NCBI RefSeq assembly: GCF_008086175.1
Contig: NZ_VSKM01000003.1
Span: 1 to 64,000 of the forward strand
Source: Bizionia saleffrena
GTDB taxonomy: Bacteria; Bacteroidota; Bacteroidia; Flavobacteriales; Flavobacteriaceae
Direction of reading: 5' to 3'
Length of the DNA stretch: 64,000 bases
Notes under the pieces: generated by a model
What the model was told of the DNA's origin: nothing
The model's database searches: none
Seen by the model: only the letters and a program-made list of their open reading frames with translations
Part shown: piece after piece, positions 1 to 64,000 of the stretch
Layout: each line of letters opens with the position of its first letter
Numbering within the stretch: the first letter of the stretch is position 1
Made by a program: the position numbers and the translations under genes

Positions 1-498
1 CCATAATACCAACATTAACTGCGGTAGATAACATTACCGAAAATGTAGACGCAAGTTGCGAATTCTCTATTCCAGAGTATTCAGGATTAACAACAGCTAC
101 CGATAATTGTGGAACCGCAACTCTAAGTCAATCACCAACTGTGGGCACTGTAATTAGTGGGCACAATACCGTGCAAACCATTACCCTTACGGCAGATGAC
201 GGCAACGGAAACACGAACACCACAACTTTCGATGTAACATTGGCAGATTCCATAATACCAACATTAACTGCGGTAGATAACATTACCGAAAATGTAGACG
301 CAAGTTGCGAATTCTCTATTCCAGAGTATTCAGGATTAACAACAGCTACCGATAATTGTGGAACCGCAACTCTAAGTCAATCACCAACTGTGGGCACTGT
401 AATTAGTGGGCACAATACCGTGCAAACCATTACCCTTACGGCAGATGACGGCAACGGAAACACAAACACTACAACTTTCGATGTAACATTGGCAGACG
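1..498 (+). repeat. Near-identical 249-bp tandem repeat inside the HYR gene
   Basis: Bases 3-251 and 252-500 are almost the same sequence, differing mainly at the 3' edge (acgaacacc against acaaacact, and the last codons). Each copy encodes one 83-residue HYR module. The array probably continues left of the window. Confidence 0.9.
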
Positions 499-1835
499 TA
501 ACAGCTCCAACAGCTGTAACACAAAACATTACAGTACAACTAAATGCAGCTGGAACGACAACCATAACACCTCAACAAATTAATAATGTTTCAACGGATG
601 CTTGTGGAATTGAAAGTTTCAGTTTAGATATCACGTCGTTTTCTTGTGAAAACATTGGAGGAAATACAGTGACTTTAACGGTAACAGATTTTAATGGTAA
701 TAGTGATACTACTACAGCAATTGTGACTGTAGAGGATACTGTGGCCCCATCGATTATAACTCAAGATATTGTTGTAGAATTAGATGAAAACGGAGTAGCA
801 AGTATTACTCCTTCACAAATAGATAATGTATCAACAGATAATTGTGGTATTGCTACCTATCTTTTAGATATCTACGACTTTTCGTGTGTAAACCTTGGTT
901 CAAATACAGTGACTTTAACAATAACCGACATCAATGGTAATGAATCACAAGCTACAGCGACAGTCCAAGTTGAAGATAATATTGCTCCTATTGCGTTAGC
1001 AATTACGCCTTTCACTATTCAATTGGATGAAGAAGGAACTGCTATTTTCATTAATGCTGATACTATAGATAATGGTTCAACTGATAATTGTTCAATAGCA
1101 TCAATGACTATCGACTTAGATACTTTTACATGTGATAACTTAGGAGATAATACGGTTACTTTAACCGTAATAGATTCTAGTGGCAATAGCTCGATAGCAG
1201 AAACAATAATTACAGTAGAAGACAATATATTACCAGTACTTTTTACTCAAGACTTAACCATAGAGCTAGATGAAAACGGTTTAGGAAGTGTTATCGCAGA
1301 AGAGTTTATAGTTGAAAGTTATGATAATTGTAGCATCTCAAGCCTAATTATTGACCAAAGTAATTTTGACTGTGCTGACTTAGGAGATTACTCAATTAAC
1401 TTGACAGCGACCGACTCTTCAGGAAATGTGTATACAGAAATTGTAATACTAACCGTAACTGGTAGTGATTTCGACGGAGATTTAATAGCTGACTCTTGCG
1501 ATTTTGATGACGATAACGACGGTATTCTCGACTACAATGATAGTTCTCCTTTTGTTAGTGAACCATTAATAGTTCCAGCTGAGGCATTCACACCAAATGG
1601 TGATAATATAAATGATTTATGGTTAATTCCAGGGATTGATAGCTACACCAATTCTATTGTTAAAGTTTATAACAAGTGGGGTCATGAGGTGTATGCGTCT
1701 AAAGGCTATAAAAACGATTGGAACGGAATTTATAAATCTAATTCCGAAAAAGTTCCGCCCGGGTCTTACTTGTATATAATTGACCTAGGAAATGGTTCAG
1801 CAATATTACAAGGTTGGATATTTATCAATTATTAA
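1..1835 (+). CDS. HYR-repeat T9SS substrate, gliding-motility C-terminal domain (3' part)
   Basis: The frame is open from base 3, so the gene begins upstream; about 610 residues are visible. It holds six HYR/Ig-like modules of 80-83 residues, most with the TDNC...NTVTLT..D.NGN signature. The first two are nearly identical in DNA (249-bp period) while the next four have diverged. A short Asp-rich calcium-binding stretch (DFDGDLIADSCDFDDDNDG) follows at about 1470-1545, then a CHU_C-type gliding-motility C-terminal domain beginning at AFTPNGDNINDLW and ending in GWIFINY. Family knowledge: this ending is the type B sorting signal of the type IX secretion system, so the product should be exported to the surface, probably as an adhesin. 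The next gene, 18 bases on, is its usual SprF-type partner. Confidence 0.93.
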   Translation, partial: IIPTLTAVDNITENVDASCEFSIPEYSGLTTATDNCGTATLSQSPTVGTVISGHNTVQTITLTADDGNGNTNTTTFDVTLADSIIPTLTAVDNITENVDASCEFSIPEYSGLTTATDNCGTATLSQSPTVGTVISGHNTVQTITLTADDGNGNTNTTTFDVTLADVTAPTAVTQNITVQLNAAGTTTITPQQINNVSTDACGIESFSLDITSFSCENIGGNTVTLTVTDFNGNSDTTTAIVTVEDTVAPSIITQDIVVELDENGVASITPSQIDNVSTDNCGIATYLLDIYDFSCVNLGSNTVTLTITDINGNESQATATVQVEDNIAPIALAITPFTIQLDEEGTAIFINADTIDNGSTDNCSIASMTIDLDTFTCDNLGDNTVTLTVIDSSGNSSIAETIITVEDNILPVLFTQDLTIELDENGLGSVIAEEFIVESYDNCSISSLIIDQSNFDCADLGDYSINLTATDSSGNVYTEIVILTVTGSDFDGDLIADSCDFDDDNDGILDYNDSSPFVSEPLIVPAEAFTPNGDNINDLWLIPGIDSYTNSIVKVYNKWGHEVYASKGYKNDWNGIYKSNSEKVPPGSYLYIIDLGNGSAILQGWIFINY

Positions 1836-1853
1836 TAAAAAAACGTCAATTAA

Positions 1854-2741
1854 ATGAAATATTTATATAAAGTTATTTTAATGTTGGGCTTATTTATAGC
1901 CACGACAGTAAGTGCTCAACAAGACCCTAGCTATACAATGTACCGTTATAGTATGAATTTAATAAACCCCGCGTACGCCGGAGCCAACGAAACTATTGAT
2001 TTTGGTGCCAGCGTCCGAAGCCAATGGTCCAATGTTAAAGGAGCGCCGGAAACACAAAGCTTTATTTTTGGAATCCCATTAGGTAAAAATGTAGGGCTTG
2101 GTTTATCAATAATTAACGATAAAACCTTTATAGAAAATCAAACATCTGTTGCTTTAGATTTTTCTTATCTTTTAAAGCTAAATGATAATTATGATTTATA
2201 TTTTGGTATTAAAGCAGGATTAAACTCTTACGATGCAAACACGAGGGGTTTAATAACATATAGCATAGAACAAGATCCCAACCTTATGAATCTTAGTGGC
2301 CAACTCAATCCAAACATTGGAGCTGGTGTTTATTTAAAACATAATGACTGTTTTATATCCTTTTCGGTTCCTAGAATTCTAAGCCCTGACAGATTAGAAG
2401 AAGAAAATGGAATAGCCACTGTAGGTACCGATAAAGTTCATGTTTATTTATCTGGAGGCTATAATTTTATTATCACAGAAAATATAATTTTAAAGCCTAG
2501 CGTCTTAATTAGACATGTTGAAGCTTCTCCTTTATCTATTGACTTAACTGCTTTATTAGAATTTAATAAATATTTTGATCTCGGTGCCGCTTACAGAATT
2601 GATGAAAGCATAAGTGGTCTTTTAATGTTTAAAGCTTCTAATGCATTACAAATAGGTTATGCTTATGAAACACCATTGGAAAATTCAATTAGAAGTATAG
2701 ACAATGGAACTCACGAGGTTTTAATGAGATTGAGTCTTTAA
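1854..2741 (+). CDS. PorP/SprF family type IX secretion membrane protein
   Basis: The product has 295 residues. An N-terminal signal peptide (about residues 1-21, ending TVSA-QQ) precedes the diagnostic PorP/SprF opening DPSYTMYRYSMNLINPAYAG, followed by alternating beta-strand sequence as expected of an outer-membrane barrel. In Bacteroidetes such proteins are encoded directly downstream of large substrates with type B C-terminal domains and help secrete or anchor them; SprF with SprB is the model. The 18-base spacing to the HYR gene supports co-transcription and a dedicated pairing. The partnership is inferred from position. A strong terminator follows. Confidence 0.93.
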   Translation: MKYLYKVILMLGLFIATTVSAQQDPSYTMYRYSMNLINPAYAGANETIDFGASVRSQWSNVKGAPETQSFIFGIPLGKNVGLGLSIINDKTFIENQTSVALDFSYLLKLNDNYDLYFGIKAGLNSYDANTRGLITYSIEQDPNLMNLSGQLNPNIGAGVYLKHNDCFISFSVPRILSPDRLEEENGIATVGTDKVHVYLSGGYNFIITENIILKPSVLIRHVEASPLSIDLTALLEFNKYFDLGAAYRIDESISGLLMFKASNALQIGYAYETPLENSIRSIDNGTHEVLMRLSL

Positions 2742-2778
2742 TTTTTCAACACTTACAATAAAAATTAATTATAAAGTA

Positions 2779-2811
2779 AAAAGAGCATACTTCTCGTATG
2801 CTCTTTTTTTT
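2779..2811 (+). terminator. Rho-independent terminator after the SprF-type gene
   Basis: AAGAGCATAC and GTATGCTCTT form a 10-bp stem with a 5-base loop (ttctc), followed by a run of eight T. It closes the HYR/SprF operon. A-rich sequence on the left side might let it work on the other strand too. Confidence 0.88.
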
Positions 2812-3051
2812 GTTTAAGTCAAATATTGTTCTTTTCTTCTTTGAGATAATAGAAAGTAATAGATGTGATAAATCCACATTATTTCATGACAATTCAAGCC
2901 TTTTTGCGCCATTCTCAAAAACGTGTTTAATACTAGATAAATCTATACTTATAAAACCTCTTAAATCTACTATTTAACCAATTACAATTATAGCGAAATA
3001 TGTAGTTGATAACCACGAGAAGATTATAACTACTCATCTTACGCCCAAACT

Positions 3052-4959
3052 CTACAACGCATTCTTAATAATTTCTTCTACACATTCAGGATTTAATAAG
3101 GTACTTGTGTCCCCTAAATTAGAAGTATCTTTCTCTGCTATTTTACGTAAAATACGACGCATAATTTTTCCGCTTCTTGTTTTTGGTAATCCCGAAGTAA
3201 ACTGAATCTTCTCTAGCTTAGCAATCGCTCCAATACGATCTGAAATCAACTGATTTATTTCCTTTTTCAAATTGGAATGATCGCGACTTTCGCCAACATC
3301 TTTTAACGTGACGTATGCATATAAAGCACTTCCCTTAATATCGTGCGGGAATCCAACTATAGCCGACTCGGCAACGGCAGGATGCTCGTTAATAGCATCT
3401 TCAATAGGTGCAGTTCCTAAATTATGTCCCGATACAATAATCACATCATCCACACGGCCTGTTATTCGGTAGTAGCCAACCTCATCACGCAAAGCACCAT
3501 CACCAGTAAAATACATATTCTCGTAAGCCGTAAAATATGTTTCTTTATACCGTTTATGATCGCCCCAAATAGTACGTGCAATACTTGGCCAAGGAAATTT
3601 TATACACAAGCGTCCTTCCACTTGATTTCCTATTAATTCCTCACCATTATCGCCCATTAAAGCAGGTTGTATTCCAATAAATGGCAACGTTGCATAGGTG
3701 GGTTTCGTTGGCGTTACATACGGTATCGGTGTAATCATTATCCCACCATTTTCCGTTTGCCACCACGTATCTATTATCGGACTTTTACCTTTGCCCACAT
3801 TTTCATTATACCAATGCCAAGCTTCTTCATTAATCGGTTCACCCACCGTGCCTAATACTTTTAATGACGATAAATCGTAATTCTCTATGATTTCCGCACC
3901 TTGTTTTGCCAGGGCTCTAATGGCTGTTGGAGCAGTGTAAAATTGTGAAACTTTATGCTTTTGAACGACGTCCCAAAAACGACCGTAATCAGGATAACTG
4001 GGTACGCCTTCAAATAAAACGGTAGTTGCTCCATTGGCTAATGGTCCATAAACAATATAACTATGCCCAGTAATCCAACCAATATCTGCGGTACACCAAT
4101 ACACATCATTCTCGCGATATTGAAACGCATTTTTAAAGGTGTACGCTGTATATACCATATAGCCAGCCGTAGTATGCACCATCCCTTTAGGTTGCCCAGT
4201 GGATCCCGATGTATATAAAATAAACAACGGATCTTCAGCATCCATTATTTCAGCGTCCCCTTCCTTTGAAGCGGCATCTAATAAAGGTTGTAACCATTTA
4301 TCACGCCCGTCTTTCATTACAATATCCGATTGAATACGTTTTGCTACTAACACTGTTAACACTCCCGGGCAAGAGTCTAAAGCTTCATCAACGATACCTT
4401 TTAAATCTATCGTTTTTGCACCTCTGTAAGACCCATCAGACGTAATAACTAACTTACAGTCGCTATCGTTAATTCTAGTGGATAAAGCGGTGGCAGAAAA
4501 CCCTGCGAAGACCACCGAGTGAATAGCGCCAATACGCGCACAGGCCAGAATAGAAATGGCCAACTCTGGAATCATTGGTACATAAATGCACACACGATCT
4601 CCTTTTTTAACGCCTTCCGCTTTTAACACATTAGCAAACTGATTAACACGTTCGTATAATTGTCTGTACGTAATATGCTCTGCGGGATCTTTAGGATCAT
4701 TCGGTTCGAATAGAATGGCTGTTTTATCGCCTCGAGTCGCCAAATGTCTATCGATACAATTCTCGGTAATGTTTAATTTCGCCCCTTCAAACCACGTTAC
4801 TTCTGGCGTTTTGAAATCCCATTTTAAAACCGAATCCCACTTTTTACGCCAGAGAAAATGTTCTTCGGCTATTTCTTCCCAAAATTTCTCAGGTTCGCGT
4901 ACCGATTTACGGTATACTTGAAAATATTCTTCTAAATGTTTTATATGGTAATTACTCAT
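3052..4959 (-). CDS. acs: Acetyl-CoA synthetase (AMP-forming)
   Basis: The product has 635 residues, the usual length of Acs. It activates acetate with ATP and CoA to acetyl-CoA in the cytoplasm. The adenylate-forming signature ILYTSGSTGQPKGM lies at about residues 247-260, WWQTENGG is typical of acetyl-CoA synthetases, and the C-terminal PKTRSGKIMRR (Lys near 598) carries the catalytic, commonly acetylated lysine. The ATG at 4959 gives the full N-terminal lid (MSNYHIKHLEEYFQ). A four-copy heptanucleotide repeat sits just upstream of the start. Next on the same strand upstream is the Na+:alanine symporter, with about 80 bases between, so the two may be linked. Confidence 0.97.
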   Translation of the reverse strand: MSNYHIKHLEEYFQVYRKSVREPEKFWEEIAEEHFLWRKKWDSVLKWDFKTPEVTWFEGAKLNITENCIDRHLATRGDKTAILFEPNDPKDPAEHITYRQLYERVNQFANVLKAEGVKKGDRVCIYVPMIPELAISILACARIGAIHSVVFAGFSATALSTRINDSDCKLVITSDGSYRGAKTIDLKGIVDEALDSCPGVLTVLVAKRIQSDIVMKDGRDKWLQPLLDAASKEGDAEIMDAEDPLFILYTSGSTGQPKGMVHTTAGYMVYTAYTFKNAFQYRENDVYWCTADIGWITGHSYIVYGPLANGATTVLFEGVPSYPDYGRFWDVVQKHKVSQFYTAPTAIRALAKQGAEIIENYDLSSLKVLGTVGEPINEEAWHWYNENVGKGKSPIIDTWWQTENGGIMITPIPYVTPTKPTYATLPFIGIQPALMGDNGEELIGNQVEGRLCIKFPWPSIARTIWGDHKRYKETYFTAYENMYFTGDGALRDEVGYYRITGRVDDVIIVSGHNLGTAPIEDAINEHPAVAESAIVGFPHDIKGSALYAYVTLKDVGESRDHSNLKKEINQLISDRIGAIAKLEKIQFTSGLPKTRSGKIMRRILRKIAEKDTSNLGDTSTLLNPECVEEIIKNAL

Positions 4960-4965
4960 AATAGT

Positions 4966-4993
4966 ACTTTTAACTTTTAACTTTTAACTTTTA
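4966..4993 (-). repeat. Heptanucleotide repeat (TAAAAGT)x4 in the acs leader
   Basis: Four perfect tandem copies of ACTTTTA on the plus strand (TAAAAGT in the sense of acs) end 6 bases before the acs start codon. A 7-base period is not a multiple of three and lies outside the coding region, so copy-number slippage would change leader length only. Confidence 0.85.
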
Positions 4994-5039
4994 AAATTAT
5001 AAACGTAAAATCATAAAAATAGAAGGTAGTAAATAAACA

Positions 5040-6416
5040 CTAGTGATTTAACTTCATCTTATTAAAATAACGTTTGGCTTCCTTGAGTACTTTTGGTGCT
5101 AAAATTAGGGTTGCCAACATTGTTGGTATTGCCATTAGGGCAAAGAAACCGTCGATTAAGTTTATAATTAATCCTAACGAGGTCGTTGCTCCTACTATAA
5201 TACTCAGAATATAAATATAATTATAATACTTCTTATTATGGGCGCCAAATAGAAAAGACATACATTTTGTACCGTAATACGAATATGAAAATAAAGACGA
5301 CACGCTAAATACCGCAATACAAAGTAGTAATAAATAATTACCAAACGTTGGTATGGCAGAATCGAAAGCCGAAGCGGTTAAAGAAACCCCATTAGCATCG
5401 GTGGTTTGCCAAACGCCCGTAACTAAAATCGCCATTGCCGTTAAAGTACAGACAATAAGTGTATCGATCGCTGGTCCTAACATTGCGACTAACCCTTCCC
5501 GAATAGGCTCGGAAGTTTTTGCAGCGCCGTGTGCCATTGGTGCCATACCTATTCCAGCTTCATTACTAAAAGCGCCACGACGAACCCCTAATAAGATTAA
5601 TCCTCCCGTTAATCCGCCTAAAAACCGATCGCCTTTAAAATAATCGGCAGCAAAAGCATCTGTGAAAATGAGTTTGAAATAGCCAGGAACCACCTCACTA
5701 TTTAGCACTAAAATATAAAGGATTAACACGAAATACAAAATCACCATAGCCGGAACTAACGTCGAAGCGACCTTACTAATTCTACTAATACCACCTAATA
5801 TAACGATGCTAGTAATAAGGACTAAAGCACCCGCTATCATTAAATTAGTGTAAGTCGATACTTCCACCCCATTAGGCACCAATAAAATACCATTAATGGC
5901 TTGGGTTAATTGGTTCACATTAAAAACGGGTAAGGCACCAACCATCGCACATAAACTAAAAAAGACAGCTAAAGGTTTCCACCGTTTGCCTAAACCTTCA
6001 GTAATAAAATACATCGGGCCACCTTGAATATCGCCATTACTATCTTTTCCGCGATACATAACTGCTAAACTCGAAGTAAAGAATTTTGTCGACATACCGA
6101 TAACGGCACTAATCCACATCCAGAATACAGCACCGGGACCACCAATAGAAATGGCAACGGCTACCCCTGCGATATTCCCCATACCAATGGTAGACGATAA
6201 CGCAGTGGTTAAGGCCTGAAAATGACTAATATCTCCCGGGTCGTTGGCATTATCATATTTCCCTAATACTACTTGAATGGCGTGTCCTAAATATCGGAAT
6301 GGTAAAAACCGAGATAATATGAGCAGATACAATCCGCCACCAATCAACAAAATTAATAAGGGTAAACCCCAAACAAATGACGCAAAGCGCTCTATAATCT
6401 CATTAACTAATTGCAT
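5040..6416 (-). CDS. Sodium:alanine/glycine symporter (AGCS family)
   Basis: The longest frame begins at 6542, but its first 42 residues are not symporter-like and would overlap the divergent CLC gene at 6526. I take the internal ATG at 6416 (MQLVNEIIERFASFVWGLP), giving 458 residues. About ten hydrophobic segments are visible, with the AGCS signatures TTALSSTIGMGNIAGVA, GGPGAVFWMW, and the RGAFSNEAGIGMAPMAHGAA motif near the C-terminal half. The family imports alanine or glycine together with sodium across the inner membrane. Which amino acid is carried cannot be read from sequence. The product lies downstream of no other gene on this strand and about 80 bases upstream of acs. Confidence 0.93.
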   Translation of the reverse strand: MQLVNEIIERFASFVWGLPLLILLIGGGLYLLILSRFLPFRYLGHAIQVVLGKYDNANDPGDISHFQALTTALSSTIGMGNIAGVAVAISIGGPGAVFWMWISAVIGMSTKFFTSSLAVMYRGKDSNGDIQGGPMYFITEGLGKRWKPLAVFFSLCAMVGALPVFNVNQLTQAINGILLVPNGVEVSTYTNLMIAGALVLITSIVILGGISRISKVASTLVPAMVILYFVLILYILVLNSEVVPGYFKLIFTDAFAADYFKGDRFLGGLTGGLILLGVRRGAFSNEAGIGMAPMAHGAAKTSEPIREGLVAMLGPAIDTLIVCTLTAMAILVTGVWQTTDANGVSLTASAFDSAIPTFGNYLLLLCIAVFSVSSLFSYSYYGTKCMSFLFGAHNKKYYNYIYILSIIVGATTSLGLIINLIDGFFALMAIPTMLATLILAPKVLKEAKRYFNKMKLNH

Positions 6417-6525
6417 ATATTGTCTAAGTAAAGTAAGTTTGCATAAATGTATTAAAACTGATTTACTTTTATAACGAAAACTAAATTTTAACACGTTATT
6501 AGTAGTCTTAAAATAGGGATTTATA

Positions 6526-7800
6526 GTGAAACTAAAACGCAAAAAACAACTCGTTACCTATCTAAATATATTAGATAAACCCATTAGGTTTAATCCGTTT
6601 GTATTTAATAGAACCTTTTTATTATGGGCGTTATTAGGTGTAATGGGTGGATTGATTGCCAGTTCTTATTGGCTAATTTTAGACTATTTAACGCATACAA
6701 TTGCTTTTTTTGAAGGATGGCAAGTGATACCTGCAATGACTATTTGTGGGCTTTTGGCAGGATTAATTATTCATTGGATTGGAGATCCGGGCGAGATTCA
6801 TTTAATAGTGAATAACATCCGTTTTAATAACGGTAAATTGGACCCGAAAAACAATCCGTCTATGGTATTATCTTCTTTACTATGTGTTGCTTCTGGAGGC
6901 AGTTTAGGCCCCGAAGCACCTCTAATACAAGTGACAGGATCTACAGGAACATGGTTAGGGAAATTATTCCGACTTAAAGGTGAAGAACTCCGTTCCTTAA
7001 GTATTGCTGGAATGGCTTCTGGCTTCACCGCTCTATTTGGTGCGCCACTGGGTGGGAGTTTATTTTCATTAGAAATATTACATCATAAACACGCTGTTGA
7101 ATATTACAAAGCCATTATCCCAGCGTTGGTAGCCAGTAGTTTTAGTTATGTGGTATTTGCCATTATTATCGAAATAGGTTTGGGATCCACTTGGACGTTA
7201 TCTGCTTACGAATACGACGGGGTTTTCGATTTTGCTTACGCCGTTTTATTTGCTCTCGCCGGAACCTTTATGGGCTGGCTATTTATTTACTGTACCAAAT
7301 TCTTTAAAAAAGTGTTTGAACGCTTTACGATTCCTATTTATGTAAAAACAACTATTGGTGGTGTTATTCTGGGAGTAATTGCTTACTATTTACCTTTAAC
7401 ACGCTATTTTGGGCACCACGAAATTAACGAGCTTCTTAGTCAGAGTTTACCCCTAACAACCTTAGTGGCTATTTTAGTTTTTAAAATTATAGCGATTGCC
7501 GTAACCGTTACATCGGGCTGGCGTGGTGGATTTATTATCCCATTGTTTTTTGTAGGAACGACCTTAGGACTGATTATTCATCAGCTGTTTCCAAACACTA
7601 ATCTAACTTTAACGATTGTGAGCTGCATGGCCGGTATAAATGCTTGTGTGACGCGTACGCCAATGAGCACCACGATTTTGTTAGCAACCCTAACCGGATT
7701 TTCTTATTTTATCCCTATTCTTTTCGCCAGCTTAACAGGCTATTTTCTAGCGCCAAGAATTCCTTTTATCCGATCGCAGTTGGAAGAAGAAAATGAGTAA
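6526..7800 (+). CDS. CLC-family chloride channel-like protein, atypical selectivity motifs
   Basis: The product has 424 residues with about ten membrane helices. The start appears to be GTG at 6526; the next in-frame Met (residue 40) would cut into the first helix. CLC landmarks are SGGSLGPEAPLIQ (in place of GREGPxxQ), the helix around GAPLGGSLFSLEIL, and GWRGGFIIPLFFVGTTLG (the GxFxP motif). Two residues that couple protons in E. coli ClcA are changed: the gating Glu148 position is Leu, and the inner Glu203 position appears to be Ile. GSGIP is replaced by GDPGE. By family logic this points to channel-like or otherwise uncoupled transport, which is an inference. No regulatory CBS domains are present. 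Confidence 0.85.
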   Translation: MKLKRKKQLVTYLNILDKPIRFNPFVFNRTFLLWALLGVMGGLIASSYWLILDYLTHTIAFFEGWQVIPAMTICGLLAGLIIHWIGDPGEIHLIVNNIRFNNGKLDPKNNPSMVLSSLLCVASGGSLGPEAPLIQVTGSTGTWLGKLFRLKGEELRSLSIAGMASGFTALFGAPLGGSLFSLEILHHKHAVEYYKAIIPALVASSFSYVVFAIIIEIGLGSTWTLSAYEYDGVFDFAYAVLFALAGTFMGWLFIYCTKFFKKVFERFTIPIYVKTTIGGVILGVIAYYLPLTRYFGHHEINELLSQSLPLTTLVAILVFKIIAIAVTVTSGWRGGFIIPLFFVGTTLGLIIHQLFPNTNLTLTIVSCMAGINACVTRTPMSTTILLATLTGFSYFIPILFASLTGYFLAPRIPFIRSQLEEENE

Positions 7801-7825
7801 CGAAAGGATTCTTTTAAAAAGTACA

Positions 7826-7858
7826 AAAAAAAGACCCTGCGAAGGCAAGGTCTTTTTT
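7826..7858. terminator. Bidirectional terminator between CLC gene and purC
   Basis: AAAGACC...TGC/GCA...GGTCTTT hairpin with A-run on the left and T-run on the right, placed between two convergent genes, so it can serve both strands. Confidence 0.8.
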
Positions 7859-7901
7859 GTTATTAGTTGAAAGTGTTAAAGAGGTATAAATACTCACTAC
7901 C

Positions 7902-8858
7902 TTATAACGTTTTTAAAAACGCTTCTACATTGTTTTGAATACGTTCCTGAATATTAGAAACATCTGCTTTTACAAACGGTTCGCCCATTATGTTTTCGTA
8001 AAGCTCGATATATCGTTCTGAAACGGTCGTAATATACGCGTCACTCATTTCTGGAACAGATTGTCCTTTTAGACCTTGAAACTCATTAGCGATTAACCAT
8101 TGGCGTACAAACTCTTTAGACAATTGTTTTTGGGTTTCTCCTTTATCCTGACGCTCTTGATACCCGTCTGCATAAAAATAACGTGAAGAATCTGGCGTAT
8201 GGATTTCATCAATTAAAACGATTTTACCACCTTTAGTTTTACCGAATTCGTATTTCGTATCGACTAAAATCAAGCCCCGAGAGGCTGCGATTTCTGTACC
8301 ACGCTGAAATAATTTACGGGTATAATCTTCTAAGACTAAATAATCCGCTTCGCTAACAATTTCTTTTTTAATGATGTCTTCGCGAGAGATATCCTCATCG
8401 TGATCGCCCATTTCTGCTTTGGTAGCTGGTGTAATAATAGGCTCAGGAAACTTATCGTTTTCTTTCATTCCTTCTGGCATAGCAACACCACAAAGTATTC
8501 TTTTTCCTGCTTTATATTCGCGAGCTGCGTGACCCGACATATACCCACGAATAACCATTTCGACTTTAAAAGGGTCGCATAAATGCCCAACGGCTACGTT
8601 AGGATCGGGAGTCGCAATTAACCAATTTGGTACTAAATCTTCGGTTTGTGCCATAAATTTAGTAGCGATTTGATTAAGGATTTGCCCTTTAAAAGGAATA
8701 CCTTTTGGCATAACGACATCGAAAGCGCTTAACCTATCGGTAGCGACCATTACTAAAATATCGTTTTCTAAGCTGTAAACGGCTCTTACTTTTCCTTTGT
8801 AAACGCTGTGTTGACCAGGGAAATTAAAATTGGAATCTGTAATTGTTTGAGTTGACAT
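7902..8858 (-). CDS. purC: Phosphoribosylaminoimidazole-succinocarboxamide synthase (SAICAR synthetase)
   Basis: The product has 318 residues, the longer ADE1-like size common in Bacteroidetes. It condenses CAIR with aspartate, using ATP, to give SAICAR in purine synthesis. Visible family motifs are [11 protein letters not shown] near the N-terminus, [20 protein letters not shown], the substrate-binding [16 protein letters not shown], and [30 protein letters not shown] in three adjoining pieces. The ATG at 8858 ([11 protein letters not shown]) fits the family start. It stands alone on its strand; the gap of about 170 bases before the PhoH gene contains only a weak hairpin. Confidence 0.97.
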
Positions 8859-8977
8859 TGTTTTTGTTGTGCTGTTGTTGTGTTGTAATAAAAGCGCTAA
8901 GGCCTATTCTAATACTAAGGACTTTACCCCTAGCCCTGATTGAGGCTTTGTTGGAGCTCTTTTTTTATTTTTCAAAA

Positions 8978-9013
8978 ATATAAAAAAGCGACTGCCGAAA
9001 GCAGGAAATAGCT
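8978..9013 (-). terminator. Possible terminator after the PhoH-like gene
   Basis: Read on the minus strand, CTGC-TTTCG-GCAG with an outer AAGC/GCTT pairing and an internal loop is followed by six T and an AT-rich tail. The stem is imperfect, so this is tentative. Confidence 0.35.
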
Positions 9014-9026
9014 TCTAATTAAAAAA

Positions 9027-9980
9027 CTAATCTATATTTTCTATTTGCTTGTAAGCACCGATTATTCTCTTGACCAATTTATGACGAATGACGTCTTTTT
9101 CGTCTAAGAAAACCATTCCTATTCCTTCTACATCTTTTAATATTAAAAGGGCCTCTTTAAGGCCGGAAACGGTACGTCTTGGTAAATCGATTTGTCCGGG
9201 ATCGCCAGTGAGCAAAAATTTCGCGTTTTTACCCATACGGGTTAAAAACATTTTCATTTGGTTGTGTGTGGTGTTCTGTCCTTCGTCTAATATTACGAAG
9301 GCATTATCTAGCGTACGACCGCGCATAAAGGCTAATGGGGCGATTTGTATGGTACCATTTTCTATATAACTCTCTAGCTTTTCGGCAGGAATCATATCGC
9401 GCAGCGCATCGTATAAGGGTTGCATATAGGGATCTAGTTTCTCTTTTAAATCGCCAGGTAAAAAGCCAAGATTTTCGCCCGCTTCTACGGCTGGACGGGT
9501 TAAAATAATTCGTTTTACTTCTTTATTTTTTAGTGCTTGAACGGCTAGAGCAACACCGGTATACGTTTTTCCGGTTCCGGCTGGACCTATCGCAAAAACC
9601 ATATCGTTTTTACGCACGAGCTCCACCAGTTTGCGCTGGTTTGCCGTTTGTGCTTTTATAAGTTTACCGCCAACGCCATGCAGTAGCACTTCGCCACTTT
9701 TATCGGATGTTTTATAATCGTCGCTAGTTTCGCTGGTAAGTACTCGCTCTATAACGTTTTCGTCTAGCTTGTTGTATTTGCCGAAATGCTTAATAAGCAT
9801 GGTAATGCGTTTATCGAATTCTTCTAACAACTCTTGGTCGCCATAAGCCCTAATTTTATTACCTCGAGCGACTATCTTAAGTTTAGGAAAGTACTTTTTT
9901 AAGAGTTCTATATTGGCGTTACTATCTCCAAAAAAATCTCTTGGCGTAACTTCTTCAAGTTCTATAATAATTTCATTCAA
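9027..9980 (-). CDS. PhoH-like ATPase
   Basis: The product has 317 residues. A small N-terminal nucleic-acid-binding-like region (residues 1-100, with the ARGNKIRAYGD stretch) precedes a PhoH P-loop domain: Walker A GPAGTGKT at 132-139, RPAVEAGENLGFLPGD, and Walker B FVILDEGQNTT, then MFLTRMGKNAKFLLTGDPGQIDLP. The family comprises cytosolic ATPases related to superfamily I helicases, often linked to RNA metabolism near the endonuclease YbeY, but no ybeY is adjacent here. The exact substrate is unknown. A TAAGTTTG box lies 68 bases upstream of the ATG, and the neighbour upstream is divergent. Confidence 0.94.
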   Translation of the reverse strand: MNEIIIELEEVTPRDFFGDSNANIELLKKYFPKLKIVARGNKIRAYGDQELLEEFDKRITMLIKHFGKYNKLDENVIERVLTSETSDDYKTSDKSGEVLLHGVGGKLIKAQTANQRKLVELVRKNDMVFAIGPAGTGKTYTGVALAVQALKNKEVKRIILTRPAVEAGENLGFLPGDLKEKLDPYMQPLYDALRDMIPAEKLESYIENGTIQIAPLAFMRGRTLDNAFVILDEGQNTTHNQMKMFLTRMGKNAKFLLTGDPGQIDLPRRTVSGLKEALLILKDVEGIGMVFLDEKDVIRHKLVKRIIGAYKQIENID

Positions 9981-10047
9981 AAGCGAGACGATTTAATTAA
10001 ATTAATCTGTTAAGTTTTATTAGTTTTGTTTCCGAAAACTAGCTTAA

Positions 10048-10055
10048 CAAACTTA
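10048..10055 (-). promoter_or_regulatory. Promoter -7 box (TAAGTTTG) for the PhoH-like gene
   Basis: TAAGTTTG on the minus strand matches the Bacteroidetes -7 consensus TAnnTTTG and lies in the 120-base divergent interval. I see no good TTG -33 element at the usual spacing. Confidence 0.45.
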
Positions 10056-10100
10056 CACAATTTTGTGTTTAATAATAAAAAAAATATCAACAATTAATCC

Positions 10101-10934
10101 ATGGCAATTATTACTTTAACAACAGACTTTGGAGAGAAAGATCACTCTTCTGGCGCGGTAAAGGGAGCTATTTATAGTGAATTACGTGACGTTACGGTTG
10201 TTGATATCTCTCATTCTGTGGCACCATTTAGCATTCCGGAAGCCGCTTATATTATTCAAAGTGCGTACAGTAGTTTTCCTAAAGGAACCATACATATTAT
10301 TGGTATTGATTCTGAGCTTAATATTGAAAATAAGCATATTGCCGTCAAGCTAGACGGCCATTATTTTATTTGTGCTAATAACGGAATTATGAGTATGATT
10401 TGTGCCGAAATAGCGCCCGAACAAATTGTAGAAATTAATATTCATGATCGTATAGAATCGAGCTTTCCAGTGTTAGATGTTTTTGTAAAAGTAGCCTGCC
10501 ATATCGCTCGCGGTGGCACGTTGGACGTGATAGGGAAACGGATAGAACAGATTAAACCCATTACCGAAATTAAGCCACATGTTAACGAAGAGCAATCGCA
10601 AATTATTGGAAGTATTATCTATATCGATAATTACGGAAATGTGATTAGTAATATTAAACAATCGTTTTTTGAAGCGATACAAAAAGGGCGCCCGTTTATT
10701 ATTTCGGCAAGAAACCATAAACTGAAAGCAATACATTCTAAATACAGTGATATTATTAATTTTGATACGCCAGAAAGTGAAAGAAATGATGAAGGCCGTG
10801 CACTAGTTGTTTTTAACTCGTCCAGCTATTTAGAAATTGCCATTTATAAAAGTAACACCGTAACCGTAGGTGGAGCAAGCACCTTAATGGGCTTAAAATT
10901 AAGAGACACCGTAACTGTAAATTTTATTGAATAA
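10101..10934 (+). CDS. SAM hydrolase / SAM-dependent halogenase family protein (DUF62)
   Basis: The product has 277 residues. The opening ITLTTDFGEKDHSSGAVKG with the conserved Asp, VVDISHSVAPFSIPEAAYII, and HYFICANNGIMSMI are the signatures of the DUF62 family. Characterised members hydrolyse S-adenosylmethionine to adenosine and methionine, while a few halogenate it; the common hydrolase role is far more likely. The C-terminal domain (IIYIDNYGNVISNI, then the final beta barrel) is complete. The ATG at 10101 begins the conserved beta strand. The next gene starts 3 bases after the stop, so the two are surely co-transcribed. Confidence 0.9.
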   Translation: MAIITLTTDFGEKDHSSGAVKGAIYSELRDVTVVDISHSVAPFSIPEAAYIIQSAYSSFPKGTIHIIGIDSELNIENKHIAVKLDGHYFICANNGIMSMICAEIAPEQIVEINIHDRIESSFPVLDVFVKVACHIARGGTLDVIGKRIEQIKPITEIKPHVNEEQSQIIGSIIYIDNYGNVISNIKQSFFEAIQKGRPFIISARNHKLKAIHSKYSDIINFDTPESERNDEGRALVVFNSSSYLEIAIYKSNTVTVGGASTLMGLKLRDTVTVNFIE

Positions 10935-10937
10935 CAA

Positions 10938-11246
10938 ATGATAACAACCGACTTAGTACGCATTGTAAAATTAACGTTCGCCGAAGAAAATATTCCTTTA
11001 TTTTTATCTAATTTCGAACTTGTAAAACAGCGCATTCGCAATTTTGAAGGCTGTAATTTCTTAGAGCTTTACCGCGATAAAAACAATACAAATATCTTTT
11101 TTACGTATAGTTATTGGTCTACTGAAGCCGATTTAGAAAATTACCGGCACTCCGCACTTTTTAAAAGTGTTTGGGCAGAAACCAAGCCTTTGTTTTGCGA
11201 CAAACCAGAAGCTTGGAGCGTAAACAAATTAGCGTCTTTAAAGTAA
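10938..11246 (+). CDS. Antibiotic biosynthesis monooxygenase (ABM)-domain protein
   Basis: The product has 102 residues, one ferredoxin-like ABM domain. The typical pattern is present: VRIVKLTFAEENIPLFL at the first strand and helix, GCNFLELYRDKNN, FTYSYWSTEADLENYRHS, and a terminal helix. ABM proteins include quinol monooxygenases and heme-degrading enzymes; I see no residue set that fixes which, so the substrate stays open. It follows the SAM hydrolase gene by 3 bases, and a GC-rich hairpin follows its stop, before the gldFG fusion. Confidence 0.82.
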   Translation: MITTDLVRIVKLTFAEENIPLFLSNFELVKQRIRNFEGCNFLELYRDKNNTNIFFTYSYWSTEADLENYRHSALFKSVWAETKPLFCDKPEAWSVNKLASLK

Positions 11247-11265
11247 AATTAAAGTCGATAAGTAG

Positions 11266-11287
11266 GCGTTGCAATAATTAGCAACGC
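11266..11287 (+). other. GC-rich stem-loop upstream of gldFG
   Basis: GCGTTGC and GCAACGC form a perfect 7-bp stem around an 8-base loop (aataatta). It lacks a T-run, so it may be a weak terminator after the ABM gene or part of the gldFG leader; I cannot tell which. Confidence 0.45.
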
Positions 11288-11311
11288 GTTAATAATTTAA
11301 ACAAACTCACT

Positions 11312-13708
11312 ATGTTTGCCATATTAAAAAAAGAAATACAATCCTTTTTTGCATCGCCAATTGGGTATTTAGTCATTGCTATTTTCTTGTTGTTAAATGG
11401 TCTGTTTTTATGGCTTTTTAAAGGCGAGTTTAATATTTTAAAATATGGTTTTGCCGATCTGAATTCGTTTTTTTTATTAGCACCTTGGATTCTTGTATTT
11501 CTAATTCCTGCTGTAACGATGCGCAGTTTTAGCGATGAGAAAAAACAAGGAACTTTAGAGCTTTTACTCACCAAACCCATTAGTCATTTACACATTGTAC
11601 TCGGTAAATACTTTGGTGCAATCGTACTTATTCTATTAGCATTACTACCAACACTACTCTACGTCGTTACCATTTATCAATTAGGTAACCCTATTGGAAA
11701 TTTAGATATAGGAAGCACTTTAGGCTCATATTTCGGGTTGTTATTTTTAATCGCGGCGTACACCGCAATCGGTGTTTTTGCTTCGACATTAAGCGATAAC
11801 CAGATCGTCGCTTTTATTAGCGCTGTTTTTTTATGCTTCTTTTTTTATGTGGGTTTTGAAGGTATTGCCGAGGTTACTTCGAGTCGTTTTATAGAACAGT
11901 TGGGAATGAGTTCGCATTATAAAAGTATGAGCCGTGGCGTTTTAGACACCCGCGATATCATCTACTTTTTAAGTGTGACAGCGCTATTTTTATTCTTTAC
12001 CGTAAAACGGGTGAATAGTGAAGCTTCGAAAGCTATACAATGGGCGATAATCGCTATAGTACCTGTTGCGCTAGTGGCTCTTAACTTTTTAAGTAGTTCT
12101 GTGTATAGTCGTTTTGATTTAACTTCAGATAACCGTTACACGCTTAGCGATGCGACCTTAAATAGTGTAAAAGAAATTGATTCTCCTATTGTTATCGATG
12201 TGTTTTTAGAAGGTGAAGGATTTCCTTCGGAATTTAGACGCTTACAGTCAGAAACACGACAGATGCTAGAAGAGTTCTCGGCTTACAATAACAATATTTC
12301 ATATAATTTTTTAAATCCGATTGAAGATGAGGCGACACGCGAGCGTAACATCGAACAATTAAATGCGCGTGGGTTAACGCCCATGCAAGTAAATGTACAA
12401 GAAAATGGCAAGCAATCGCAGGCCATTATTTTCCCTTGGGCACTAGCGAGCTATAATGGTGAGACCGTAAAAATAGCATTGGTAAAATATAAAGTCAACG
12501 CCGACCAACAAGAACTGGTAACCAATTCTGTACAGCATTTAGAGTATGCTATTGCCGATGGATTAGGGAAACTAATCACTCCTAAAAAACGTAAAATCGC
12601 GGTTTTAAAAGGAAACGGAGAAATGCCAAACCAATACATTGCCGACTTTGTAACCACCTTACGCGACTATTATTTCATCGCGCCTTTTACATTGGATAGC
12701 GTCGCTGTGAGTCCGCAAAAAACAGCATCAGCCTTAAATGATTACGATTTAATTATTGCGGCAAAACCTACTGAAGCGTTTACCGAGCACGAAAAATTTG
12801 TACTAGATCAATACACCATGCATGGCGGCAAAAGTTTATGGCTAATTGATGCCATTACTATGGAAAAGGATAGTTTATTCAATCTTGAAGGTAAAAATGT
12901 GGCTATTCCTCGCGACTTGAATTTAACCGATTTCTTTTTTAAATATGGTGTACGTGTCAATCCGTTATTAACCAGTGTAAAAAGCCAAAATATTGGTCGT
13001 ATTGCTTTAGAAAGTGGTGAAAGTGAACGCTCAAAAATTCAATTATTCAATTGGCCGTATTCCCCCTTGGGAATGAGCGATACCAATCATCCTATTTCTA
13101 ATAATATTAATTTGGTAAAGTTCGACTTCGCCAATCAAATAGACACCTTAAAAAATAACATCTCTAAAACGATTCTATTAAAGTCTGACGCTCCTGCACG
13201 GTTAGAAGGTACGCCATTGGAAATAAGTTTAGCATTTGCTTTACAAGAACCCGATTCGAAACTCTTCAATAAAAAAGCTCAAAATTTGGCGGTGCTTCTA
13301 GAAGGCGAATTTACTTCGGCCTATAAAAACCGTGTAAAACCCCTTAGGCTTTCCGAAGAGAAAAACACGAGTGTGCCCACCAAAATGATTGTTATTGCCG
13401 ATGGCGATGTGATTAAGAATGACATTGACAGAAGTGGGCCGTTGAGTTTAGGTTTCGACAAATGGACCAAGGAAACCTATGGTAATAAGGAATTTCTATT
13501 AAATGCCGTAAATTACCTATTAGACGACGACGGACTTATAAACATTCGTTCTAAAGAAGTGAAAGTTGCCTTTTTAGATCAGCAAAAAATTGCCGACGAA
13601 AAAACGAAATGGCAAGTCATAAATATTCTTCTACCATTAGTATTCCTAGGTGTTTTCGGTGTTTTATTCTATTATTATAGACGTAACAAATATGCGAAAA
13701 CGGCTTAG
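11312..13708 (+). CDS. GldF-GldG single-chain fusion (gliding motility ABC transporter)
   Basis: One 798-residue frame joins two proteins that are normally separate. Residues 1 to about 233 are the GldF permease: KEIQSFFASPIGYLVI, PAVTMRSFSDEKKQGTLELL, SDNQIVAFISAVFLCFFF, and MSRGVLDTRDIIYFLS, with six membrane helices. After a short join (VKRVNSEASK) comes GldG: a membrane helix, then SRFDLTSDNRYTLSDATL, an extracytoplasmic domain to about 760 and a C-terminal helix followed by YYYRRNKYAKTA. With the ATPase GldA these form an ABC transporter required for gliding in Flavobacterium johnsoniae. No gldA is in the window. I see no frame disruption at the join. Confidence 0.9.
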   Translation: MFAILKKEIQSFFASPIGYLVIAIFLLLNGLFLWLFKGEFNILKYGFADLNSFFLLAPWILVFLIPAVTMRSFSDEKKQGTLELLLTKPISHLHIVLGKYFGAIVLILLALLPTLLYVVTIYQLGNPIGNLDIGSTLGSYFGLLFLIAAYTAIGVFASTLSDNQIVAFISAVFLCFFFYVGFEGIAEVTSSRFIEQLGMSSHYKSMSRGVLDTRDIIYFLSVTALFLFFTVKRVNSEASKAIQWAIIAIVPVALVALNFLSSSVYSRFDLTSDNRYTLSDATLNSVKEIDSPIVIDVFLEGEGFPSEFRRLQSETRQMLEEFSAYNNNISYNFLNPIEDEATRERNIEQLNARGLTPMQVNVQENGKQSQAIIFPWALASYNGETVKIALVKYKVNADQQELVTNSVQHLEYAIADGLGKLITPKKRKIAVLKGNGEMPNQYIADFVTTLRDYYFIAPFTLDSVAVSPQKTASALNDYDLIIAAKPTEAFTEHEKFVLDQYTMHGGKSLWLIDAITMEKDSLFNLEGKNVAIPRDLNLTDFFFKYGVRVNPLLTSVKSQNIGRIALESGESERSKIQLFNWPYSPLGMSDTNHPISNNINLVKFDFANQIDTLKNNISKTILLKSDAPARLEGTPLEISLAFALQEPDSKLFNKKAQNLAVLLEGEFTSAYKNRVKPLRLSEEKNTSVPTKMIVIADGDVIKNDIDRSGPLSLGFDKWTKETYGNKEFLLNAVNYLLDDDGLINIRSKEVKVAFLDQQKIADEKTKWQVINILLPLVFLGVFGVLFYYYRRNKYAKTA

Positions 13709-13752
13709 AAAATAGTGCTTAATAATACGTTTTTAACATTTGTAAGTGTTAA

Positions 13753-13792
13753 TAAGTTTGTTTCAGTATTAGGATGTTAAATAATATATTTG
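13753..13792 (+). promoter_or_regulatory. Two -7 boxes (TAAGTTTG, TATATTTG) upstream of dnaN
   Basis: TAAGTTTG at 13753-13760 and TATATTTG at 13785-13792 both match TAnnTTTG. They lie 128-168 bases ahead of the dnaN start in an otherwise gene-free 212-base interval. No -33 element is spaced convincingly. Confidence 0.4.
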
Positions 13793-13920
13793 TAATAGTA
13801 ATTTATCTTTAGTAAACGACCACTTACAAATGGAATGGTAGTTCTCTAAAGATTATATTTCTGGAATGTATCTTATAAAAAAAGAGCAGCACATTTACCC
13901 TTTAAAAATAAAGCAATCAC

Positions 13921-15039
13921 ATGAAATTTATAGTATCAAGTACCTATTTACTAAAACAACTCCAAGTTTTAGGTGGTGTTATTAACAGTTCGAATACCTT
14001 ACCTATATTAGACAACTTTTTATTTGACATCGACCACTCAAAATTAACGGTGTCGTCTAGTGATTTAGAAACGACAATGTCTTCTGTTTTAGATATAGAA
14101 AGTGACAGTGAGGGTAGCGTTGCTATTCCTGCGCGTTTACTTTTAGACACTTTAAAAACATTTCCAGAACAACCCTTAACGTTTGTTATTGAAGACAACA
14201 ACACCGTTGAAATTAGTTCTAATCACGGTAAATATGCTTTAGCTTACGCCGATGGCGCGGAGTTTCCGAAAGCTATTACTTTAGAAGAGCCGAGTTCAAC
14301 TACCATTGCCGGTGATATTTTAGCGACTGCCATTAGCAAAACTATTTTTGCTGCGGGTAACGACGATTTAAGACCAGTAATGAGTGGTGTATTCTTTCAG
14401 TTTTCTACAGATAACTTAACATTTGTAGCCACCGATGCCCATAAATTAGTAAAATATACACGTCAGGATGTTAGCGCATCGCAACAGGCAGAATTTATTA
14501 TGCCGAAAAAACCGTTAACTTTATTAAAAGGAATTTTAGCGGCTAGCGATGAAAATGTAACTATCGAGTACAACGAATCTAATGCAAAATTCACTTTTGA
14601 AAATACGGTATTAGTTTGTCGTTTAATTGATGGAAAATATCCAAATTACGAAGCGGTAATACCAAAAGAAAACCCGAATAAACTTAGTATCGACCGTTCT
14701 CAATTTTTAAGTTCGGTAAAACGTGTAAGTATATTTTCGAATAAAACAACACACCAAATTCGTTTAAAAATTGCTGGAGCCGAATTAAATATCTCTGCGG
14801 AAGATATTGATTATAGTAATAAAGCCGAAGAGCGTTTAACTTGCGACTACCAAGGTGATGATATGCAAATCGGGTTTAACTCTCGTTTCTTAACAGAAAT
14901 GTTAAACAACTTAAACTCAGACCAAGTACAATTAGAAATGAGTATGCCTAATAGAGCGGGAATTTTAACTCCCATTGATGGTTTAGACGAAGGCGAACAC
15001 GTAACTATGCTTGTTATGCCCGTGATGCTTAATAGCTAA
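13921..15039 (+). CDS. dnaN: DNA polymerase III beta subunit (sliding clamp)
   Basis: The product has 372 residues, the family's standard length. Three clamp domains are readable: MKFIVSSTYLLKQLQVLGGVI at the N-terminus, the middle domain with NDDLRPVMSGVFFQF and FVATDAHKLVKY, and the third ending in MLVMPVMLNS, the conserved MPM(R)-like C-terminus. The ring-shaped dimer tethers polymerase III to DNA. Here dnaN stands alone rather than beside dnaA and recF, which is common in Bacteroidetes. A strong terminator follows. Confidence 0.98.
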   Translation: MKFIVSSTYLLKQLQVLGGVINSSNTLPILDNFLFDIDHSKLTVSSSDLETTMSSVLDIESDSEGSVAIPARLLLDTLKTFPEQPLTFVIEDNNTVEISSNHGKYALAYADGAEFPKAITLEEPSSTTIAGDILATAISKTIFAAGNDDLRPVMSGVFFQFSTDNLTFVATDAHKLVKYTRQDVSASQQAEFIMPKKPLTLLKGILAASDENVTIEYNESNAKFTFENTVLVCRLIDGKYPNYEAVIPKENPNKLSIDRSQFLSSVKRVSIFSNKTTHQIRLKIAGAELNISAEDIDYSNKAEERLTCDYQGDDMQIGFNSRFLTEMLNNLNSDQVQLEMSMPNRAGILTPIDGLDEGEHVTMLVMPVMLNS

Positions 15040-15083
15040 TCGTTCTCTCTTAAAGATAACAGTTTATACTAAAGCTGTAAACA

Positions 15084-15120
15084 AAAAACGCTCACTTTAA
15101 AAAGTTAGCGTTTTTTTTTT
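15084..15120 (+). terminator. Rho-independent terminator after dnaN
   Basis: AAACGCT-C-ACTT pairs with AAGT-T-AGCGTTT (one internal mismatch), followed by a run of more than ten T. The next 290 bases (15121-15414) hold no gene or clear signal. Confidence 0.88.
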
Positions 15121-15414
15121 GTTTTTTGTAGTGTTTCTATGTTGTTCACTATACAGCATAGTAAAAAAGAGAATGGTAAATGTTGAGTCTATTGGCGAAC
15201 CCCGTTTTAGTGCTTCTTATTTCCGTCCCTTCGCGTCGTTTTCGCGATAGGATAAAAAGGTGTCGCGGAGTTTTGTAAATAAAGTTTAGACTTTAATATA
15301 CACGTAATACTGTTCTCGATACAAAATTGTGAAAACAATTTCACTGGAAATGAAGAGTGTTTGTTTTTACTAATAGATAAGACGTTAAAAGACCATTACA
15401 ACGCTACTAAGCCC

Positions 15415-16005
15415 CTACTTCTGTTTTGTTAAACTAAAAAACAACTCTTTCCCTGCGCGACTTTCAATAGAATTATAACACGGCTCCATTACAGTCACTT
15501 TAAAATACGGCTCGAAATACGTAAGGTATTCTAAGGTTTCTCCACCAAACGGCGGCTGTGTTGACGCTAAGGGGAAATTAAATAGCAGCCCTGTTACCAT
15601 ACCATTTACTGTGAGTAATTCGTGCATTTTTCGGGCATAATCTGGTCGTAATTTAGGATCTAACGCACAGAAAAAAGTTTGCTCAATTATGAGATCAAAC
15701 GTGAGTTCTACTTCAAAAAAATTTTGATGCAAAAGGTGTTCTTCCGGGAAACTTGGTACACGGGTTTTAAAATTCAACAGCGCACGTTCCGAAACATCGA
15801 CAACAAACACATTTTTAAACCCGAGATGGTGTAGATATTCAGCTTCGTAAGCGTTACCGCCACCAGGAATTAAAATTGTTATTGCTTTGTCGCTTTCTGG
15901 CAACCCATCGAAATAGGCCTTTAAAGGCGGTGATACTTGACCCAAATCCCAACCTATCTCTTCTGCTTTATAACGGTCGTTCCAATAGCTTTTTGACCAT
16001 TCCAT
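15415..16005 (-). CDS. Thiopurine S-methyltransferase-like SAM-dependent methyltransferase
   Basis: The product has 196 residues. The N-terminal WSKSYWNDRYKAEEIGWDLG and the following PPLKAYFD match the TPMT family; the SAM-binding glycine motif is ILIPGGGNAYEAEYL at about 44-58, followed by VFVVDVSERALLNF (the acidic ribose-binding residue) and QTFFCALDPKLRPDYARKMH. Bacterial relatives methylate thiols, tellurite or selenium compounds. Its start overlaps the thioredoxin stop by one base (TAATG), so translation is coupled and a thiol or chalcogen detoxification role is plausible. The true substrate is unknown. Confidence 0.88.
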   Translation of the reverse strand: MEWSKSYWNDRYKAEEIGWDLGQVSPPLKAYFDGLPESDKAITILIPGGGNAYEAEYLHHLGFKNVFVVDVSERALLNFKTRVPSFPEEHLLHQNFFEVELTFDLIIEQTFFCALDPKLRPDYARKMHELLTVNGMVTGLLFNFPLASTQPPFGGETLEYLTYFEPYFKVTVMEPCYNSIESRAGKELFFSLTKQK

Positions 16006-16298
16006 TAGGCTGACTGTATCATTTGTATAAGCTCTTTTTTTTGAATTAGCCCGGACTGTTTCCAGACCTGTTTTCCGTTCTTAAAAAGAATAAAAGTGGG
16101 TACACCGCGCACCTGAAATTTTGAAGCTAAGGCTTTATTTTTATCCACATCAATTTTTAAAATTGATACGTTATCACCCAATGTATCTTTAACCGCTTTT
16201 AAAATGGGCGACATCGTTTGACACGGGCCACACCACGTTGCAAAAAAGTCTACTAATACGGGTGTGTCTTTATTTATAATTTCTGAAAATGATGTCAT
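16005..16298 (-). CDS. trxA: Thioredoxin
   Basis: The product has 97 residues, one complete thioredoxin fold. The redox motif WCGPC is at residues 22-26, preceded by VLVDFFAT, and the cis-proline region RGVPTFILFKNGK is intact. It reduces protein disulfides, and possibly persulfides, in the cytoplasm; no signal peptide is present. Its stop overlaps the methyltransferase start by one base. The 210 bases upstream, before the YeeE genes, contain a perfect 10-bp palindrome GTTCGCGAAC at 16342-16351, so this pair may have its own promoter apart from the sulfur cluster above it. Confidence 0.95.
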   Translation of the reverse strand: MTSFSEIINKDTPVLVDFFATWCGPCQTMSPILKAVKDTLGDNVSILKIDVDKNKALASKFQVRGVPTFILFKNGKQVWKQSGLIQKKELIQMIQSA

Positions 16299-16508
16299 AA
16301 TACTTTTTTTTAACGGGTTAAACTCAAACTAAAGATAGTGCGTTCGCGAACAAACACAAAGCAACACAGTAACTTTAAACTAAATTTATAACGGAACACT
16401 TAAAATTTTAATCACGCTTGATAGTCTATCACTAAAATGTTCTCTATTATTATATTGCGCTTCTAAATTCATTAAAACTAGAGAATCGTTAACCAATTCT
16501 AAATCTAA

Positions 16509-16925
16509 TTAATGCGGTAATTTATTACGAATAGCACCATAAGCAAAGGTACCTAACAAGGCTCCAAAAATCAATACTAAAACACTTACAAAACCTGTTC
16601 CTATAAGCACGAACATAGGGCCGGGACAAGCGCCGGCTAATGCCCATCCTAATCCGAAAATAATACCACCTATTAAATAACGCGCTATACTCCTCTCTTT
16701 GGGTACTATTGTAATAGTTTCGCCAGAAAAATCTAAGGCCTTTTTGTATTTTAAATACTGTACCGCGATAATTCCTAAGACTACTGCAGAGCCTATTACG
16801 CCGTACATATGAAAACTTTTAAATTGGAACATTTCGTAAATACGAAACCAAGACGCAACTTCAGATTTGATAAAAAGAACGCCAAGCAAAAACCCTACTG
16901 CTAAAAATGATAACACTTTTTTCAT
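16509..16925 (-). CDS. YeeE/YedE half-transporter (DUF6691-type), GACPGP motif
   Basis: The product has 138 residues with four hydrophobic segments. GWALAGACPGPMFVLIGTG at about 93-111 carries Cys100, which matches the cysteine motif of the YeeE/YedE thiosulfate-transport family. Full-length YeeE has two such halves; this is one half, and its start is a single base from the end of the other half-gene upstream (16927). The two probably assemble into one inner-membrane transporter for thiosulfate or a related sulfur species. Substrate is inferred from the family and the sulfur-gene neighbours. Confidence 0.88.
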   Translation of the reverse strand: MKKVLSFLAVGFLLGVLFIKSEVASWFRIYEMFQFKSFHMYGVIGSAVVLGIIAVQYLKYKKALDFSGETITIVPKERSIARYLIGGIIFGLGWALAGACPGPMFVLIGTGFVSVLVLIFGALLGTFAYGAIRNKLPH

Positions 16926-16926
16926 A

Positions 16927-17478
16927 TTAAAAAATTAAAGGAAATAGTAAATGAACCATTACTAAACCACCAATAAAAAAACCAACTACGGCTATTAAGG
17001 AGGGCACTTGCAAATTGCTAAGTCCTGAAATGGCGTGGCCAGAAGTACATCCGCCAGCATAACGGGCCCCAAACCCCACTAAAAACCCTGCAATAAGTAA
17101 AATTAAAAAGCCTTTAATCGTTAATAAAGCGTCTAAACTAAATAACTCGGTAGGCAAAAAACTGCTATTGGTACTGTTAATACCTAATTCTTGAAGTTGT
17201 ATAACAATATCTTCGTTTATTTGCGGCGCATTTGGGCTTAACTGAAGCGCTACAAAACCACCGGCAATAACACCAACCACAACCCAGAGATTCCATTGGT
17301 CCTTTTTCCAATCGAATCTAAAAAACTCGACCAGCCTTCCTGCACCGCCAATAGAACATAACGTTCTTAAGTTGGAAGACATACCAAATTTCTTACCCAT
17401 TAAAATAAGTAAGACCATAGCACCTGCAATTAAAGGCCCTGATACATACCAAGGCCATGCGCTGTATAAATACTCCAT
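16927..17478 (-). CDS. YeeE/YedE half-transporter, GGCTSGH motif
   Basis: The product has 183 residues and about five membrane segments. The motif [20 protein letters not shown] at about 135-154 holds Cys144, the signature of the YeeE/YedE family; a second short cysteine region, [11 protein letters not shown] near residue 41, is also typical. It is followed after one base by the smaller half-transporter and preceded by 20 bases after the CstB-like gene, so the three genes form a tight operon. Thiosulfate or persulfide-related sulfur is the likely cargo; direction of transport cannot be read from the sequence. Confidence 0.9.
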
Positions 17479-17498
17479 TTATCTAAGAAATTGTATAA

Positions 17499-18911
17499 TT
17501 ATTTTAAAGTTGAGGGGCAAACGAAATCTGTTATAGGAATACCGGCTTCTTTGATGGCACCCATACCGCCTGCAACCTCTATTAGATTATGTATACCTCT
17601 ACTTTTTAAAATTGAAGACGCAATCACCGAGCGATATCCTCCTGCACAATGCACATAAAACGGTTCCTTTTCAGGTAATTCGCTTAAATGCTCGTTTAAA
17701 AAATCTAAAGGAGTTGATTTCGCTATATCAATATGTCCAGCTTCAAATTCGCCTTCTTTTCTAACGTCGAATACAGGAATGTCTTGAGATTCTAAACGTG
17801 ATTTGAATTCGATGGCCGAAATAGATTCCATAGAATCCATGGCTTTACCTGATGCTTTCCACGCTGCTATTCCACCGTCTAAGTACCCAATAGTATTATC
17901 GAAACCTACACGAGATAAACGCGTAATGGCTTCCTTTTCTTGACCGTTATCAACCACCAATAATAAGGGTTGTTTTACGTCTTGAATTAGAGCTCCAACC
18001 CACGGCGCAAAACCTCCTTTTAAGCCGATAAATATAGATCTCGGGATATGACCTATTATAAAATCGGACTGATGACGTACGTCTAAAACTAAAGCTTCAG
18101 ATGTATTTGCTGCTGCTTCGAAAGCATCAGGGGTAAGTGCATTTGTTCCTTTTTCTATAATTTTATCAATATGCTCGTAGCCTTCTTTATTAAGCTTAAC
18201 GTTTAAGGGGAAATACGATGGTGGAGGCAATAAGCCATCAATTACTTCAGCAATAAATTCGTCTCTGGTCATATCGGCACGTAACGCGTAATTCATTTGC
18301 TTTTGGTTACCCAAAGTATCGACGGTTTCCTTCATCATATTTTTACCACAAGCAGAACCTGCACCGTGGCCGGGGTATACCGTAACATCATCGGCTAAGG
18401 GCATAATTTTTTCACGTAAACTATCGAAAGATAATCCTGCTAAATCTTCCATTGTCATACTAGCCGCTTTTTGCGCTAAGTCAGGTCGTCCAACATCACC
18501 CAAAAATAAGGTATCCCCACTAAAAATAGCGTGGTCTTTTCCGTTTTCGTCTTTTACTAAATACGTTGTACTCTCCATAGTATGACCCGGAGTATGTAAC
18601 GCTGTAATAGTAATATTACCCAACTTAAAAACTTGTCCGTCTGTTGCTATTATAGCCTCAAACTTTGGGTTCGCCGTTGGCCCATATACAATTGGAGCGC
18701 CTGTTTTTTCAGAAAGCGTTAAATGCCCGCTAACAAAATCGGCATGGAAATGTGTTTCAAAAATATATTTTATAGCGGCATTATTTTTCTTTGCAATCTC
18801 TATGTAATTATCGACCTCACGTAATGGATCTATAATAGCGACTTCTCCTTTACTTTCAATATAATATGCGCCTTGTGATAGGCATCCTGTATAAATTTGT
18901 TCTATTTTCAT
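17499..18911 (-). CDS. CstB-like persulfide dioxygenase with pseudorhodanese and rhodanese domains
   Basis: The product has 470 residues and three parts. Residues 1-230 are a metallo-beta-lactamase-fold dioxygenase with THFHADFVSGH at 53-63, His110, SGDTLF at 131-136 and PGHGAGSAC at 180-188, including Cys188. Residues 265-355 are a rhodanese fold in which the active-site Cys is replaced (VVDNGQEK around 321), so it is a pseudorhodanese. Residues 370-465 are an intact rhodanese with HCAGGYRS and Cys422. This order matches CstB of Staphylococcus aureus, which oxidises low-molecular-weight persulfides and forms thiosulfate. The neighbours TauE and YeeE fit that role. The enzymatic role is inferred from architecture. 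Confidence 0.88.
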   Translation of the reverse strand: MKIEQIYTGCLSQGAYYIESKGEVAIIDPLREVDNYIEIAKKNNAAIKYIFETHFHADFVSGHLTLSEKTGAPIVYGPTANPKFEAIIATDGQVFKLGNITITALHTPGHTMESTTYLVKDENGKDHAIFSGDTLFLGDVGRPDLAQKAASMTMEDLAGLSFDSLREKIMPLADDVTVYPGHGAGSACGKNMMKETVDTLGNQKQMNYALRADMTRDEFIAEVIDGLLPPPSYFPLNVKLNKEGYEHIDKIIEKGTNALTPDAFEAAANTSEALVLDVRHQSDFIIGHIPRSIFIGLKGGFAPWVGALIQDVKQPLLLVVDNGQEKEAITRLSRVGFDNTIGYLDGGIAAWKASGKAMDSMESISAIEFKSRLESQDIPVFDVRKEGEFEAGHIDIAKSTPLDFLNEHLSELPEKEPFYVHCAGGYRSVIASSILKSRGIHNLIEVAGGMGAIKEAGIPITDFVCPSTLK

Positions 18912-18933
18912 TTTATTTTATTTTTAGCTATTA

Positions 18934-18941
18934 CAAAAATA
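18934..18941 (-). promoter_or_regulatory. Possible -7 box (TATTTTTG) before the CstB-like gene
   Basis: TATTTTTG on the minus strand fits TAnnTTTG and lies 23 bases upstream of the ATG at 18911, in a 67-base gap after tauE. It may provide a second promoter inside the cluster. Confidence 0.4.
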
Positions 18942-18978
18942 GCATTTACAATTAATTTAAAAGGGGACTTATGTTGCA

Positions 18979-19779
18979 CTAGAATACGAGTTCTTTAACT
19001 AAAATAAAGATCGCCATTACTAAAACGAACCACCCAAAGCCTTTTTTTAACTTAGCACCTTCCACCTTATTAGCCAGTGAGGTTCCTATTAAAATACCAA
19101 CCACCGCTATTGCTGTAAAACTAAGTAAAAACAGCCAATCAATATTTAAATGTCCAAAATCGCCAGTAAACCCTATTAAAGAGTTAATGGAAATGATAAA
19201 TAATGAAGTGCCTACGGCTTGCTTCATTGTTAGATTTCCTAAAAGTATTAGTGCAGGTACGATAACAAAACCTCCGCCCGCACCGATTAACCCCGTAAAG
19301 AAACCAATTACGGCGGCTTGAAACACAATTTTAGGAATATTATAAGACGCTCTATTATTGTTTACTACAATCTCTGTACTCCTTTTCAGCATTACTGTAG
19401 CGGAATACAACATAACAACGGCAAATAATAGCATTATAGCTGAGCCTTTAGTTACGTTGAAAGTACCAATTGAAAACAACTGATCTGGCACTTCTGGTAA
19501 AAAATAACGACGTGTTAAATAAATGACTATAAACGCTGGAATAGCGAATAGAAAAGCCATTTTAAAATTGATATTATTTTTTCTGTAATTTTTAAAGGCA
19601 CCAAAACTAGAAGAAACACCGACCATAAATAAAGAATAAGACGTCGCAATTATAGGATTGAATGCAAAAAGGTACACAAAAATAGGCACGCTCAAAATAG
19701 AACCACCACCACCAATGAGCCCCATAACCAAACCAATAATTAAAGCTCCAAAATAGCCTAGAATGTGTAAGAAATCCAT
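18979..19779 (-). CDS. TauE/SafE family sulfite/organosulfur exporter
   Basis: The product has 266 residues with about eight membrane helices. The family's glycine-rich repeat appears twice, as GLVMGLIGGGGSILSVPIFV near the N-terminus and GFFTGLIGAGGGFVIVPALI in the second half, showing the internal duplication of TauE/SafE. Members are thought to export sulfite, sulfoacetate or related anions through the inner membrane. In the staphylococcal cst operon a TauE accompanies CstB, and here it directly precedes the CstB-like gene, which supports a sulfite or thiosulfate export job. A TATATTTG box lies 18 bases upstream of the start. Confidence 0.92.
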   Translation of the reverse strand: MDFLHILGYFGALIIGLVMGLIGGGGSILSVPIFVYLFAFNPIIATSYSLFMVGVSSSFGAFKNYRKNNINFKMAFLFAIPAFIVIYLTRRYFLPEVPDQLFSIGTFNVTKGSAIMLLFAVVMLYSATVMLKRSTEIVVNNNRASYNIPKIVFQAAVIGFFTGLIGAGGGFVIVPALILLGNLTMKQAVGTSLFIISINSLIGFTGDFGHLNIDWLFLLSFTAIAVVGILIGTSLANKVEGAKLKKGFGWFVLVMAIFILVKELVF

Positions 19780-19796
19780 AGTTTTGAGTATTGGTG

Positions 19797-19804
19797 CAAA
19801 TATA
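19797..19804 (-). promoter_or_regulatory. Promoter -7 box (TATATTTG) for the tauE-led sulfur operon
   Basis: A TATATTTG box on the minus strand lies 18 bases before the tauE ATG, in the 57-base gap after the Crp/Fnr gene. It could let the sulfur genes be transcribed apart from the regulator. Confidence 0.5.
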
Positions 19805-19836
19805 CTTTAGATAATAAGATTTTTAAGTGATAAATG

Positions 19837-20469
19837 TTACAAGTCTAAGATTTTAATTTGATTTCTGTTTAACTCAATTTTTTTGTCATTTTCTAACGTT
19901 TTTAATAACCTAGAAATAACCACACGAGACGTATGCATATCTTGAGCAATAATTTGGTGTGTAACGTGTATAGTGTCATTATGATTAATCATAGCCTTGT
20001 CGCGTAAATATTTTAATAGCCGTTCGTCGAGTTTTAAAAAAGCAACGGCATCCAAAGCCTCTAAAAGCTCCGTTAATCTTTCATGATAGCTCTGTAAAAT
20101 AAAGTTTTGCCAAGAAGTATAGCGCGACATCCACAAACTCATATACGCCACTGGAATCATTAATAAAGTAGTATCTGTTTCGGCAATAGCACGAATTTCG
20201 CTCTTTTTAACGCCTAAGCAACACGTCAGTGTCATCGCACAGGTATCGCCCTGCTCTATAAAATAAAGCAGTAAATCGTCACCGTTAGTATCTTCTCTAA
20301 AAATTTTTATTGCTCCAGCTAACACCAAAGGAATCATCGTTACTGTTTCGCCGATATCCATAAGAATCTCGTCGGCACGGACCGTTTTTAACACACCTAC
20401 CGCTGTAATTTCGTTGAGTAGCTCATCTTCAAAAAGATAGCCGTAATGGTGTTTTAAATCGTCTAACAT
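19837..20469 (-). CDS. Crp/Fnr family regulator with a three-cysteine segment
   Basis: The product has 210 residues. Residues 1-120 form a cyclic-nucleotide-binding-like beta roll (ILMDIGETVTMIPLVLAGAIKIF), then a long dimer helix, then a winged helix-turn-helix at about 165-210 (QIIAQDMHTSRVVISRLLKTLE). In the beta roll the segment DTCAMTLTCCLGVKKSEIRA replaces the usual phosphate-binding region and carries Cys77, Cys83 and Cys84. With sulfur genes immediately downstream, a thiol or persulfide sensor is a reasonable guess. The gene overlaps the MtfA-like stop by one base (TAATG). Confidence 0.9.
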   Translation of the reverse strand: MLDDLKHHYGYLFEDELLNEITAVGVLKTVRADEILMDIGETVTMIPLVLAGAIKIFREDTNGDDLLLYFIEQGDTCAMTLTCCLGVKKSEIRAIAETDTTLLMIPVAYMSLWMSRYTSWQNFILQSYHERLTELLEALDAVAFLKLDERLLKYLRDKAMINHNDTIHVTHQIIAQDMHTSRVVISRLLKTLENDKKIELNRNQIKILDL

Positions 20470-21254
20470 TAATTTTTACGTTTTTTACCGGGTTGTTGTT
20501 GAAAGCATAAAACTAACATTTTAAACAACTCTGGATGCTTTTTTTTAAAAAGTTGTGGTCTCTCGAAAAAATATTCTGAAACAACGGCGAAAAATTCAGC
20601 TTCATTAAAACTAGCATATTTTCTTATATCTGAAGTATCATTATTAATGGCTTGCATTTCATGATGCATTAATTCTAACCACGGTTTTATATAATCGCGT
20701 CCCAATAATTGCTCAGGAATACCATCTGTTATGCCATCCATTTTATCTATTAAATGCACAAACTCGTGCACTGGCGTGTTTAATTTATCGGTGTCGTTTT
20801 TAAAAGCTTGACGTAACGCACGACGCGACAATAACATTTGGTTTTCGAAACGCCCGTTACCGACCATCCCTAAAATGCGTCTGTCTTTATTTTGGTCTGC
20901 GAATTGCAAATCACTATTAAAAGTATCGGGATACAAAATAATACCACTTAAATTATTATAATACCATTCCTTAAAGCCAAACACCGGAATTACGGCACTT
21001 GCAGCTATTAGAATACGATCTAAATCTTCTAGTTCTAACTTTACACCTTCAATAGTAACTTCGCTTAAAAAAGCCATCATTCGTTTTCTAAAGCGCTGTT
21101 TTTCGGAAGATGACAAGATGTTATAATACGCGACTTCAGCCTCTAAAACAGGACCCCAATGTTTAGGAAAAGGAGCGACATCTTTGCGTTTCAATTTAGA
21201 AAAGGCAAAAATACCAAAACCAACTAAAATAATAAAAAGTATAATGTAAATCAT
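20469..21254 (-). CDS. MtfA-like zinc peptidase (M90 family)
   Basis: The product has 261 residues. A membrane anchor at about residues 2-19 comes first, then the MtfA domain with the metal-binding motif TPVHEFVHLIDKMDG (HEFVH at 163-167) and the downstream ASFNEAEFFAVVSEYFFERP, where a conserved Glu completes the site. E. coli MtfA binds the repressor Mlc and has aminopeptidase activity; E. coli MtfA lacks this anchor. The gene is translationally coupled (TAATG) to the Crp/Fnr regulator downstream, so a link to that regulator is possible but unproven. Divergent from the HAD gene. Confidence 0.88.
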   Translation of the reverse strand: MIYIILFIILVGFGIFAFSKLKRKDVAPFPKHWGPVLEAEVAYYNILSSSEKQRFRKRMMAFLSEVTIEGVKLELEDLDRILIAASAVIPVFGFKEWYYNNLSGIILYPDTFNSDLQFADQNKDRRILGMVGNGRFENQMLLSRRALRQAFKNDTDKLNTPVHEFVHLIDKMDGITDGIPEQLLGRDYIKPWLELMHHEMQAINNDTSDIRKYASFNEAEFFAVVSEYFFERPQLFKKKHPELFKMLVLCFQQQPGKKRKN

Positions 21255-21376
21255 AAAAATATAGAGCTAAAACTGAAATGTAAATAATATATTCAAGTTA
21301 TAAATATTCTTTATAATAAGATTAACAAGAGCAGTAAAATAGTAGTTATATTAGCGCTTTTAAAATTCTTTATAAT

Positions 21377-22039
21377 ATGATTAAAGCAGTTCTTTTTGAT
21401 ATGGATGGTGTTATTGTAGACACAGAACCGTTACATACTAAAGCATATTATATGATGTTTGAACACTATAATATGGAGGTGTCGCGGAAATTATACGAAT
21501 CGTTTACTGGGCAATCGACTTTAAATGTCTGTAAAGCACTGTGCGATACGTTTGGTTTAGACTGCAACCCCGAAGATTTAGTACAACACAAAAGAACAAG
21601 CTTTACGTCCCTTTTTCATAACGATCCTAGTTTACAATTACTACCAGGTATTTTAGACCTTATTAAAGACTATCACAACAATGGTTTAACTTTAATTTTG
21701 GCTTCATCGGCCTCTATGTTTACTATTAATAATGTCTTTACACGTTTTGAATTAGACTATTATTTTAAAGCGAAATTAAGTGGTGCCGACTTAAAAGCGT
21801 CTAAACCACATCCTGAAATTTTTGAAAAAGCGGCAGATACTGCAGGGATAAACAAAAATGAATGCTTTGTTATTGAGGATTCTACTAACGGTATAAAAGC
21901 AGCAAAATCGGCAGGAATTTACTGCGTGGGCTACGATAGTTTAAATTCTAAAAATCAAGATTATTCGCAAGCAGACCGCGTTATTAATCATTTTAATGAA
22001 ATTAATTTCAATATCGTAAAAAACACAATGGTGTTCTAA
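21377..22039 (+). CDS. HAD-superfamily phosphatase, beta-phosphoglucomutase-like
   Basis: The product has 220 residues. Motif I is FDMDGVIVDTEP at 7-18 with the nucleophile Asp8 and acid Asp10; the helical cap follows; motif II is ILASSAS, motif III the Lys of ASKPHPEIF, and motif IV VIEDSTNGIKAAKSAG. This is the subfamily of beta-phosphoglucomutases and sugar-phosphate phosphatases. The substrate cannot be assigned from sequence. It stands alone, divergent from the MtfA-like gene; a short weak hairpin (CATAAAG/CTTTATG) lies after the stop without a T-run. Confidence 0.9.
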   Translation: MIKAVLFDMDGVIVDTEPLHTKAYYMMFEHYNMEVSRKLYESFTGQSTLNVCKALCDTFGLDCNPEDLVQHKRTSFTSLFHNDPSLQLLPGILDLIKDYHNNGLTLILASSASMFTINNVFTRFELDYYFKAKLSGADLKASKPHPEIFEKAADTAGINKNECFVIEDSTNGIKAAKSAGIYCVGYDSLNSKNQDYSQADRVINHFNEINFNIVKNTMVF

Positions 22040-22198
22040 AACAGTTTCATCATAAAGATATAACACTTTATGGGATTTGGTTTATTACCCCATTATATAA
22101 ATAAAATGAGCGCATAGAAAACAAAATAAAACATCGAATTTCAGTAAACTAAACCCTATTTAGTATATATTTATCTGCGAATAAAAAAACAAAAATAA

Positions 22199-23404
22199 AT
22201 GACAGTCGCTAAATTTCCAGACAATGAGGATCACCGTCAGAAGGCTGTTGATACCTATAAATTACTAAACACGCTTCCTGAAGAAACTTATGACAACATC
22301 ACTTCTATAACGTCGTATATTTTAGATGCTCCTATTAGTTTAATTACGTTACTCGATTATGATCGTAATTTTTTCAAATCTCATAAGGGAACCGAATTAA
22401 ACGAATGGCCAAGAAAAATATCCTTTTGCGCACACGCTATACTTTCAGAGTCTGATATAACAATTGTTGAAGACGCGAGAGAAGACGAACGATTTGCAGA
22501 CAACCCCTTTGTTACAGAGCACGATGCCGTTTTTTATGCAGGCGTACCATTGGTTAATCCTCAAGGCTATAAGTTAGGAACCCTCTGTGTGTTCGACCAC
22601 ATACCAAGGCAACTCGATGACGCGCAAATAAAGGCATTAAAAACATTGGCAAAGCAAGTTGTTATTCTTTTTGAAAAACATTTGCAAAATATGCAGTTAT
22701 TACAATTGCAAGATAAATTAGAAAAACGAAATACTGATTTAAAAAAGTATACAGATATTGTGTCTCACGACTTAAAATCGCCGCTAGCAAATATTATTTC
22801 TTTAACCGATTTATTAGCTGAAGAAAACAGAGGAATACTAAATAAATCGTCCTTAGAATATATTGATTACCTAAAAACTTCTAGCTACGCATTAAAAGAT
22901 TATATAGATGGGTTGTACACCTTTTACGAAAATGATGAACTGCTGAATCGAAAAAAAGAAGTTATTTTATTTAGTGATTTAATTAATATTATCAAGAAAA
23001 TATCTGATAATAAAAAGGACAATATTACCTATAATTACAACACAGAAACCGAATATATTACTGCTAATAAATCAGTTTTACTTCAAGTTTTAGTAAATTT
23101 AGTTACCAATGCTATTAAGTATAACAATAAGCCAGAAGTAAAAATCGAAATATTTTGTAAAGACACTAAGGATTATTACCATTTTATCGTTAAGGACAAT
23201 GGTAACGGCATCCCTGCAAAATTTATTCCTATAATTTTTGATCTTTTTGAAGTGGTTGGAGAAAAAGACAGGTACGGCAACATCGGATCAGGGATTGGTT
23301 TAGCCGCAGTAAAAAAACTCATCAATAATCAAGACGGAGAAATAAGTTTTGAATCTGAAGAAGGCATCGGTACGTCATTTAATTTTACAATCGCAAAAAG
23401 CTAA
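22199..23404 (+). CDS. GAF-domain sensor histidine kinase (soluble)
   Basis: The product has 401 residues and no membrane segment. Residues about 25-165 form a GAF domain (FCAHAILSESDITIVEDARED, FYAGVPLVNPQGYKLGTLCV). A coiled linker leads to the HisKA domain with VSHDLKSPLANI and phospho-acceptor His190, then the ATPase domain with NLVTNAIKYN (N box), VKDNGNGIP (G1) and GSGIGLAAVKKLI (G2). It should sense a cytoplasmic signal and phosphorylate a response regulator that is not encoded next to it, so it is an orphan kinase. The ligand is unknown. Confidence 0.93.
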   Translation: MTVAKFPDNEDHRQKAVDTYKLLNTLPEETYDNITSITSYILDAPISLITLLDYDRNFFKSHKGTELNEWPRKISFCAHAILSESDITIVEDAREDERFADNPFVTEHDAVFYAGVPLVNPQGYKLGTLCVFDHIPRQLDDAQIKALKTLAKQVVILFEKHLQNMQLLQLQDKLEKRNTDLKKYTDIVSHDLKSPLANIISLTDLLAEENRGILNKSSLEYIDYLKTSSYALKDYIDGLYTFYENDELLNRKKEVILFSDLINIIKKISDNKKDNITYNYNTETEYITANKSVLLQVLVNLVTNAIKYNNKPEVKIEIFCKDTKDYYHFIVKDNGNGIPAKFIPIIFDLFEVVGEKDRYGNIGSGIGLAAVKKLINNQDGEISFESEEGIGTSFNFTIAKS

Positions 23405-23764
23405 TATCCATCGCAGAAAGACATTATTAGTAAGTAACAGTATAAGAATCTAAATCATTTATGCCAATAAATAGTGAGCTGACGCCTACCACTTCTGTCT
23501 ATTATAATATATAGTTATTTAAATAGGTCAACCCTTTGTTTACGATAAAGCCCCACGCAAAGCAACGCTAAAGAAACAAATGTATGGACATAGCGACCAA
23601 GAGACGCTGTAAATCCTTTTAAATTAGCACATACAAATCGTCTATAGCGCCCCCAATACCGAGTAACGCCACAACTACTTTTGTTTTTTTAAGATTTTAA
23701 AATGATGGTAAACAAACGGCGCTAATGCTTAATAAAACCCGCTATTATTATACCCGTTGGTACG
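23405..23764. other. 360-base gene-free interval, possible decayed sequence
   Basis: No convincing gene is seen. On the minus strand 57 codons (23518-23688) are free of stops but have no ATG, GTG or TTG start. They translate to a basic, aromatic-rich stretch (YWGRYRRF, then ASLGRYVHTFVSLALL). The sequence is locally richer in G and C than nearby intergenic DNA. It could be a gene remnant or a dispersed intergenic repeat. Confidence 0.3.
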
Positions 23765-24529
23765 CTATTTTATATACTGTTTTAGTATTTTTTTAAGGAG
23801 GGTAATATCTTTATCCTTATTACGACTTAAGTTCTTTTTAGCATCACATTCAAATAAAGCATAATCGATTTCAATTAAATTGATATTCTTTTTTTGCAAC
23901 ACATCTCGTCGTCTTTTGTTGTACTTTTCTATTTGTTCACTTCGAGTAATACCACTAACGGTCATAACCTCTAGTTTGTCCAAATGCTGTTCTGTTTTAT
24001 TTTTCTTTTCTACAAATTCAATTACTAAATTAGCCGATTCATAAAAACCTGCTAAAGGTAATTTTGTTCTTGTTTTTCCTTTTTTATGCATATCACCTAA
24101 CAAAAAAGTAAAGGTATGCTTACGTGATGCTTTTTCTTTTAGCAATTCGTCGCAAAGATCTAAGATGTAGAATTCATCGCTATTTTCTCTATTTGCTTTC
24201 GTTTTTTCTTTTTTTGAGACTGCGTTTATAGCTTCATTTGGTGAGAACGTAGCACCTTTTCTAACCAAATACCAATACACAGCGGTTTCTGTACGCTCGG
24301 TATGTACAGAAGGTATGGTATCTAAAGCATTCTCTTTATCTAAAGCGCGTAAGACTTTTCTTAATGGTAATCCTTTTTTTTGATCTTTTGTAAAAACGCC
24401 TGCTGCTATTAAATCGAGCATAATGTCTTTTGCAGGAATCCAGTTCTTATTAGTATGCGTATTAAAGTAATTTTCTATTACCTTATTTATTTCAGCGACT
24501 TTACCTTCGCTATTACGAGTATTCTCCAT
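23765..24529 (-). CDS. Hypothetical protein, winged-helix-like plus Vsr/DUF559-like nuclease fold
   Basis: The product has 254 residues with no signal peptide, and I do not recognise a named family. Residues 10-92 look like a winged helix ([16 protein letters not shown]...[14 protein letters not shown]...[10 protein letters not shown]). A Lys-rich linker follows. Residues 118-225 resemble a Vsr/DUF559-type restriction-endonuclease-like fold: [16 protein letters not shown] at 161-176, then [20 protein letters not shown] and LIEIDY. In active relatives an Asp usually precedes the strand; here that position is Ala or Gly, so catalysis is doubtful. It stands alone and has no restriction partner nearby. 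Confidence 0.6.
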
Positions 24530-24646
24530 GATTATAACTTTTTATATGATTTGTATTGACTACAAATAAAAGACCGCAAGATAAGTTAATATTATTATGA
24601 AATAATTATACGACTTGTTTAATTGATTATTAAATACGACTTGTTA

Positions 24647-26038
24647 TTACTTTCCAATACAGAAATTAGCAAAAATATTTCCTAGCAACTCATCGTTAGT
24701 AACGTGTCCTGTAATTTCGCCAAAATGGAATAAAGCTTCACGGATATCGATAGCTAAAAGATCGCCAGAAACACCGTTTTCCAATCCGTATTTCACTTTT
24801 TCAATCTCTTCAAAAGCATTTAATAAAGAAGAATAGTGACGCGTATTAGTTACAATCGTTTCATTATTTCTTAAAGCACCTGTGTTTACAAAACCAATTA
24901 GTTTGTCTTTTAAAGCGTCTACTCCTTCTCCGGTTTTGGCAGATAACAAATGAACATCTTCAAATTCAGTATGTAAACGCTCTATTTCTTCAGCATTTAG
25001 GGTATCGACTTTATTAGCTATAATCACCATCGGTTTTAAGGGTAATCGGTTTTTAATTTTCTCTATTTCGACTTTTAGTCGGGCCGCTTCCGTTTTAAAT
25101 TCAATCGCCGAAAACAATAAAACAACCACTTGCGCCTGCTCCATCTTCTCGAAGGTTTTCTTGATCCCTATACTTTCAACAACATCTTTTGTTTCTCTAA
25201 TTCCCGCAGTATCTATAAATCTAAAGCCTATACCATTTATTACCAATTCATCTTCAATAGTATCTCTCGTAGTACCTGCAATTTCACTAACAATCGCGCG
25301 TTCTTCATTCAGCAAAACATTTAGCAACGTAGACTTCCCCACATTGGGTTCTCCCACAATAGCCACTGGAATTCCGTTTTTAATAACGTTCCCCACAGCA
25401 AAAGAATCTATTAAACGACGTAACACCATCCCGATTCGTTTTACCAATGCCTTAAACTCCGAGCGATCGGCAAACTCTACATCTTCTTCAGCAAAATCGA
25501 GTTCTAACTCAATAAGCGAGGCAAAATCCAAAAGTTCTTTACGCAGTTTGGCTATTTCACTCGAAAAACCACCACGCATTTGTTGCATAGCCACTTGATG
25601 AGAGGCCTCATTATCACTAGAAATTAAATCGGCTACAGCTTCTGCCTGACTTAAATCTAATTTACCATTTAAAAAAGCACGCAAGGTGAACTCTCCCGCA
25701 TCGGCCATACGGCAACCTTTCCGAAGCAATAACTGAATAATTTCTTGCTGAATATAAATAGAACCGTGACACGAAATTTCGACTATATCTTCACCTGTAT
25801 ACGATTTCGGATTTTTAAAAATAGAAACCAAAACTTCATCAATAGTGCGTTTATCATCTATAATATGCCCCAAGTGAAGTGTGTGCGTTTTCTGTTTTTT
25901 AAGGGATTTATTTGCGGTTACAGATCTAAAACAAGAATCTGAAATAGTAATAGCATCCACACCCGAAACGCGAATAATAGCAACTGCCCCAGCACCAGAA
26001 GCGGTAGCTAGAGCGACAATAGTATCGTTATACATCAT
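24647..26038 (-). CDS. mnmE: tRNA modification GTPase MnmE
   Basis: The product has 463 residues. The N-terminal tetrahydrofolate-binding domain (DTIVALATASGAGAVAIIRV) is followed by a helical domain and the inserted G domain: GEPNVGKST (G1), IAGTTRDT (G2), DTAGIRET (G3) and NKVDT (G4). The C-terminus ends in FANFCIGK, with the conserved Cys of C(I/L)GK. With MnmG it adds carboxymethylaminomethyl groups to the wobble uridine of some tRNAs. The frame opens with two Met codons (26038 and 26035). A TATTTTTG box lies only 4 bases before the first ATG. Confidence 0.98.
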   Translation of the reverse strand: MMYNDTIVALATASGAGAVAIIRVSGVDAITISDSCFRSVTANKSLKKQKTHTLHLGHIIDDKRTIDEVLVSIFKNPKSYTGEDIVEISCHGSIYIQQEIIQLLLRKGCRMADAGEFTLRAFLNGKLDLSQAEAVADLISSDNEASHQVAMQQMRGGFSSEIAKLRKELLDFASLIELELDFAEEDVEFADRSEFKALVKRIGMVLRRLIDSFAVGNVIKNGIPVAIVGEPNVGKSTLLNVLLNEERAIVSEIAGTTRDTIEDELVINGIGFRFIDTAGIRETKDVVESIGIKKTFEKMEQAQVVVLLFSAIEFKTEAARLKVEIEKIKNRLPLKPMVIIANKVDTLNAEEIERLHTEFEDVHLLSAKTGEGVDALKDKLIGFVNTGALRNNETIVTNTRHYSSLLNAFEEIEKVKYGLENGVSGDLLAIDIREALFHFGEITGHVTNDELLGNIFANFCIGK

Positions 26039-26042
26039 AGTG

Positions 26043-26050
26043 CAAAAATA
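26043..26050 (-). promoter_or_regulatory. -7 box (TATTTTTG) abutting the mnmE start
   Basis: TATTTTTG on the minus strand matches TAnnTTTG and ends 4 bases before the mnmE ATG. A TTTTG lies 23 bases further upstream (26074-26078), slightly long for the -33 element. If real, the transcript would be almost leaderless. Confidence 0.4.
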
Positions 26051-26116
26051 CTAAATTGAAAAGAGATAAAACTCAAAAGGTTTTGCCAAAATTTTAGTCC
26101 TCTACATTTTATCTGT

Positions 26117-26124
26117 TATATTTG
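26117..26124 (+). promoter_or_regulatory. -7 box (TATATTTG) for the TlpA-family gene
   Basis: TATATTTG lies 26 bases before the ATG at 26151 and matches TAnnTTTG. I find no TTG at ideal spacing. Confidence 0.5.
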
Positions 26125-26150
26125 ATTTTAAATTTAAATTCAACACCATT

Positions 26151-27302
26151 ATGATAAAAAAAATAGCGCTTTTAAGCCTTGTTCTCTTAGGCTTTTCTTG
26201 TGAAAAACAAAATACAAGCTACGAAATTAATGCCTCTATCGATTCGGCTCTAAACGATGAAATTGCGAAAATACATTCGGTTTATGGTATTCAGAATAAG
26301 GTAATAGATACCGCTGTCATTAAAGATGGTGCATTCAAGTTTGTAGGAAGTGTAGATGCTGCTAATGGTTATTATATTACTATTGAAACCCTTAATGGTG
26401 TGATTCCTATAATTCTTGAAAATGAAGAGATGACTTTAGAAGTTTATAAGGATAGTTTACAAAGTTCTAAAATTACAGGAAGTAAACAAAATGATTATGT
26501 TGCTGCATATAATAAAAGCAACTTAACTCTAAGAAATTTTAATAACAAGTTACGCGATCGCTATAAAACGGCCCAAGTAGCTAATAACACAGAAGGTATG
26601 GAAGCTGTTAAACAGTCTTACGATAGTTTAATGGTTGAAGCTGTTAAAAACGATAAAACGTTTATTAAAAAGAATACTGACGCTATAATTTCGGGAATCA
26701 CTTTGGAACGTTTGGCAAAAACAAATAAAGTTGAAGAATCTGAATTTAATACGCTTTATGAGGCCTTATCTGAAAGTGTTAAAAATTCTGAAGCGGTTAA
26801 GAATGCAAAAGCAACTATCACTAAAAACAACGCAGCAAAAACTGTAGCTCCTAAATCTACAGGCGCAATTAATGTGGGTAGTAAAGCTCCAGATTTCTCA
26901 GGGTTTACACCCGAAGGAAGTGCGATTGCTCTTAGCGATATAAAAGCGAAAGTGACGGTTATCGATTTTTGGGCGTCGTGGTGCAAACCGTGTCGCGTAG
27001 AAAATCCTAATGTGGTTAAAATGTATAACAAATACAATAGTAAAGGTCTAGAAATTATTGGCGTATCACTAGATAAAGCGTCTCAAAAAGACCGTTGGAT
27101 AAAAGCGATTGAAGATGATAAATTAACGTGGCCACAGGTGTCTAACTTAGAAGGTTGGAAAGAACGTATCGCCGTACAATATGGTGTACGCTCTATTCCT
27201 GCCACCGTTATTTTAGACGAAAACGGAATTATAATTGCAAGAAATTTAAGAGGTCAGCAGTTAGAAGATAAAGTCGCTGAATTATTACAGCCAAAAAGCT
27301 AA
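26151..27302 (+). CDS. TlpA-like thioredoxin lipoprotein with DUF4369 domain
   Basis: The product has 383 residues. The signal sequence ends in a lipobox LLGFSC with lipid Cys17. Residues about 24-115 are a DUF4369 domain (beta-rich, DSLQSSKITGSKQNDY), followed by a helical linker and an AhpC/TSA-TlpA thioredoxin domain with VIDFWASWCKPCRVENP, its CxxC at about 278-281, and the cis-proline region VRSIPATVILDENGIIIAR. Such Bacteroidetes proteins are periplasmic disulfide reductases held in a membrane. It stands alone with its own promoter-like box and a shared terminator. Confidence 0.92.
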   Translation: MIKKIALLSLVLLGFSCEKQNTSYEINASIDSALNDEIAKIHSVYGIQNKVIDTAVIKDGAFKFVGSVDAANGYYITIETLNGVIPIILENEEMTLEVYKDSLQSSKITGSKQNDYVAAYNKSNLTLRNFNNKLRDRYKTAQVANNTEGMEAVKQSYDSLMVEAVKNDKTFIKKNTDAIISGITLERLAKTNKVEESEFNTLYEALSESVKNSEAVKNAKATITKNNAAKTVAPKSTGAINVGSKAPDFSGFTPEGSAIALSDIKAKVTVIDFWASWCKPCRVENPNVVKMYNKYNSKGLEIIGVSLDKASQKDRWIKAIEDDKLTWPQVSNLEGWKERIAVQYGVRSIPATVILDENGIIIARNLRGQQLEDKVAELLQPKS

Positions 27303-27325
27303 GAGAATAACGCTCGCTATAACAT

Positions 27326-27357
27326 AAAAAAGCCTACAAGTTGTAGGCTTTTTTTAT
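27326..27357. terminator. Bidirectional terminator between tlpA-like and rhomboid genes
   Basis: AAAAAGCCTACA-AGT-TGTAGGCTTTTT is a perfect stem with flanking A- and T-runs, between two convergent genes. Confidence 0.9.
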
Positions 27358-27359
27358 AC

Positions 27360-28031
27360 TTATAATTTCCCTGCTTTCTTCATAACAAATAAAATAACAA
27401 TCGGTAACGCCAATAATAATGTTACGGTTAAGTTTACCGTTAGCAACGAGCTTGCTAATAACAAAGTAAACACATAACCGCCAATTGCGCCACCAAAATG
27501 GGCATCGTGACCAACATTATCCGTTTTCTTTTTCATTGCATAAATAGTATACAGCATATAGCCTATTCCTAAAAGGTAGCCTTTTATACCTAAATCGAAA
27601 CTCCCTATGCGCGACGGTAAGAATATAAAATAGTATTTTAATTCTGGTCCCAAAACAATAGCCGAATACAATACCCCGGTCACCGCGCCACTTGCGCCAA
27701 CTGCCGTATAATTGTAATCGTTTTTATTAAAATATAACGACAGTAGACTTCCAGCAAGCAAACTACCAAAATACACGATTAGAAAACCAATCTCGCCGAC
27801 ACCAGCAATAACTTGATCTGCAAATAAAAACAACCCAAACATATTCATAAATAAGTGAGCTGGGTTAGTATGTAAAAATCCAGAACTCACCATTCTATAT
27901 TTTTGTCCGCGTTGAATGGCTCCGATATCGAATTTGAACTTCTCGAAAAAAGCGTAATTGTTAAATCCTTTATATGAAAATATTGCATTTGCTGCAATAA
28001 GCATAATTGTAATGCTATTTAAATTGCCCAT
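27360..28031 (-). CDS. Rhomboid-family intramembrane serine protease
   Basis: The product has 223 residues and six or seven membrane helices. The catalytic pair is visible as GASGAVTG (Ser) and HDAHFGGAIGG (His), and the HLFMNMFGLFLF stretch matches the conserved helix-2 Asn region. Rhomboids cut membrane proteins within their helices. The stop codon lies right beside the shared terminator. Upstream, it is divergent from the acyltransferase gene, with back-to-back TATATTTG boxes between them. The substrate is unknown. Confidence 0.94.
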   Translation of the reverse strand: MGNLNSITIMLIAANAIFSYKGFNNYAFFEKFKFDIGAIQRGQKYRMVSSGFLHTNPAHLFMNMFGLFLFADQVIAGVGEIGFLIVYFGSLLAGSLLSLYFNKNDYNYTAVGASGAVTGVLYSAIVLGPELKYYFIFLPSRIGSFDLGIKGYLLGIGYMLYTIYAMKKKTDNVGHDAHFGGAIGGYVFTLLLASSLLTVNLTVTLLLALPIVILFVMKKAGKL

Positions 28032-28051
28032 TTATTCCTTTACGTTTGTTT

Positions 28052-28070
28052 CAAATATAACATATATTTG
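28052..28070. promoter_or_regulatory. Back-to-back -7 boxes between rhomboid and acyltransferase genes
   Basis: TATATTTG on the minus strand (28052-28059) and TATATTTG on the plus strand (28063-28070) are 3 bases apart and face away from each other, towards starts at 28031 and 28095. Only one polymerase could occupy the site at a time. Confidence 0.55.
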
Positions 28071-28094
28071 CGTTTGTAAAACTAAACCTATTTA

Positions 28095-28985
28095 ATGCAA
28101 TTTCTAGTCTATATTATAGTTTATCCATTACTATGGTTAATTTCTATGCTTCCTTTTAAGTTACTATACGCATTTTCAGATGTATTATACTTTTTTGTCT
28201 ACAAAATTTTCGGTTACAGAGCAGCTGTCGTTAAAGAAAATTTAAGTCTGGTATTTCCTGAAAAATCAGACGTTGAGATTAAAGAAATTATGCGTAAATT
28301 CTATCATCATTTATGTGATATGATTGTCGAAGCCCTAAAATCATTGACCATTTCTAAAAAGGAAATGCAAAAACGATTTACCTTCACTAATATAGAAGAA
28401 TTAAAACAACACGAAGAAAACAACCGAAGCGTTATATTAATGTGCGCTCATTATGGCAGCTGGGAATGGATTTTTGTCTTACAGACCTATGTAAAATCTA
28501 AAGGCTATGCGGTTTATAAACGTTTAGGAAATCCGTATTTCGATAAATTAGTTAAACGAATTCGTGCTAAGTTTAACTCGTATTTAATTACGACTAAAGA
28601 AACTGCCGAAGCACTTCTTACTGCTAAGAGAAACAACGAATTAACAATAAACGGTTTTGTATCCGATCAATCACCAAAACCTTACAAGGCGCACCATTGG
28701 CAAAATTTTATGGGTATTAAAGTTCCTGTACATACGGGTGCCGAATTACTAGCGAAACGTTTTGATATGTCAGTGGTGTATTTTGGAGTTAAACGTGTTA
28801 AAAGAGGCTACTACGAAACCACGTTTACAACATTGGCAGTACAGCCTAATGACTTTAAGGATTATGAAATTACAGATAAATTCTTAAAACTCACCGAAGA
28901 ACAAATTTACGCCGATCCACACTATTATCTATGGACGCATAAACGTTGGAAACATAGAGATAAAGTGCCGCCAGAGTTTCAATAA
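28095..28985 (+). CDS. Lysophospholipid/lipid A-type acyltransferase (LpxL/HtrB family)
   Basis: The product has 296 residues. A membrane anchor (residues 1-45, IIVYPLLWLISMLPFKLLY) precedes the acyltransferase domain. The catalytic motif is HYGSWEW, in CAHYGSWEWIFVLQ, an Hx4-5(D/E) pattern, and VSDQSPKPYKAHHW and TGAELLAKRF follow as in the Bacteroidetes family. It transfers acyl chains to lipid A precursors at the inner membrane; which chain position is not readable. It has its own divergent promoter and a hairpin terminator. Confidence 0.92.
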   Translation: MQFLVYIIVYPLLWLISMLPFKLLYAFSDVLYFFVYKIFGYRAAVVKENLSLVFPEKSDVEIKEIMRKFYHHLCDMIVEALKSLTISKKEMQKRFTFTNIEELKQHEENNRSVILMCAHYGSWEWIFVLQTYVKSKGYAVYKRLGNPYFDKLVKRIRAKFNSYLITTKETAEALLTAKRNNELTINGFVSDQSPKPYKAHHWQNFMGIKVPVHTGAELLAKRFDMSVVYFGVKRVKRGYYETTFTTLAVQPNDFKDYEITDKFLKLTEEQIYADPHYYLWTHKRWKHRDKVPPEFQ

Positions 28986-29019
28986 AAAACACTAGAGACA
29001 CTTGTATTCTGTATAATTT

Positions 29020-29060
29020 GAGTAAAATGGCGTAAGCAATTACAATTTTACTCATTTTTT
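29020..29060 (+). terminator. Terminator after the acyltransferase gene
   Basis: GAGTAAAAT pairs with ATTTTACTC, and inside it GTAA-gcaa-TTAC extends the stem; a T-run (TTTTTT) follows. It ends four bases before the convergent glmM stop. Confidence 0.82.
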
Positions 29061-29063
29061 ATT

Positions 29064-30455
29064 TTACCACGCCTTTACTATAGCGTGTAATTCTGCAATC
29101 ATATTATCCGCTAACGTATCGGCTAATTCTTGCGATTTTGCTTCTGTATAAACTCTAATTATAGGCTCTGTGTTACTTTTACGTAAATGCACCCAATTAT
29201 CGGCAAAGTCAATTTTTACACCATCTATAGTTGTAAGGTTTTCGTTTTTATACTTTTCGGTGATTGCCACTAATAAAGCATCCACATCAATTTCTGGAGT
29301 TAAGGCAATCTTCTTTTTACTCATAAAATAGCTTGTGTACGTTTTGCGCAATTCGCTAACAGCCATTTTCTTTTCAGCTAATAAACTCAAAAAAAGCGCA
29401 ACCCCTACTAAGGCATCTCTTCCGTAGTGCGATTCTGGATAGATAATTCCGCCATTACCTTCACCACCAATAACCGCATTATTTTTTTTCATTACATCGA
29501 CAACATTCACCTCGCCAACCGCACTCGCTTCATAAGTACCACCGTGCTTTTCCGTAACATCGCGAAGTGCTCGCGTAGAACTCATATTACTTACCGTATT
29601 ACCTGGGGTTTTACTCAATACATAATCAGCACAAGCCACCAAAGTATACTCCTCTCCAAACATCTCGCCATTTTCATCTACAAATGCTAAACGATCCACG
29701 TCTGGGTCTACTACAATACCAAAATCGGCGTGGGCTTTTTTAACAGCTTCAGACAAGTCGGTTAAATGTTCTTTTAAAGGTTCTGGGTTATGCGGAAAAT
29801 GCCCGGTAGGCTCACAGTATAATTTTACGGCTTCCACTTCCAAACGTTCTAATAATAATGGAATAGCAATACCACCAGTAGAATTTACGCCATCTACAAC
29901 CACTTTAAAATTAGCTTTCGCGATAGCATCGGTATTCACTACTTTTAAATCTAAAACCGAATCAATATGAATATCGATATACGCCGCGTTTTTTGTAATC
30001 TTTCCTAAGTCGTCCACTGCTGCAAATTGCATCGCATCCGATTCTGCCAAGGCTAATATTTTAGCACCTTCAACAGCATCTAAAAACTCACCTTTTGCAT
30101 TCAGTAATTTTAAAGCGTTCCATTCTTTTGGATTGTGACTCGCCGTTAATATAATTCCGCCATCAGCGTGCTCTAAAGGCACAGCAATTTCTACGGTTGG
30201 TGTGGTCGATAAGCCTAAATCAATAACATGAATCCCTAAACCTACCAGCGTTTGCATTACTAAATTCTGAATCATTTCACCAGATAGCCGTGCATCACGC
30301 CCCACCACCACGCGATAACTGTCTTTATTTAATTGTTGTTTTATCCACGTACCATAAGCGGCAGCATATTTTACAGCATCTATAGGCGTTAAATTCTCAC
30401 CTACTCTCCCGCCAATAGTCCCTCTTATTCCTGAAATTGATTTTATAAGTGTCAT
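29064..30455 (-). CDS. glmM: Phosphoglucosamine mutase
   Basis: The product has 463 residues, a complete alpha-D-phosphohexomutase. The phosphoserine loop TASHNPKEWNALK is at about 102, the metal-binding loop is VDPDVDRLAFVDE, the sugar-specificity loop GGEGNGGII and the phosphate-binding loop RKSNTEPIIRVY. It makes glucosamine-1-phosphate for peptidoglycan and lipopolysaccharide. Bacteroidetes enzymes of this length are annotated GlmM; phosphomannomutase activity cannot be ruled out. It is divergent from the AcpH-like gene, with a TATATTTG box upstream. Confidence 0.93.
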   Translation of the reverse strand: MTLIKSISGIRGTIGGRVGENLTPIDAVKYAAAYGTWIKQQLNKDSYRVVVGRDARLSGEMIQNLVMQTLVGLGIHVIDLGLSTTPTVEIAVPLEHADGGIILTASHNPKEWNALKLLNAKGEFLDAVEGAKILALAESDAMQFAAVDDLGKITKNAAYIDIHIDSVLDLKVVNTDAIAKANFKVVVDGVNSTGGIAIPLLLERLEVEAVKLYCEPTGHFPHNPEPLKEHLTDLSEAVKKAHADFGIVVDPDVDRLAFVDENGEMFGEEYTLVACADYVLSKTPGNTVSNMSSTRALRDVTEKHGGTYEASAVGEVNVVDVMKKNNAVIGGEGNGGIIYPESHYGRDALVGVALFLSLLAEKKMAVSELRKTYTSYFMSKKKIALTPEIDVDALLVAITEKYKNENLTTIDGVKIDFADNWVHLRKSNTEPIIRVYTEAKSQELADTLADNMIAELHAIVKAW

Positions 30456-30475
30456 AAAGTATGTTAGTTTTATTA

Positions 30476-30483
30476 CAAATATA
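30476..30483 (-). promoter_or_regulatory. -7 box (TATATTTG) for glmM
   Basis: TATATTTG on the minus strand, 20 bases upstream of the glmM ATG, matches TAnnTTTG. Confidence 0.5.
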
Positions 30484-30530
30484 ACATTTCAAAATTGTTT
30501 TAGTCAGCTCCTAATTCGTAATTTCACACA

Positions 30531-31121
30531 ATGAATTTTCTAGCACACATTTACCTCTCAGGGGATAACGATGGCGTTACTATAGGTAATTTTATTGCCG
30601 ATGGTATTCGCGGTAAAAAGTATCGCGATTATCCAGAGGATATTAAAACAGGTATTTTATTACACCGCCAAATCGATACCTTTACCGATGCGCATAAAAC
30701 CGTAAGATTAAGCACCAAAAAACTGCATAAAAATTATGGACACTACTCGGGCATTATCGTAGATATTTTATACGATCATTTTCTAGCAAAAAACTGGTCG
30801 CGTTACTCTAACGTGCCGCTAGCAGACTATGTCGATGATTTTTATACACTACTTAACAATAATACAGAGGCACTGCCTACCCGCATCACAAATATGATGC
30901 CTTATATGATGGCCGATAATTGGATTTTAAACTATGCCACTATCGAAGGAATTTCCCAAACATTAGAGGGAATGAATAGACGAACAAAAAATAAAGCACA
31001 AATGAATTTAGCCGTAAACGAGCTCATAGAGTTTTATGATGAATTTGAAGAGGAGTTTACGGCTTTCTTTGAGGAGCTTATTGCGTTTTCAGCAGAACAA
31101 TTAAAGAGATTACAAGAATGA
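30531..31121 (+). CDS. Acyl carrier protein phosphodiesterase (AcpH-like)
   Basis: The product has 196 residues, all alpha-helical. Conserved features are MNFLAHIYLSGDNDGVTIGNFIADGIRG, HRQIDTFTDAH (metal-binding His and Asp), and GIIVDILYDHFLAKNW, the AcpH/DUF479 signature. The enzyme removes the 4'-phosphopantetheine arm from holo-acyl carrier protein. Its TGA overlaps the next ATG by 4 bases (ATGA), so it is translationally coupled to the gamma-glutamyltransferase gene; the functional reason for this pairing is not evident. Confidence 0.9.
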   Translation: MNFLAHIYLSGDNDGVTIGNFIADGIRGKKYRDYPEDIKTGILLHRQIDTFTDAHKTVRLSTKKLHKNYGHYSGIIVDILYDHFLAKNWSRYSNVPLADYVDDFYTLLNNNTEALPTRITNMMPYMMADNWILNYATIEGISQTLEGMNRRTKNKAQMNLAVNELIEFYDEFEEEFTAFFEELIAFSAEQLKRLQE

Positions 31122-32812
31122 AAAAACACTACCTACTAATTTTAAGCGTACTAACTATTTGGTCGTGTAAAACCACAACGGACAACACCACGAATACACG
31201 TGGTGTTATTGGAGAAAAAGCAATGGTAGTATCTGCCCGCGTTGAAGCTTCAGAGATCGGAAAACGTATTTTAGAACACGGCGGAAATGCTTTCGACGCT
31301 ATGATGGCCACCGAACTCGCTTTGGCTGTTGCCTATCCCTACGCCGGGAATATTGGTGGTGGTGGTTTTATGGTCTACCGACTAAATAATGGAGATATCG
31401 GTGCGTTAGATTATAGAGAAAAAGCACCGTCGGCCGCAACTACAAATATGTATTTAGATAAAAACGGAGACGTCATTCCAGAATTAAGTACACGTGGTGC
31501 TCTGGCCGTGGGTGTGCCCGGTACAATCGCCGGCGTATTTGCAGCGCACGAAAAGTTTGGAACGCTACCTATAAAGACCATCTTGACACCGGTAATCGCT
31601 CTTGCAAAAAGAGGGGTTGTCGTTACCGAAAAACAAGAAGCGCGTTTAAACGAAAAACGCAACGATTTTTTAGTAACGAATACCGATACCATTCACTTAG
31701 CGAAACATTGGAAAGTACACGACACTATAGCTTACCCAAATCTAGCAAAAACACTCGAAACGATAATGCTAAAGGGACCCGATGCTTTTTATAAAGGGGA
31801 CATTGCAAAAACATTAGTTCGTTTTCTTAAAGAGAATGGCAGTATTATTACGGAAGACGACTTAGCAAAATACGATGCCAAATGGCGTACACCAGTCACT
31901 TTTAATTACGATGATCTACGCATTATTTCTATGTCGCCGCCGTCGAGTGGTGGTATTGCTTTAGGACAAATAATGAAATCTATCGCGCCTTTCGATTTAG
32001 AGGCGATGGGCCATAACTCGGTAAAAGCCATTCAAGTGATTGCCGAAGCTGAACGCCGTGCCTATGCCGATAGAAGTTACTATTTAGGAGATCCTGATTT
32101 TGTAACCATACCTCAAGACCAACTGATTAGTGAGGCGTATTTAAAAGACCGAATGGCTACCTTTTCATTTGAAAAAGCAACACCGTCAACCGAAATAGAA
32201 CACGGAAAAGTAGATATTATCGAAAGTGACGAAACCACGCACTATTCTATTGTCGATCAGTTTGGTAATGCTATTTCCGTAACGACCACTTTAAACTCGG
32301 GGTACGGTTCTAAATTATATTGTAGTGAATTGGGCTTCTTTTTAAACAATGAAATGGACGATTTTTCTAGTAAACCGGGTGTCCCAAATGTCTATGGTTT
32401 AATTGGTGCCGAAGCAAATGCTATTCTCCCTGAAAAAAGAATGCTTAGCACAATGACGCCAACCATTGTAGAAAAAGACGGCAAACTACTTATGAGTGTG
32501 GGTACACCGGGTGGGTCGACGATTATAACATCGGTATTACAAACTATTTTAAACGTTCACGAGTATAAAATGACGATGCAAGATGCGGTGAATGCGCCGC
32601 GTTTTCACCACCAATGGTTACCAGACGAAATACGAATGGAACCGCATAGTTTTTCAGGGGCTATTATTAAAGAGCTAAACGAAAAAGGATATATAACTAA
32701 CGAAACGCGAACGCCAGTTATAGGAAAAGTAGATGGCGTTTTAGTATTAGACAATGGCACATTAGAAGGTGGTGCAGATAAACGAGGCGACGATGCAGCT
32801 GCTGGGTTTTAA
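31118..32812 (+). CDS. ggt: Gamma-glutamyltransferase (lipoprotein form)
   Basis: The product has 564 residues. A signal sequence ends at a lipobox-like IWSC (Cys17), so it is probably membrane-anchored outside the cytoplasm. The autoprocessing nucleophile is the first Thr of DETTHYSIVD, at about 373; STMTPTIV and GTPGGSTIITSVLQT belong to the gamma-glutamyl site. It cleaves glutathione and other gamma-glutamyl compounds. The frame is complete, ending in GGADKRGDDAAAGF as usual. It overlaps the AcpH-like gene by 4 bases. Confidence 0.95.
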   Translation: MKKHYLLILSVLTIWSCKTTTDNTTNTRGVIGEKAMVVSARVEASEIGKRILEHGGNAFDAMMATELALAVAYPYAGNIGGGGFMVYRLNNGDIGALDYREKAPSAATTNMYLDKNGDVIPELSTRGALAVGVPGTIAGVFAAHEKFGTLPIKTILTPVIALAKRGVVVTEKQEARLNEKRNDFLVTNTDTIHLAKHWKVHDTIAYPNLAKTLETIMLKGPDAFYKGDIAKTLVRFLKENGSIITEDDLAKYDAKWRTPVTFNYDDLRIISMSPPSSGGIALGQIMKSIAPFDLEAMGHNSVKAIQVIAEAERRAYADRSYYLGDPDFVTIPQDQLISEAYLKDRMATFSFEKATPSTEIEHGKVDIIESDETTHYSIVDQFGNAISVTTTLNSGYGSKLYCSELGFFLNNEMDDFSSKPGVPNVYGLIGAEANAILPEKRMLSTMTPTIVEKDGKLLMSVGTPGGSTIITSVLQTILNVHEYKMTMQDAVNAPRFHHQWLPDEIRMEPHSFSGAIIKELNEKGYITNETRTPVIGKVDGVLVLDNGTLEGGADKRGDDAAAGF

Positions 32813-32947
32813 AAACATAATGTACAGACTCCGCTTAAGATTAATTTGAAGCGTATTAAAGGCTTTCAAACGAAAAATCTATTTAAATTTACAGTTACAA
32901 ATCAGAATCTATTCAGATTTAAATCAACGCTATAAAAATAAACGTCA

Positions 32948-33673
32948 ATGAAAAAAGGATTAAAAATAGTCATCGGAATAATTATATTTTTCACTTTGCC
33001 TTCGCTGCTTCTTTTTGGCTTTGTATACCTTAAATACAACGAAAAACTCCCAACGGGAATAGAAAACGAACAAGCCAATGTTTTAGCAGAGCGTATGCTG
33101 GATGAATTAAATTATGAAGCTTATAAAAACACCGATTATATAGAATGGACCTTTAAAAGACGTCATCATTTTAAGTGGAATAAAGCCAAAAATACGTGTG
33201 AAGTTTTATGGAAAGACTATAAAGTAAGTCTAGATTTAGGCACACCATCGCAAAGTGAGGTATTTAAAAATAATGTAAAAATTGAAGGTGACGACAAGCA
33301 CCAATATATTGAACAAGCAACCAAATACTTTAATAACGATTCCTTTTGGTTGGTTGCACCTTACAAAGTGTTCGATCCCGGCGTAACCCGAAAAATTGTT
33401 ACTTTAGAAAACTCTAAGAAAGCGTTGTTGGTTACCTATAATTCTGGTGGCACAACGCCTGGAGATTCGTATTTGTGGCATCTAGACGATTCCGGGAAGC
33501 CTACTCATTTTCAAATGTGGGTCGATGTTTTACCTATCAACGGGCTAGAAGCCTCTTGGAACGATTGGACGACCACAGAGACCGGTGCCGTTTTACCAAC
33601 CTTTCATAAAATGTTAGTCTTGGGTATTGAATTAGAAAATATTAAAACAACACCCAACGACGCATCAATGTAG
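32948..33673 (+). CDS. Conserved hypothetical, N-terminal membrane anchor
   Basis: The product has 241 residues. One hydrophobic segment at about 6-28 (IVIGIIIFFTLPSLLLFGFVYL) anchors a soluble extracytoplasmic domain. The domain is rich in Trp and aromatic residues, with IEWTFKRRHHFKWNKAKNTC, VLWKDYKVSLDL, YNSGGTTPGDSYLWHLDDSG and EASWNDWTTTETGAVLPTFH. I do not recognise a named family, although the pattern looks like a conserved Flavobacteria protein. No catalytic motif is evident. It sits alone between ggt and uvrA, 135 bases after ggt. Confidence 0.75.
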   Translation: MKKGLKIVIGIIIFFTLPSLLLFGFVYLKYNEKLPTGIENEQANVLAERMLDELNYEAYKNTDYIEWTFKRRHHFKWNKAKNTCEVLWKDYKVSLDLGTPSQSEVFKNNVKIEGDDKHQYIEQATKYFNNDSFWLVAPYKVFDPGVTRKIVTLENSKKALLVTYNSGGTTPGDSYLWHLDDSGKPTHFQMWVDVLPINGLEASWNDWTTTETGAVLPTFHKMLVLGIELENIKTTPNDASM

Positions 33674-33722
33674 TTTAAGAAAAACCTAACGTATTCCATT
33701 TCAAAACCATTGGCAAAAATTG

Positions 33723-33730
33723 TATCTTTG
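33723..33730 (+). promoter_or_regulatory. -7 box (TATCTTTG) for uvrA
   Basis: TATCTTTG matches TAnnTTTG and lies 36 bases before the ATG at 33767, which supports that start over the upstream TTG at 33746. Confidence 0.5.
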
Positions 33731-33766
33731 CCATCTTGCTAAAATTTGAGGCAAAACAGCTATTTT

Positions 33767-36598
33767 ATGACCAATTTTGAAGATAATATTGAGGTACAAG
33801 GTGCCAGAGTACATAACTTAAAAAATATAGATGTTACCATTCCTAGAGAAAAACTTGTAGTTATTACAGGGTTGTCAGGAAGTGGAAAATCGTCTTTAGC
33901 CTTCGATACTATTTATGCTGAAGGACAGCGTCGTTATATTGAAACATTTTCGGCGTATGCGAGGCAATTCCTTGGCGGATTAGAGCGCCCCGATGTGGAT
34001 AAAATTGACGGACTTTCGCCTGTTATTGCTATCGAGCAAAAAACAACAAGTAAGTCACCGCGTTCCACAGTGGGTACGATTACCGAAATTTACGACTTTT
34101 TACGTCTATTATATGCGCGTGCCAGCGATGCTTACAGTTACAATACAGGCGATAAAATGGTGAGCTATAACGATGAGCAAATCAAAGAATTAATTATAAC
34201 CGATTTTAAAGGTAAACGCATTAATATTCTAGCACCTGTGGTCCGTTCTCGTAAAGGACACTATCGCGAATTATTCGAGCAAATTGCAAAACAAGGGTTT
34301 GTAAAAGTAAGAACAGATGGCGAAATTGTAGACCTTAAAAAAGGAATGAAGCTGGATCGTTACAAAATGCACGACATTGAAATTGTAATCGATAGACTTA
34401 AAATAGACGATACAACAGAAAATGACAAACGCTTAAGCGAGACCATTAATACGGCAATGTATCACGGAGACGATGTGCTTTTAGTAATCGATCAAGACAC
34501 GCAAGAAGCACGTTATTTTAGCCGAAACTTAATGTGCCCAAGTTCTGGTATTTCGTATCCCAATCCAGAACCTAATAATTTTTCATTCAACTCTCCAAAA
34601 GGCGCCTGTAGCAATTGTAGTGGTATTGGCGACCTCTATCAGGTCAATGAAAATAAAATTGTTCCCGACGAGAGCTTATCGATAAAAAACGGAGCATTAG
34701 CGCCGCAAGGTCCAGAGAAAAAAAGTTGGATTTTCAAGCAATTAGAAATTATTGCACAGCGCTATAATTTTAAATTAACCGATCCTTATAAATCCATTCC
34801 CGAAGAAGCTAAAAAAATTATTTTATACGGTGGTAACGAGAAATTTACAGTCGACAGTAAAACGCTTGGCATCGCCAGAGATTACAAAATAGATTTTGAA
34901 GGGATTGCTAATTTTATCGAGAACCAATACAACACTGCTGAATCTAAATCTTTACAACGTTGGGCTAAAGAGTATATGGACAAAGTAGAATGTCCGGTGT
35001 GCAAAGGTGCGCGTTTACGTAAAGAATCTTTGTATTTTAAAGTGAATGGTGAGAATATTGCACAATTAGCCAGTAAAGACATTGTAGATTTAGCGGAATG
35101 GTTTGATACGCTAAGCAAAAATCTAACAGAGAAACAGCTTAAAATTGGAGAGGAAGTGATTAAGGAAATTAAAGCTAGACTTCAGTTTTTACTCGATGTT
35201 GGTTTAGATTATTTATCCCTAAACCGAAGCTCGAAATCACTATCTGGTGGCGAGGCACAGCGTATTCGATTAGCGACTCAAATTGGTTCGCAATTAGTGG
35301 GTGTGTTATATATTCTCGACGAACCAAGTATTGGTTTACATCAACGCGATAACGAAAAACTAATCAACTCATTAATTGCGTTGCGCGATATTGGAAACTC
35401 GGTAATTGTTGTCGAACACGACAAAGATATGATAGAACGTGCCGATCATGTTATTGATATCGGACCGCGCGCTGGAAAATACGGTGGCGAAATTATAAGT
35501 CAAGGAACACCAAAACAACTATTAAAAGAGCACACGCTAACTGCCGAATACCTTAATGGTACGCGAAAAATAGAAATCCCTAAAAAGCGCCGTGAAGGAA
35601 ACGGCAACTTTATTGAATTAAAAGGCTGTACAGGAAACAACTTAAAAAACGTATCGGTTAAATTTCCTTTAGGAAAAATGATTGGCGTTACTGGCGTTTC
35701 CGGAAGCGGTAAGTCGACTTTAATTAACGAAACCCTCTACCCTATTCTCAACGCATATTATTTTAATGGCGTAAAAAAACCTATGCCCTATAAAAGCATT
35801 AAAGGTTTAGAGCATATTGATAAAGTAATCGATATTAATCAATCTCCCATTGGTAGAACACCACGAAGTAATCCTGCAACTTATACAGGAACTTTTGGAG
35901 AAATAAGAAGTTTATTTGCAAAAATTCCCGAAGCACTAATTCGTGGTTACAAGCCCGGACGTTTTAGTTTTAATGTCTCCGGCGGACGTTGCGAAACGTG
36001 TAAAGGTGGTGGTTTACGGGTTATAGAAATGAATTTCCTTCCAGATGTGTACGTAGAATGCGAAACCTGCCAAGGGAAACGCTTTAATCGCGAAACCTTA
36101 GAAATTCGTTATAAAGGTAAAAGCATCAGCGATGTTTTAAATATGACTATTAATGAAGGGGTTGACTTTTTTGAGAACATTCCGAAGATTTATAGAAAAC
36201 TAAAAACCATTCAAGAGGTTGGTTTAGGTTATATTACATTAGGGCAGCAAAGCACAACCTTATCCGGTGGTGAAGCCCAACGTATTAAACTTGCTACCGA
36301 ATTAAGCAAACGCGATACCGGAAATACCTTTTATATTCTAGATGAACCCACAACAGGACTTCACTTTGAAGATATTAGAGTGCTAATGATAGTGTTAAAC
36401 GAATTGGCCAATAAAGGCAATACTGTGCTAATTATTGAACATAATATAGATGTTATAAAAACGGTAGATCATATTATAGATATCGGTTACGAAGGCGGAA
36501 AAGGAGGCGGTGAAATCATCACAGAAGGCACGCCAGAACACGTTGCAAAACACAAGAAAAGTTACACCGCAAAATTCCTGAAAAAAGAGTTACAATAA
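33767..36598 (+). CDS. uvrA: Excinuclease ABC subunit A
   Basis: The longest frame opens with TTG at 33746, but ATG at 33767 ([20 protein letters not shown]) fits the family and gives 943 residues. Two ABC ATPase modules are complete: Walker [10 protein letters not shown] near the start and GVSGSGKST in the second half, with [13 protein letters not shown] and [13 protein letters not shown] signature sequences. Zinc-finger cysteines are present as [20 protein letters not shown] and CETCKGGG...CETCQGKRF. It recognises DNA lesions for nucleotide-excision repair. Start choice is supported by the promoter box. Confidence 0.98.
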
Positions 36599-36681
36599 CT
36601 ATCGCGTTAATATATTAGTTATTTGATAAAAAATTAACGTTATCATAAAATTTTGTTTACTATATTAGTAACATAACTTAA

Positions 36682-36861
<180 letters not shown>

Positions 36862-36881
36862 AAATAGATAAAACACGTTCA

Positions 36882-36909
36882 AAAACGAGCCAAATGGCTC
36901 GTTTTTTTT
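36882..36909 (+). terminator. Terminator after the 55-residue membrane protein
   Basis: AAAACGAGCC-aaat-GGCTCGTTTT is a perfect 10-bp stem with a 4-base loop and a run of eight T. Confidence 0.92.
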
Positions 36910-37033
36910 GGGACATAACGGACGCCAAAACAAATAAATTTTTAAAAAAAATTGAATACCTTTTTTATGTCCTAAATTCTATTAAATTTGTTTTTAACAA
37001 TTCAAAATAAACACGATTCAAATACTATATTAA

Positions 37034-37723
37034 ATGAGAGAAGAACAACATCACAAAGGTTGGAATGAGAATAAAACAAACGACTCTTGGGCCATTTTTA
37101 AAATTATGGGAGAGTTCGTTTACGGATTTGAAAAAATGAGTCAAATTGGGCCATGTGTATCCATTTTTGGATCGGCAAGAACGCAACCCGATCATAAATA
37201 TTATAAGCTTACAGAGGCTATAGCACAACGTATTTGCGAAGCGGGCTATGGTGTTATCACTGGTGGTGGACCAGGAATTATGGAAGCAGGTAACAAAGGG
37301 GCGCACTTAGCCAACGGTATATCGGTAGGTTTAAATATAGACCTTCCTTTCGAGCAGCATGACAACCCCTACATCGACAATGACAAATCTTTAGATTTCG
37401 ATTACTTTTTTGTACGGAAAGTTATGTTTGTAAAATACTCGCAAGGTTTTGTTGTAATGCCTGGAGGCTTCGGTACTTTAGACGAACTTTTTGAGGCGAT
37501 TACCCTTATTCAAACCAATAAAATTGAAAAATTCCCTATTATTCTTGTCGGTAAAGATTTCTGGGAAGGCTTAATTGATTGGATAAAAAAGACCGTTTTA
37601 GACAAATTTACCAACGTGAGTCCTGGCGATTTAGATTTAATACATCTAGTAGACACCGAAGATGAAGTGGTTACGATTTTGGACGATTTCTACAAGGAGT
37701 ACCGCTTAAGTCCAAACTTTTAA
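37034..37723 (+). CDS. LOG-family protein (TIGR00730 Rossmann fold)
   Basis: The product has 229 residues. It carries the family signatures GGGPGIMEAGNKGAH near 80 and MPGGFGTLDELFEAITLIQ near 160, preceded by CVSIFGSARTQPDHKYY. LOG proteins hydrolyse cytokinin riboside 5'-monophosphates, and many bacterial ones act as nucleotide 5'-monophosphate nucleosidases. It was formerly annotated as lysine decarboxylase, which is misleading. It is cytoplasmic and lies 61 bases upstream of the M1-like gene, though its physiological role here is unclear. Confidence 0.92.
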   Translation: MREEQHHKGWNENKTNDSWAIFKIMGEFVYGFEKMSQIGPCVSIFGSARTQPDHKYYKLTEAIAQRICEAGYGVITGGGPGIMEAGNKGAHLANGISVGLNIDLPFEQHDNPYIDNDKSLDFDYFFVRKVMFVKYSQGFVVMPGGFGTLDELFEAITLIQTNKIEKFPIILVGKDFWEGLIDWIKKTVLDKFTNVSPGDLDLIHLVDTEDEVVTILDDFYKEYRLSPNF

Positions 37724-37784
37724 TCATTATGCTATGCTAATCTCTTAATTTTTTCGTTATTACTAAAAAAAACGCTACACCCCA

Positions 37785-40610
37785 TTGAAATATTTTTACA
37801 CCACACTACTCGCGTGTCTATTTTTCAGTATTACTACTATTGGTCAGAATACAATGGCTATTACTGCCGATTTGGATGTTGAAACAAAAAGCATTCATAT
37901 TGAGCAAAACATCACGTATTTTAACGATTCTAATAAAACCTTAGACACTATTTATTTAACCGATTGGAGTCATAGTTATTCAACTAAAAACACACCGTTG
38001 GCTACCCGATTTGCCGAAGAGTTTAAGAATACATTTCATTTCGCGAAAAACGAAGACCGTGGATTTACAGTATTGTCAGAAATTACAGCTGAAAACAAAG
38101 GGGTTACTTACAACCGATTAAAAAATAATCCAGATATTATTGCAGTAGCATTAAGCACACCGCTATTGCCAAATAAGGCGTACCATCTTAGTTTAAAGTA
38201 CACGCTACAGATCCCTAACGATAAATTTACGAGGTATGGCGTTACAGATACTAATGATTATAATTTAAGATTTTGGTACATAACACCCGCCGTTTTCGAT
38301 GGCGAATGGCACTACTTTAGCAATAAAGATTTAAACGATGCCTATGTACCAAAATCTAATATTACGGTGCAATTTACGTATCCAGAAGACTACACTTTAA
38401 TTTCCGAATTAAACACCGTAGAAACGACGGTTAATAACGCACAGAAAACAACACTGTTAGAAGGAGAGGCAAGAATCAATTCAAAATTATTCTTAAACAA
38501 AGCTAATACGTTTAAAACCGTAGAAACCGATTTCTTAACCATTCAGTCTAATATCGATAATGAGGGTTTAAAAGCCACCCAAATGGTTTTAGCTTCCGAT
38601 AAGGTGTCAGGTTTTATCACTAATCATTTAGGAGATTACCCACACGAGAAGCTATTACTAACGGCTATCGATTATAAAAGAGATCCTATTTACGGCCTAA
38701 ACCTATTACCAAGTTTTATCCGTCCATTTCCAGACACCTTTCAATACGAATTAAAATTACTGAAAACAGGTTTACGAAATTTTCTAGAAAACACAGTTCT
38801 TGTCAATCCCAGAGAAGAGCAATGGGTTATCGATGGGATTCAGACGTATTTATTAATAAAATATATAGACATTTATTACCCCGAAATTAAACTTACAGGC
38901 ACTTTAGGAAACATTTGGGGACTTCGCGCCTTTCACGCCGCCGATTTAAAATTTAACGACCAATACAACTTAGGCTATATTCATATGGCAAGAGCTCATT
39001 TAGACCAACCGCTTAGTATGGCTAAAGACTCCCTACTTAAGTTTAACGAAAACATTGCAAACAAATACAAAGCTGGTGCTGGATTGCGTTATTTAGACGA
39101 TTATACAAACAGCGCGCTTGGCGAAAAAGCAATTAAAGAGTTTTTTAAAGACAATGCCCTAAAGCCAACAAATGCAGAAACTTTTATTTCCTACTTAAAA
39201 GACAACACAGATAAAGATATCGATTGGTTTTACAACGATTACGTAACGACCAGCGAAAAAATAGACTTCAAAATAAAGCGCGTTAAAAAAGTAGGTGACT
39301 CCTTACGGGTAACCTTACAAAATCGCAGAGATAACGAAATGCCAGTTTCTTTATATACCCTAAAAAACGACTCCGTAATTGCCCAACAATGGATTTCTGG
39401 ATTTCGAGATAGCAAAACCATTACTATAGCAAATTCCGATGCCGATCGTTTAGCGATAAATTATAACAAAATCATACCAGAAGTTAATACTAGAAATAAT
39501 TGGAAACGCGTTAATACGTTTCTAGATAAACCTATTCAATTTCGATTATTTAAAGACATTGAAGACCCCGATTACAGTCAGATTTTCTTTATGCCAGAAT
39601 TTGCGTATAATTTTTACGACGGTTTTTCACCGGGTTTAAAACTGTATAATAAAACAGTACTCTCTAAAGATTTTCTATATAAATTTAGTCCAAAATACGC
39701 CTTTAAAAGCGACCAATTAGTGGGTAGCGCCTACTTTAGTTACGCCGATCGCAAAGAAGATAGCAATCACTATTTTACCCGCTATACCCTTCGTGGAGAA
39801 TACTACAATTATGCGCCTAACTTGTCGTACACTTCCTTTACACCGTCCGTAAGTTTTAGATTTAGAAACCCAGACGATTTACGCAAAAATAAAAAGAAAT
39901 ATCTCGATTTTAGATACGTAAATATCGATCGTGAAATCGATTTAATGGGAGAATTTAAAACGGAAGGCGAACCAAAATACAGCGTTTTTAACGCCAGCTA
40001 TACCGAGGTGAATCCTAATTTAAAAAACTACAGTTCTTGGAATACTGATTTACAAATCGCGCAAAATTTCGGTAAATTATCGACCACTTTAGAATTTAGA
40101 ACCCTTACCGAAAACAATCGCCAATACAATCTGCGTGCCTATTTTGGTACCTTTATTTACAATAAAACGTATCAAGACACCAATTTCTTTAGTTTTGCCC
40201 TAGACCGCCCAACAGATTACCTCTTCGACTACGATTATTTAGGGCGTACAGAAGAAGCCGGCATATTAAGTCAGCAATTAATAATTGCCGAAGGTGGTTT
40301 CAAATCACAATTAGAGACGCCATTTGCAAACCAATGGATTTCTACCGTAAATACCAGCACCACGATTTGGCGTTACATTATGGCTTACGGCGATGTCGGT
40401 GTCTTAAAAAATCACGATACGAGCCCTAAGTTTGTTTACGACAGTGGTATCCGTTTAAATTTAGTCGAAAATTATTTCGAATTGTACTTCCCTATTTACT
40501 CTAATAAAGGCTGGGAAATTGCACAACCAGAGTACGATAAAAGTATCCGTTTTATCGTTACACTATCGCCCAACACACTCTTAAAACTGTTCACTAGACG
40601 CTGGTATTAA
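37785..40610 (+). CDS. M1 peptidase-like domain without HExxH, joined to outer-membrane barrel
   Basis: The product has 941 residues. The start appears to be TTG at 37785, since it opens directly into a signal peptide (KYFYTTLLACLFFSITTIGQ). Residues about 22-470 resemble an M1 aminopeptidase (beta-sandwich, then helical region), but the expected HExxH is KTGLR, and the second Glu in WVIDGIQTYL is Asp, so zinc binding and catalysis should be lost. From about 560 the sequence is amphipathic beta strands with aromatic ends, finishing in LKLFTRRWY, typical of an outer-membrane barrel. Function is unknown; a structural or binding role is inferred. Confidence 0.8.
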   Translation: MKYFYTTLLACLFFSITTIGQNTMAITADLDVETKSIHIEQNITYFNDSNKTLDTIYLTDWSHSYSTKNTPLATRFAEEFKNTFHFAKNEDRGFTVLSEITAENKGVTYNRLKNNPDIIAVALSTPLLPNKAYHLSLKYTLQIPNDKFTRYGVTDTNDYNLRFWYITPAVFDGEWHYFSNKDLNDAYVPKSNITVQFTYPEDYTLISELNTVETTVNNAQKTTLLEGEARINSKLFLNKANTFKTVETDFLTIQSNIDNEGLKATQMVLASDKVSGFITNHLGDYPHEKLLLTAIDYKRDPIYGLNLLPSFIRPFPDTFQYELKLLKTGLRNFLENTVLVNPREEQWVIDGIQTYLLIKYIDIYYPEIKLTGTLGNIWGLRAFHAADLKFNDQYNLGYIHMARAHLDQPLSMAKDSLLKFNENIANKYKAGAGLRYLDDYTNSALGEKAIKEFFKDNALKPTNAETFISYLKDNTDKDIDWFYNDYVTTSEKIDFKIKRVKKVGDSLRVTLQNRRDNEMPVSLYTLKNDSVIAQQWISGFRDSKTITIANSDADRLAINYNKIIPEVNTRNNWKRVNTFLDKPIQFRLFKDIEDPDYSQIFFMPEFAYNFYDGFSPGLKLYNKTVLSKDFLYKFSPKYAFKSDQLVGSAYFSYADRKEDSNHYFTRYTLRGEYYNYAPNLSYTSFTPSVSFRFRNPDDLRKNKKKYLDFRYVNIDREIDLMGEFKTEGEPKYSVFNASYTEVNPNLKNYSSWNTDLQIAQNFGKLSTTLEFRTLTENNRQYNLRAYFGTFIYNKTYQDTNFFSFALDRPTDYLFDYDYLGRTEEAGILSQQLIIAEGGFKSQLETPFANQWISTVNTSTTIWRYIMAYGDVGVLKNHDTSPKFVYDSGIRLNLVENYFELYFPIYSNKGWEIAQPEYDKSIRFIVTLSPNTLLKLFTRRWY

Positions 40611-40844
40611 GTATGTTACTATTTAAATTTATGGTGTTTACTAATTAAAAAAAATTAGCACCGCGCTATACGCTAAATCTTTTATTTGGAAAAAATAAAA
40701 GGATATCGCTACTATCGCTAACACAAAACAAAAACTCATTATTATATTATTAGCGAAAATCGCGATTTATCGCATTTAGTAAAAATATCGCAATAAAAAC
40801 CTCTTTTTGCGCCATAATTCGCAATAATTAGACCCGTTTAGGTA
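40611..40844. promoter_or_regulatory. Possible operator region: TATCGC repeats and AAATCGCGATTT palindrome
   Basis: The 280-base gap before the E1 gene contains four direct copies of TATCGC (40704, 40713, 40768, 40786) and a perfect 12-bp palindrome AAATCGCGATTT at 40757-40768. All lie 55-140 bases upstream of the predicted promoter, as expected for regulator binding sites. No regulator is identified. Confidence 0.45.
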
Positions 40845-40875
40845 TTGTGAAATTTATAAATTTTGCCTAATTTTG
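40845..40875 (+). promoter_or_regulatory. Bacteroidetes-type promoter of the E1 gene
   Basis: TTG at 40845-40847, a 20-base spacer and TAATTTTG at 40868-40875 match the TTG-N19-21-TAnnTTTG consensus. It lies 18 bases before the ATG at 40894 and excludes the upstream TTG start of the longest frame. Confidence 0.7.
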
Positions 40876-40893
40876 CAGAAAACTACACATATT

Positions 40894-43305
40894 ATGCAAA
40901 CATTATCAGACTTAAAAAAGGACATGTCTTTTGAAGACTTTAAAGCACAAGTTTTAAACGATTATAAGACCGCTGTAACCAGTCGAGAATGTAGCTTATT
41001 AGGAAGACGAGAAGTGCTTACAGGTAAAGCCAAATTCGGGATTTTTGGAGACGGTAAAGAAGTCCCACAATTAGCATTAGCTAAGGCGTTTCAGAATGGC
41101 GACTTTAGATCAGGTTACTACCGTGATCAAACCTTTATGATGGGGATAGGAGAACTTTCTATTGAGCAGTTTTTTTCAGGATTGTATGGTAACACAAATT
41201 TAGAGCAAGAGCCAATGTCTGGAGGGCGCCAAATGGGTGGACACTTTACAACTCATAGTTTAGACGAAAACGGAAACTGGAAAAACTTAACACAACAAAA
41301 AAACTCGAGTGCAGATATTTCTCCTACCGCAGGACAAATGCCACGTTTATTGGGCTTAGCGCAAGCTTCAAAAATATATAGAAATGTAGAAGGCATCACT
41401 GCCGATAATTTTTCTGTTAACGGTAACGAAGTCGCTTGGGGTACTATTGGTAACGCTAGTACTAGTGAGGGCTTGTTTTTCGAAACTATTAACGCCGCTG
41501 GTGTTTTAGAAGTACCGATGGTAATGAGTATTTGGGATGACGAATACGGCATTTCGGTGCACGCGAAACACCAAACTACCAAAGAAAACATATCTACTAT
41601 TCTTAACGGTTTTCAACGTGAAGAAGGAACTAATGGCTACGAAATATTACGTGTTAAAGGCTGGGATTATGTTGCTTTAATGGCAACGTATCAAGAAGCT
41701 TCAAAAATAGCAAGAGAAGAGCACGTTCCTGTTTTAATTCACGTTAGCGAATTAACGCAACCTCAAGGACACTCTACTTCAGGCTCTCACGAACGTTATA
41801 AGAATAAAGAGCGTTTAGAATGGGAAACAGAAAACGATTGTAATGTAAAAATGAGATCTTGGGTTATCGCTAGTAGTATTGCTACAGACGAGGAGCTAAA
41901 AGACATAGAAAAAACAATTAAAAAGCAAGTAAGAGACGGTAAAAAAGCCGCTTGGTCTGCTTTTATAGAGCCCTTTCAAGCCGAACGTAAAGAAGCCTTA
42001 GAGATACTTAATAAAGTAGCTTCAGCGAGTTCTAACAAAGCATTTATTGAAAAAATAGTTAACGATTTATCAGAAATTAGCGAACCTAACAGAAAAGACA
42101 TTCTGTCTTCTGCTCGTAAAATTTTGCGTTATGTTTTAAACGAAAACTCGTCAGCAAAACAAGAATTACAAGAGTGGATAAACGCTTACTTTGTAAAAAT
42201 TCAACCTGAATTCAGTAATAATTTAGTAAACGATACAGCCTCTTCAGTAATTAATGTAAAAGAAGTAAAACCACAATACGCTTCCAATGTTGAGGAAGTA
42301 GATGCACGTATTGTAATGAGAGACAACTTCGATGCTATATTTAGTAAATATCCAGAAGCACTAATTTTTGGTGAAGATTCAGGAGCGATTGGCGATGTTA
42401 ACCAAGGTCTAGAAGGTTTACAAGAGAAGTATGGCGAATTACGTGTATCGGATGTGGGTATTAGAGAGGCGACTATTTTAGGTCAAGGTATTGGAATGGC
42501 GATGCGTGGTTTACGCCCGATTGCCGAAATTCAATATTTAGATTATATTTTATATGCTTTACAGATTATAAGTGACGATTTAGCAACCTTACGCTACCGT
42601 ACCAAAGGACGCCAAAAGGCCCCGCTAATTATACGTACCCGTGGTCACCGTTTAGAAGGTATCTGGCACTCTGGTTCCCCATTAGGTGGTATTATTAACT
42701 TAGTGAGAGGTGTACACGTTTTAGTGCCACGAAATATGACTAAAGCTGCTGGTTTTTATAACACATTATTACAAAGTGATGAGCCTGCACTTATTATAGA
42801 ATGTTTAAATGGCTACCGTCTAAAAGAAGAATTACCGACTAATTTCGGAGAGTTTACAACACCAATAGGTGTGGTAGAAACCGTAAAAGAAGGTTCTGAT
42901 ATTACGTTATTATCGTACGGTTCTACGTTAAGAATTGTAGAGCAAGTCGCTAAAGAATTACTAGAAGTTGGTATTAATGCTGAGGTGATTGATGCACAAT
43001 CGTTATTACCTTTCGATTTAAACCATGATGTAGTGAAAAGTCTTCAAAAAACAAACCGTTTAATGGTGATTGATGAAGATGTTCCTGGAGGAGCTTCGGC
43101 GTACTTATTAAACGAGGTGTTAAACACACAAAACGGGTATAAGCATTTAGATAGCCAACCTAAAACATTAACAGCAAAAGCACACAGACCAGCTTATGGA
43201 ACGGATGGAGATTACTTCTCTAAACCGTCTGCCGAAGATATTTTTGAAGCGGTTTACGAAATAATGAACGAAGTTAACCCTAAAGATTTTCCGAAATTAA
43301 GATAA
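40894..43305 (+). CDS. Fused alpha/beta E1 of a branched-chain-type 2-oxoacid dehydrogenase
   Basis: The product has 803 residues from the ATG at 40894; the longer frame from TTG 40873 runs into the promoter. Residues about 1-390 are the alpha half, with a thiamine-diphosphate site GNASTSEGLFFETINAAG and the phosphorylation-loop-like RYKNKERLEWE. Residues about 470-803 are the beta half (FGEDSGAIGDVNQGLEGLQ, GQGIGMAMRGLRPIAEIQYLDY, VIDEDVPGG). Such fused E1 proteins are usual in Bacteroidetes and feed the lipoyl E2 for branched-chain or related 2-oxoacids. E2 and E3 are not in the window. A repeat-rich regulatory region precedes it. Confidence 0.93.
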   Translation: MQTLSDLKKDMSFEDFKAQVLNDYKTAVTSRECSLLGRREVLTGKAKFGIFGDGKEVPQLALAKAFQNGDFRSGYYRDQTFMMGIGELSIEQFFSGLYGNTNLEQEPMSGGRQMGGHFTTHSLDENGNWKNLTQQKNSSADISPTAGQMPRLLGLAQASKIYRNVEGITADNFSVNGNEVAWGTIGNASTSEGLFFETINAAGVLEVPMVMSIWDDEYGISVHAKHQTTKENISTILNGFQREEGTNGYEILRVKGWDYVALMATYQEASKIAREEHVPVLIHVSELTQPQGHSTSGSHERYKNKERLEWETENDCNVKMRSWVIASSIATDEELKDIEKTIKKQVRDGKKAAWSAFIEPFQAERKEALEILNKVASASSNKAFIEKIVNDLSEISEPNRKDILSSARKILRYVLNENSSAKQELQEWINAYFVKIQPEFSNNLVNDTASSVINVKEVKPQYASNVEEVDARIVMRDNFDAIFSKYPEALIFGEDSGAIGDVNQGLEGLQEKYGELRVSDVGIREATILGQGIGMAMRGLRPIAEIQYLDYILYALQIISDDLATLRYRTKGRQKAPLIIRTRGHRLEGIWHSGSPLGGIINLVRGVHVLVPRNMTKAAGFYNTLLQSDEPALIIECLNGYRLKEELPTNFGEFTTPIGVVETVKEGSDITLLSYGSTLRIVEQVAKELLEVGINAEVIDAQSLLPFDLNHDVVKSLQKTNRLMVIDEDVPGGASAYLLNEVLNTQNGYKHLDSQPKTLTAKAHRPAYGTDGDYFSKPSAEDIFEAVYEIMNEVNPKDFPKLR

Positions 43306-43334
43306 GTTACCTTTCGAATAAATATAACAACCTA

Positions 43335-43369
43335 AAACCTTTCAACGCATTCAGTTCGAAAGGTTTTTT
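43335..43369 (+). terminator. Terminator after the E1 gene
   Basis: AAACCTTTC pairs with GAAAGGTTT around a 14-base loop containing AAC/GTT, followed by TTTTTT. Confidence 0.8.
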
Positions 43370-43535
43370 GGTTAAAAAATAGTCGGATTGTAAACTGCCA
43401 TTCTTTTTAAAAGGGATGTTTACATTTATTATTTCTTTGTAATTAGCCAACAATTAGTTTTTATTAAAATATATTAGCTATTTATAAATTATCTTTAAAC
43501 GTATTATCTTACGGCAAACAATAGTCCATAGTACA

Positions 43536-43802
43536 ATGCAAAATACAGAAAACCCTCAATTAACCACTCGCGATTGGTTAGCCATTGAGCGCACAAAATT
43601 AGCGAACGAACGTACTTTTTTGGCCTATTTTAGAACCTTTATTGTGTTTTTAGGCTCGGGTATAACGATTCTAAAACTGGAATGGTTTTCGGATATTAAG
43701 TGGTTTGGAGTTGTGTTATTATTTTGTTCGCCTTTACTACTAATTGTAGGCATTGTACGCTTGGTGTACGTTAAGAAAGTTATTAGAAATCACTATAAAT
43801 AG
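43536..43802 (+). CDS. DUF202 (YidH-type) small membrane protein
   Basis: The product has 88 residues. A soluble start TRDWLAIERTKLANERTFLAYFRTF, with the conserved NERTFLAYFRT, precedes two membrane helices (about 34-50 and 60-80). DUF202 proteins are inner-membrane proteins of unknown function. The next gene begins 1 base after the stop codon, so the two are co-translated. Confidence 0.9.
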   Translation: MQNTENPQLTTRDWLAIERTKLANERTFLAYFRTFIVFLGSGITILKLEWFSDIKWFGVVLLFCSPLLLIVGIVRLVYVKKVIRNHYK

Positions 43803-43803
43803 T

Positions 43804-44274
43804 ATGAAAGCTGCTTCCGTAAAACAACTTAAGGACGAATTAAAACACACCTCTCAAGAAGATTTAATGAACTTATGTTTAAGACTCTCTCGTTTTAAGA
43901 AAGAGAACAAAGAGCTACTCACCTATTTACTCTTCGCGTCGCAAAATGAAGCCGATTATATTGAAAGTATAAAAGAAGAAATAAGCGAACAGTTCCGGCA
44001 GATTAACACAAACAGTTATTTCTATATTAAAAAAAGTGTTCGGAAAATACTGAGAATTATTAAGAAATATGTGCGCTATTCTAGCCAGAAAGAAACAGAA
44101 ATAGAGCTTCTCATTTATTTTTGCGAACAACTAAAAGCTTTTAAACCTTCTATAAAAACCAATACTACCTTATTATTAATTTACAACAGGCAGATTGTAA
44201 TTATTAAAAAGAAAATCCCCGCACTTCACGAAGATTTACAATACGATTTTAACTTAAAACTTGAAGATTTGTAA
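43804..44274 (+). CDS. Small helical hypothetical protein, coupled to DUF202 gene
   Basis: The true start is probably ATG at 43804, just after the DUF202 stop, not the upstream start at 43753 that would overlap that gene. The product then has 156 residues, almost all helical and basic, with MKAASVKQLKDELKHTSQED and FCEQLKAFKPSIKTN. No signal peptide, membrane segment or catalytic motif is seen, and I do not recognise the family. Its tight spacing to the DUF202 gene suggests a shared function. A bidirectional hairpin follows. Confidence 0.75.
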   Translation: MKAASVKQLKDELKHTSQEDLMNLCLRLSRFKKENKELLTYLLFASQNEADYIESIKEEISEQFRQINTNSYFYIKKSVRKILRIIKKYVRYSSQKETEIELLIYFCEQLKAFKPSIKTNTTLLLIYNRQIVIIKKKIPALHEDLQYDFNLKLEDL

Positions 44275-44294
44275 ACGACTTAAATTGGGGTATA

Positions 44295-44325
44295 AAAAAA
44301 GCAAATCATTTCGATTTGCTTTTAG
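44295..44325. terminator. Bidirectional terminator between small gene and PfpI remnant
   Basis: AAAGCAAATC-atttc-GATTTGCTTT... the A-run on the left gives a strong T-tail on the minus strand; the plus-strand tail is shorter. It lies between convergent reading frames. Confidence 0.75.
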
Positions 44326-44345
44326 GACCTTATTTATTTGCTATA

Positions 44346-44904
44346 TTATTGTGTTTGGCCTGAATGCTTCCCTTCGAAAATTTCCTCTATTAATTTAGCA
44401 TTAAAAGCTGGTAAATCGTTAGGGTCTCGACTGGTTACTAAACCTTCGTCTACCACAACTTCTTCATCGTACCATTTAGCACCTGCATTAACAATATCAG
44501 TTTTAATAGAACCGTAAGAGGTCACTTTTCTCCCTTTTAAAACTTCAGCTTCCGCTAATAACCAAGGTGCGTGACAGATAGCTCCTACAAGTTTGTGGTT
44601 TTCAAAAAACGATTTTATAAAGGCAATTGCTTTCTCATTTCGTCTTAGCGTATCTGGGTTGATCACCCCTCTCGGTAACATTAGTGCCTTATAATCACTT
44701 TGAGATACGTCGTTCTAGGTTTTGTCCACGTTATATGCTTTTCCCCAATTTCCATAGGCCCAAGACTTTATTTCTCCAGATTTTTCTGAGATAATATGTA
44801 CTTCTGCTCCGACGTCTTCCTGTGCTTTTCTAGGTTCTTTTAATTCACTTTCTTCAAATCCATTAGTCGCTAAGATTGCGATTTTTTTTATTTAAATTTT
44901 CCAT
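44346..44904 (-). pseudogene. Decayed DJ-1/PfpI family protein (deglycase/amidotransferase-like)
   Basis: A single frame (positions ending each codon at 44882, 44717, 44681, down to 44346) would encode about 185 residues of a PfpI protein: KKIAILATNGFEESELKEPR at the N-terminus, VGAICHAPWLL with the catalytic Cys, and a normal C-terminus. It is broken twice. The ATG at 44904 is out of frame with this sequence because of an extra A in an 8-A run (44882-44889), and a TAG at 44715-44717 interrupts it before the internal ATG at 44681. The normally conserved LPGG is LPRG. The 111-residue tail from 44681 could still be translated. Confidence 0.8.
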
Positions 44905-45043
44905 TTTTTGATGTTTAATATTAGTATTAATTCCTATTAAATATACTTAGAAATCAAAACTTCAAATAATTACAACATAATTTTAACGAGAATTTAATAT
45001 AAAGTGTTAAGAGGCGGGCTTGAAAAGTTAAACGCAGAATGTT

Positions 45044-46048
45044 TTAATTCAATATGTTAAACAACATTTCTTTTAATAAATCTTTTTGCGGCGTAGCGTT
45101 AGAATTGACACCTTTACTTTTAACATCAAATTCTCGAAGACGACCAATAACTCCGCTCACTTTTCGCATTGGGAAATTTCGGGCGGCCTCTATATATTCA
45201 TTTACAAAATAAGGATTCACTTTTAATGCTGACGCCACATTTCTCGGCGATTTATCGCTCATTCCATGTAAATGAAGTAACTGCGAAAAGAAATTAAACA
45301 GTAAAGACACCGTAACAACCATAGGGTTGTCTTTTGGGTTTTCGCCAAAGTACTTAATAATCATATACGCCTTAACATCGTTTCTTGCTCCAATAGCTTT
45401 TCGTAATTCGAAATTATTATAGTCTTTACTAATCCCTATATTTTCTTCGATATGCAATGGTGTAATTTCGGAGTTTTTAGGTAACACAATCTGCAGTTTT
45501 TCTAACTCGTTGTTTATTTTCCCTAAATCAGTTCCTAAAAACTCTACTAGCATTTGCGAGGCCTTTGGGTCTATCGTATAGCCCTTTGTAGAGAGCACAC
45601 GGCGAATCCAATCTGGCACCTGATTATCGTATAATTTTTTACTTTCGTAAATAACCCCCATTTTTTTTATGGTTTTGTAAACCGCTTTACGCTTATCTAC
45701 CGACTTATATTTATAACACAAAACCAACACTGTAGAGAGTTGTGGGTTTTTAGCATAATCGTTTAACTTGTCTATGGTTCGCGATAAATCTTGAGCTTCT
45801 TTTACAATAATCACCTGCTTATCAGACATCATTGGGTAGCGTTTTGCCTGCCCTATGATATCGTCTATGGTAACATCGCGACCATACAACACCATTTGAT
45901 TAAATTCTTTTTCCTCTTCGGCTAATACGGTGTCTTCAATAAAATCTGAGATCTTATCAATGTAATACGCCTCCTCACCCATTAATAAATAAATAGGTTT
46001 TAGGTTTTTCTTTTTTATATCAGTTACTAACTGTTTAACTTCGTCCAT
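45044..46048 (-). CDS. holA: DNA polymerase III delta subunit
   Basis: The product has 334 residues. The N-terminal MDEVKQLVTDIKKKNLKPIYLLMGEEAYYIDKI in pieces is typical of delta, followed by RYPMMSDKQVIIVKEAQDL and a helical clamp-loader C-terminus (SLLFNFFSQLLHLHGMSD). Delta opens the sliding clamp (DnaN is encoded at 13.9 kb) in the clamp-loader complex. The AAA-like domain has no functional Walker motif, as in the family. It is divergent from the HsdR-N gene with only 26 bases between starts. Confidence 0.94.
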   Translation of the reverse strand: MDEVKQLVTDIKKKNLKPIYLLMGEEAYYIDKISDFIEDTVLAEEEKEFNQMVLYGRDVTIDDIIGQAKRYPMMSDKQVIIVKEAQDLSRTIDKLNDYAKNPQLSTVLVLCYKYKSVDKRKAVYKTIKKMGVIYESKKLYDNQVPDWIRRVLSTKGYTIDPKASQMLVEFLGTDLGKINNELEKLQIVLPKNSEITPLHIEENIGISKDYNNFELRKAIGARNDVKAYMIIKYFGENPKDNPMVVTVSLLFNFFSQLLHLHGMSDKSPRNVASALKVNPYFVNEYIEAARNFPMRKVSGVIGRLREFDVKSKGVNSNATPQKDLLKEMLFNILN

Positions 46049-46074
46049 TAAAAAAAATTCACCAAATTTGTGTA

Positions 46075-46521
46075 GTGCAACAATTAAATTTCCCTACATA
46101 TTCGTTTCGATTCAAAAATAGCGAAAATAAAGTTTCTATATTCGATGCTATTCGTAAAAAATTCGTAATTCTTCAACCCGAAGAATGGGTCCGCCAGCAC
46201 TGTGTGTGGTATTTAATCGAAGAGAAAAACTACCCGAAATCCCTTATTAATGTTGAGAAAGAACTTATCATCAACGATTTAAAAAAACGCTATGATATAG
46301 TGGTGTTTAATCCCGATGGCAGTATTCACTTAATTGTGGAATGTAAAGCTCCGAAAATTGCTATAAAACAAAACACCTTCGACCAAGTGGCGCGTTATAA
46401 TTTAGCGTTAAATGCTACTTATTTAATGGTGACTAATGGTTTGAATCACTATTATTGTCAAATGGATTTTGATGCTGAAAAGTATCAGTTTCTAAAAGAG
46501 ATTCCCAATTATAAAAAATAA
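46075..46521 (+). CDS. Orphan HsdR N-terminal (type I restriction nuclease) domain protein
   Basis: The product has 148 residues and starts with GTG at 46075; no in-frame ATG lies nearby. It matches the HsdR_N domain: WVRQHCVWYLIEEKNYP, then the nuclease core RYDIVVFNPDGSIHLIVECKAPK, with Asp and E-x-K of a PD-(D/E)XK site, and FDQVARYNLALNATYLMVTNG. Only this domain is present; HsdR motor, HsdM and HsdS are absent nearby. Small stand-alone proteins of this kind are common in Bacteroidetes, with unknown role. The GT2 gene starts 2 bases after its stop. Confidence 0.87.
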   Translation: MQQLNFPTYSFRFKNSENKVSIFDAIRKKFVILQPEEWVRQHCVWYLIEEKNYPKSLINVEKELIINDLKKRYDIVVFNPDGSIHLIVECKAPKIAIKQNTFDQVARYNLALNATYLMVTNGLNHYYCQMDFDAEKYQFLKEIPNYKK

Positions 46522-46523
46522 GA

Positions 46524-47513
46524 ATGAAATTAGCTGTTGTTATATTAAATTGGAATGGAAAAGAGTTATTAGAAACCTTTTTACCTTCAGTCGTAAAACA
46601 CTCACAAAACGCGACGATTTATGTGGCCGACAATGCCTCTACCGATGCTTCACTGGCATTTATCCGCACGCATTATCCTTCAGTGAAAATCATAGAAAAT
46701 AAAAGTAATGGTGGCTATGCAAAAGGCTATAACGACGCTTTAAAACACGTTGAAGAGCCTTTATTTTGCTTACTGAATAGCGATGTAGAGGTTACCGAAA
46801 ATTGGCTCACTCCTATTATTAACACGTTTAAAGCAGAACTGGAAACAGCAATCATTCAGCCTAAAATTTTAGATTATAAAAAGAAATCTCATTTTGAATA
46901 TGCGGGAGCTGCGGGAGGATTTATAGATAAATATGGCTACCCGTATTGCCGAGGGCGCCTTTTTAACACCATTGAAGCAGATACTAATCAGTACAACGAC
47001 ACTACTCCTGTTTTCTGGGCCTCGGGTGCCTGTTTCTTTATAAGAAAAGAAGTTTTCACTGCTTTAAATGGATTTGACGAATCCTTTTTTGCGCACATGG
47101 AAGAAATTGATTTATGCTGGCGTGCTTATAATTTAAATTATAAAACGAAATACGTGGGAACCTCCACTGTTTACCACGTTGGCGGCGCAACGCTAAACGC
47201 TATAAACCCTAAAAAAACATACTTAAACTTTAGAAATAGTTTGTTTTGTTTGTCTAAAAATGCCTCTGGCAATCTATTCGCCTTAATTTTCGTACGTTTG
47301 GTATTTGATGGTTTTGCTGCTTTAAAATTTTTAGTTGATTTAAAACCGAAACATATTTTAGCCATTTTACAAGCACATTTTAGCTTTTATAGACATCTTA
47401 GCACGCTTTTAAAAAAGCGTACAAAGAGTCCTCAAATTAAAAACTACTACACCAAAAACAGTATTGTATGGCTGTATTTCGCTCAAAAAAAGCGTTATTA
47501 CAGAGATTTGTAA
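46524..47513 (+). CDS. Glycosyltransferase family 2 protein
   Basis: The product has 329 residues. The GT-A fold is clear: VVILNWNGKELLETFLPSV, VADNASTDASLAFI, KSNGGYAKGYNDAL, the DxD-like LLNSDVEV, WASGACFFIRKEVF and DESFFAHMEEIDLCWRAY, as in rhamnosyltransferase-like GT2 enzymes. A hydrophobic stretch near the C-terminus (LFALIFVRLVFDGFAALKFL) suggests membrane attachment. It probably adds a sugar to a surface polysaccharide or glycan. Donor and acceptor are unknown. It is probably co-transcribed with the HsdR-N gene. Confidence 0.92.
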   Translation: MKLAVVILNWNGKELLETFLPSVVKHSQNATIYVADNASTDASLAFIRTHYPSVKIIENKSNGGYAKGYNDALKHVEEPLFCLLNSDVEVTENWLTPIINTFKAELETAIIQPKILDYKKKSHFEYAGAAGGFIDKYGYPYCRGRLFNTIEADTNQYNDTTPVFWASGACFFIRKEVFTALNGFDESFFAHMEEIDLCWRAYNLNYKTKYVGTSTVYHVGGATLNAINPKKTYLNFRNSLFCLSKNASGNLFALIFVRLVFDGFAALKFLVDLKPKHILAILQAHFSFYRHLSTLLKKRTKSPQIKNYYTKNSIVWLYFAQKKRYYRDL

Positions 47514-47564
47514 CTGTTATAGTAAAAGTTTTGTTAATGCTTCTTTTAACATTTAATTTTTATA

Positions 47565-47572
47565 TACTTTTG
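47565..47572 (+). promoter_or_regulatory. -7 box (TACTTTTG) for the OmpA-family gene
   Basis: TACTTTTG matches TAnnTTTG and lies 35 bases before the ATG at 47608. Confidence 0.5.
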
Positions 47573-47607
47573 ATATTGTTCAACAATTAAACCATCTTAT
47601 TAAAATT

Positions 47608-48465
47608 ATGAAAAAAATCATATTGTTTGGTGCCGTAGCACTACTTACTTTGGGTTCATGTGTTTCTAAAAAGGAATACTTAGCATTAGAAGGTAAGCAC
47701 AAGGAAACACAAGACTTACTAAATACCGCAACAGTTAAATTAAATCGTTGTTTAGCGGATGAAGCAGCATCGGCAGCTAGAGCAAAAGGACTTAGCGAAC
47801 GTTTAGCCGATATGAAATCGACTAACCAAGCGTTAATTGAAACGTCTAAAGATATGACGGTTCTTACTACTAAAGGCGCTACTAATCTTGAAAAATCTCT
47901 TGAAAGTTTAAAAGAGAAAGATTTAAAAATAACGCGTTTACAAGATGCTTTAACTAAAAAAGACAGTGTTACGCTAGCTTTAGTTACAAGTCTTAAGAAA
48001 GAAGTTGGATTAAACGATCCAGATATTGAAATTAACGTTGAAAAAAGTGTTGTATTTATCTCTCTATCTGATAAATTATTATTCCAAAGCGGAAGCTATA
48101 ACATAACTACGAGAGCAAAAGAAATTTTAGCTAAAGTAGCAACTGTTATAAACAGCAAGCCTAATTTTGAGGCTATGGTGGAAGGTCACACAGATAATGT
48201 TCCTTACGGAAAAAGAGATGCTCTTTTAGACAACTGGGATTTAAGTGTAAAACGTAGTACATCTATCGTTAGAGCATTACAAGATTTAGGGGTAGATCCT
48301 TCTAAATTAATTGCTGCTGGTAGATCTGAGTATGTGCCTTTAGTTGAAAATAATTCAGCTGAAAACCGTGCAACAAACAGACGTACTAAGATTTTAATCT
48401 TACCTAGAATTGATCAGTTTTATAATATGATTGAAGAAGAAATGAAGAGTTTATCTAAAGAATAA
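47608..48465 (+). CDS. OmpA-family lipoprotein with coiled coil
   Basis: The product has 285 residues. The signal sequence ends in a lipobox LTLGSC (lipid Cys18). Residues about 22-125 are a predicted long coiled coil. The C-terminal OmpA domain (about 145-270) has LLFQSGSYNITTRAKEILAK, MVEGHTDNVPY and the peptidoglycan-binding NWDLSVKRSTSIVRALQDLG with ENRATNRRTKILI. It should anchor the outer membrane to peptidoglycan. A strong terminator follows. Confidence 0.94.
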   Translation: MKKIILFGAVALLTLGSCVSKKEYLALEGKHKETQDLLNTATVKLNRCLADEAASAARAKGLSERLADMKSTNQALIETSKDMTVLTTKGATNLEKSLESLKEKDLKITRLQDALTKKDSVTLALVTSLKKEVGLNDPDIEINVEKSVVFISLSDKLLFQSGSYNITTRAKEILAKVATVINSKPNFEAMVEGHTDNVPYGKRDALLDNWDLSVKRSTSIVRALQDLGVDPSKLIAAGRSEYVPLVENNSAENRATNRRTKILILPRIDQFYNMIEEEMKSLSKE

Positions 48466-48488
48466 TCCTATTCATTTTATATACTATA

Positions 48489-48520
48489 AAAAGCCTAATC
48501 TTTCGATTAGGCTTTTTTTT
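48489..48520. terminator. Terminator between the OmpA and Sua5/YciO genes
   Basis: AAGCCTAATC-tttc-GATTAGGCTT is a perfect 10-bp stem with a T-run to the right and A-run to the left, between convergent genes; it serves both strands. Confidence 0.9.
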
Positions 48521-48540
48521 ATGACACTATTTTAAGTTAA

Positions 48541-49167
48541 TTAAAAAATCTCCAGACTTCCTTTTCCTTCTCTAATAATAACAGGATTGTCACCACCATC
48601 AGATAAGTCGATAATAGTAGACGCGTGGTTATCGCCATAACCACCATCGATAACTAAATCGACTAGGTTACCCCATTTTTCAAGTATTAATTCAGGATCG
48701 GTAGTATATTCTAAAACGGCATCTTCATCTCTAATAGAAGTTGAAACCAAAGGGTTTCCTAATGCTTTTACAATTTCTAACGTAATCGCATTATCAGGAA
48801 TACGAATTCCTACTTCTTTTTTCTTTTTAAAAACTGAAGGCAGCGATTTCGACCCTGGCAAAATAAAAGTATAAGGCCCAGGAAGCGCTCGTTTTAATAT
48901 TTTAAAAGTCGAGGTATCTATTTGTTTTACATAATCGCTAAGGTGACTTAAATCGTGACAAATAAACGACAGATTAGCTTTTTCAAGTTTCACTCCTTTT
49001 ATTCTAGCGATTTTCTCTAACGCTTTCGTGTTGTTAATATCGCAACCTAATCCATACACCGTATCGGTTGGATAAACAATAAGTCCGCCGCGTTTTAAAC
49101 AATCAACGACCTTTTTTATTTCCTTCGGATTTGGGTTTTCTTCGTAAATTCTTATTAATTCTGCCAT
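48541..49167 (-). CDS. L-threonylcarbamoyladenylate synthase-like protein (Sua5/YciO family)
   Basis: The product has 208 residues, a single YrdC domain without the Sua5 C-terminal extension. Motifs are IVYPTDTVYGLGCD, KGVKLEKANLSFICHDLSHL, ALPGPYTFILPGS, GIRIPDN and NPLVSTSIRDED. The YrdC/TsaC family makes threonylcarbamoyl-AMP for the t6A tRNA modification. The sequence looks closer to the YciO branch, whose role is less certain, so I leave the symbol open. Its downstream terminator is shared with the OmpA gene. Confidence 0.9.
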   Translation of the reverse strand: MAELIRIYEENPNPKEIKKVVDCLKRGGLIVYPTDTVYGLGCDINNTKALEKIARIKGVKLEKANLSFICHDLSHLSDYVKQIDTSTFKILKRALPGPYTFILPGSKSLPSVFKKKKEVGIRIPDNAITLEIVKALGNPLVSTSIRDEDAVLEYTTDPELILEKWGNLVDLVIDGGYGDNHASTIIDLSDGGDNPVIIREGKGSLEIF

Positions 49168-49411
49168 AACCGTATTTTTTTGTACTTAAAAATAATTATA
49201 ATTTTACAAATAAGCTGATTACTAATAATTTAATTAATTAAAATTATCCTTATTGATCAGGCTAAATTAAAATACACCTTAAAGTTAACGGGGCGTTCTA
49301 AACTACGAACGAACGCTAGTATATTTATTATTGCTAGTAGACCTTAAAAGACTACGCTTAAACTGTTTTTTTTGTTAAACTACAAAACACGTACTAAACA
49401 GTTATTAATTG

Positions 49412-51751
49412 TTACCCAATAATTTTAAGCTTTGCGAAACGCAACAATAGCTTTTTAACGCCACCAACTTCAAATCTAATTTCTGCTTTTATATCGCCGC
49501 CTTTGCCATCTATTTTAAGAACTTCTCCTTTTCCAAAGCGTAAATGCTTTACAAAGTTACCAACGGCCAATTCACCATCGAACAAATTAGTATTCTCTGC
49601 CGTAGCGGCTGTTTTTTCAACTTTTTTCAATTTTTTAGGAACGCTTAATTTAAAATTTTCTGGTTCCTTTTTATTCGACTTCTTTTGGAGTTTAGGTTGC
49701 ACGGCTTTTTTAAATCTTATTTTGTTAGGTGGTGCATCTCCAAAAATATCTTCGGAGAGCATTGGGTTTATACGACGCTCTTCAATAGGCGTTAAATTTT
49801 CAACATATTGTTCATCTATTTCTTCAATAAAGCGACTAGGATCTGAATCTATTAATTTACCCCAGCGATATCGCGATAACGCATAGGTTAAATACGCTTG
49901 CTTTTCGGCACGTGTTAACGCAACATAAAATAAACGGCGTTCTTCTTCAAGCTCACTTCGCGTGTTCATACTCATTCCACTAGGAAATAAATCTTCTTCA
50001 AGCCCTACAATATAAACGTGAGAAAACTCTAGCCCTTTTGCTAAGTGAATAGTCATTAATGCGACGTGGTTTTCATCTCCTTTATCAGAATCCATATCAG
50101 TAGCTAGCGCCACATCTTCTAAAAATTCGGCTAACGAATCTGAAGCATCAGCAAGTTCTAGTTGTCCTTCAACGAAATCTTTAATACCATTTAAAAGCTC
50201 CTCGACGTTTTCGAGTTTAACAACACCTTCCGGTGTACCGTCTTTATTAAGTTCTTTAAGTAATCCAGTAGTTTTAGTAATGTATTCTGCTAAATCGAAA
50301 GCATTCGCAGTTTGATTCATTACTTGAAAACTTTCGATAAGCGTTGCAAAGTCTTTTAATTTATTTCGTGTTCCGCCATTAATTTTAATATCTACTTTAT
50401 CGATATTTTTTAAGACTTCAAATATAGTTTTTTTGTAACCATTGGCTGCAACCATTAAACGATCTATGGTTGTTTGACCAATACCTCGCGCCGGATAGTT
50501 AATAACACGCTTTAACGCTTCTTCATCGGCAGGATTTATCACCAAACGCAAATACGCCAAAACATCTTTAATTTCTTTTCGTTGGTAAAATGATAATCCG
50601 CCATAAATACGATACGGAATTTCGCGTTTTCTTAAAGCGTCCTCCATAGCACGCGATTGCGCATTGGTACGGTATAAAATAGCAAAATCGCTATTAGGCA
50701 TTTGGTGTTGCATTTTGTTTTCGAAAATACTACTTGCTACAAATCGCCCTTCGTCGCCATCGGTAAGCGACCGGTGAACAACAACTTTAGGCCCTTCTTC
50801 GTTGGAAGTCCAAACCACTTTCTCTAATTTAGTTTGATTGTGCTCGATAACAGAATTTGCCGCATTTACAATATTTTTTGTAGAGCGGTAATTTTGTTCT
50901 AATCTATATAATTTTACGTCATCGTAATCTTTTTGAAAATTTAAGATGTTATTAATATTCGCTCCCCTAAAGGCATAAATACTTTGCGCATCATCACCAA
51001 CAACACAGATATTTTGAAAACGATCGGCCAAAGCACGAACAATTAAATACTGGGAGTGGTTGGTATCTTGGTACTCATCGACCAAAATATATCTAAATTT
51101 ATCTTGATATTTGGCTAAAACGGCTGGAAACCGCGTAAGGAGCTCGTTAGTTCTTAGAAGTAAATCATCGAAATCCATAGAGCCTGCTTTAAAACAGCGG
51201 TCTACATATTCTGCATAAATTTCTCCCATTTTCGGACGACGCGCCATAGCATCGGCTTCCATTAGTTCTGGATTCTTAAAATATGCTTTAACTGTAACCA
51301 GACTATTTTTATAAGAGGAAATACGCGAATACACCTGTTTTGTTTTGTAGACATCTTTATCTAAACCCATTTCCTTAATAATAGAGCCCATTAAGCGCTG
51401 AGAATCTTGAGTATCGTAAATCGTAAAATTACTAGGAAAGCCTAAATGATGTCCTTCAAATCTTAAGATTTTAGCGAATACCGAGTGAAAGGTTCCCATC
51501 CACAAGTTTTTAGCTTCACCACTACCAACAATTTCGGCGATACGCCCTTTCATTTCTTTTGCTGCTTTATTAGTAAAGGTCAACGCTAAAATATTGAACG
51601 AATCGACACCTTGACTCATTAAATAGGCAATTCTAAAGGTTAATACACGTGTTTTTCCAGAACCTGCACCTGCGATAACAATCATTGCGCCGTCTTTTTG
51701 TATCGTAGGTGCTAATTGTGCTTCGTTTAACTGACTTAAATACTTCTCCAA
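49412..51751 (-). CDS. uvrD: UvrD/PcrA-type ATP-dependent DNA helicase
   Basis: The product has 779 residues. The start is TTG at 51751, giving the family's opening MEKYLSQLNEAQLAP. Superfamily IA helicase motifs follow: IVIAGAGSGKTRVLTFRI (Walker A), VDEYQDTNHSQ (II), VVGDDAQSIYAFRGA (III), QNYRSTKNI (IV), MTIHLAKGLEFSHVYIVG (V) and FYVALTRAEKQAYL (VI). The C-terminus ends in the Tudor-like region GNFVKHLRFGKGEVLKI. It acts in repair and in clearing replication barriers. The 244-base gap to the Sua5/YciO gene holds no gene. Confidence 0.97.
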   Translation of the reverse strand: MEKYLSQLNEAQLAPTIQKDGAMIVIAGAGSGKTRVLTFRIAYLMSQGVDSFNILALTFTNKAAKEMKGRIAEIVGSGEAKNLWMGTFHSVFAKILRFEGHHLGFPSNFTIYDTQDSQRLMGSIIKEMGLDKDVYKTKQVYSRISSYKNSLVTVKAYFKNPELMEADAMARRPKMGEIYAEYVDRCFKAGSMDFDDLLLRTNELLTRFPAVLAKYQDKFRYILVDEYQDTNHSQYLIVRALADRFQNICVVGDDAQSIYAFRGANINNILNFQKDYDDVKLYRLEQNYRSTKNIVNAANSVIEHNQTKLEKVVWTSNEEGPKVVVHRSLTDGDEGRFVASSIFENKMQHQMPNSDFAILYRTNAQSRAMEDALRKREIPYRIYGGLSFYQRKEIKDVLAYLRLVINPADEEALKRVINYPARGIGQTTIDRLMVAANGYKKTIFEVLKNIDKVDIKINGGTRNKLKDFATLIESFQVMNQTANAFDLAEYITKTTGLLKELNKDGTPEGVVKLENVEELLNGIKDFVEGQLELADASDSLAEFLEDVALATDMDSDKGDENHVALMTIHLAKGLEFSHVYIVGLEEDLFPSGMSMNTRSELEEERRLFYVALTRAEKQAYLTYALSRYRWGKLIDSDPSRFIEEIDEQYVENLTPIEERRINPMLSEDIFGDAPPNKIRFKKAVQPKLQKKSNKKEPENFKLSVPKKLKKVEKTAATAENTNLFDGELAVGNFVKHLRFGKGEVLKIDGKGGDIKAEIRFEVGGVKKLLLRFAKLKIIG

Positions 51752-51903
51752 ACTCTTGTTATTTTTAGGGTATAAAAATAGTAATTGTCGTTGGCATTAC
51801 CCCACTGGTTTAGGTAATAATTTTAAACATTTAGCAATAGCTACAGAATGCACTTAGAGAGCGCATCATTTTAATCGGTTAAAGTTTTTCTATCACCCTA
51901 TAA

Positions 51904-51934
51904 TTGTCTTTGTATTATAAATTGATTATTTTTG
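51904..51934 (+). promoter_or_regulatory. Bacteroidetes-type promoter of the FMN glutamate synthase-like gene
   Basis: TTG at 51904-51906, a 20-base spacer and TATTTTTG at 51927-51934 fit the TTG-N19-21-TAnnTTTG pattern, 26 bases upstream of the ATG at 51960. Confidence 0.65.
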
Positions 51935-51959
51935 AGTAAAAATTTACAATTAAACTATT

Positions 51960-53567
51960 ATGGATACTGTTCTAGATTTTCTATCTAATATTTCTTGGTG
52001 GATGTGGGTTCTTATAGCCCTTATACTTATTGCTCTTAGAGATGTTTTACAAAGAAAACATACCATTAGTCACAACTTTCCTATTGCAGGACACTTTAGG
52101 TATCTATTAGAAAGTATAGGACCAGAATTACGCCAATACTTTGTTGCAAATAATCGCGAAGAATTACCTTTTAACCGTATTGAACGGGGTTGGATTTATG
52201 CCTCAGCAAAGCACCAAAATAATTACGAAGGTTTTGGTACAGATCGCGATATTTACGCACATCAGCACATTTTTATTAATAATGCAATGTTCGCTTATAA
52301 GTTTCCTGTAGATCACCCAAATGCTGTAGACCCCGCTTTTTTGCCCTGTGCAAAGGTAATGGGATCTTTCAATAAAAGAAGAAAACCGTTTCGCCCTGCT
52401 TCTGTAATAAATGTATCGGCAATGAGTTTTGGATCTCTTTCAGCAAAAGCTGTAGAATCTATGAATAAGGGAGCTAAAATTGCTGGAGCTTACCACAATA
52501 CTGGAGAGGGTGGTTTATCTCATTATCACCGAAATGGTGCCGACGTTGTTTTTCATTTTGGTACAGGTTACTTTGGTGTTAGAGATGATAACGGTAATTT
52601 TTCTATGGATAAAATGAAGAAGTTAGTGGAAGATTTCCCTTATATAAAAGCCATAGAAATTAAAATATCTCAAGGCGCAAAACCAGGTAAAGGAGGTGTT
52701 TTACCAGCTTCTAAAATTACTCCCGAAATTGCAAATATTAGAAGTGTCCCGCTAGGACAAGATGTACTTTCTCCACCAACACATTCGGCATTTAGCACCG
52801 TTCCAGAAATGCTTCAACTCATTGAAGATATAGCTGAAGTTACCGGTTTACCCGTCGGAATTAAAGCTGCCATAGGAAAATTAGAACAATGGAAAGAGTT
52901 AGCGAACTTAATGAAAAAAACAGGTAAAGGCCCCGATTTTATTACCGTAGATGGTGGTGAAGGAGGTACTGGAGCAGCGCCGCCAAGTTTTGCCGATCAT
53001 GTATCGCTACCGTGGGTGTACGGATTTAGTGACTTATATAAAGTGTTCAAAGAAAGAGACCTTACCGAGAGAATTGTTTTTATAGGAAGTGGTAAGTTAG
53101 GTTTCCCTGCGAAAGCTGCTATGGCATTTGCAATGGGTGCAGATTGTATAAATGTGGCGCGTGAAGCGATGATGAGCATTGGTTGTATTCAAGCGCAAAT
53201 TTGTCACACCAATAAATGTCCAAGTGGTGTTGCCACCCAAAGTAAGTGGTTACAAAATGGTATAGACCCAACTTTAAAATCCATTCGTTTAGCGCAATAC
53301 TTTAAAACCTTTAGAAAAGAATTTATAGAAATTACGCACGCCGCAGGTTACGAACACCCTTGCCAATTTACAATGGATGATATCGATTTAAATATTAATG
53401 ATAGAGAATTGACCAAAGAATTAAGTAGTGCTTTTAAATACAATAAAACACTCGTTCCCTTTACACGTATGCAAGATTTGAAAGAGTGCATATACTTAGG
53501 CGGAAAGGACGGTAAAACGTTGAAAGCAGAAACTAATAGCAATGAAAGTAATACTTTAGCTAATTAA
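51960..53567 (+). CDS. FMN-binding glutamate synthase-family protein
   Basis: The product has 535 residues. An N-terminal membrane helix (about 5-28, LSNISWWMWVLIALILIALR) precedes a GltS central FMN-binding barrel: INVSAMSFGSLSAKAVESMNKGAK in pieces, NTGEGGLSHYHRNGADVVFHFGTGYFGVR, EIKISQGAKPGKGGVLP, DGGEGGTGAAPPSFADH and ADCINVAREAMMSIGCIQAQ, with iron-sulfur-type cysteines CHTNKCPSGVATQ. It lacks the amidotransferase domain of full glutamate synthase, as in this membrane-bound family. Function is unknown, but a redox role at the membrane is likely. Confidence 0.9.
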   Translation: MDTVLDFLSNISWWMWVLIALILIALRDVLQRKHTISHNFPIAGHFRYLLESIGPELRQYFVANNREELPFNRIERGWIYASAKHQNNYEGFGTDRDIYAHQHIFINNAMFAYKFPVDHPNAVDPAFLPCAKVMGSFNKRRKPFRPASVINVSAMSFGSLSAKAVESMNKGAKIAGAYHNTGEGGLSHYHRNGADVVFHFGTGYFGVRDDNGNFSMDKMKKLVEDFPYIKAIEIKISQGAKPGKGGVLPASKITPEIANIRSVPLGQDVLSPPTHSAFSTVPEMLQLIEDIAEVTGLPVGIKAAIGKLEQWKELANLMKKTGKGPDFITVDGGEGGTGAAPPSFADHVSLPWVYGFSDLYKVFKERDLTERIVFIGSGKLGFPAKAAMAFAMGADCINVAREAMMSIGCIQAQICHTNKCPSGVATQSKWLQNGIDPTLKSIRLAQYFKTFRKEFIEITHAAGYEHPCQFTMDDIDLNINDRELTKELSSAFKYNKTLVPFTRMQDLKECIYLGGKDGKTLKAETNSNESNTLAN

Positions 53568-53589
53568 ATAAAAGTAACAAAGAAAGTGT

Positions 53590-53624
53590 AAAGCGTCTGG
53601 AATAAGAATTCTAGGCTTTTTTTT
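53590..53624 (+). terminator. Possible terminator after the glutamate synthase-like gene
   Basis: AAGC pairs with GCTT, and an inner GAAT-aaga-ATTC stem is separated by an internal loop; a run of eight T follows. Confidence 0.5.
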
Positions 53625-53704
53625 AGTCTTTATTTTTAATTCAATTTTAATACTTGCTCATAAACTCCTTGTAATAAATTGTAAAAAGCGCCTCTTTAAA
53701 AACG

Positions 53705-54445
53705 CTACTTAAAAAGTGCTAGAAAGGCTTTTTTATTGGTTCTGGAAATAGGCACACGTTGGTCGTTTTGTAACAAAAGGTAGCCTTCGTTTTCAAAATG
53801 ACGCACTTTTTCTAAGTTTACAATATGAGATTTATGACATTTAAAAAAAATGTTGCTCAATAGTTTCTCAAAACGTCCAAGATTATAAGAGCTAATTATT
53901 GTGGTAAGATTGGTTAAATGTATTTTTGTATAGCCTTCATACCCTTCTAAATGCAAGACTTCTTCTTGCGGTATAAAGGATAACCCTTTAGCGGTTGGCA
54001 CTATTATCTTTTTATTATTAGAGAGCGTATTGGTTAATAAGTTTACTAATTTGGAGTTGGTATTAAAGTCTTTTTTTTCTTGTACTATTTTAACCGCCTT
54101 CTCCACTGCAACTATTAAATCTTCGTCATCGATTGGTTTTAAAATATAATCTACAGCATTTTGTTTAAAGGCTTCCACGGCATATTCGCTGTATGCGGTA
54201 ACAAAAATAACTTGAAATTCGATTTTCTCAAGTTTAGCTAGCACATCGAAACCACTAATACGAGGCATTTCAATATCTAAAAACACCAAATCTGGTTGGG
54301 TCTCTTGCAACCCTTTTATTGCGTCTTCTGGCTTCTGAAAAGTATGAACTACTTGTATTTCTGGAAATAATTTTCCGAGTTTCTGCTTTAAACCTTTCAG
54401 GTTAGTAATTTCATCATCAATTAAAATAGCGCTTATCTTGCTCAT
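53705..54445 (-). CDS. LytTR-family response regulator
   Basis: The product has 246 residues. A receiver domain (about 1-120) has the acidic pocket IDDE, phospho-acceptor Asp in DLVFLDIEMPRISGFD, and KPI; a LytTR DNA-binding domain (about 145-245) carries FIPQEEVLHLEGYEGYTKIH and FFKCHKSHIVNLEKV. It is encoded 3 bases downstream of the sensor kinase and must be its partner. Target promoters cannot be named; the upstream lipoprotein operon is a candidate. Confidence 0.95.
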   Translation of the reverse strand: MSKISAILIDDEITNLKGLKQKLGKLFPEIQVVHTFQKPEDAIKGLQETQPDLVFLDIEMPRISGFDVLAKLEKIEFQVIFVTAYSEYAVEAFKQNAVDYILKPIDDEDLIVAVEKAVKIVQEKKDFNTNSKLVNLLTNTLSNNKKIIVPTAKGLSFIPQEEVLHLEGYEGYTKIHLTNLTTIISSYNLGRFEKLLSNIFFKCHKSHIVNLEKVRHFENEGYLLLQNDQRVPISRTNKKAFLALFK

Positions 54446-54448
54446 AAA

Positions 54449-57307
54449 TTATAGTTGTGTGATTATAAAAGTCGATACGCTACCTCTGTCACTTAATTTG
54501 GGGTTTAATTCTTCTTCGGTGCAAGATATAGACCACTGCCCTGTTTTGTTCAAAAATTTCAAACGATCTTCTAACACATTCGAAGATTTTATTTTACGAT
54601 TATTCGGCTTTTGGGTGTTTACAAATCCTACACCGTCATCTATTATTTCAACTTTAAAGCTTTTTTCTGAAATATAGAGAACATTTACAAAGACATTTCC
54701 ATTTTCTACCTTATTAAAAATACCGTGATTAATGGCATTTTCTACTATAGGTTGCAATAACATTGTTGGCAACTTTACCTGCTTAGTATTCACTGTATCA
54801 TCGCAATTAATATGGTATTGAAACTTATCTTTAAATCGTAATTTTTCAATATCCAAATAATTTTGAATGAGCTTAATTTCTTCATTTAAACTGATTTCAG
54901 TTTCTTTAGACAATTCGAAAAACTGGCGAATAAGCTTAGAAAATTTAACTAAATAAGTTTCTGAAGCTTCAATTTCATTGTTATTTATGTAATATTGAAT
55001 CGCAGCTAAAGAATTAAACACAAAATGAGGATTCATTTGTGAGCGCAACGCTTTGAGCTGAATTTCAATCATCATTTTTTCTTGAATGAGGGCGTTATTT
55101 TTTTTAAGCTGAACGCTTTTACTCACCACCCAAACTAAATAAGCGATTACAGCGACCACAATTAAAACTAACATTATTTTTACCCATAACGCTTGCCACC
55201 ACAAAGGCAAAATTGTAAAGCTGAGTTGCTTTTTAATAGTACCGGATTCTAAATTAAAAGTGTAATGATCGGGTTTTAAATTATTGAAATTAAAAATAGT
55301 TGATGACGTTGTTATCCATTCGTTTTGAATAGGTTCTAATTTATAATTAAGAAGGATTTCATTATCTTCAGAGAAATTTATGATATCAGATTTTAAGTTA
55401 ACCACATTATTACTGGTGTACAAAAAAGTGTTGTCGCACTCCGTAATAACCTCATCATTATAAGTGGCCTTTTCTATAAAAACATCAAGTAACAAATTTT
55501 GTGTTTCTTGGTGGATAGGTAAAATAGCCAACCCATTGTTAGTACCCACAATTAAATCTTGATTGTCTACAAAAATAGAATTTACATTATTATTAGGCAG
55601 TCCATCGTTTACACCATAAGATTTTACTAATTGGTACTCACCGTTGTTTTTTTCAAGATGCAATACACCTGTATTTGTAGCTAACCAAATGGTATTATCT
55701 TTAACAAAGGCATCTTGAACTATTAAAAACTCAGAACCATTTAACGGCCTAATGGTGTCTAAATCTGATATAAAACTTCCAAAACCATCTGTATTTATTA
55801 ATAGTTCAGTTTCAGAAAGTGGTTTAATACTTAATACAGGTTTTTTAAAAGTTTGGGTTTTAAAAATGACGTTTTTTACAGCATCGTTTTCTATTTCCTT
55901 TAAACCACTATTGGTAGCAATAATTAAGCGACAGTTAAAAACTAACAAGTCGTTACTCCCTCTCTGAGAGATATCAGCTTTAATCTTAAAGGTTTCATCA
56001 TCTATTTTATAGATTCCAAAGGAATAAATTGCATATAACTCTGAATTAAAAAGAACAACCTTTTTTAAATGTCTAGTAGCATATTCTGGATTTAAAGACT
56101 CTTTTTTAAACGTTGCAATTGGTCTCTCTCCCCTAAATTCTTTAAAAATAATGTTTGGCGTAAAATAATAGGCTGTATTAAGAGCCGTGATTTCAGATGC
56201 GCCATAAATATAGTCGTTTACAGAGAGGTAAGGCTTAAATGTTTTATCACTTTCAGCATACTTAAAAAAGCCTTGATTGTAAACACTCGCAATTAAATTA
56301 TTATGAATACGGTTTAAATTTTGAATCTTATCACCTTCAAAATCATAAATAATATTTTGTTTAAGGTCAGGCAGTTTGTAAACGCCTTTATTAAAAGTAG
56401 ATAACCAGATTGTATTTTTATTATCTATAAAACCAAAATGAGCATTTAAATGCGGCGGAAAAAAAAAGGGTTTAGAAATATGAAAGTTCTCATCTAAATA
56501 CCCAACAAAAGAAGCTCCAGAAATTTGAAATGTATCACCTACCACATTTATTCTGGCGTGTTTTACAGAATCTATGTCGATTTCATCTTTAAAAGTAAAG
56601 GTCTTGAATTCTAATGTATCAAAATTTAAAATGTAATATTTTTTATCTGATACCCAAAAAAACAAGTTCTCTGTTATTTGACCTCTCGATGTCTTGTGGT
56701 ATACTGTATTTTTTGCGTGAAATTGTTTAAGAATAGTGCTATTTTCATCATAAACAATTAAATTATCTGTAGTGTAACTGTACGTTAAATAAGAGACATT
56801 ACTATTATTGATTATTTTAACAAAATCTTTGTTACCTAATTTATTTTCAGGCTCTTTTATCTGTTCCCAAATGGTATCCTTTAAAGTGAACATCTTATTA
56901 GGCCCATTGGGATACACGCTATTTTGTATTTGAGAGGAAAAAATGGGATTCATAATTTCGTTTTTCGCCATGTTAGGAAATGAAAAAACACTGTCATTTT
57001 CAATGAAACCTAAGCGCGAAGATTTAGATAAATACCAAATTTTACCATCTGGTGTTACAAAAGCATCCCAAACATCGTTAATTGGCAACCCCTCTTTAGT
57101 TGTAAAAGTTTTAAAAGTTTTACCATTATACTTTACCATTCCTTTATCTGTTAAAAACCACATATAGCCTTTAGCATCTTGCATAATTGTATAGACGTGG
57201 TTACTTGGCAAGCCGTCTTTAGTAGAATAATTGGTATACTGCTGCGCGAATAACACATTCCATAATAATAGAAGTAATAGAGTTATATGCCATTTTTTAT
57301 GTTTCAA
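54449..57307 (-). CDS. Propeller-type sensor histidine kinase of the LytS class
   Basis: The product has 952 residues. The start is TTG at 57307, opening a signal peptide (KHKKWHITLLLLLLWNVLFAQ). Residues 22 to about 600 are an extracytoplasmic two-component-regulator propeller (NYSTKDGLPSNHVYTIMQDA, then repeated GLPxxxV and ATNTGVLHL motifs), followed by a Y_Y_Y domain (NYKLEPIQNEWITTSS), a membrane helix (VKIMLVLIVVAVIAYLVWVV), and a His_kinase domain with LRSQMNPHFVFNSLAAIQYY and a GHKL ATPase with VENAINHGI. It should sense an external ligand and phosphorylate the adjacent LytTR regulator. Confidence 0.94.
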   Translation of the reverse strand: MKHKKWHITLLLLLLWNVLFAQQYTNYSTKDGLPSNHVYTIMQDAKGYMWFLTDKGMVKYNGKTFKTFTTKEGLPINDVWDAFVTPDGKIWYLSKSSRLGFIENDSVFSFPNMAKNEIMNPIFSSQIQNSVYPNGPNKMFTLKDTIWEQIKEPENKLGNKDFVKIINNSNVSYLTYSYTTDNLIVYDENSTILKQFHAKNTVYHKTSRGQITENLFFWVSDKKYYILNFDTLEFKTFTFKDEIDIDSVKHARINVVGDTFQISGASFVGYLDENFHISKPFFFPPHLNAHFGFIDNKNTIWLSTFNKGVYKLPDLKQNIIYDFEGDKIQNLNRIHNNLIASVYNQGFFKYAESDKTFKPYLSVNDYIYGASEITALNTAYYFTPNIIFKEFRGERPIATFKKESLNPEYATRHLKKVVLFNSELYAIYSFGIYKIDDETFKIKADISQRGSNDLLVFNCRLIIATNSGLKEIENDAVKNVIFKTQTFKKPVLSIKPLSETELLINTDGFGSFISDLDTIRPLNGSEFLIVQDAFVKDNTIWLATNTGVLHLEKNNGEYQLVKSYGVNDGLPNNNVNSIFVDNQDLIVGTNNGLAILPIHQETQNLLLDVFIEKATYNDEVITECDNTFLYTSNNVVNLKSDIINFSEDNEILLNYKLEPIQNEWITTSSTIFNFNNLKPDHYTFNLESGTIKKQLSFTILPLWWQALWVKIMLVLIVVAVIAYLVWVVSKSVQLKKNNALIQEKMMIEIQLKALRSQMNPHFVFNSLAAIQYYINNNEIEASETYLVKFSKLIRQFFELSKETEISLNEEIKLIQNYLDIEKLRFKDKFQYHINCDDTVNTKQVKLPTMLLQPIVENAINHGIFNKVENGNVFVNVLYISEKSFKVEIIDDGVGFVNTQKPNNRKIKSSNVLEDRLKFLNKTGQWSISCTEEELNPKLSDRGSVSTFIITQL

Positions 57308-57407
57308 TGGTGCGCAATGTTTTACAGTAATTAGTGTTCCTCAATATAACTGATAAAAGGTACTCTTTAATTATTTTTTTAATTGAATTACCTTTAGATG
57401 TTTTAAC

Positions 57408-57698
57408 CTACAAAAAATAGAGTCCGTTACATAAGCTTTCCAAATCTAAACTGTTTTCGTCTGTATTAAAAGGTACTATAAATAGGTCTCGTCCATTTAT
57501 AATTTTCAATCTAAACTCACCTTTCGTTTGCAATACCACTCTTAGTTTATCCATTACTGCATTTGGGTACCTGTTTAAAGTAATAGAAAAGCCTTAGTTA
57601 TCGTTTACAGAAAATGTCGTGTTAATTTCTGTGGTTGCTGTATTCGCAGTGATCGGCACATTATAATGGACATAAATATTTGTACGTTTATTCATCAT
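57408..57698 (-). pseudogene. Possible broken small gene (nonsense at codon 35)
   Basis: From ATG ATG at 57698 the frame encodes about 96 residues down to TAG at 57408 but has a single in-frame TAA at 57594-57596 (codon 35). The sequence on both sides reads as coherent protein, including MDKLRVVLQTKGEFRLKII and the end ENSLDLESLCNGLYFL, which resembles the last strands of a type A T9SS sorting domain. The rest of the 464-base gap (57308-57771) has no other feature. It may be a pseudogene, or a chance frame. Confidence 0.4.
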
Positions 57699-57771
57699 TT
57701 CATTTGCTATTTAGCAGAGACAGCCATCCCTTTTCAAACTTATTACTCTCCGAGGTTACTTACTAAAACCT

Positions 57772-58329
57772 TTATTGATCTGGTTTTCTTAAAATTCTGC
57801 CTTCGCCGACTATTGTTCCTTGAGCAGTAGTATCTGTTGCATACAAAAAATCGCCTTCAAAAGTAAACTCTATGTAATCTCCAACATTTACGGGGTGAAC
57901 CGTAACCGTGCACATCACTGGCGAACTAGCAAAATTCGTTATACTTGACACAAATATATGACCTGGAGAAAACTCTGTAAAAATGAAATTACTCGTTACG
58001 CCATCTGAAATTCCCCAAGAAAAATTACTTTCATTTGTAAACGTTGTAAAATCTGGAAAGGTAAAATCTCCATCTACAAAAATGCTCGCATCATTTACAG
58101 AGCCAGCGGAAGCCCTAAAATAAAACTTCTCGAATGGCGAATTGGTATTTGGTGTAAAATAGCCTTTTGCTGAAGCGTCAAAAATACGCTCTGTTCCATT
58201 GTTTAGTGTGTATTTAAAATATTCGCTTGTGTTTAATGTTGGCGTAATTACGGCATCGTCATCGTTACCGCAACTAAACGTAGAAACTATAAGAGCGAAT
58301 ACTAAAAAAGGTTTTAAAAATATTTTCAT
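57772..58329 (-). CDS. Surface-type lipoprotein, unknown function (185 aa)
   Basis: The product has 185 residues. The signal ends in a lipobox STFSC, with lipid Cys20 followed directly by the acidic GNDDD, which in Bacteroidetes favours display on the cell surface. The rest is beta-rich, with YFKYTLNNGTERIF, MCTVTVHPVNVGDYIEFTFE and TIVGEGRILRKP, reminiscent of small immunoglobulin- or calycin-like lipoproteins. I do not recognise the family. It is the last gene of a four-gene lipoprotein operon (11 bases after the LVIVD gene) and lies upstream of the sensor kinase. Confidence 0.78.
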   Translation of the reverse strand: MKIFLKPFLVFALIVSTFSCGNDDDAVITPTLNTSEYFKYTLNNGTERIFDASAKGYFTPNTNSPFEKFYFRASAGSVNDASIFVDGDFTFPDFTTFTNESNFSWGISDGVTSNFIFTEFSPGHIFVSSITNFASSPVMCTVTVHPVNVGDYIEFTFEGDFLYATDTTAQGTIVGEGRILRKPDQ

Positions 58330-58340
58330 TGTTTTTCTGA

Positions 58341-59789
58341 TTAATTATCTACTGCTATATAATTTCCATAGCCAGCATTAAAAGTGCTCACTAGATTTAA
58401 ACTCCCTCCAGACATATCATAGATATATAAAGCATTGGCATCTGTTACATAAGCATAATTAAGATTAACAACGACACCACTAGCGTTATTTAGAGGCTTT
58501 GAGTCCATAACAGACATCGTGTTTAAATTAATCATTTTCACACCATCGTAACTTGTTTGTAAAGGAGCGTCTGGACCAGGTTTCATTGTAACATAAGCAT
58601 AAGCACCTGAAACATCCAAAGCCGTTGCGTGACCGCCAATAATAACCTCATCAATTAATTGGAAACCGGCTGGCGTTTGTTGAAATTTCTTTAATTTTTG
58701 ATCTATAATATTCGCCACATAATAATAAGTGCCATCGGTTCTTGTCCAGCTATGAAAACTTCCATTGCTGTAAGGATAAGAAGCTATGTCTACATCCATA
58801 GGGGCACTTGTAGTGTTCGTTACCAAAGGTGTACTTGGATCTGTAATATCTATTCTATGTAAACCAGAAGCTAAATCTATAATAACTAAATCATCTCCAT
58901 TTTTAACCATACTCATTGTATCGTGGCCATCTACAATACTATACTCTGCACTCGCCATATGAAATTTATGAAACCCTCTATATTCATCTGAAATATACGT
59001 GTAGTTTTCTACTTCTACCACATCTGAAACGCGACCATAAGTTGCACTTTTTGCAAGTGAACCGTAAATAGTTGCAGTTGGCGGGTTTGCAATGTTTACA
59101 AAACTGACAAAAGGCTCTGTGGCATCAAAATGCCCAACATACGCAAGGCTGTTTGCAGTATTTACATAGTATGATGTTGGTGCTGGAATAGCGGTTTCCA
59201 AGCTAGGCGATAAAACGTTAGTCACATTTACAATTTTTAGGTTTGAACCATCTGTTATATAAACATAATCGGTAACACTTACAATTTCATCTATAATTAC
59301 ACACATATTAACTGAGGCAGCGACAGCATCATTATCTTGAGCAGACAAATATAAAAGTTCTAGTGTTACTACGTCACCAGGTTGATTTCCGCCACTTAAT
59401 GTACTGACTACTGTTGTATAAAATTGTGTATTACCTACTGGATAGGTACTTCCATTCATCATAAAATAACTGCCATCGATTGCATTAAAATTAGTCCCTA
59501 AAGTAGACAAGCTACCGGTGGTAGTCCCAAAGGTATAGAAATCCATTATTGGTGCATTTTGGGTGTTAAATATGTGCAAATAATCACCATCTGGATGACC
59601 AGTTACGTATTGCACATTAACAAGGTTTCCGTCAAAGAGAAGATTGTTCTCTCCTTCGTTTATAACAGTAATACCTTGCTCACCGTCTCCACAAACCTCA
59701 TCTACAAAAGGATCATTATCATTGCCGTAGTCACAGCTATAAAGCATAGGGATAACGGCAGCAAATAAAATATTTTTTATTATTTTCAT
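58341..59789 (-). CDS. LVIVD-repeat surface-type lipoprotein (482 aa)
   Basis: The product has 482 residues. The lipobox is MLYSC (lipid Cys19), followed by DYGNDNDPFVDE. Residues about 33-170 form a beta domain (VNVQYVTGHPDGDYLHIFN ... VNMCVIIDE) that is homologous to the 192-residue lipoprotein upstream. From about 175 on, there are LVIVD-type repeats forming a beta-propeller: DYVYITDGSNLKIVNVTN, DDLVIIDLASGLHRIDITD, GAYAYVTMK, DANALYIYDMSGG. No catalytic motif is seen. It may bind a ligand or partner outside the cell. It lies 11 bases from each neighbour, third of the four-gene operon. Confidence 0.85.
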   Translation of the reverse strand: MKIIKNILFAAVIPMLYSCDYGNDNDPFVDEVCGDGEQGITVINEGENNLLFDGNLVNVQYVTGHPDGDYLHIFNTQNAPIMDFYTFGTTTGSLSTLGTNFNAIDGSYFMMNGSTYPVGNTQFYTTVVSTLSGGNQPGDVVTLELLYLSAQDNDAVAASVNMCVIIDEIVSVTDYVYITDGSNLKIVNVTNVLSPSLETAIPAPTSYYVNTANSLAYVGHFDATEPFVSFVNIANPPTATIYGSLAKSATYGRVSDVVEVENYTYISDEYRGFHKFHMASAEYSIVDGHDTMSMVKNGDDLVIIDLASGLHRIDITDPSTPLVTNTTSAPMDVDIASYPYSNGSFHSWTRTDGTYYYVANIIDQKLKKFQQTPAGFQLIDEVIIGGHATALDVSGAYAYVTMKPGPDAPLQTSYDGVKMINLNTMSVMDSKPLNNASGVVVNLNYAYVTDANALYIYDMSGGSLNLVSTFNAGYGNYIAVDN

Positions 59790-59800
59790 AGTTTTAAGTT

Positions 59801-60463
59801 TTAGTCTAAAATGATACCGAAAGTTCCTTCGTAATGCCCCGTGATTATTTCGCCATCTTCATTCATAAATGTATAATCGACATCTACTGTGCTTTCTGTT
59901 GGATTAGCATTATCTATAGTAATAGCATTAAAAGTAATTGATGGACCTACTGGGCCTGGGAAATTAAAAATGCCCACATTCTCGCTACCAATACCGAACT
60001 CTGTGTTATTATTTATATATATTGGACTTAAAGCATCTATTTGACCATTCTCAATAATAACAGAATCGTGAATACTAGAAACCACATACGTATTATTTGG
60101 CAGTGGCCCTGCATTTGCCAAACTTGGGTTGTCTTGGACTTCTACATTTAAAAACACCCAGCTCGTTGTGTTTAAAGAGAATAAATAATCATCGTTTACG
60201 CCATTTACATTTGCCAAATCATTGTCGAACATTCTTCCGTTGGAAAAGAAAAAACTGTAATTATCTGGAAAGCCATCGCCTCCAATATTAGGGTCGTCAT
60301 CCTCTTCATCTATCTCAAAATAAGCATTCGGAGTTTCAAAAAATATATTATTGTGCGTAAAACCATCGGTTGGAACTACTGGATCTGTTTGTTCGTCGTC
60401 GTTGTTATCACAACTAAAGGCAAAAAGAGAAATGAGTACTAGTATTATGTTTATATTTTTCAT
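59801..60463 (-). CDS. Surface-type lipoprotein, unknown function (220 aa)
   Basis: The product has 220 residues. The lipobox LFAFSC (lipid Cys18) is followed by DNNDDEQTD, the acidic surface-export-like stretch. The mature part is beta-rich with many Asn, Asp and Gly: NIFFETPNAYFEIDEEDDDP, SFFFSNGRMF, LFSLNTTSWVFLNVEV and the end VDYTFMNEDGEIITGHYEGTF. I do not recognise the family. It is the second gene of the lipoprotein operon, 13 bases after the first and 11 before the LVIVD gene. Confidence 0.78.
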   Translation of the reverse strand: MKNINIILVLISLFAFSCDNNDDEQTDPVVPTDGFTHNNIFFETPNAYFEIDEEDDDPNIGGDGFPDNYSFFFSNGRMFDNDLANVNGVNDDYLFSLNTTSWVFLNVEVQDNPSLANAGPLPNNTYVVSSIHDSVIIENGQIDALSPIYINNNTEFGIGSENVGIFNFPGPVGPSITFNAITIDNANPTESTVDVDYTFMNEDGEIITGHYEGTFGIILD

Positions 60464-60476
60464 CTTATTTAAGTTT

Positions 60477-61055
60477 TTAATTACAAATACTTGAATCCGT
60501 GTCGTCTGTGTCTATATTATTTAAGACTCCAAAACCGTAAGAAATAGTTTGCGACCCGCACCCATCACCATCTGCATCAATGTATCCCAACGTTAAGTCG
60601 GTTACTATTACACACAACTCAATTTCCAAACCGTTACCTACAATATCGAATCTAAATTCGTCGCCAACAACAGCTCCTGTAGTCCCGGTAACGCCTCTCT
60701 GGCAAGTAATTGCTAAGTTCGCATACGTGTTACCATCAAGATTAATAGTACCTGTGCCTGTAGCACCTTCATTAACCGCGATGGTTGTAAAATTAAAAAA
60801 ACCAGGATTGGTAGTTTTGTATATTTCAATTTCTGGTCCATTAGAGCCTCCAGTTACATATTGTGCAGTTAGCTCTGCGCCGGGAATAAGAGTTTCGGTC
60901 CCGTTGGACGTTGTATAAAAAGTAAGACCTTGATAATTACACACGTCTTCATTTGGCGGATTGATGGTATCTGTACCATCATCGTCGTCGTTATTGCAAG
61001 CAAATGTAAGTGATAGCACTGCGCTAAATAGAAAAATTTTAAATGTTGAATTCAT
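60477..61055 (-). CDS. Surface-type lipoprotein with domain shared with LVIVD neighbour (192 aa)
   Basis: The product has 192 residues. The lipobox SLTFAC (lipid Cys20) is followed by NNDDDDGTD. The beta domain at about 35-150 matches the N-terminal domain of the 482-residue neighbour: ELTAQYVTGGSNGPEIEIYK, NLDGNTYANLAI, VGDEFRFDI and ELCVIVTD. The C-terminus has an Asp-rich calcium-type stretch DADGDGCGS. It is the first gene of the operon. The family is not recognised. The leader contains a (TAA)n microsatellite. Confidence 0.78.
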   Translation of the reverse strand: MNSTFKIFLFSAVLSLTFACNNDDDDGTDTINPPNEDVCNYQGLTFYTTSNGTETLIPGAELTAQYVTGGSNGPEIEIYKTTNPGFFNFTTIAVNEGATGTGTINLDGNTYANLAITCQRGVTGTTGAVVGDEFRFDIVGNGLEIELCVIVTDLTLGYIDADGDGCGSQTISYGFGVLNNIDTDDTDSSICN

Positions 61056-61200
61056 AGCTTTAGAGAATTTGTTAGGTTTAGGGTTTATAAGTTTCTATAA
61101 TAATAATAATAATAGAGTTGCGCTAAATAGTTAAGAGGTTATTTGTAAAATGCGATTTCAATGTAATAGCACATTGTCTTAATTGTTTCCGAATAAAAAA

Positions 61201-61239
61201 AACCGACAACCTTTAAGAAACACTTTAGTATTGCCGATT
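61201..61239. other. Stem-loop with flanking A- and T-runs in a gene-poor interval
   Basis: On the minus strand AATCGGCAA pairs with TTGTCGGTT (with G-U pairs) and is followed by T-run; on the plus strand pairing is poorer. It lies in the 358-base gap 61056-61413 between the lipoprotein operon and the plus-strand gene at 61414. It may terminate transcripts arriving from the patatin gene. Nothing else is seen in this gap apart from a short (TAA)n run near 61095-61113. Confidence 0.4.
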
Positions 61240-61413
61240 TTTTTATTGTTGACTAATAGCAACTCAAATATAATGGGGTCGTTATAAGAAATATACTCCC
61301 ATACTATAAAACGTAGTCTTCATTATTTTAAAACCAACGTTCATTCAACTATCGGTTTTCTTGTACACTACTTAAAAAGAAACTAAGTTTGCTTTATAAT
61401 CTTATTCACAATT

Positions 61414-61932
61414 ATGCAGGACCAACTTATTAATCTTCTTATGTATACTGTTCCAGCAGTCGTAACTGGAGTTATTGCTTATTTCTTTTTTAAAGAACAT
61501 ATTAAAAACGAAAATAATAGACGTCATTTTTTAATGCATAAAGACTTCAAGAAAGAAGCGCTACCAATGCGCCTGCAAGCTTACGAGCGTATGACTTTGT
61601 TTTTGGAGCGTATTGTACCCTCTAAATTATTAATAAGAGTAGCACCGCTTTCTAGCGATAAAAATGATTACGAGAGATTGTTAATAGATAGTATAGAACA
61701 AGAATTTGAGCATAATTTATCGCAACAAATCTATTTAACTAGCGATTGCTGGAGTATAATTTTAGCGGCAAAAAACACGACCATTCAGCTTATTTTAAAA
61801 GCTAATATGTCTGAAAAAACAGACACTGCAAATAAACTTCGCGAAGTAATTTTAACGGAAATGATGGAAAAACAAGCGCCAAGCAGTACAGCTTTAGCGT
61901 ATATAAAAGAAGAAATAAGCGCTATCTGGTAA
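61414..61932 (+). CDS. Conserved hypothetical, membrane-anchored (DUF7935-like)
   Basis: The product has 172 residues. A hydrophobic N-terminal helix (LINLLMYTVPAVVTGVIAYFF) anchors a helical cytoplasmic or periplasmic domain with the conserved ALPMRLQAYERMTLFLERIVPS and FEHNLSQQIYLTSDCWSII. It resembles a Bacteroidetes-specific family I believe is DUF7935; function is unknown. Its last 11 bases overlap the end of the convergent patatin gene, an uncommon tail-to-tail overlap. Confidence 0.7.
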   Translation: MQDQLINLLMYTVPAVVTGVIAYFFFKEHIKNENNRRHFLMHKDFKKEALPMRLQAYERMTLFLERIVPSKLLIRVAPLSSDKNDYERLLIDSIEQEFEHNLSQQIYLTSDCWSIILAAKNTTIQLILKANMSEKTDTANKLREVILTEMMEKQAPSSTALAYIKEEISAIW

Positions 61933-62854
61933 TTTCCTTTTCTAAGGAGAGACTATCGTCCATAGACAGACCTTTACCGTGTTTACTTTCGGCGTGAGCA
62001 TATCCTTCTAACCACCATTTTTCCATTAACTTTTTATTAAAAATTAATGAATTTTCCGTGAGTTTCGTTGGCGTGTAGTAAAGATTCAGTTTTACGTTTC
62101 TGTATTGTGCAGCGAGTTTACCAATAGCAATATCTCCTTTTTCTACCTGATCTAATAAATGTCCAAACAGACTAAACATTAAGGAAAATGGATTGCTACC
62201 GAGCACCTTATTATACTCTAACTCTTCGCTTTCTAAAATAATGGCATCAACCTCTGTAGCACCACGTCTTATTGCTTCTCGAATAGGAATAACGCAGCCT
62301 AAACCCCCATCTGCGTAATCGAACCCATTTTTTTTCACTAAAGACATAAACGGGATATAATTACAAGAAATCCATATCCAATCGCAAAACTCATCATATT
62401 CAAAATCATTAATAGATTTATATTCGGTTCTGTTTTTTGAAAGATTTGCTACCGTTACAATGACGTCTTCTTTTGTTGCGCGAATAAGATTAAATTCTTC
62501 TTTGGTGAAATTCTTTTTAATATTTTTTCTTAGATTTTTACTTTCACCAAAAGTGCGCCTCTTTTTTATAAACTGAAGCACCGTATTAAAATAATTAATA
62601 GACACATATTCACGTCCTTTTTTCTTTTTCACAACAAAAGGATTAACACTAAAAATAGACTGTTGGTTTACGTTAGTAAAAATATCGTACAGTTTACCGA
62701 TATCGTTCGTGGCTAGAAAAGGAACGAGTAGCCCCCCCGTAGACGTGCCTAAGAACATATCGTACTGTTTACCTTCCTGCTCTATTAAATATTGCGCGAC
62801 ACCACCAGCAAAGGCTCCTTTACTACCGCCACCAGAGATCACTAATGCTTTCAA
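61922..62854 (-). CDS. Patatin-like phospholipase
   Basis: The product has 310 residues. The oxyanion loop GGGSKGAFAGGVAQYL follows the start directly (MKALVISGGGSKG), the nucleophile is in FLGTSTGGLLVPF (GxSxG), and the dyad Asp is in YADGGLGCVIPIREA (DGG). Patatins hydrolyse acyl chains from phospholipids. No signal peptide is present, so a cytoplasmic or membrane-surface place is likely. It begins 4 bases after the stop of the M1 peptidase gene, so these two are co-transcribed. Its 3' end overlaps the convergent gene by 11 bases. Confidence 0.92.
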   Translation of the reverse strand: MKALVISGGGSKGAFAGGVAQYLIEQEGKQYDMFLGTSTGGLLVPFLATNDIGKLYDIFTNVNQQSIFSVNPFVVKKKKGREYVSINYFNTVLQFIKKRRTFGESKNLRKNIKKNFTKEEFNLIRATKEDVIVTVANLSKNRTEYKSINDFEYDEFCDWIWISCNYIPFMSLVKKNGFDYADGGLGCVIPIREAIRRGATEVDAIILESEELEYNKVLGSNPFSLMFSLFGHLLDQVEKGDIAIGKLAAQYRNVKLNLYYTPTKLTENSLIFNKKLMEKWWLEGYAHAESKHGKGLSMDDSLSLEKEITR

Positions 62855-62858
62855 ATTG

Positions 62859-64000
62859 TTATGGTTTTTCTTGTTCTAAATTAGTAATTATGTCTTTATA
62901 TTTCTCGTTTTCGGAAAGAGATTTTAAAATACTTTTAGCTAATTTTTTAAACCTCCAATTATGGTGCGTAGTGGCGAGAATTAGATTTTTAATTGCGGTG
63001 TCATTAAACCCATCCAAAGATTGTAAATAGGACAGTGCATTTTGGCGCACATTAAAATCGAAATTTGGAGAGGTATACTCTATTAACTCAGCGTAATAAT
63101 CAATTCTATCATTATTGGCAACCCCCTCTGTATTTAGAGCCAAAACCAACCACAATAGTCTAATGTTCTTGTCATTAAAACCATTAATATTAGCTGTTTT
63201 TTCGAGATAGAGCAATCGGCTTTCAGGAAAATTAACCCAAAGCGTATACAAGGCCACCTCTTTTGTAGCGTACGAATTATCCTCTAAAAATGTTTCGTAT
63301 TGGGTTTTTAACTCTAAAGGAACGACCGTAAAACTTTTAGCAATGGCTTGCCTTACTTTCAAATCAGTCTCAGACCATAAAAATGCTGGAATATCACCTT
63401 TTAACTGCGGAATTATTTTAGATTTTAATTCTACAGCTTCACTTGTTAGCAAAAATTTCTTACAACTATCTGGCTCTGCATAACAATCGTATTTAAAAAA
63501 TGTTGCTATACTTTCTGATTGATTTATCAAATGATTGGTCATTTCTGTAATAGGTAAATCTGCTGATTCTAACCACTTCAATTTAAAAGCACTCAAGTCC
63601 TGATTGGACGTTTGCTCAAGTATCTTAAAAAAATAATCGGTTTCTACATTCTTAAATTGAAAGGTATTTAAATATTTTTTAACCGCGTCTTTAAAAGCCT
63701 TTTCTCCCACTTTTTCTCTAAGCATTTCTAAAACCCAAGCTCCTTTTTTATAAAAAGTAACGCTGCTTGCTTTGGGATCTAACAAGGGGGTACCTTCCCC
63801 TGCTTGCTCCTGCTCTAATAACTCTTGAGCATATTCGTGTAATCGCCAAAAATAAAAGTCCTCTCCAAAAACATCCCGTTCTGCTAATAACGCATAATAG
63901 GTTGCAAAGCCTTCTTGAAGCCAATGGTGTTTACTTTTGGTGGCGGTAACCAAATTCCCAAACCATTGGTGTGCTAATTCGTGCGCGTTTATGTTTACAT
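62859..64000 (-). CDS. M1 family aminopeptidase, C-terminal part
   Basis: The frame continues beyond the window; about 380 residues are visible. The zinc site is complete: NAHELAHQWFGNLVT (HExxH) lies at the very edge (about 63956-63990), and the second Glu is in WLQEGFATYYALLAE. A helical domain follows (YKKGAWVLEMLREKVGEKAF), with no beta-barrel attached. It is an active zinc aminopeptidase by motif. It ends 4 bases before the patatin start. This true M1 contrasts with the motif-less M1-like protein at 37.8 kb. Confidence 0.93.
   Translation of the reverse strand, partial: VNINAHELAHQWFGNLVTATKSKHHWLQEGFATYYALLAERDVFGEDFYFWRLHEYAQELLEQEQAGEGTPLLDPKASSVTFYKKGAWVLEMLREKVGEKAFKDAVKKYLNTFQFKNVETDYFFKILEQTSNQDLSAFKLKWLESADLPITEMTNHLINQSESIATFFKYDCYAEPDSCKKFLLTSEAVELKSKIIPQLKGDIPAFLWSETDLKVRQAIAKSFTVVPLELKTQYETFLEDNSYATKEVALYTLWVNFPESRLLYLEKTANINGFNDKNIRLLWLVLALNTEGVANNDRIDYYAELIEYTSPNFDFNVRQNALSYLQSLDGFNDTAIKNLILATTHHNWRFKKLAKSILKSLSENEKYKDIITNLEQEKP

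Follow-up and report, generated by a model that had tools for sequence, protein, structure and literature searches.

The DNA analysed (the window) comprises the first 64,000 nucleotides of contig NZ_VSKM01000003.1 of Bizionia saleffrena. It contains a single coding sequence, gldFG, at 11312..13708 (+), which extends from ATG to TAG and encodes 798 amino acids; ORF analysis detected no stop codon within the 798 codons. Residues 1-236 matched the NCBIfam profile of GldF (TIGR03518; 360.6 bits against a cut-off of 288.5, profile positions 1-239 of 240) and residues 248-795 matched that of GldG (TIGR03521; 731.1 bits against a cut-off of 389.85, profile positions 5-552 of 552). Pfam was concordant, with ABC2_membrane_2 followed by DUF7088 (residues 273-379) and ABC_transp_aux (residues 426-732). 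The GldF-GldG fusion in B. saleffrena is confirmed as real, and the claims of an earlier note on this DNA, that both proteins form one 798-residue product and are joined through a short linker, hold in a single reading frame.

Three parts can be distinguished within the gene. The GldF part (residues 1-236; 11312..12019, +) is an ABC-2 type permease, based on a PF12679 match of 50 bits (cut-off 27.2) and six predicted membrane helices within residues 1-235, and has a NosY-like fold. The junction linker (residues 237-247; 12020..12052, +) is the gap between the two NCBIfam matches; it coincides with a loop in the structure model, has a near-constant length among relatives and is predicted to be cytosolic. 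The GldG part (residues 248-795; 12053..13696, +) consists of a membrane helix, periplasmic GIFT-type (IFT52-like) and auxiliary domains, and a C-terminal membrane helix.

The upstream neighbours of gldFG encode an S-adenosylmethionine hydrolase-like protein (10101..10934, +; NF053629, E 1.2e-24, below the cut-off) and a small protein with a weak match of the heme-oxygenase/monooxygenase type (10938..11246, +; NF009840, E 3.4e-5, below the cut-off), and dnaN lies downstream (13921..15039, +; TIGR00663, 275.4 bits, cut-off 137.65). The ORF list of another locus, L108, also has an S-adenosylmethionine hydrolase-like gene 5' of gldF. Elsewhere in the window, a 941-residue ORF at 37785-40610 (+) had no NCBIfam match at E 0.001. 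The fused gene gave the only GldG match in the 3.28 Mb, 99.5%-complete genome, with no second copy. GldA is encoded at a separate locus on another contig (C22:56992-57879; 454.1 bits against a cut-off of 402.6), and its ATPase motifs are intact (L122), comprising Walker A (GPNGAGKS), the signature (LSKGFRQR) and Walker B. GldJ (925 bits) and GldD (233 bits) are also present in the genome.

Distribution of fused and separate layouts

Bizionia paragorgiae DSM 23842 (G093, L101; NZ_FNQK01000005.1:94915-97308) has an uninterrupted fused frame with 90% identity, and the same frame was present without interruption in all 30 of the best genome matches (L002-L031) and in most named relatives. The search of close relatives that the earlier note had suggested recovered the same fusion, and its view that a clean frame makes an error unlikely was borne out. 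Named relatives with the fusion include Lacinutrix, Formosa, Wocania, Seonamhaeicola and Xanthomarina as well as Hanstruepera, Mangrovimonas, Algibacter lectus, Snuella and Aquimarina. In a survey of the family, 340 of 397 genomes had a match and, among the matches listed, at least ~74 of these 340, from at least 49 genera, carried a fused and unbroken gene, the ~74 being a lower bound from a hand count of those listed rows that were full-length and had no internal stop. A single terminal stop was disregarded in this count where the ORF bore this out or where the open frame was of sufficient length, and the ORF-level check covers all but about a dozen of the genomes counted. Fused frames were also found in other families of the same order and of the same class. 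At the ORF level, a chosen set of 258 loci comprised 145 fused, 111 split and two partial ones, proportions that give no frequency estimate. The fusion is a common variant and is not peculiar to the B. saleffrena genome, contrary to its presentation in the earlier note as unusual. No published description of a GldF-GldG fusion was found in a search that covered the open literature; the fusion is not claimed as unreported, and gldFG belongs to a known type of transporter whose fused form is widespread. One locus from a distant family of the phylum (L267) encodes a fused GldF-GldG-like frame of 784 residues with 71 residues between anchors, and this fusion is probably independent in origin.

On a tree of 164 GldF and GldG pairs, the fused label changed 27 times, compared with 55 times in shuffles, and at least 19 of the 27 changes were forced by well-supported branches. 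This tree was obtained by a quick search (LG+G4) and has some long branches, so that the exact number of changes is approximate, and the direction of each change is not readable from these counts. Among tandem gldF/gldG pairs, 26 of 56 were in the same frame, and the start of gldG was often 0-3 nt past the gldF stop. Where the two genes share a frame and the stop and start adjoin, one stop-codon substitution is sufficient to fuse or split them. Two same-frame loci were observed in which the genes adjoin at the stop: in L037:2177-4591 (+) the junction is taa-atg, with the gldG start directly after the stop, and in L130:532-2934 (-) the stop is followed by TTG, the only nearby gldG start. Stop-codon readthrough could give a fused product in these two as well.

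A third layout, gldF-X-gldG, was present in many close relatives, including Aestuariibaculum, Confluentibacter, Mariniflexile, Flavivirga and some Algibacter. Gene X encodes a protein of 161-174 residues whose N-terminal half is hydrophobic; its C-terminal region has a sub-threshold match to BamE (E 0.011). The gene lies at L108:4717-5202 (+) and at equivalent sites in L102, L104-L106, L108-L121 and others. In 11 of 28 gldF-X-gldG rows the overlap between X and the 3' end of gldF is exactly 4 nt, and in the other rows X starts 0-4 nt past the stop; as the spacing varies over the 28 rows, no single fixed layout is claimed. The 3' end of X overlaps the likely start of gldG. Open frames of ~953 amino acids had been considered as a larger fusion, a candidate that was rejected when ORF analysis resolved each into three separate genes, gldF, X and gldG. 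Strong matches to X were obtained in all 11 gldF-X-gldG genomes tested. X was not found in the B. saleffrena genome, and four of 19 fused genomes tested had weak matches elsewhere, which are possibly paralogues, with none in the others.

The GldG sequences reject a single gldF-X-gldG clade (log-likelihood difference 349). A single origin of this layout was suggested by the GldF-only tree (p-AU 0.591) and was set aside when the signal faded on removal of the junction-side tail (p-AU 0.073, 11 changes). Layouts also differ within one genus code: L019 (G213) is fused and L165 (G374) is gldF-X-gldG, both under g213, and L140 (G341) is fused and L209 (G164) is tandem, both under g164. Within this family, the fusion is one of several interchangeable gene layouts, with function probably unchanged. 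A bolder reading, speculative and in our view unlikely, is that the junction between GldF and GldG serves as a switch point in evolution, having been repeatedly fused, split by a stop or made to hold a two-helix BamE-like membrane protein (X), with the linker and X being alternative ways to set or regulate GldF-GldG contact that are swapped by recombination among related species.

Junction, topology and proposed assembly

Hydropathy analysis of the gldFG product identified eight membrane stretches, with overlapping ones at 160-189 counted as one. The AlphaFold model, a monomer of moderate confidence (mean pLDDT 76, pTM 0.68), contains six GldF helices, the last of which spans residues 213-235. 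Residues 236-243 form a loop, residues 244-261 the GldG helix that follows it, and a further helix lies at the C terminus. With helices in even numbers, the join falls on the cytosolic side, so that the two proteins can be fused without a change of topology. A PDB sequence search gave no significant match. In a Foldseek search, the GldF part matched NosY chains, with E values as low as 1.4e-4 and target TM scores of up to 0.75, and also PmtD. For the soluble part of GldG, the best PDB match was the GIFT domain of IFT52 (E 6.4e-7, target TM 0.69), with a further match of this part to an oligosaccharyltransferase subunit. GldG had been described in the earlier note as substrate-binding-like; the soluble domain instead resembles the IFT52/GIFT fold, and no substrate-binding protein family was found among the Pfam and NCBIfam matches apart from the name of TIGR03521 itself.

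The junction, measured from anchor to anchor, was 61 residues in 40 of 46 fused relatives of B. saleffrena's clade (SD 0.6), and the length was more variable in fused proteins outside that clade (SD 3.3). This constancy fits either one fusion in the clade with later exchange by recombination or a strong constraint on length.

Taken together, gldFG is very likely to encode the membrane part of the GldA/GldF/GldG transporter, with the GldF permease and the GIFT-domain GldG as one chain. The assembly, fixed F:G stoichiometry, topology and function given here are those that we infer. The six GldF helices would finish on the cytosolic side, where a loop of ~8 residues would join GldF to the GldG membrane helix; this helix would cross outward to the periplasmic GIFT-type domain, which would be anchored by the second helix. 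NosY and PmtD function as dimers. If GldF dimerises as NosY does, two GldFG chains and two GldA would form an A2(FG)2 complex, with an F:G ratio of 1:1 built in by the covalent join. GldF and GldG of F. johnsoniae are described as needed for membrane localisation of GldA and for gliding (PMC9127263 citing Hunnicutt 2002).

Alternative readings and gliding

An assembly or sequencing error that merged two genes would also give one open frame, and in its favour some relatives have a single stop codon between the genes. This explanation is effectively refuted by the same open frame in 145 loci, many of them from independent assemblies, including one from the same genus at 90% identity. The single chain is predicted from the reading frame, and processing of the fused product or internal GTG initiation is possible: proteolysis of the linker, or a start near the junction, would yield two proteins in the cell from a fused frame in the DNA. 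In-frame GTG codons occur at residues 222, 234, 255, 264 and 297, of which 234, 255 and 264 are near the junction, and GldG often starts with TTG in split relatives. However, there is no in-frame ATG between residues 206 and 318, which makes a separately started GldG unlikely, and a near-constant linker is expected of a maintained join. We consider two separate proteins very unlikely and favour a single GldFG chain.

The same single chain might be decayed or unrelated to gliding, as a transporter with another role in a non-gliding genus. Gliding is reported to be absent in Bizionia arctica (PMC12943765), and Algorimicrobium (formerly Bizionia algoritergicola) was not observed to glide despite a complete T9SS gene set (PMC12843772); both carry the fusion. 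However, the fusion is also carried by Formosa maritima and Xanthomarina gelatinilytica, for which gliding has been reported (PMC12943765), and failure to glide in the laboratory is a weak argument. The frame and conserved residues are maintained across 42 aligned fused proteins, and the presence of GldA, GldJ and GldD in the genome likewise argues against decay or another role, which we regard as rather unlikely. With both gliders and non-gliders among its carriers, the fusion is compatible with gliding but not predictive of it, and any effect of the fusion on gliding is conjectural.

That such fusions occur naturally shows that cells tolerate GldF and GldG in a single chain, in support of a direct 1:1 contact between them, and gldFG offers structural studies a single-chain construct that already exists. 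Automated gene counts for gldF and gldG will misread genomes with the fusion. As the fusion is common, the B. saleffrena case alone adds little.

Comparison with known systems

The gldFG gene shares its families (TIGR03518 and TIGR03521) and gene order with GldF and GldG of F. johnsoniae (Fjoh_2722 and Fjoh_2721), and GldA is encoded elsewhere; F. johnsoniae has two genes whereas B. saleffrena has one. The statement in the earlier note that studied Flavobacterium have two adjacent genes agrees with F. johnsoniae (PMC9127263) and with F. psychrophilum, in which the order is gldF, gldG and then dnaN (PMC5682007). In B. saleffrena, dnaN is likewise located 3' of gldFG. The fused GldFG proteins of Lacinutrix, Xanthomarina, Seonamhaeicola, Mangrovimonas and Aquimarina, among others, are the same uninterrupted protein of ~795 residues with the same junction, at 54-90% identity. 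NosFY(D) and PmtCD share the fold of the GldF permease part with negligible sequence similarity, and we know of no GldG-like domain attached to either. The N-terminal (GIFT) domain of IFT52 shares the fold of the GldG soluble domain at about 13% identity; unlike GldG, IFT52 is a eukaryotic ciliary protein without membrane helices.
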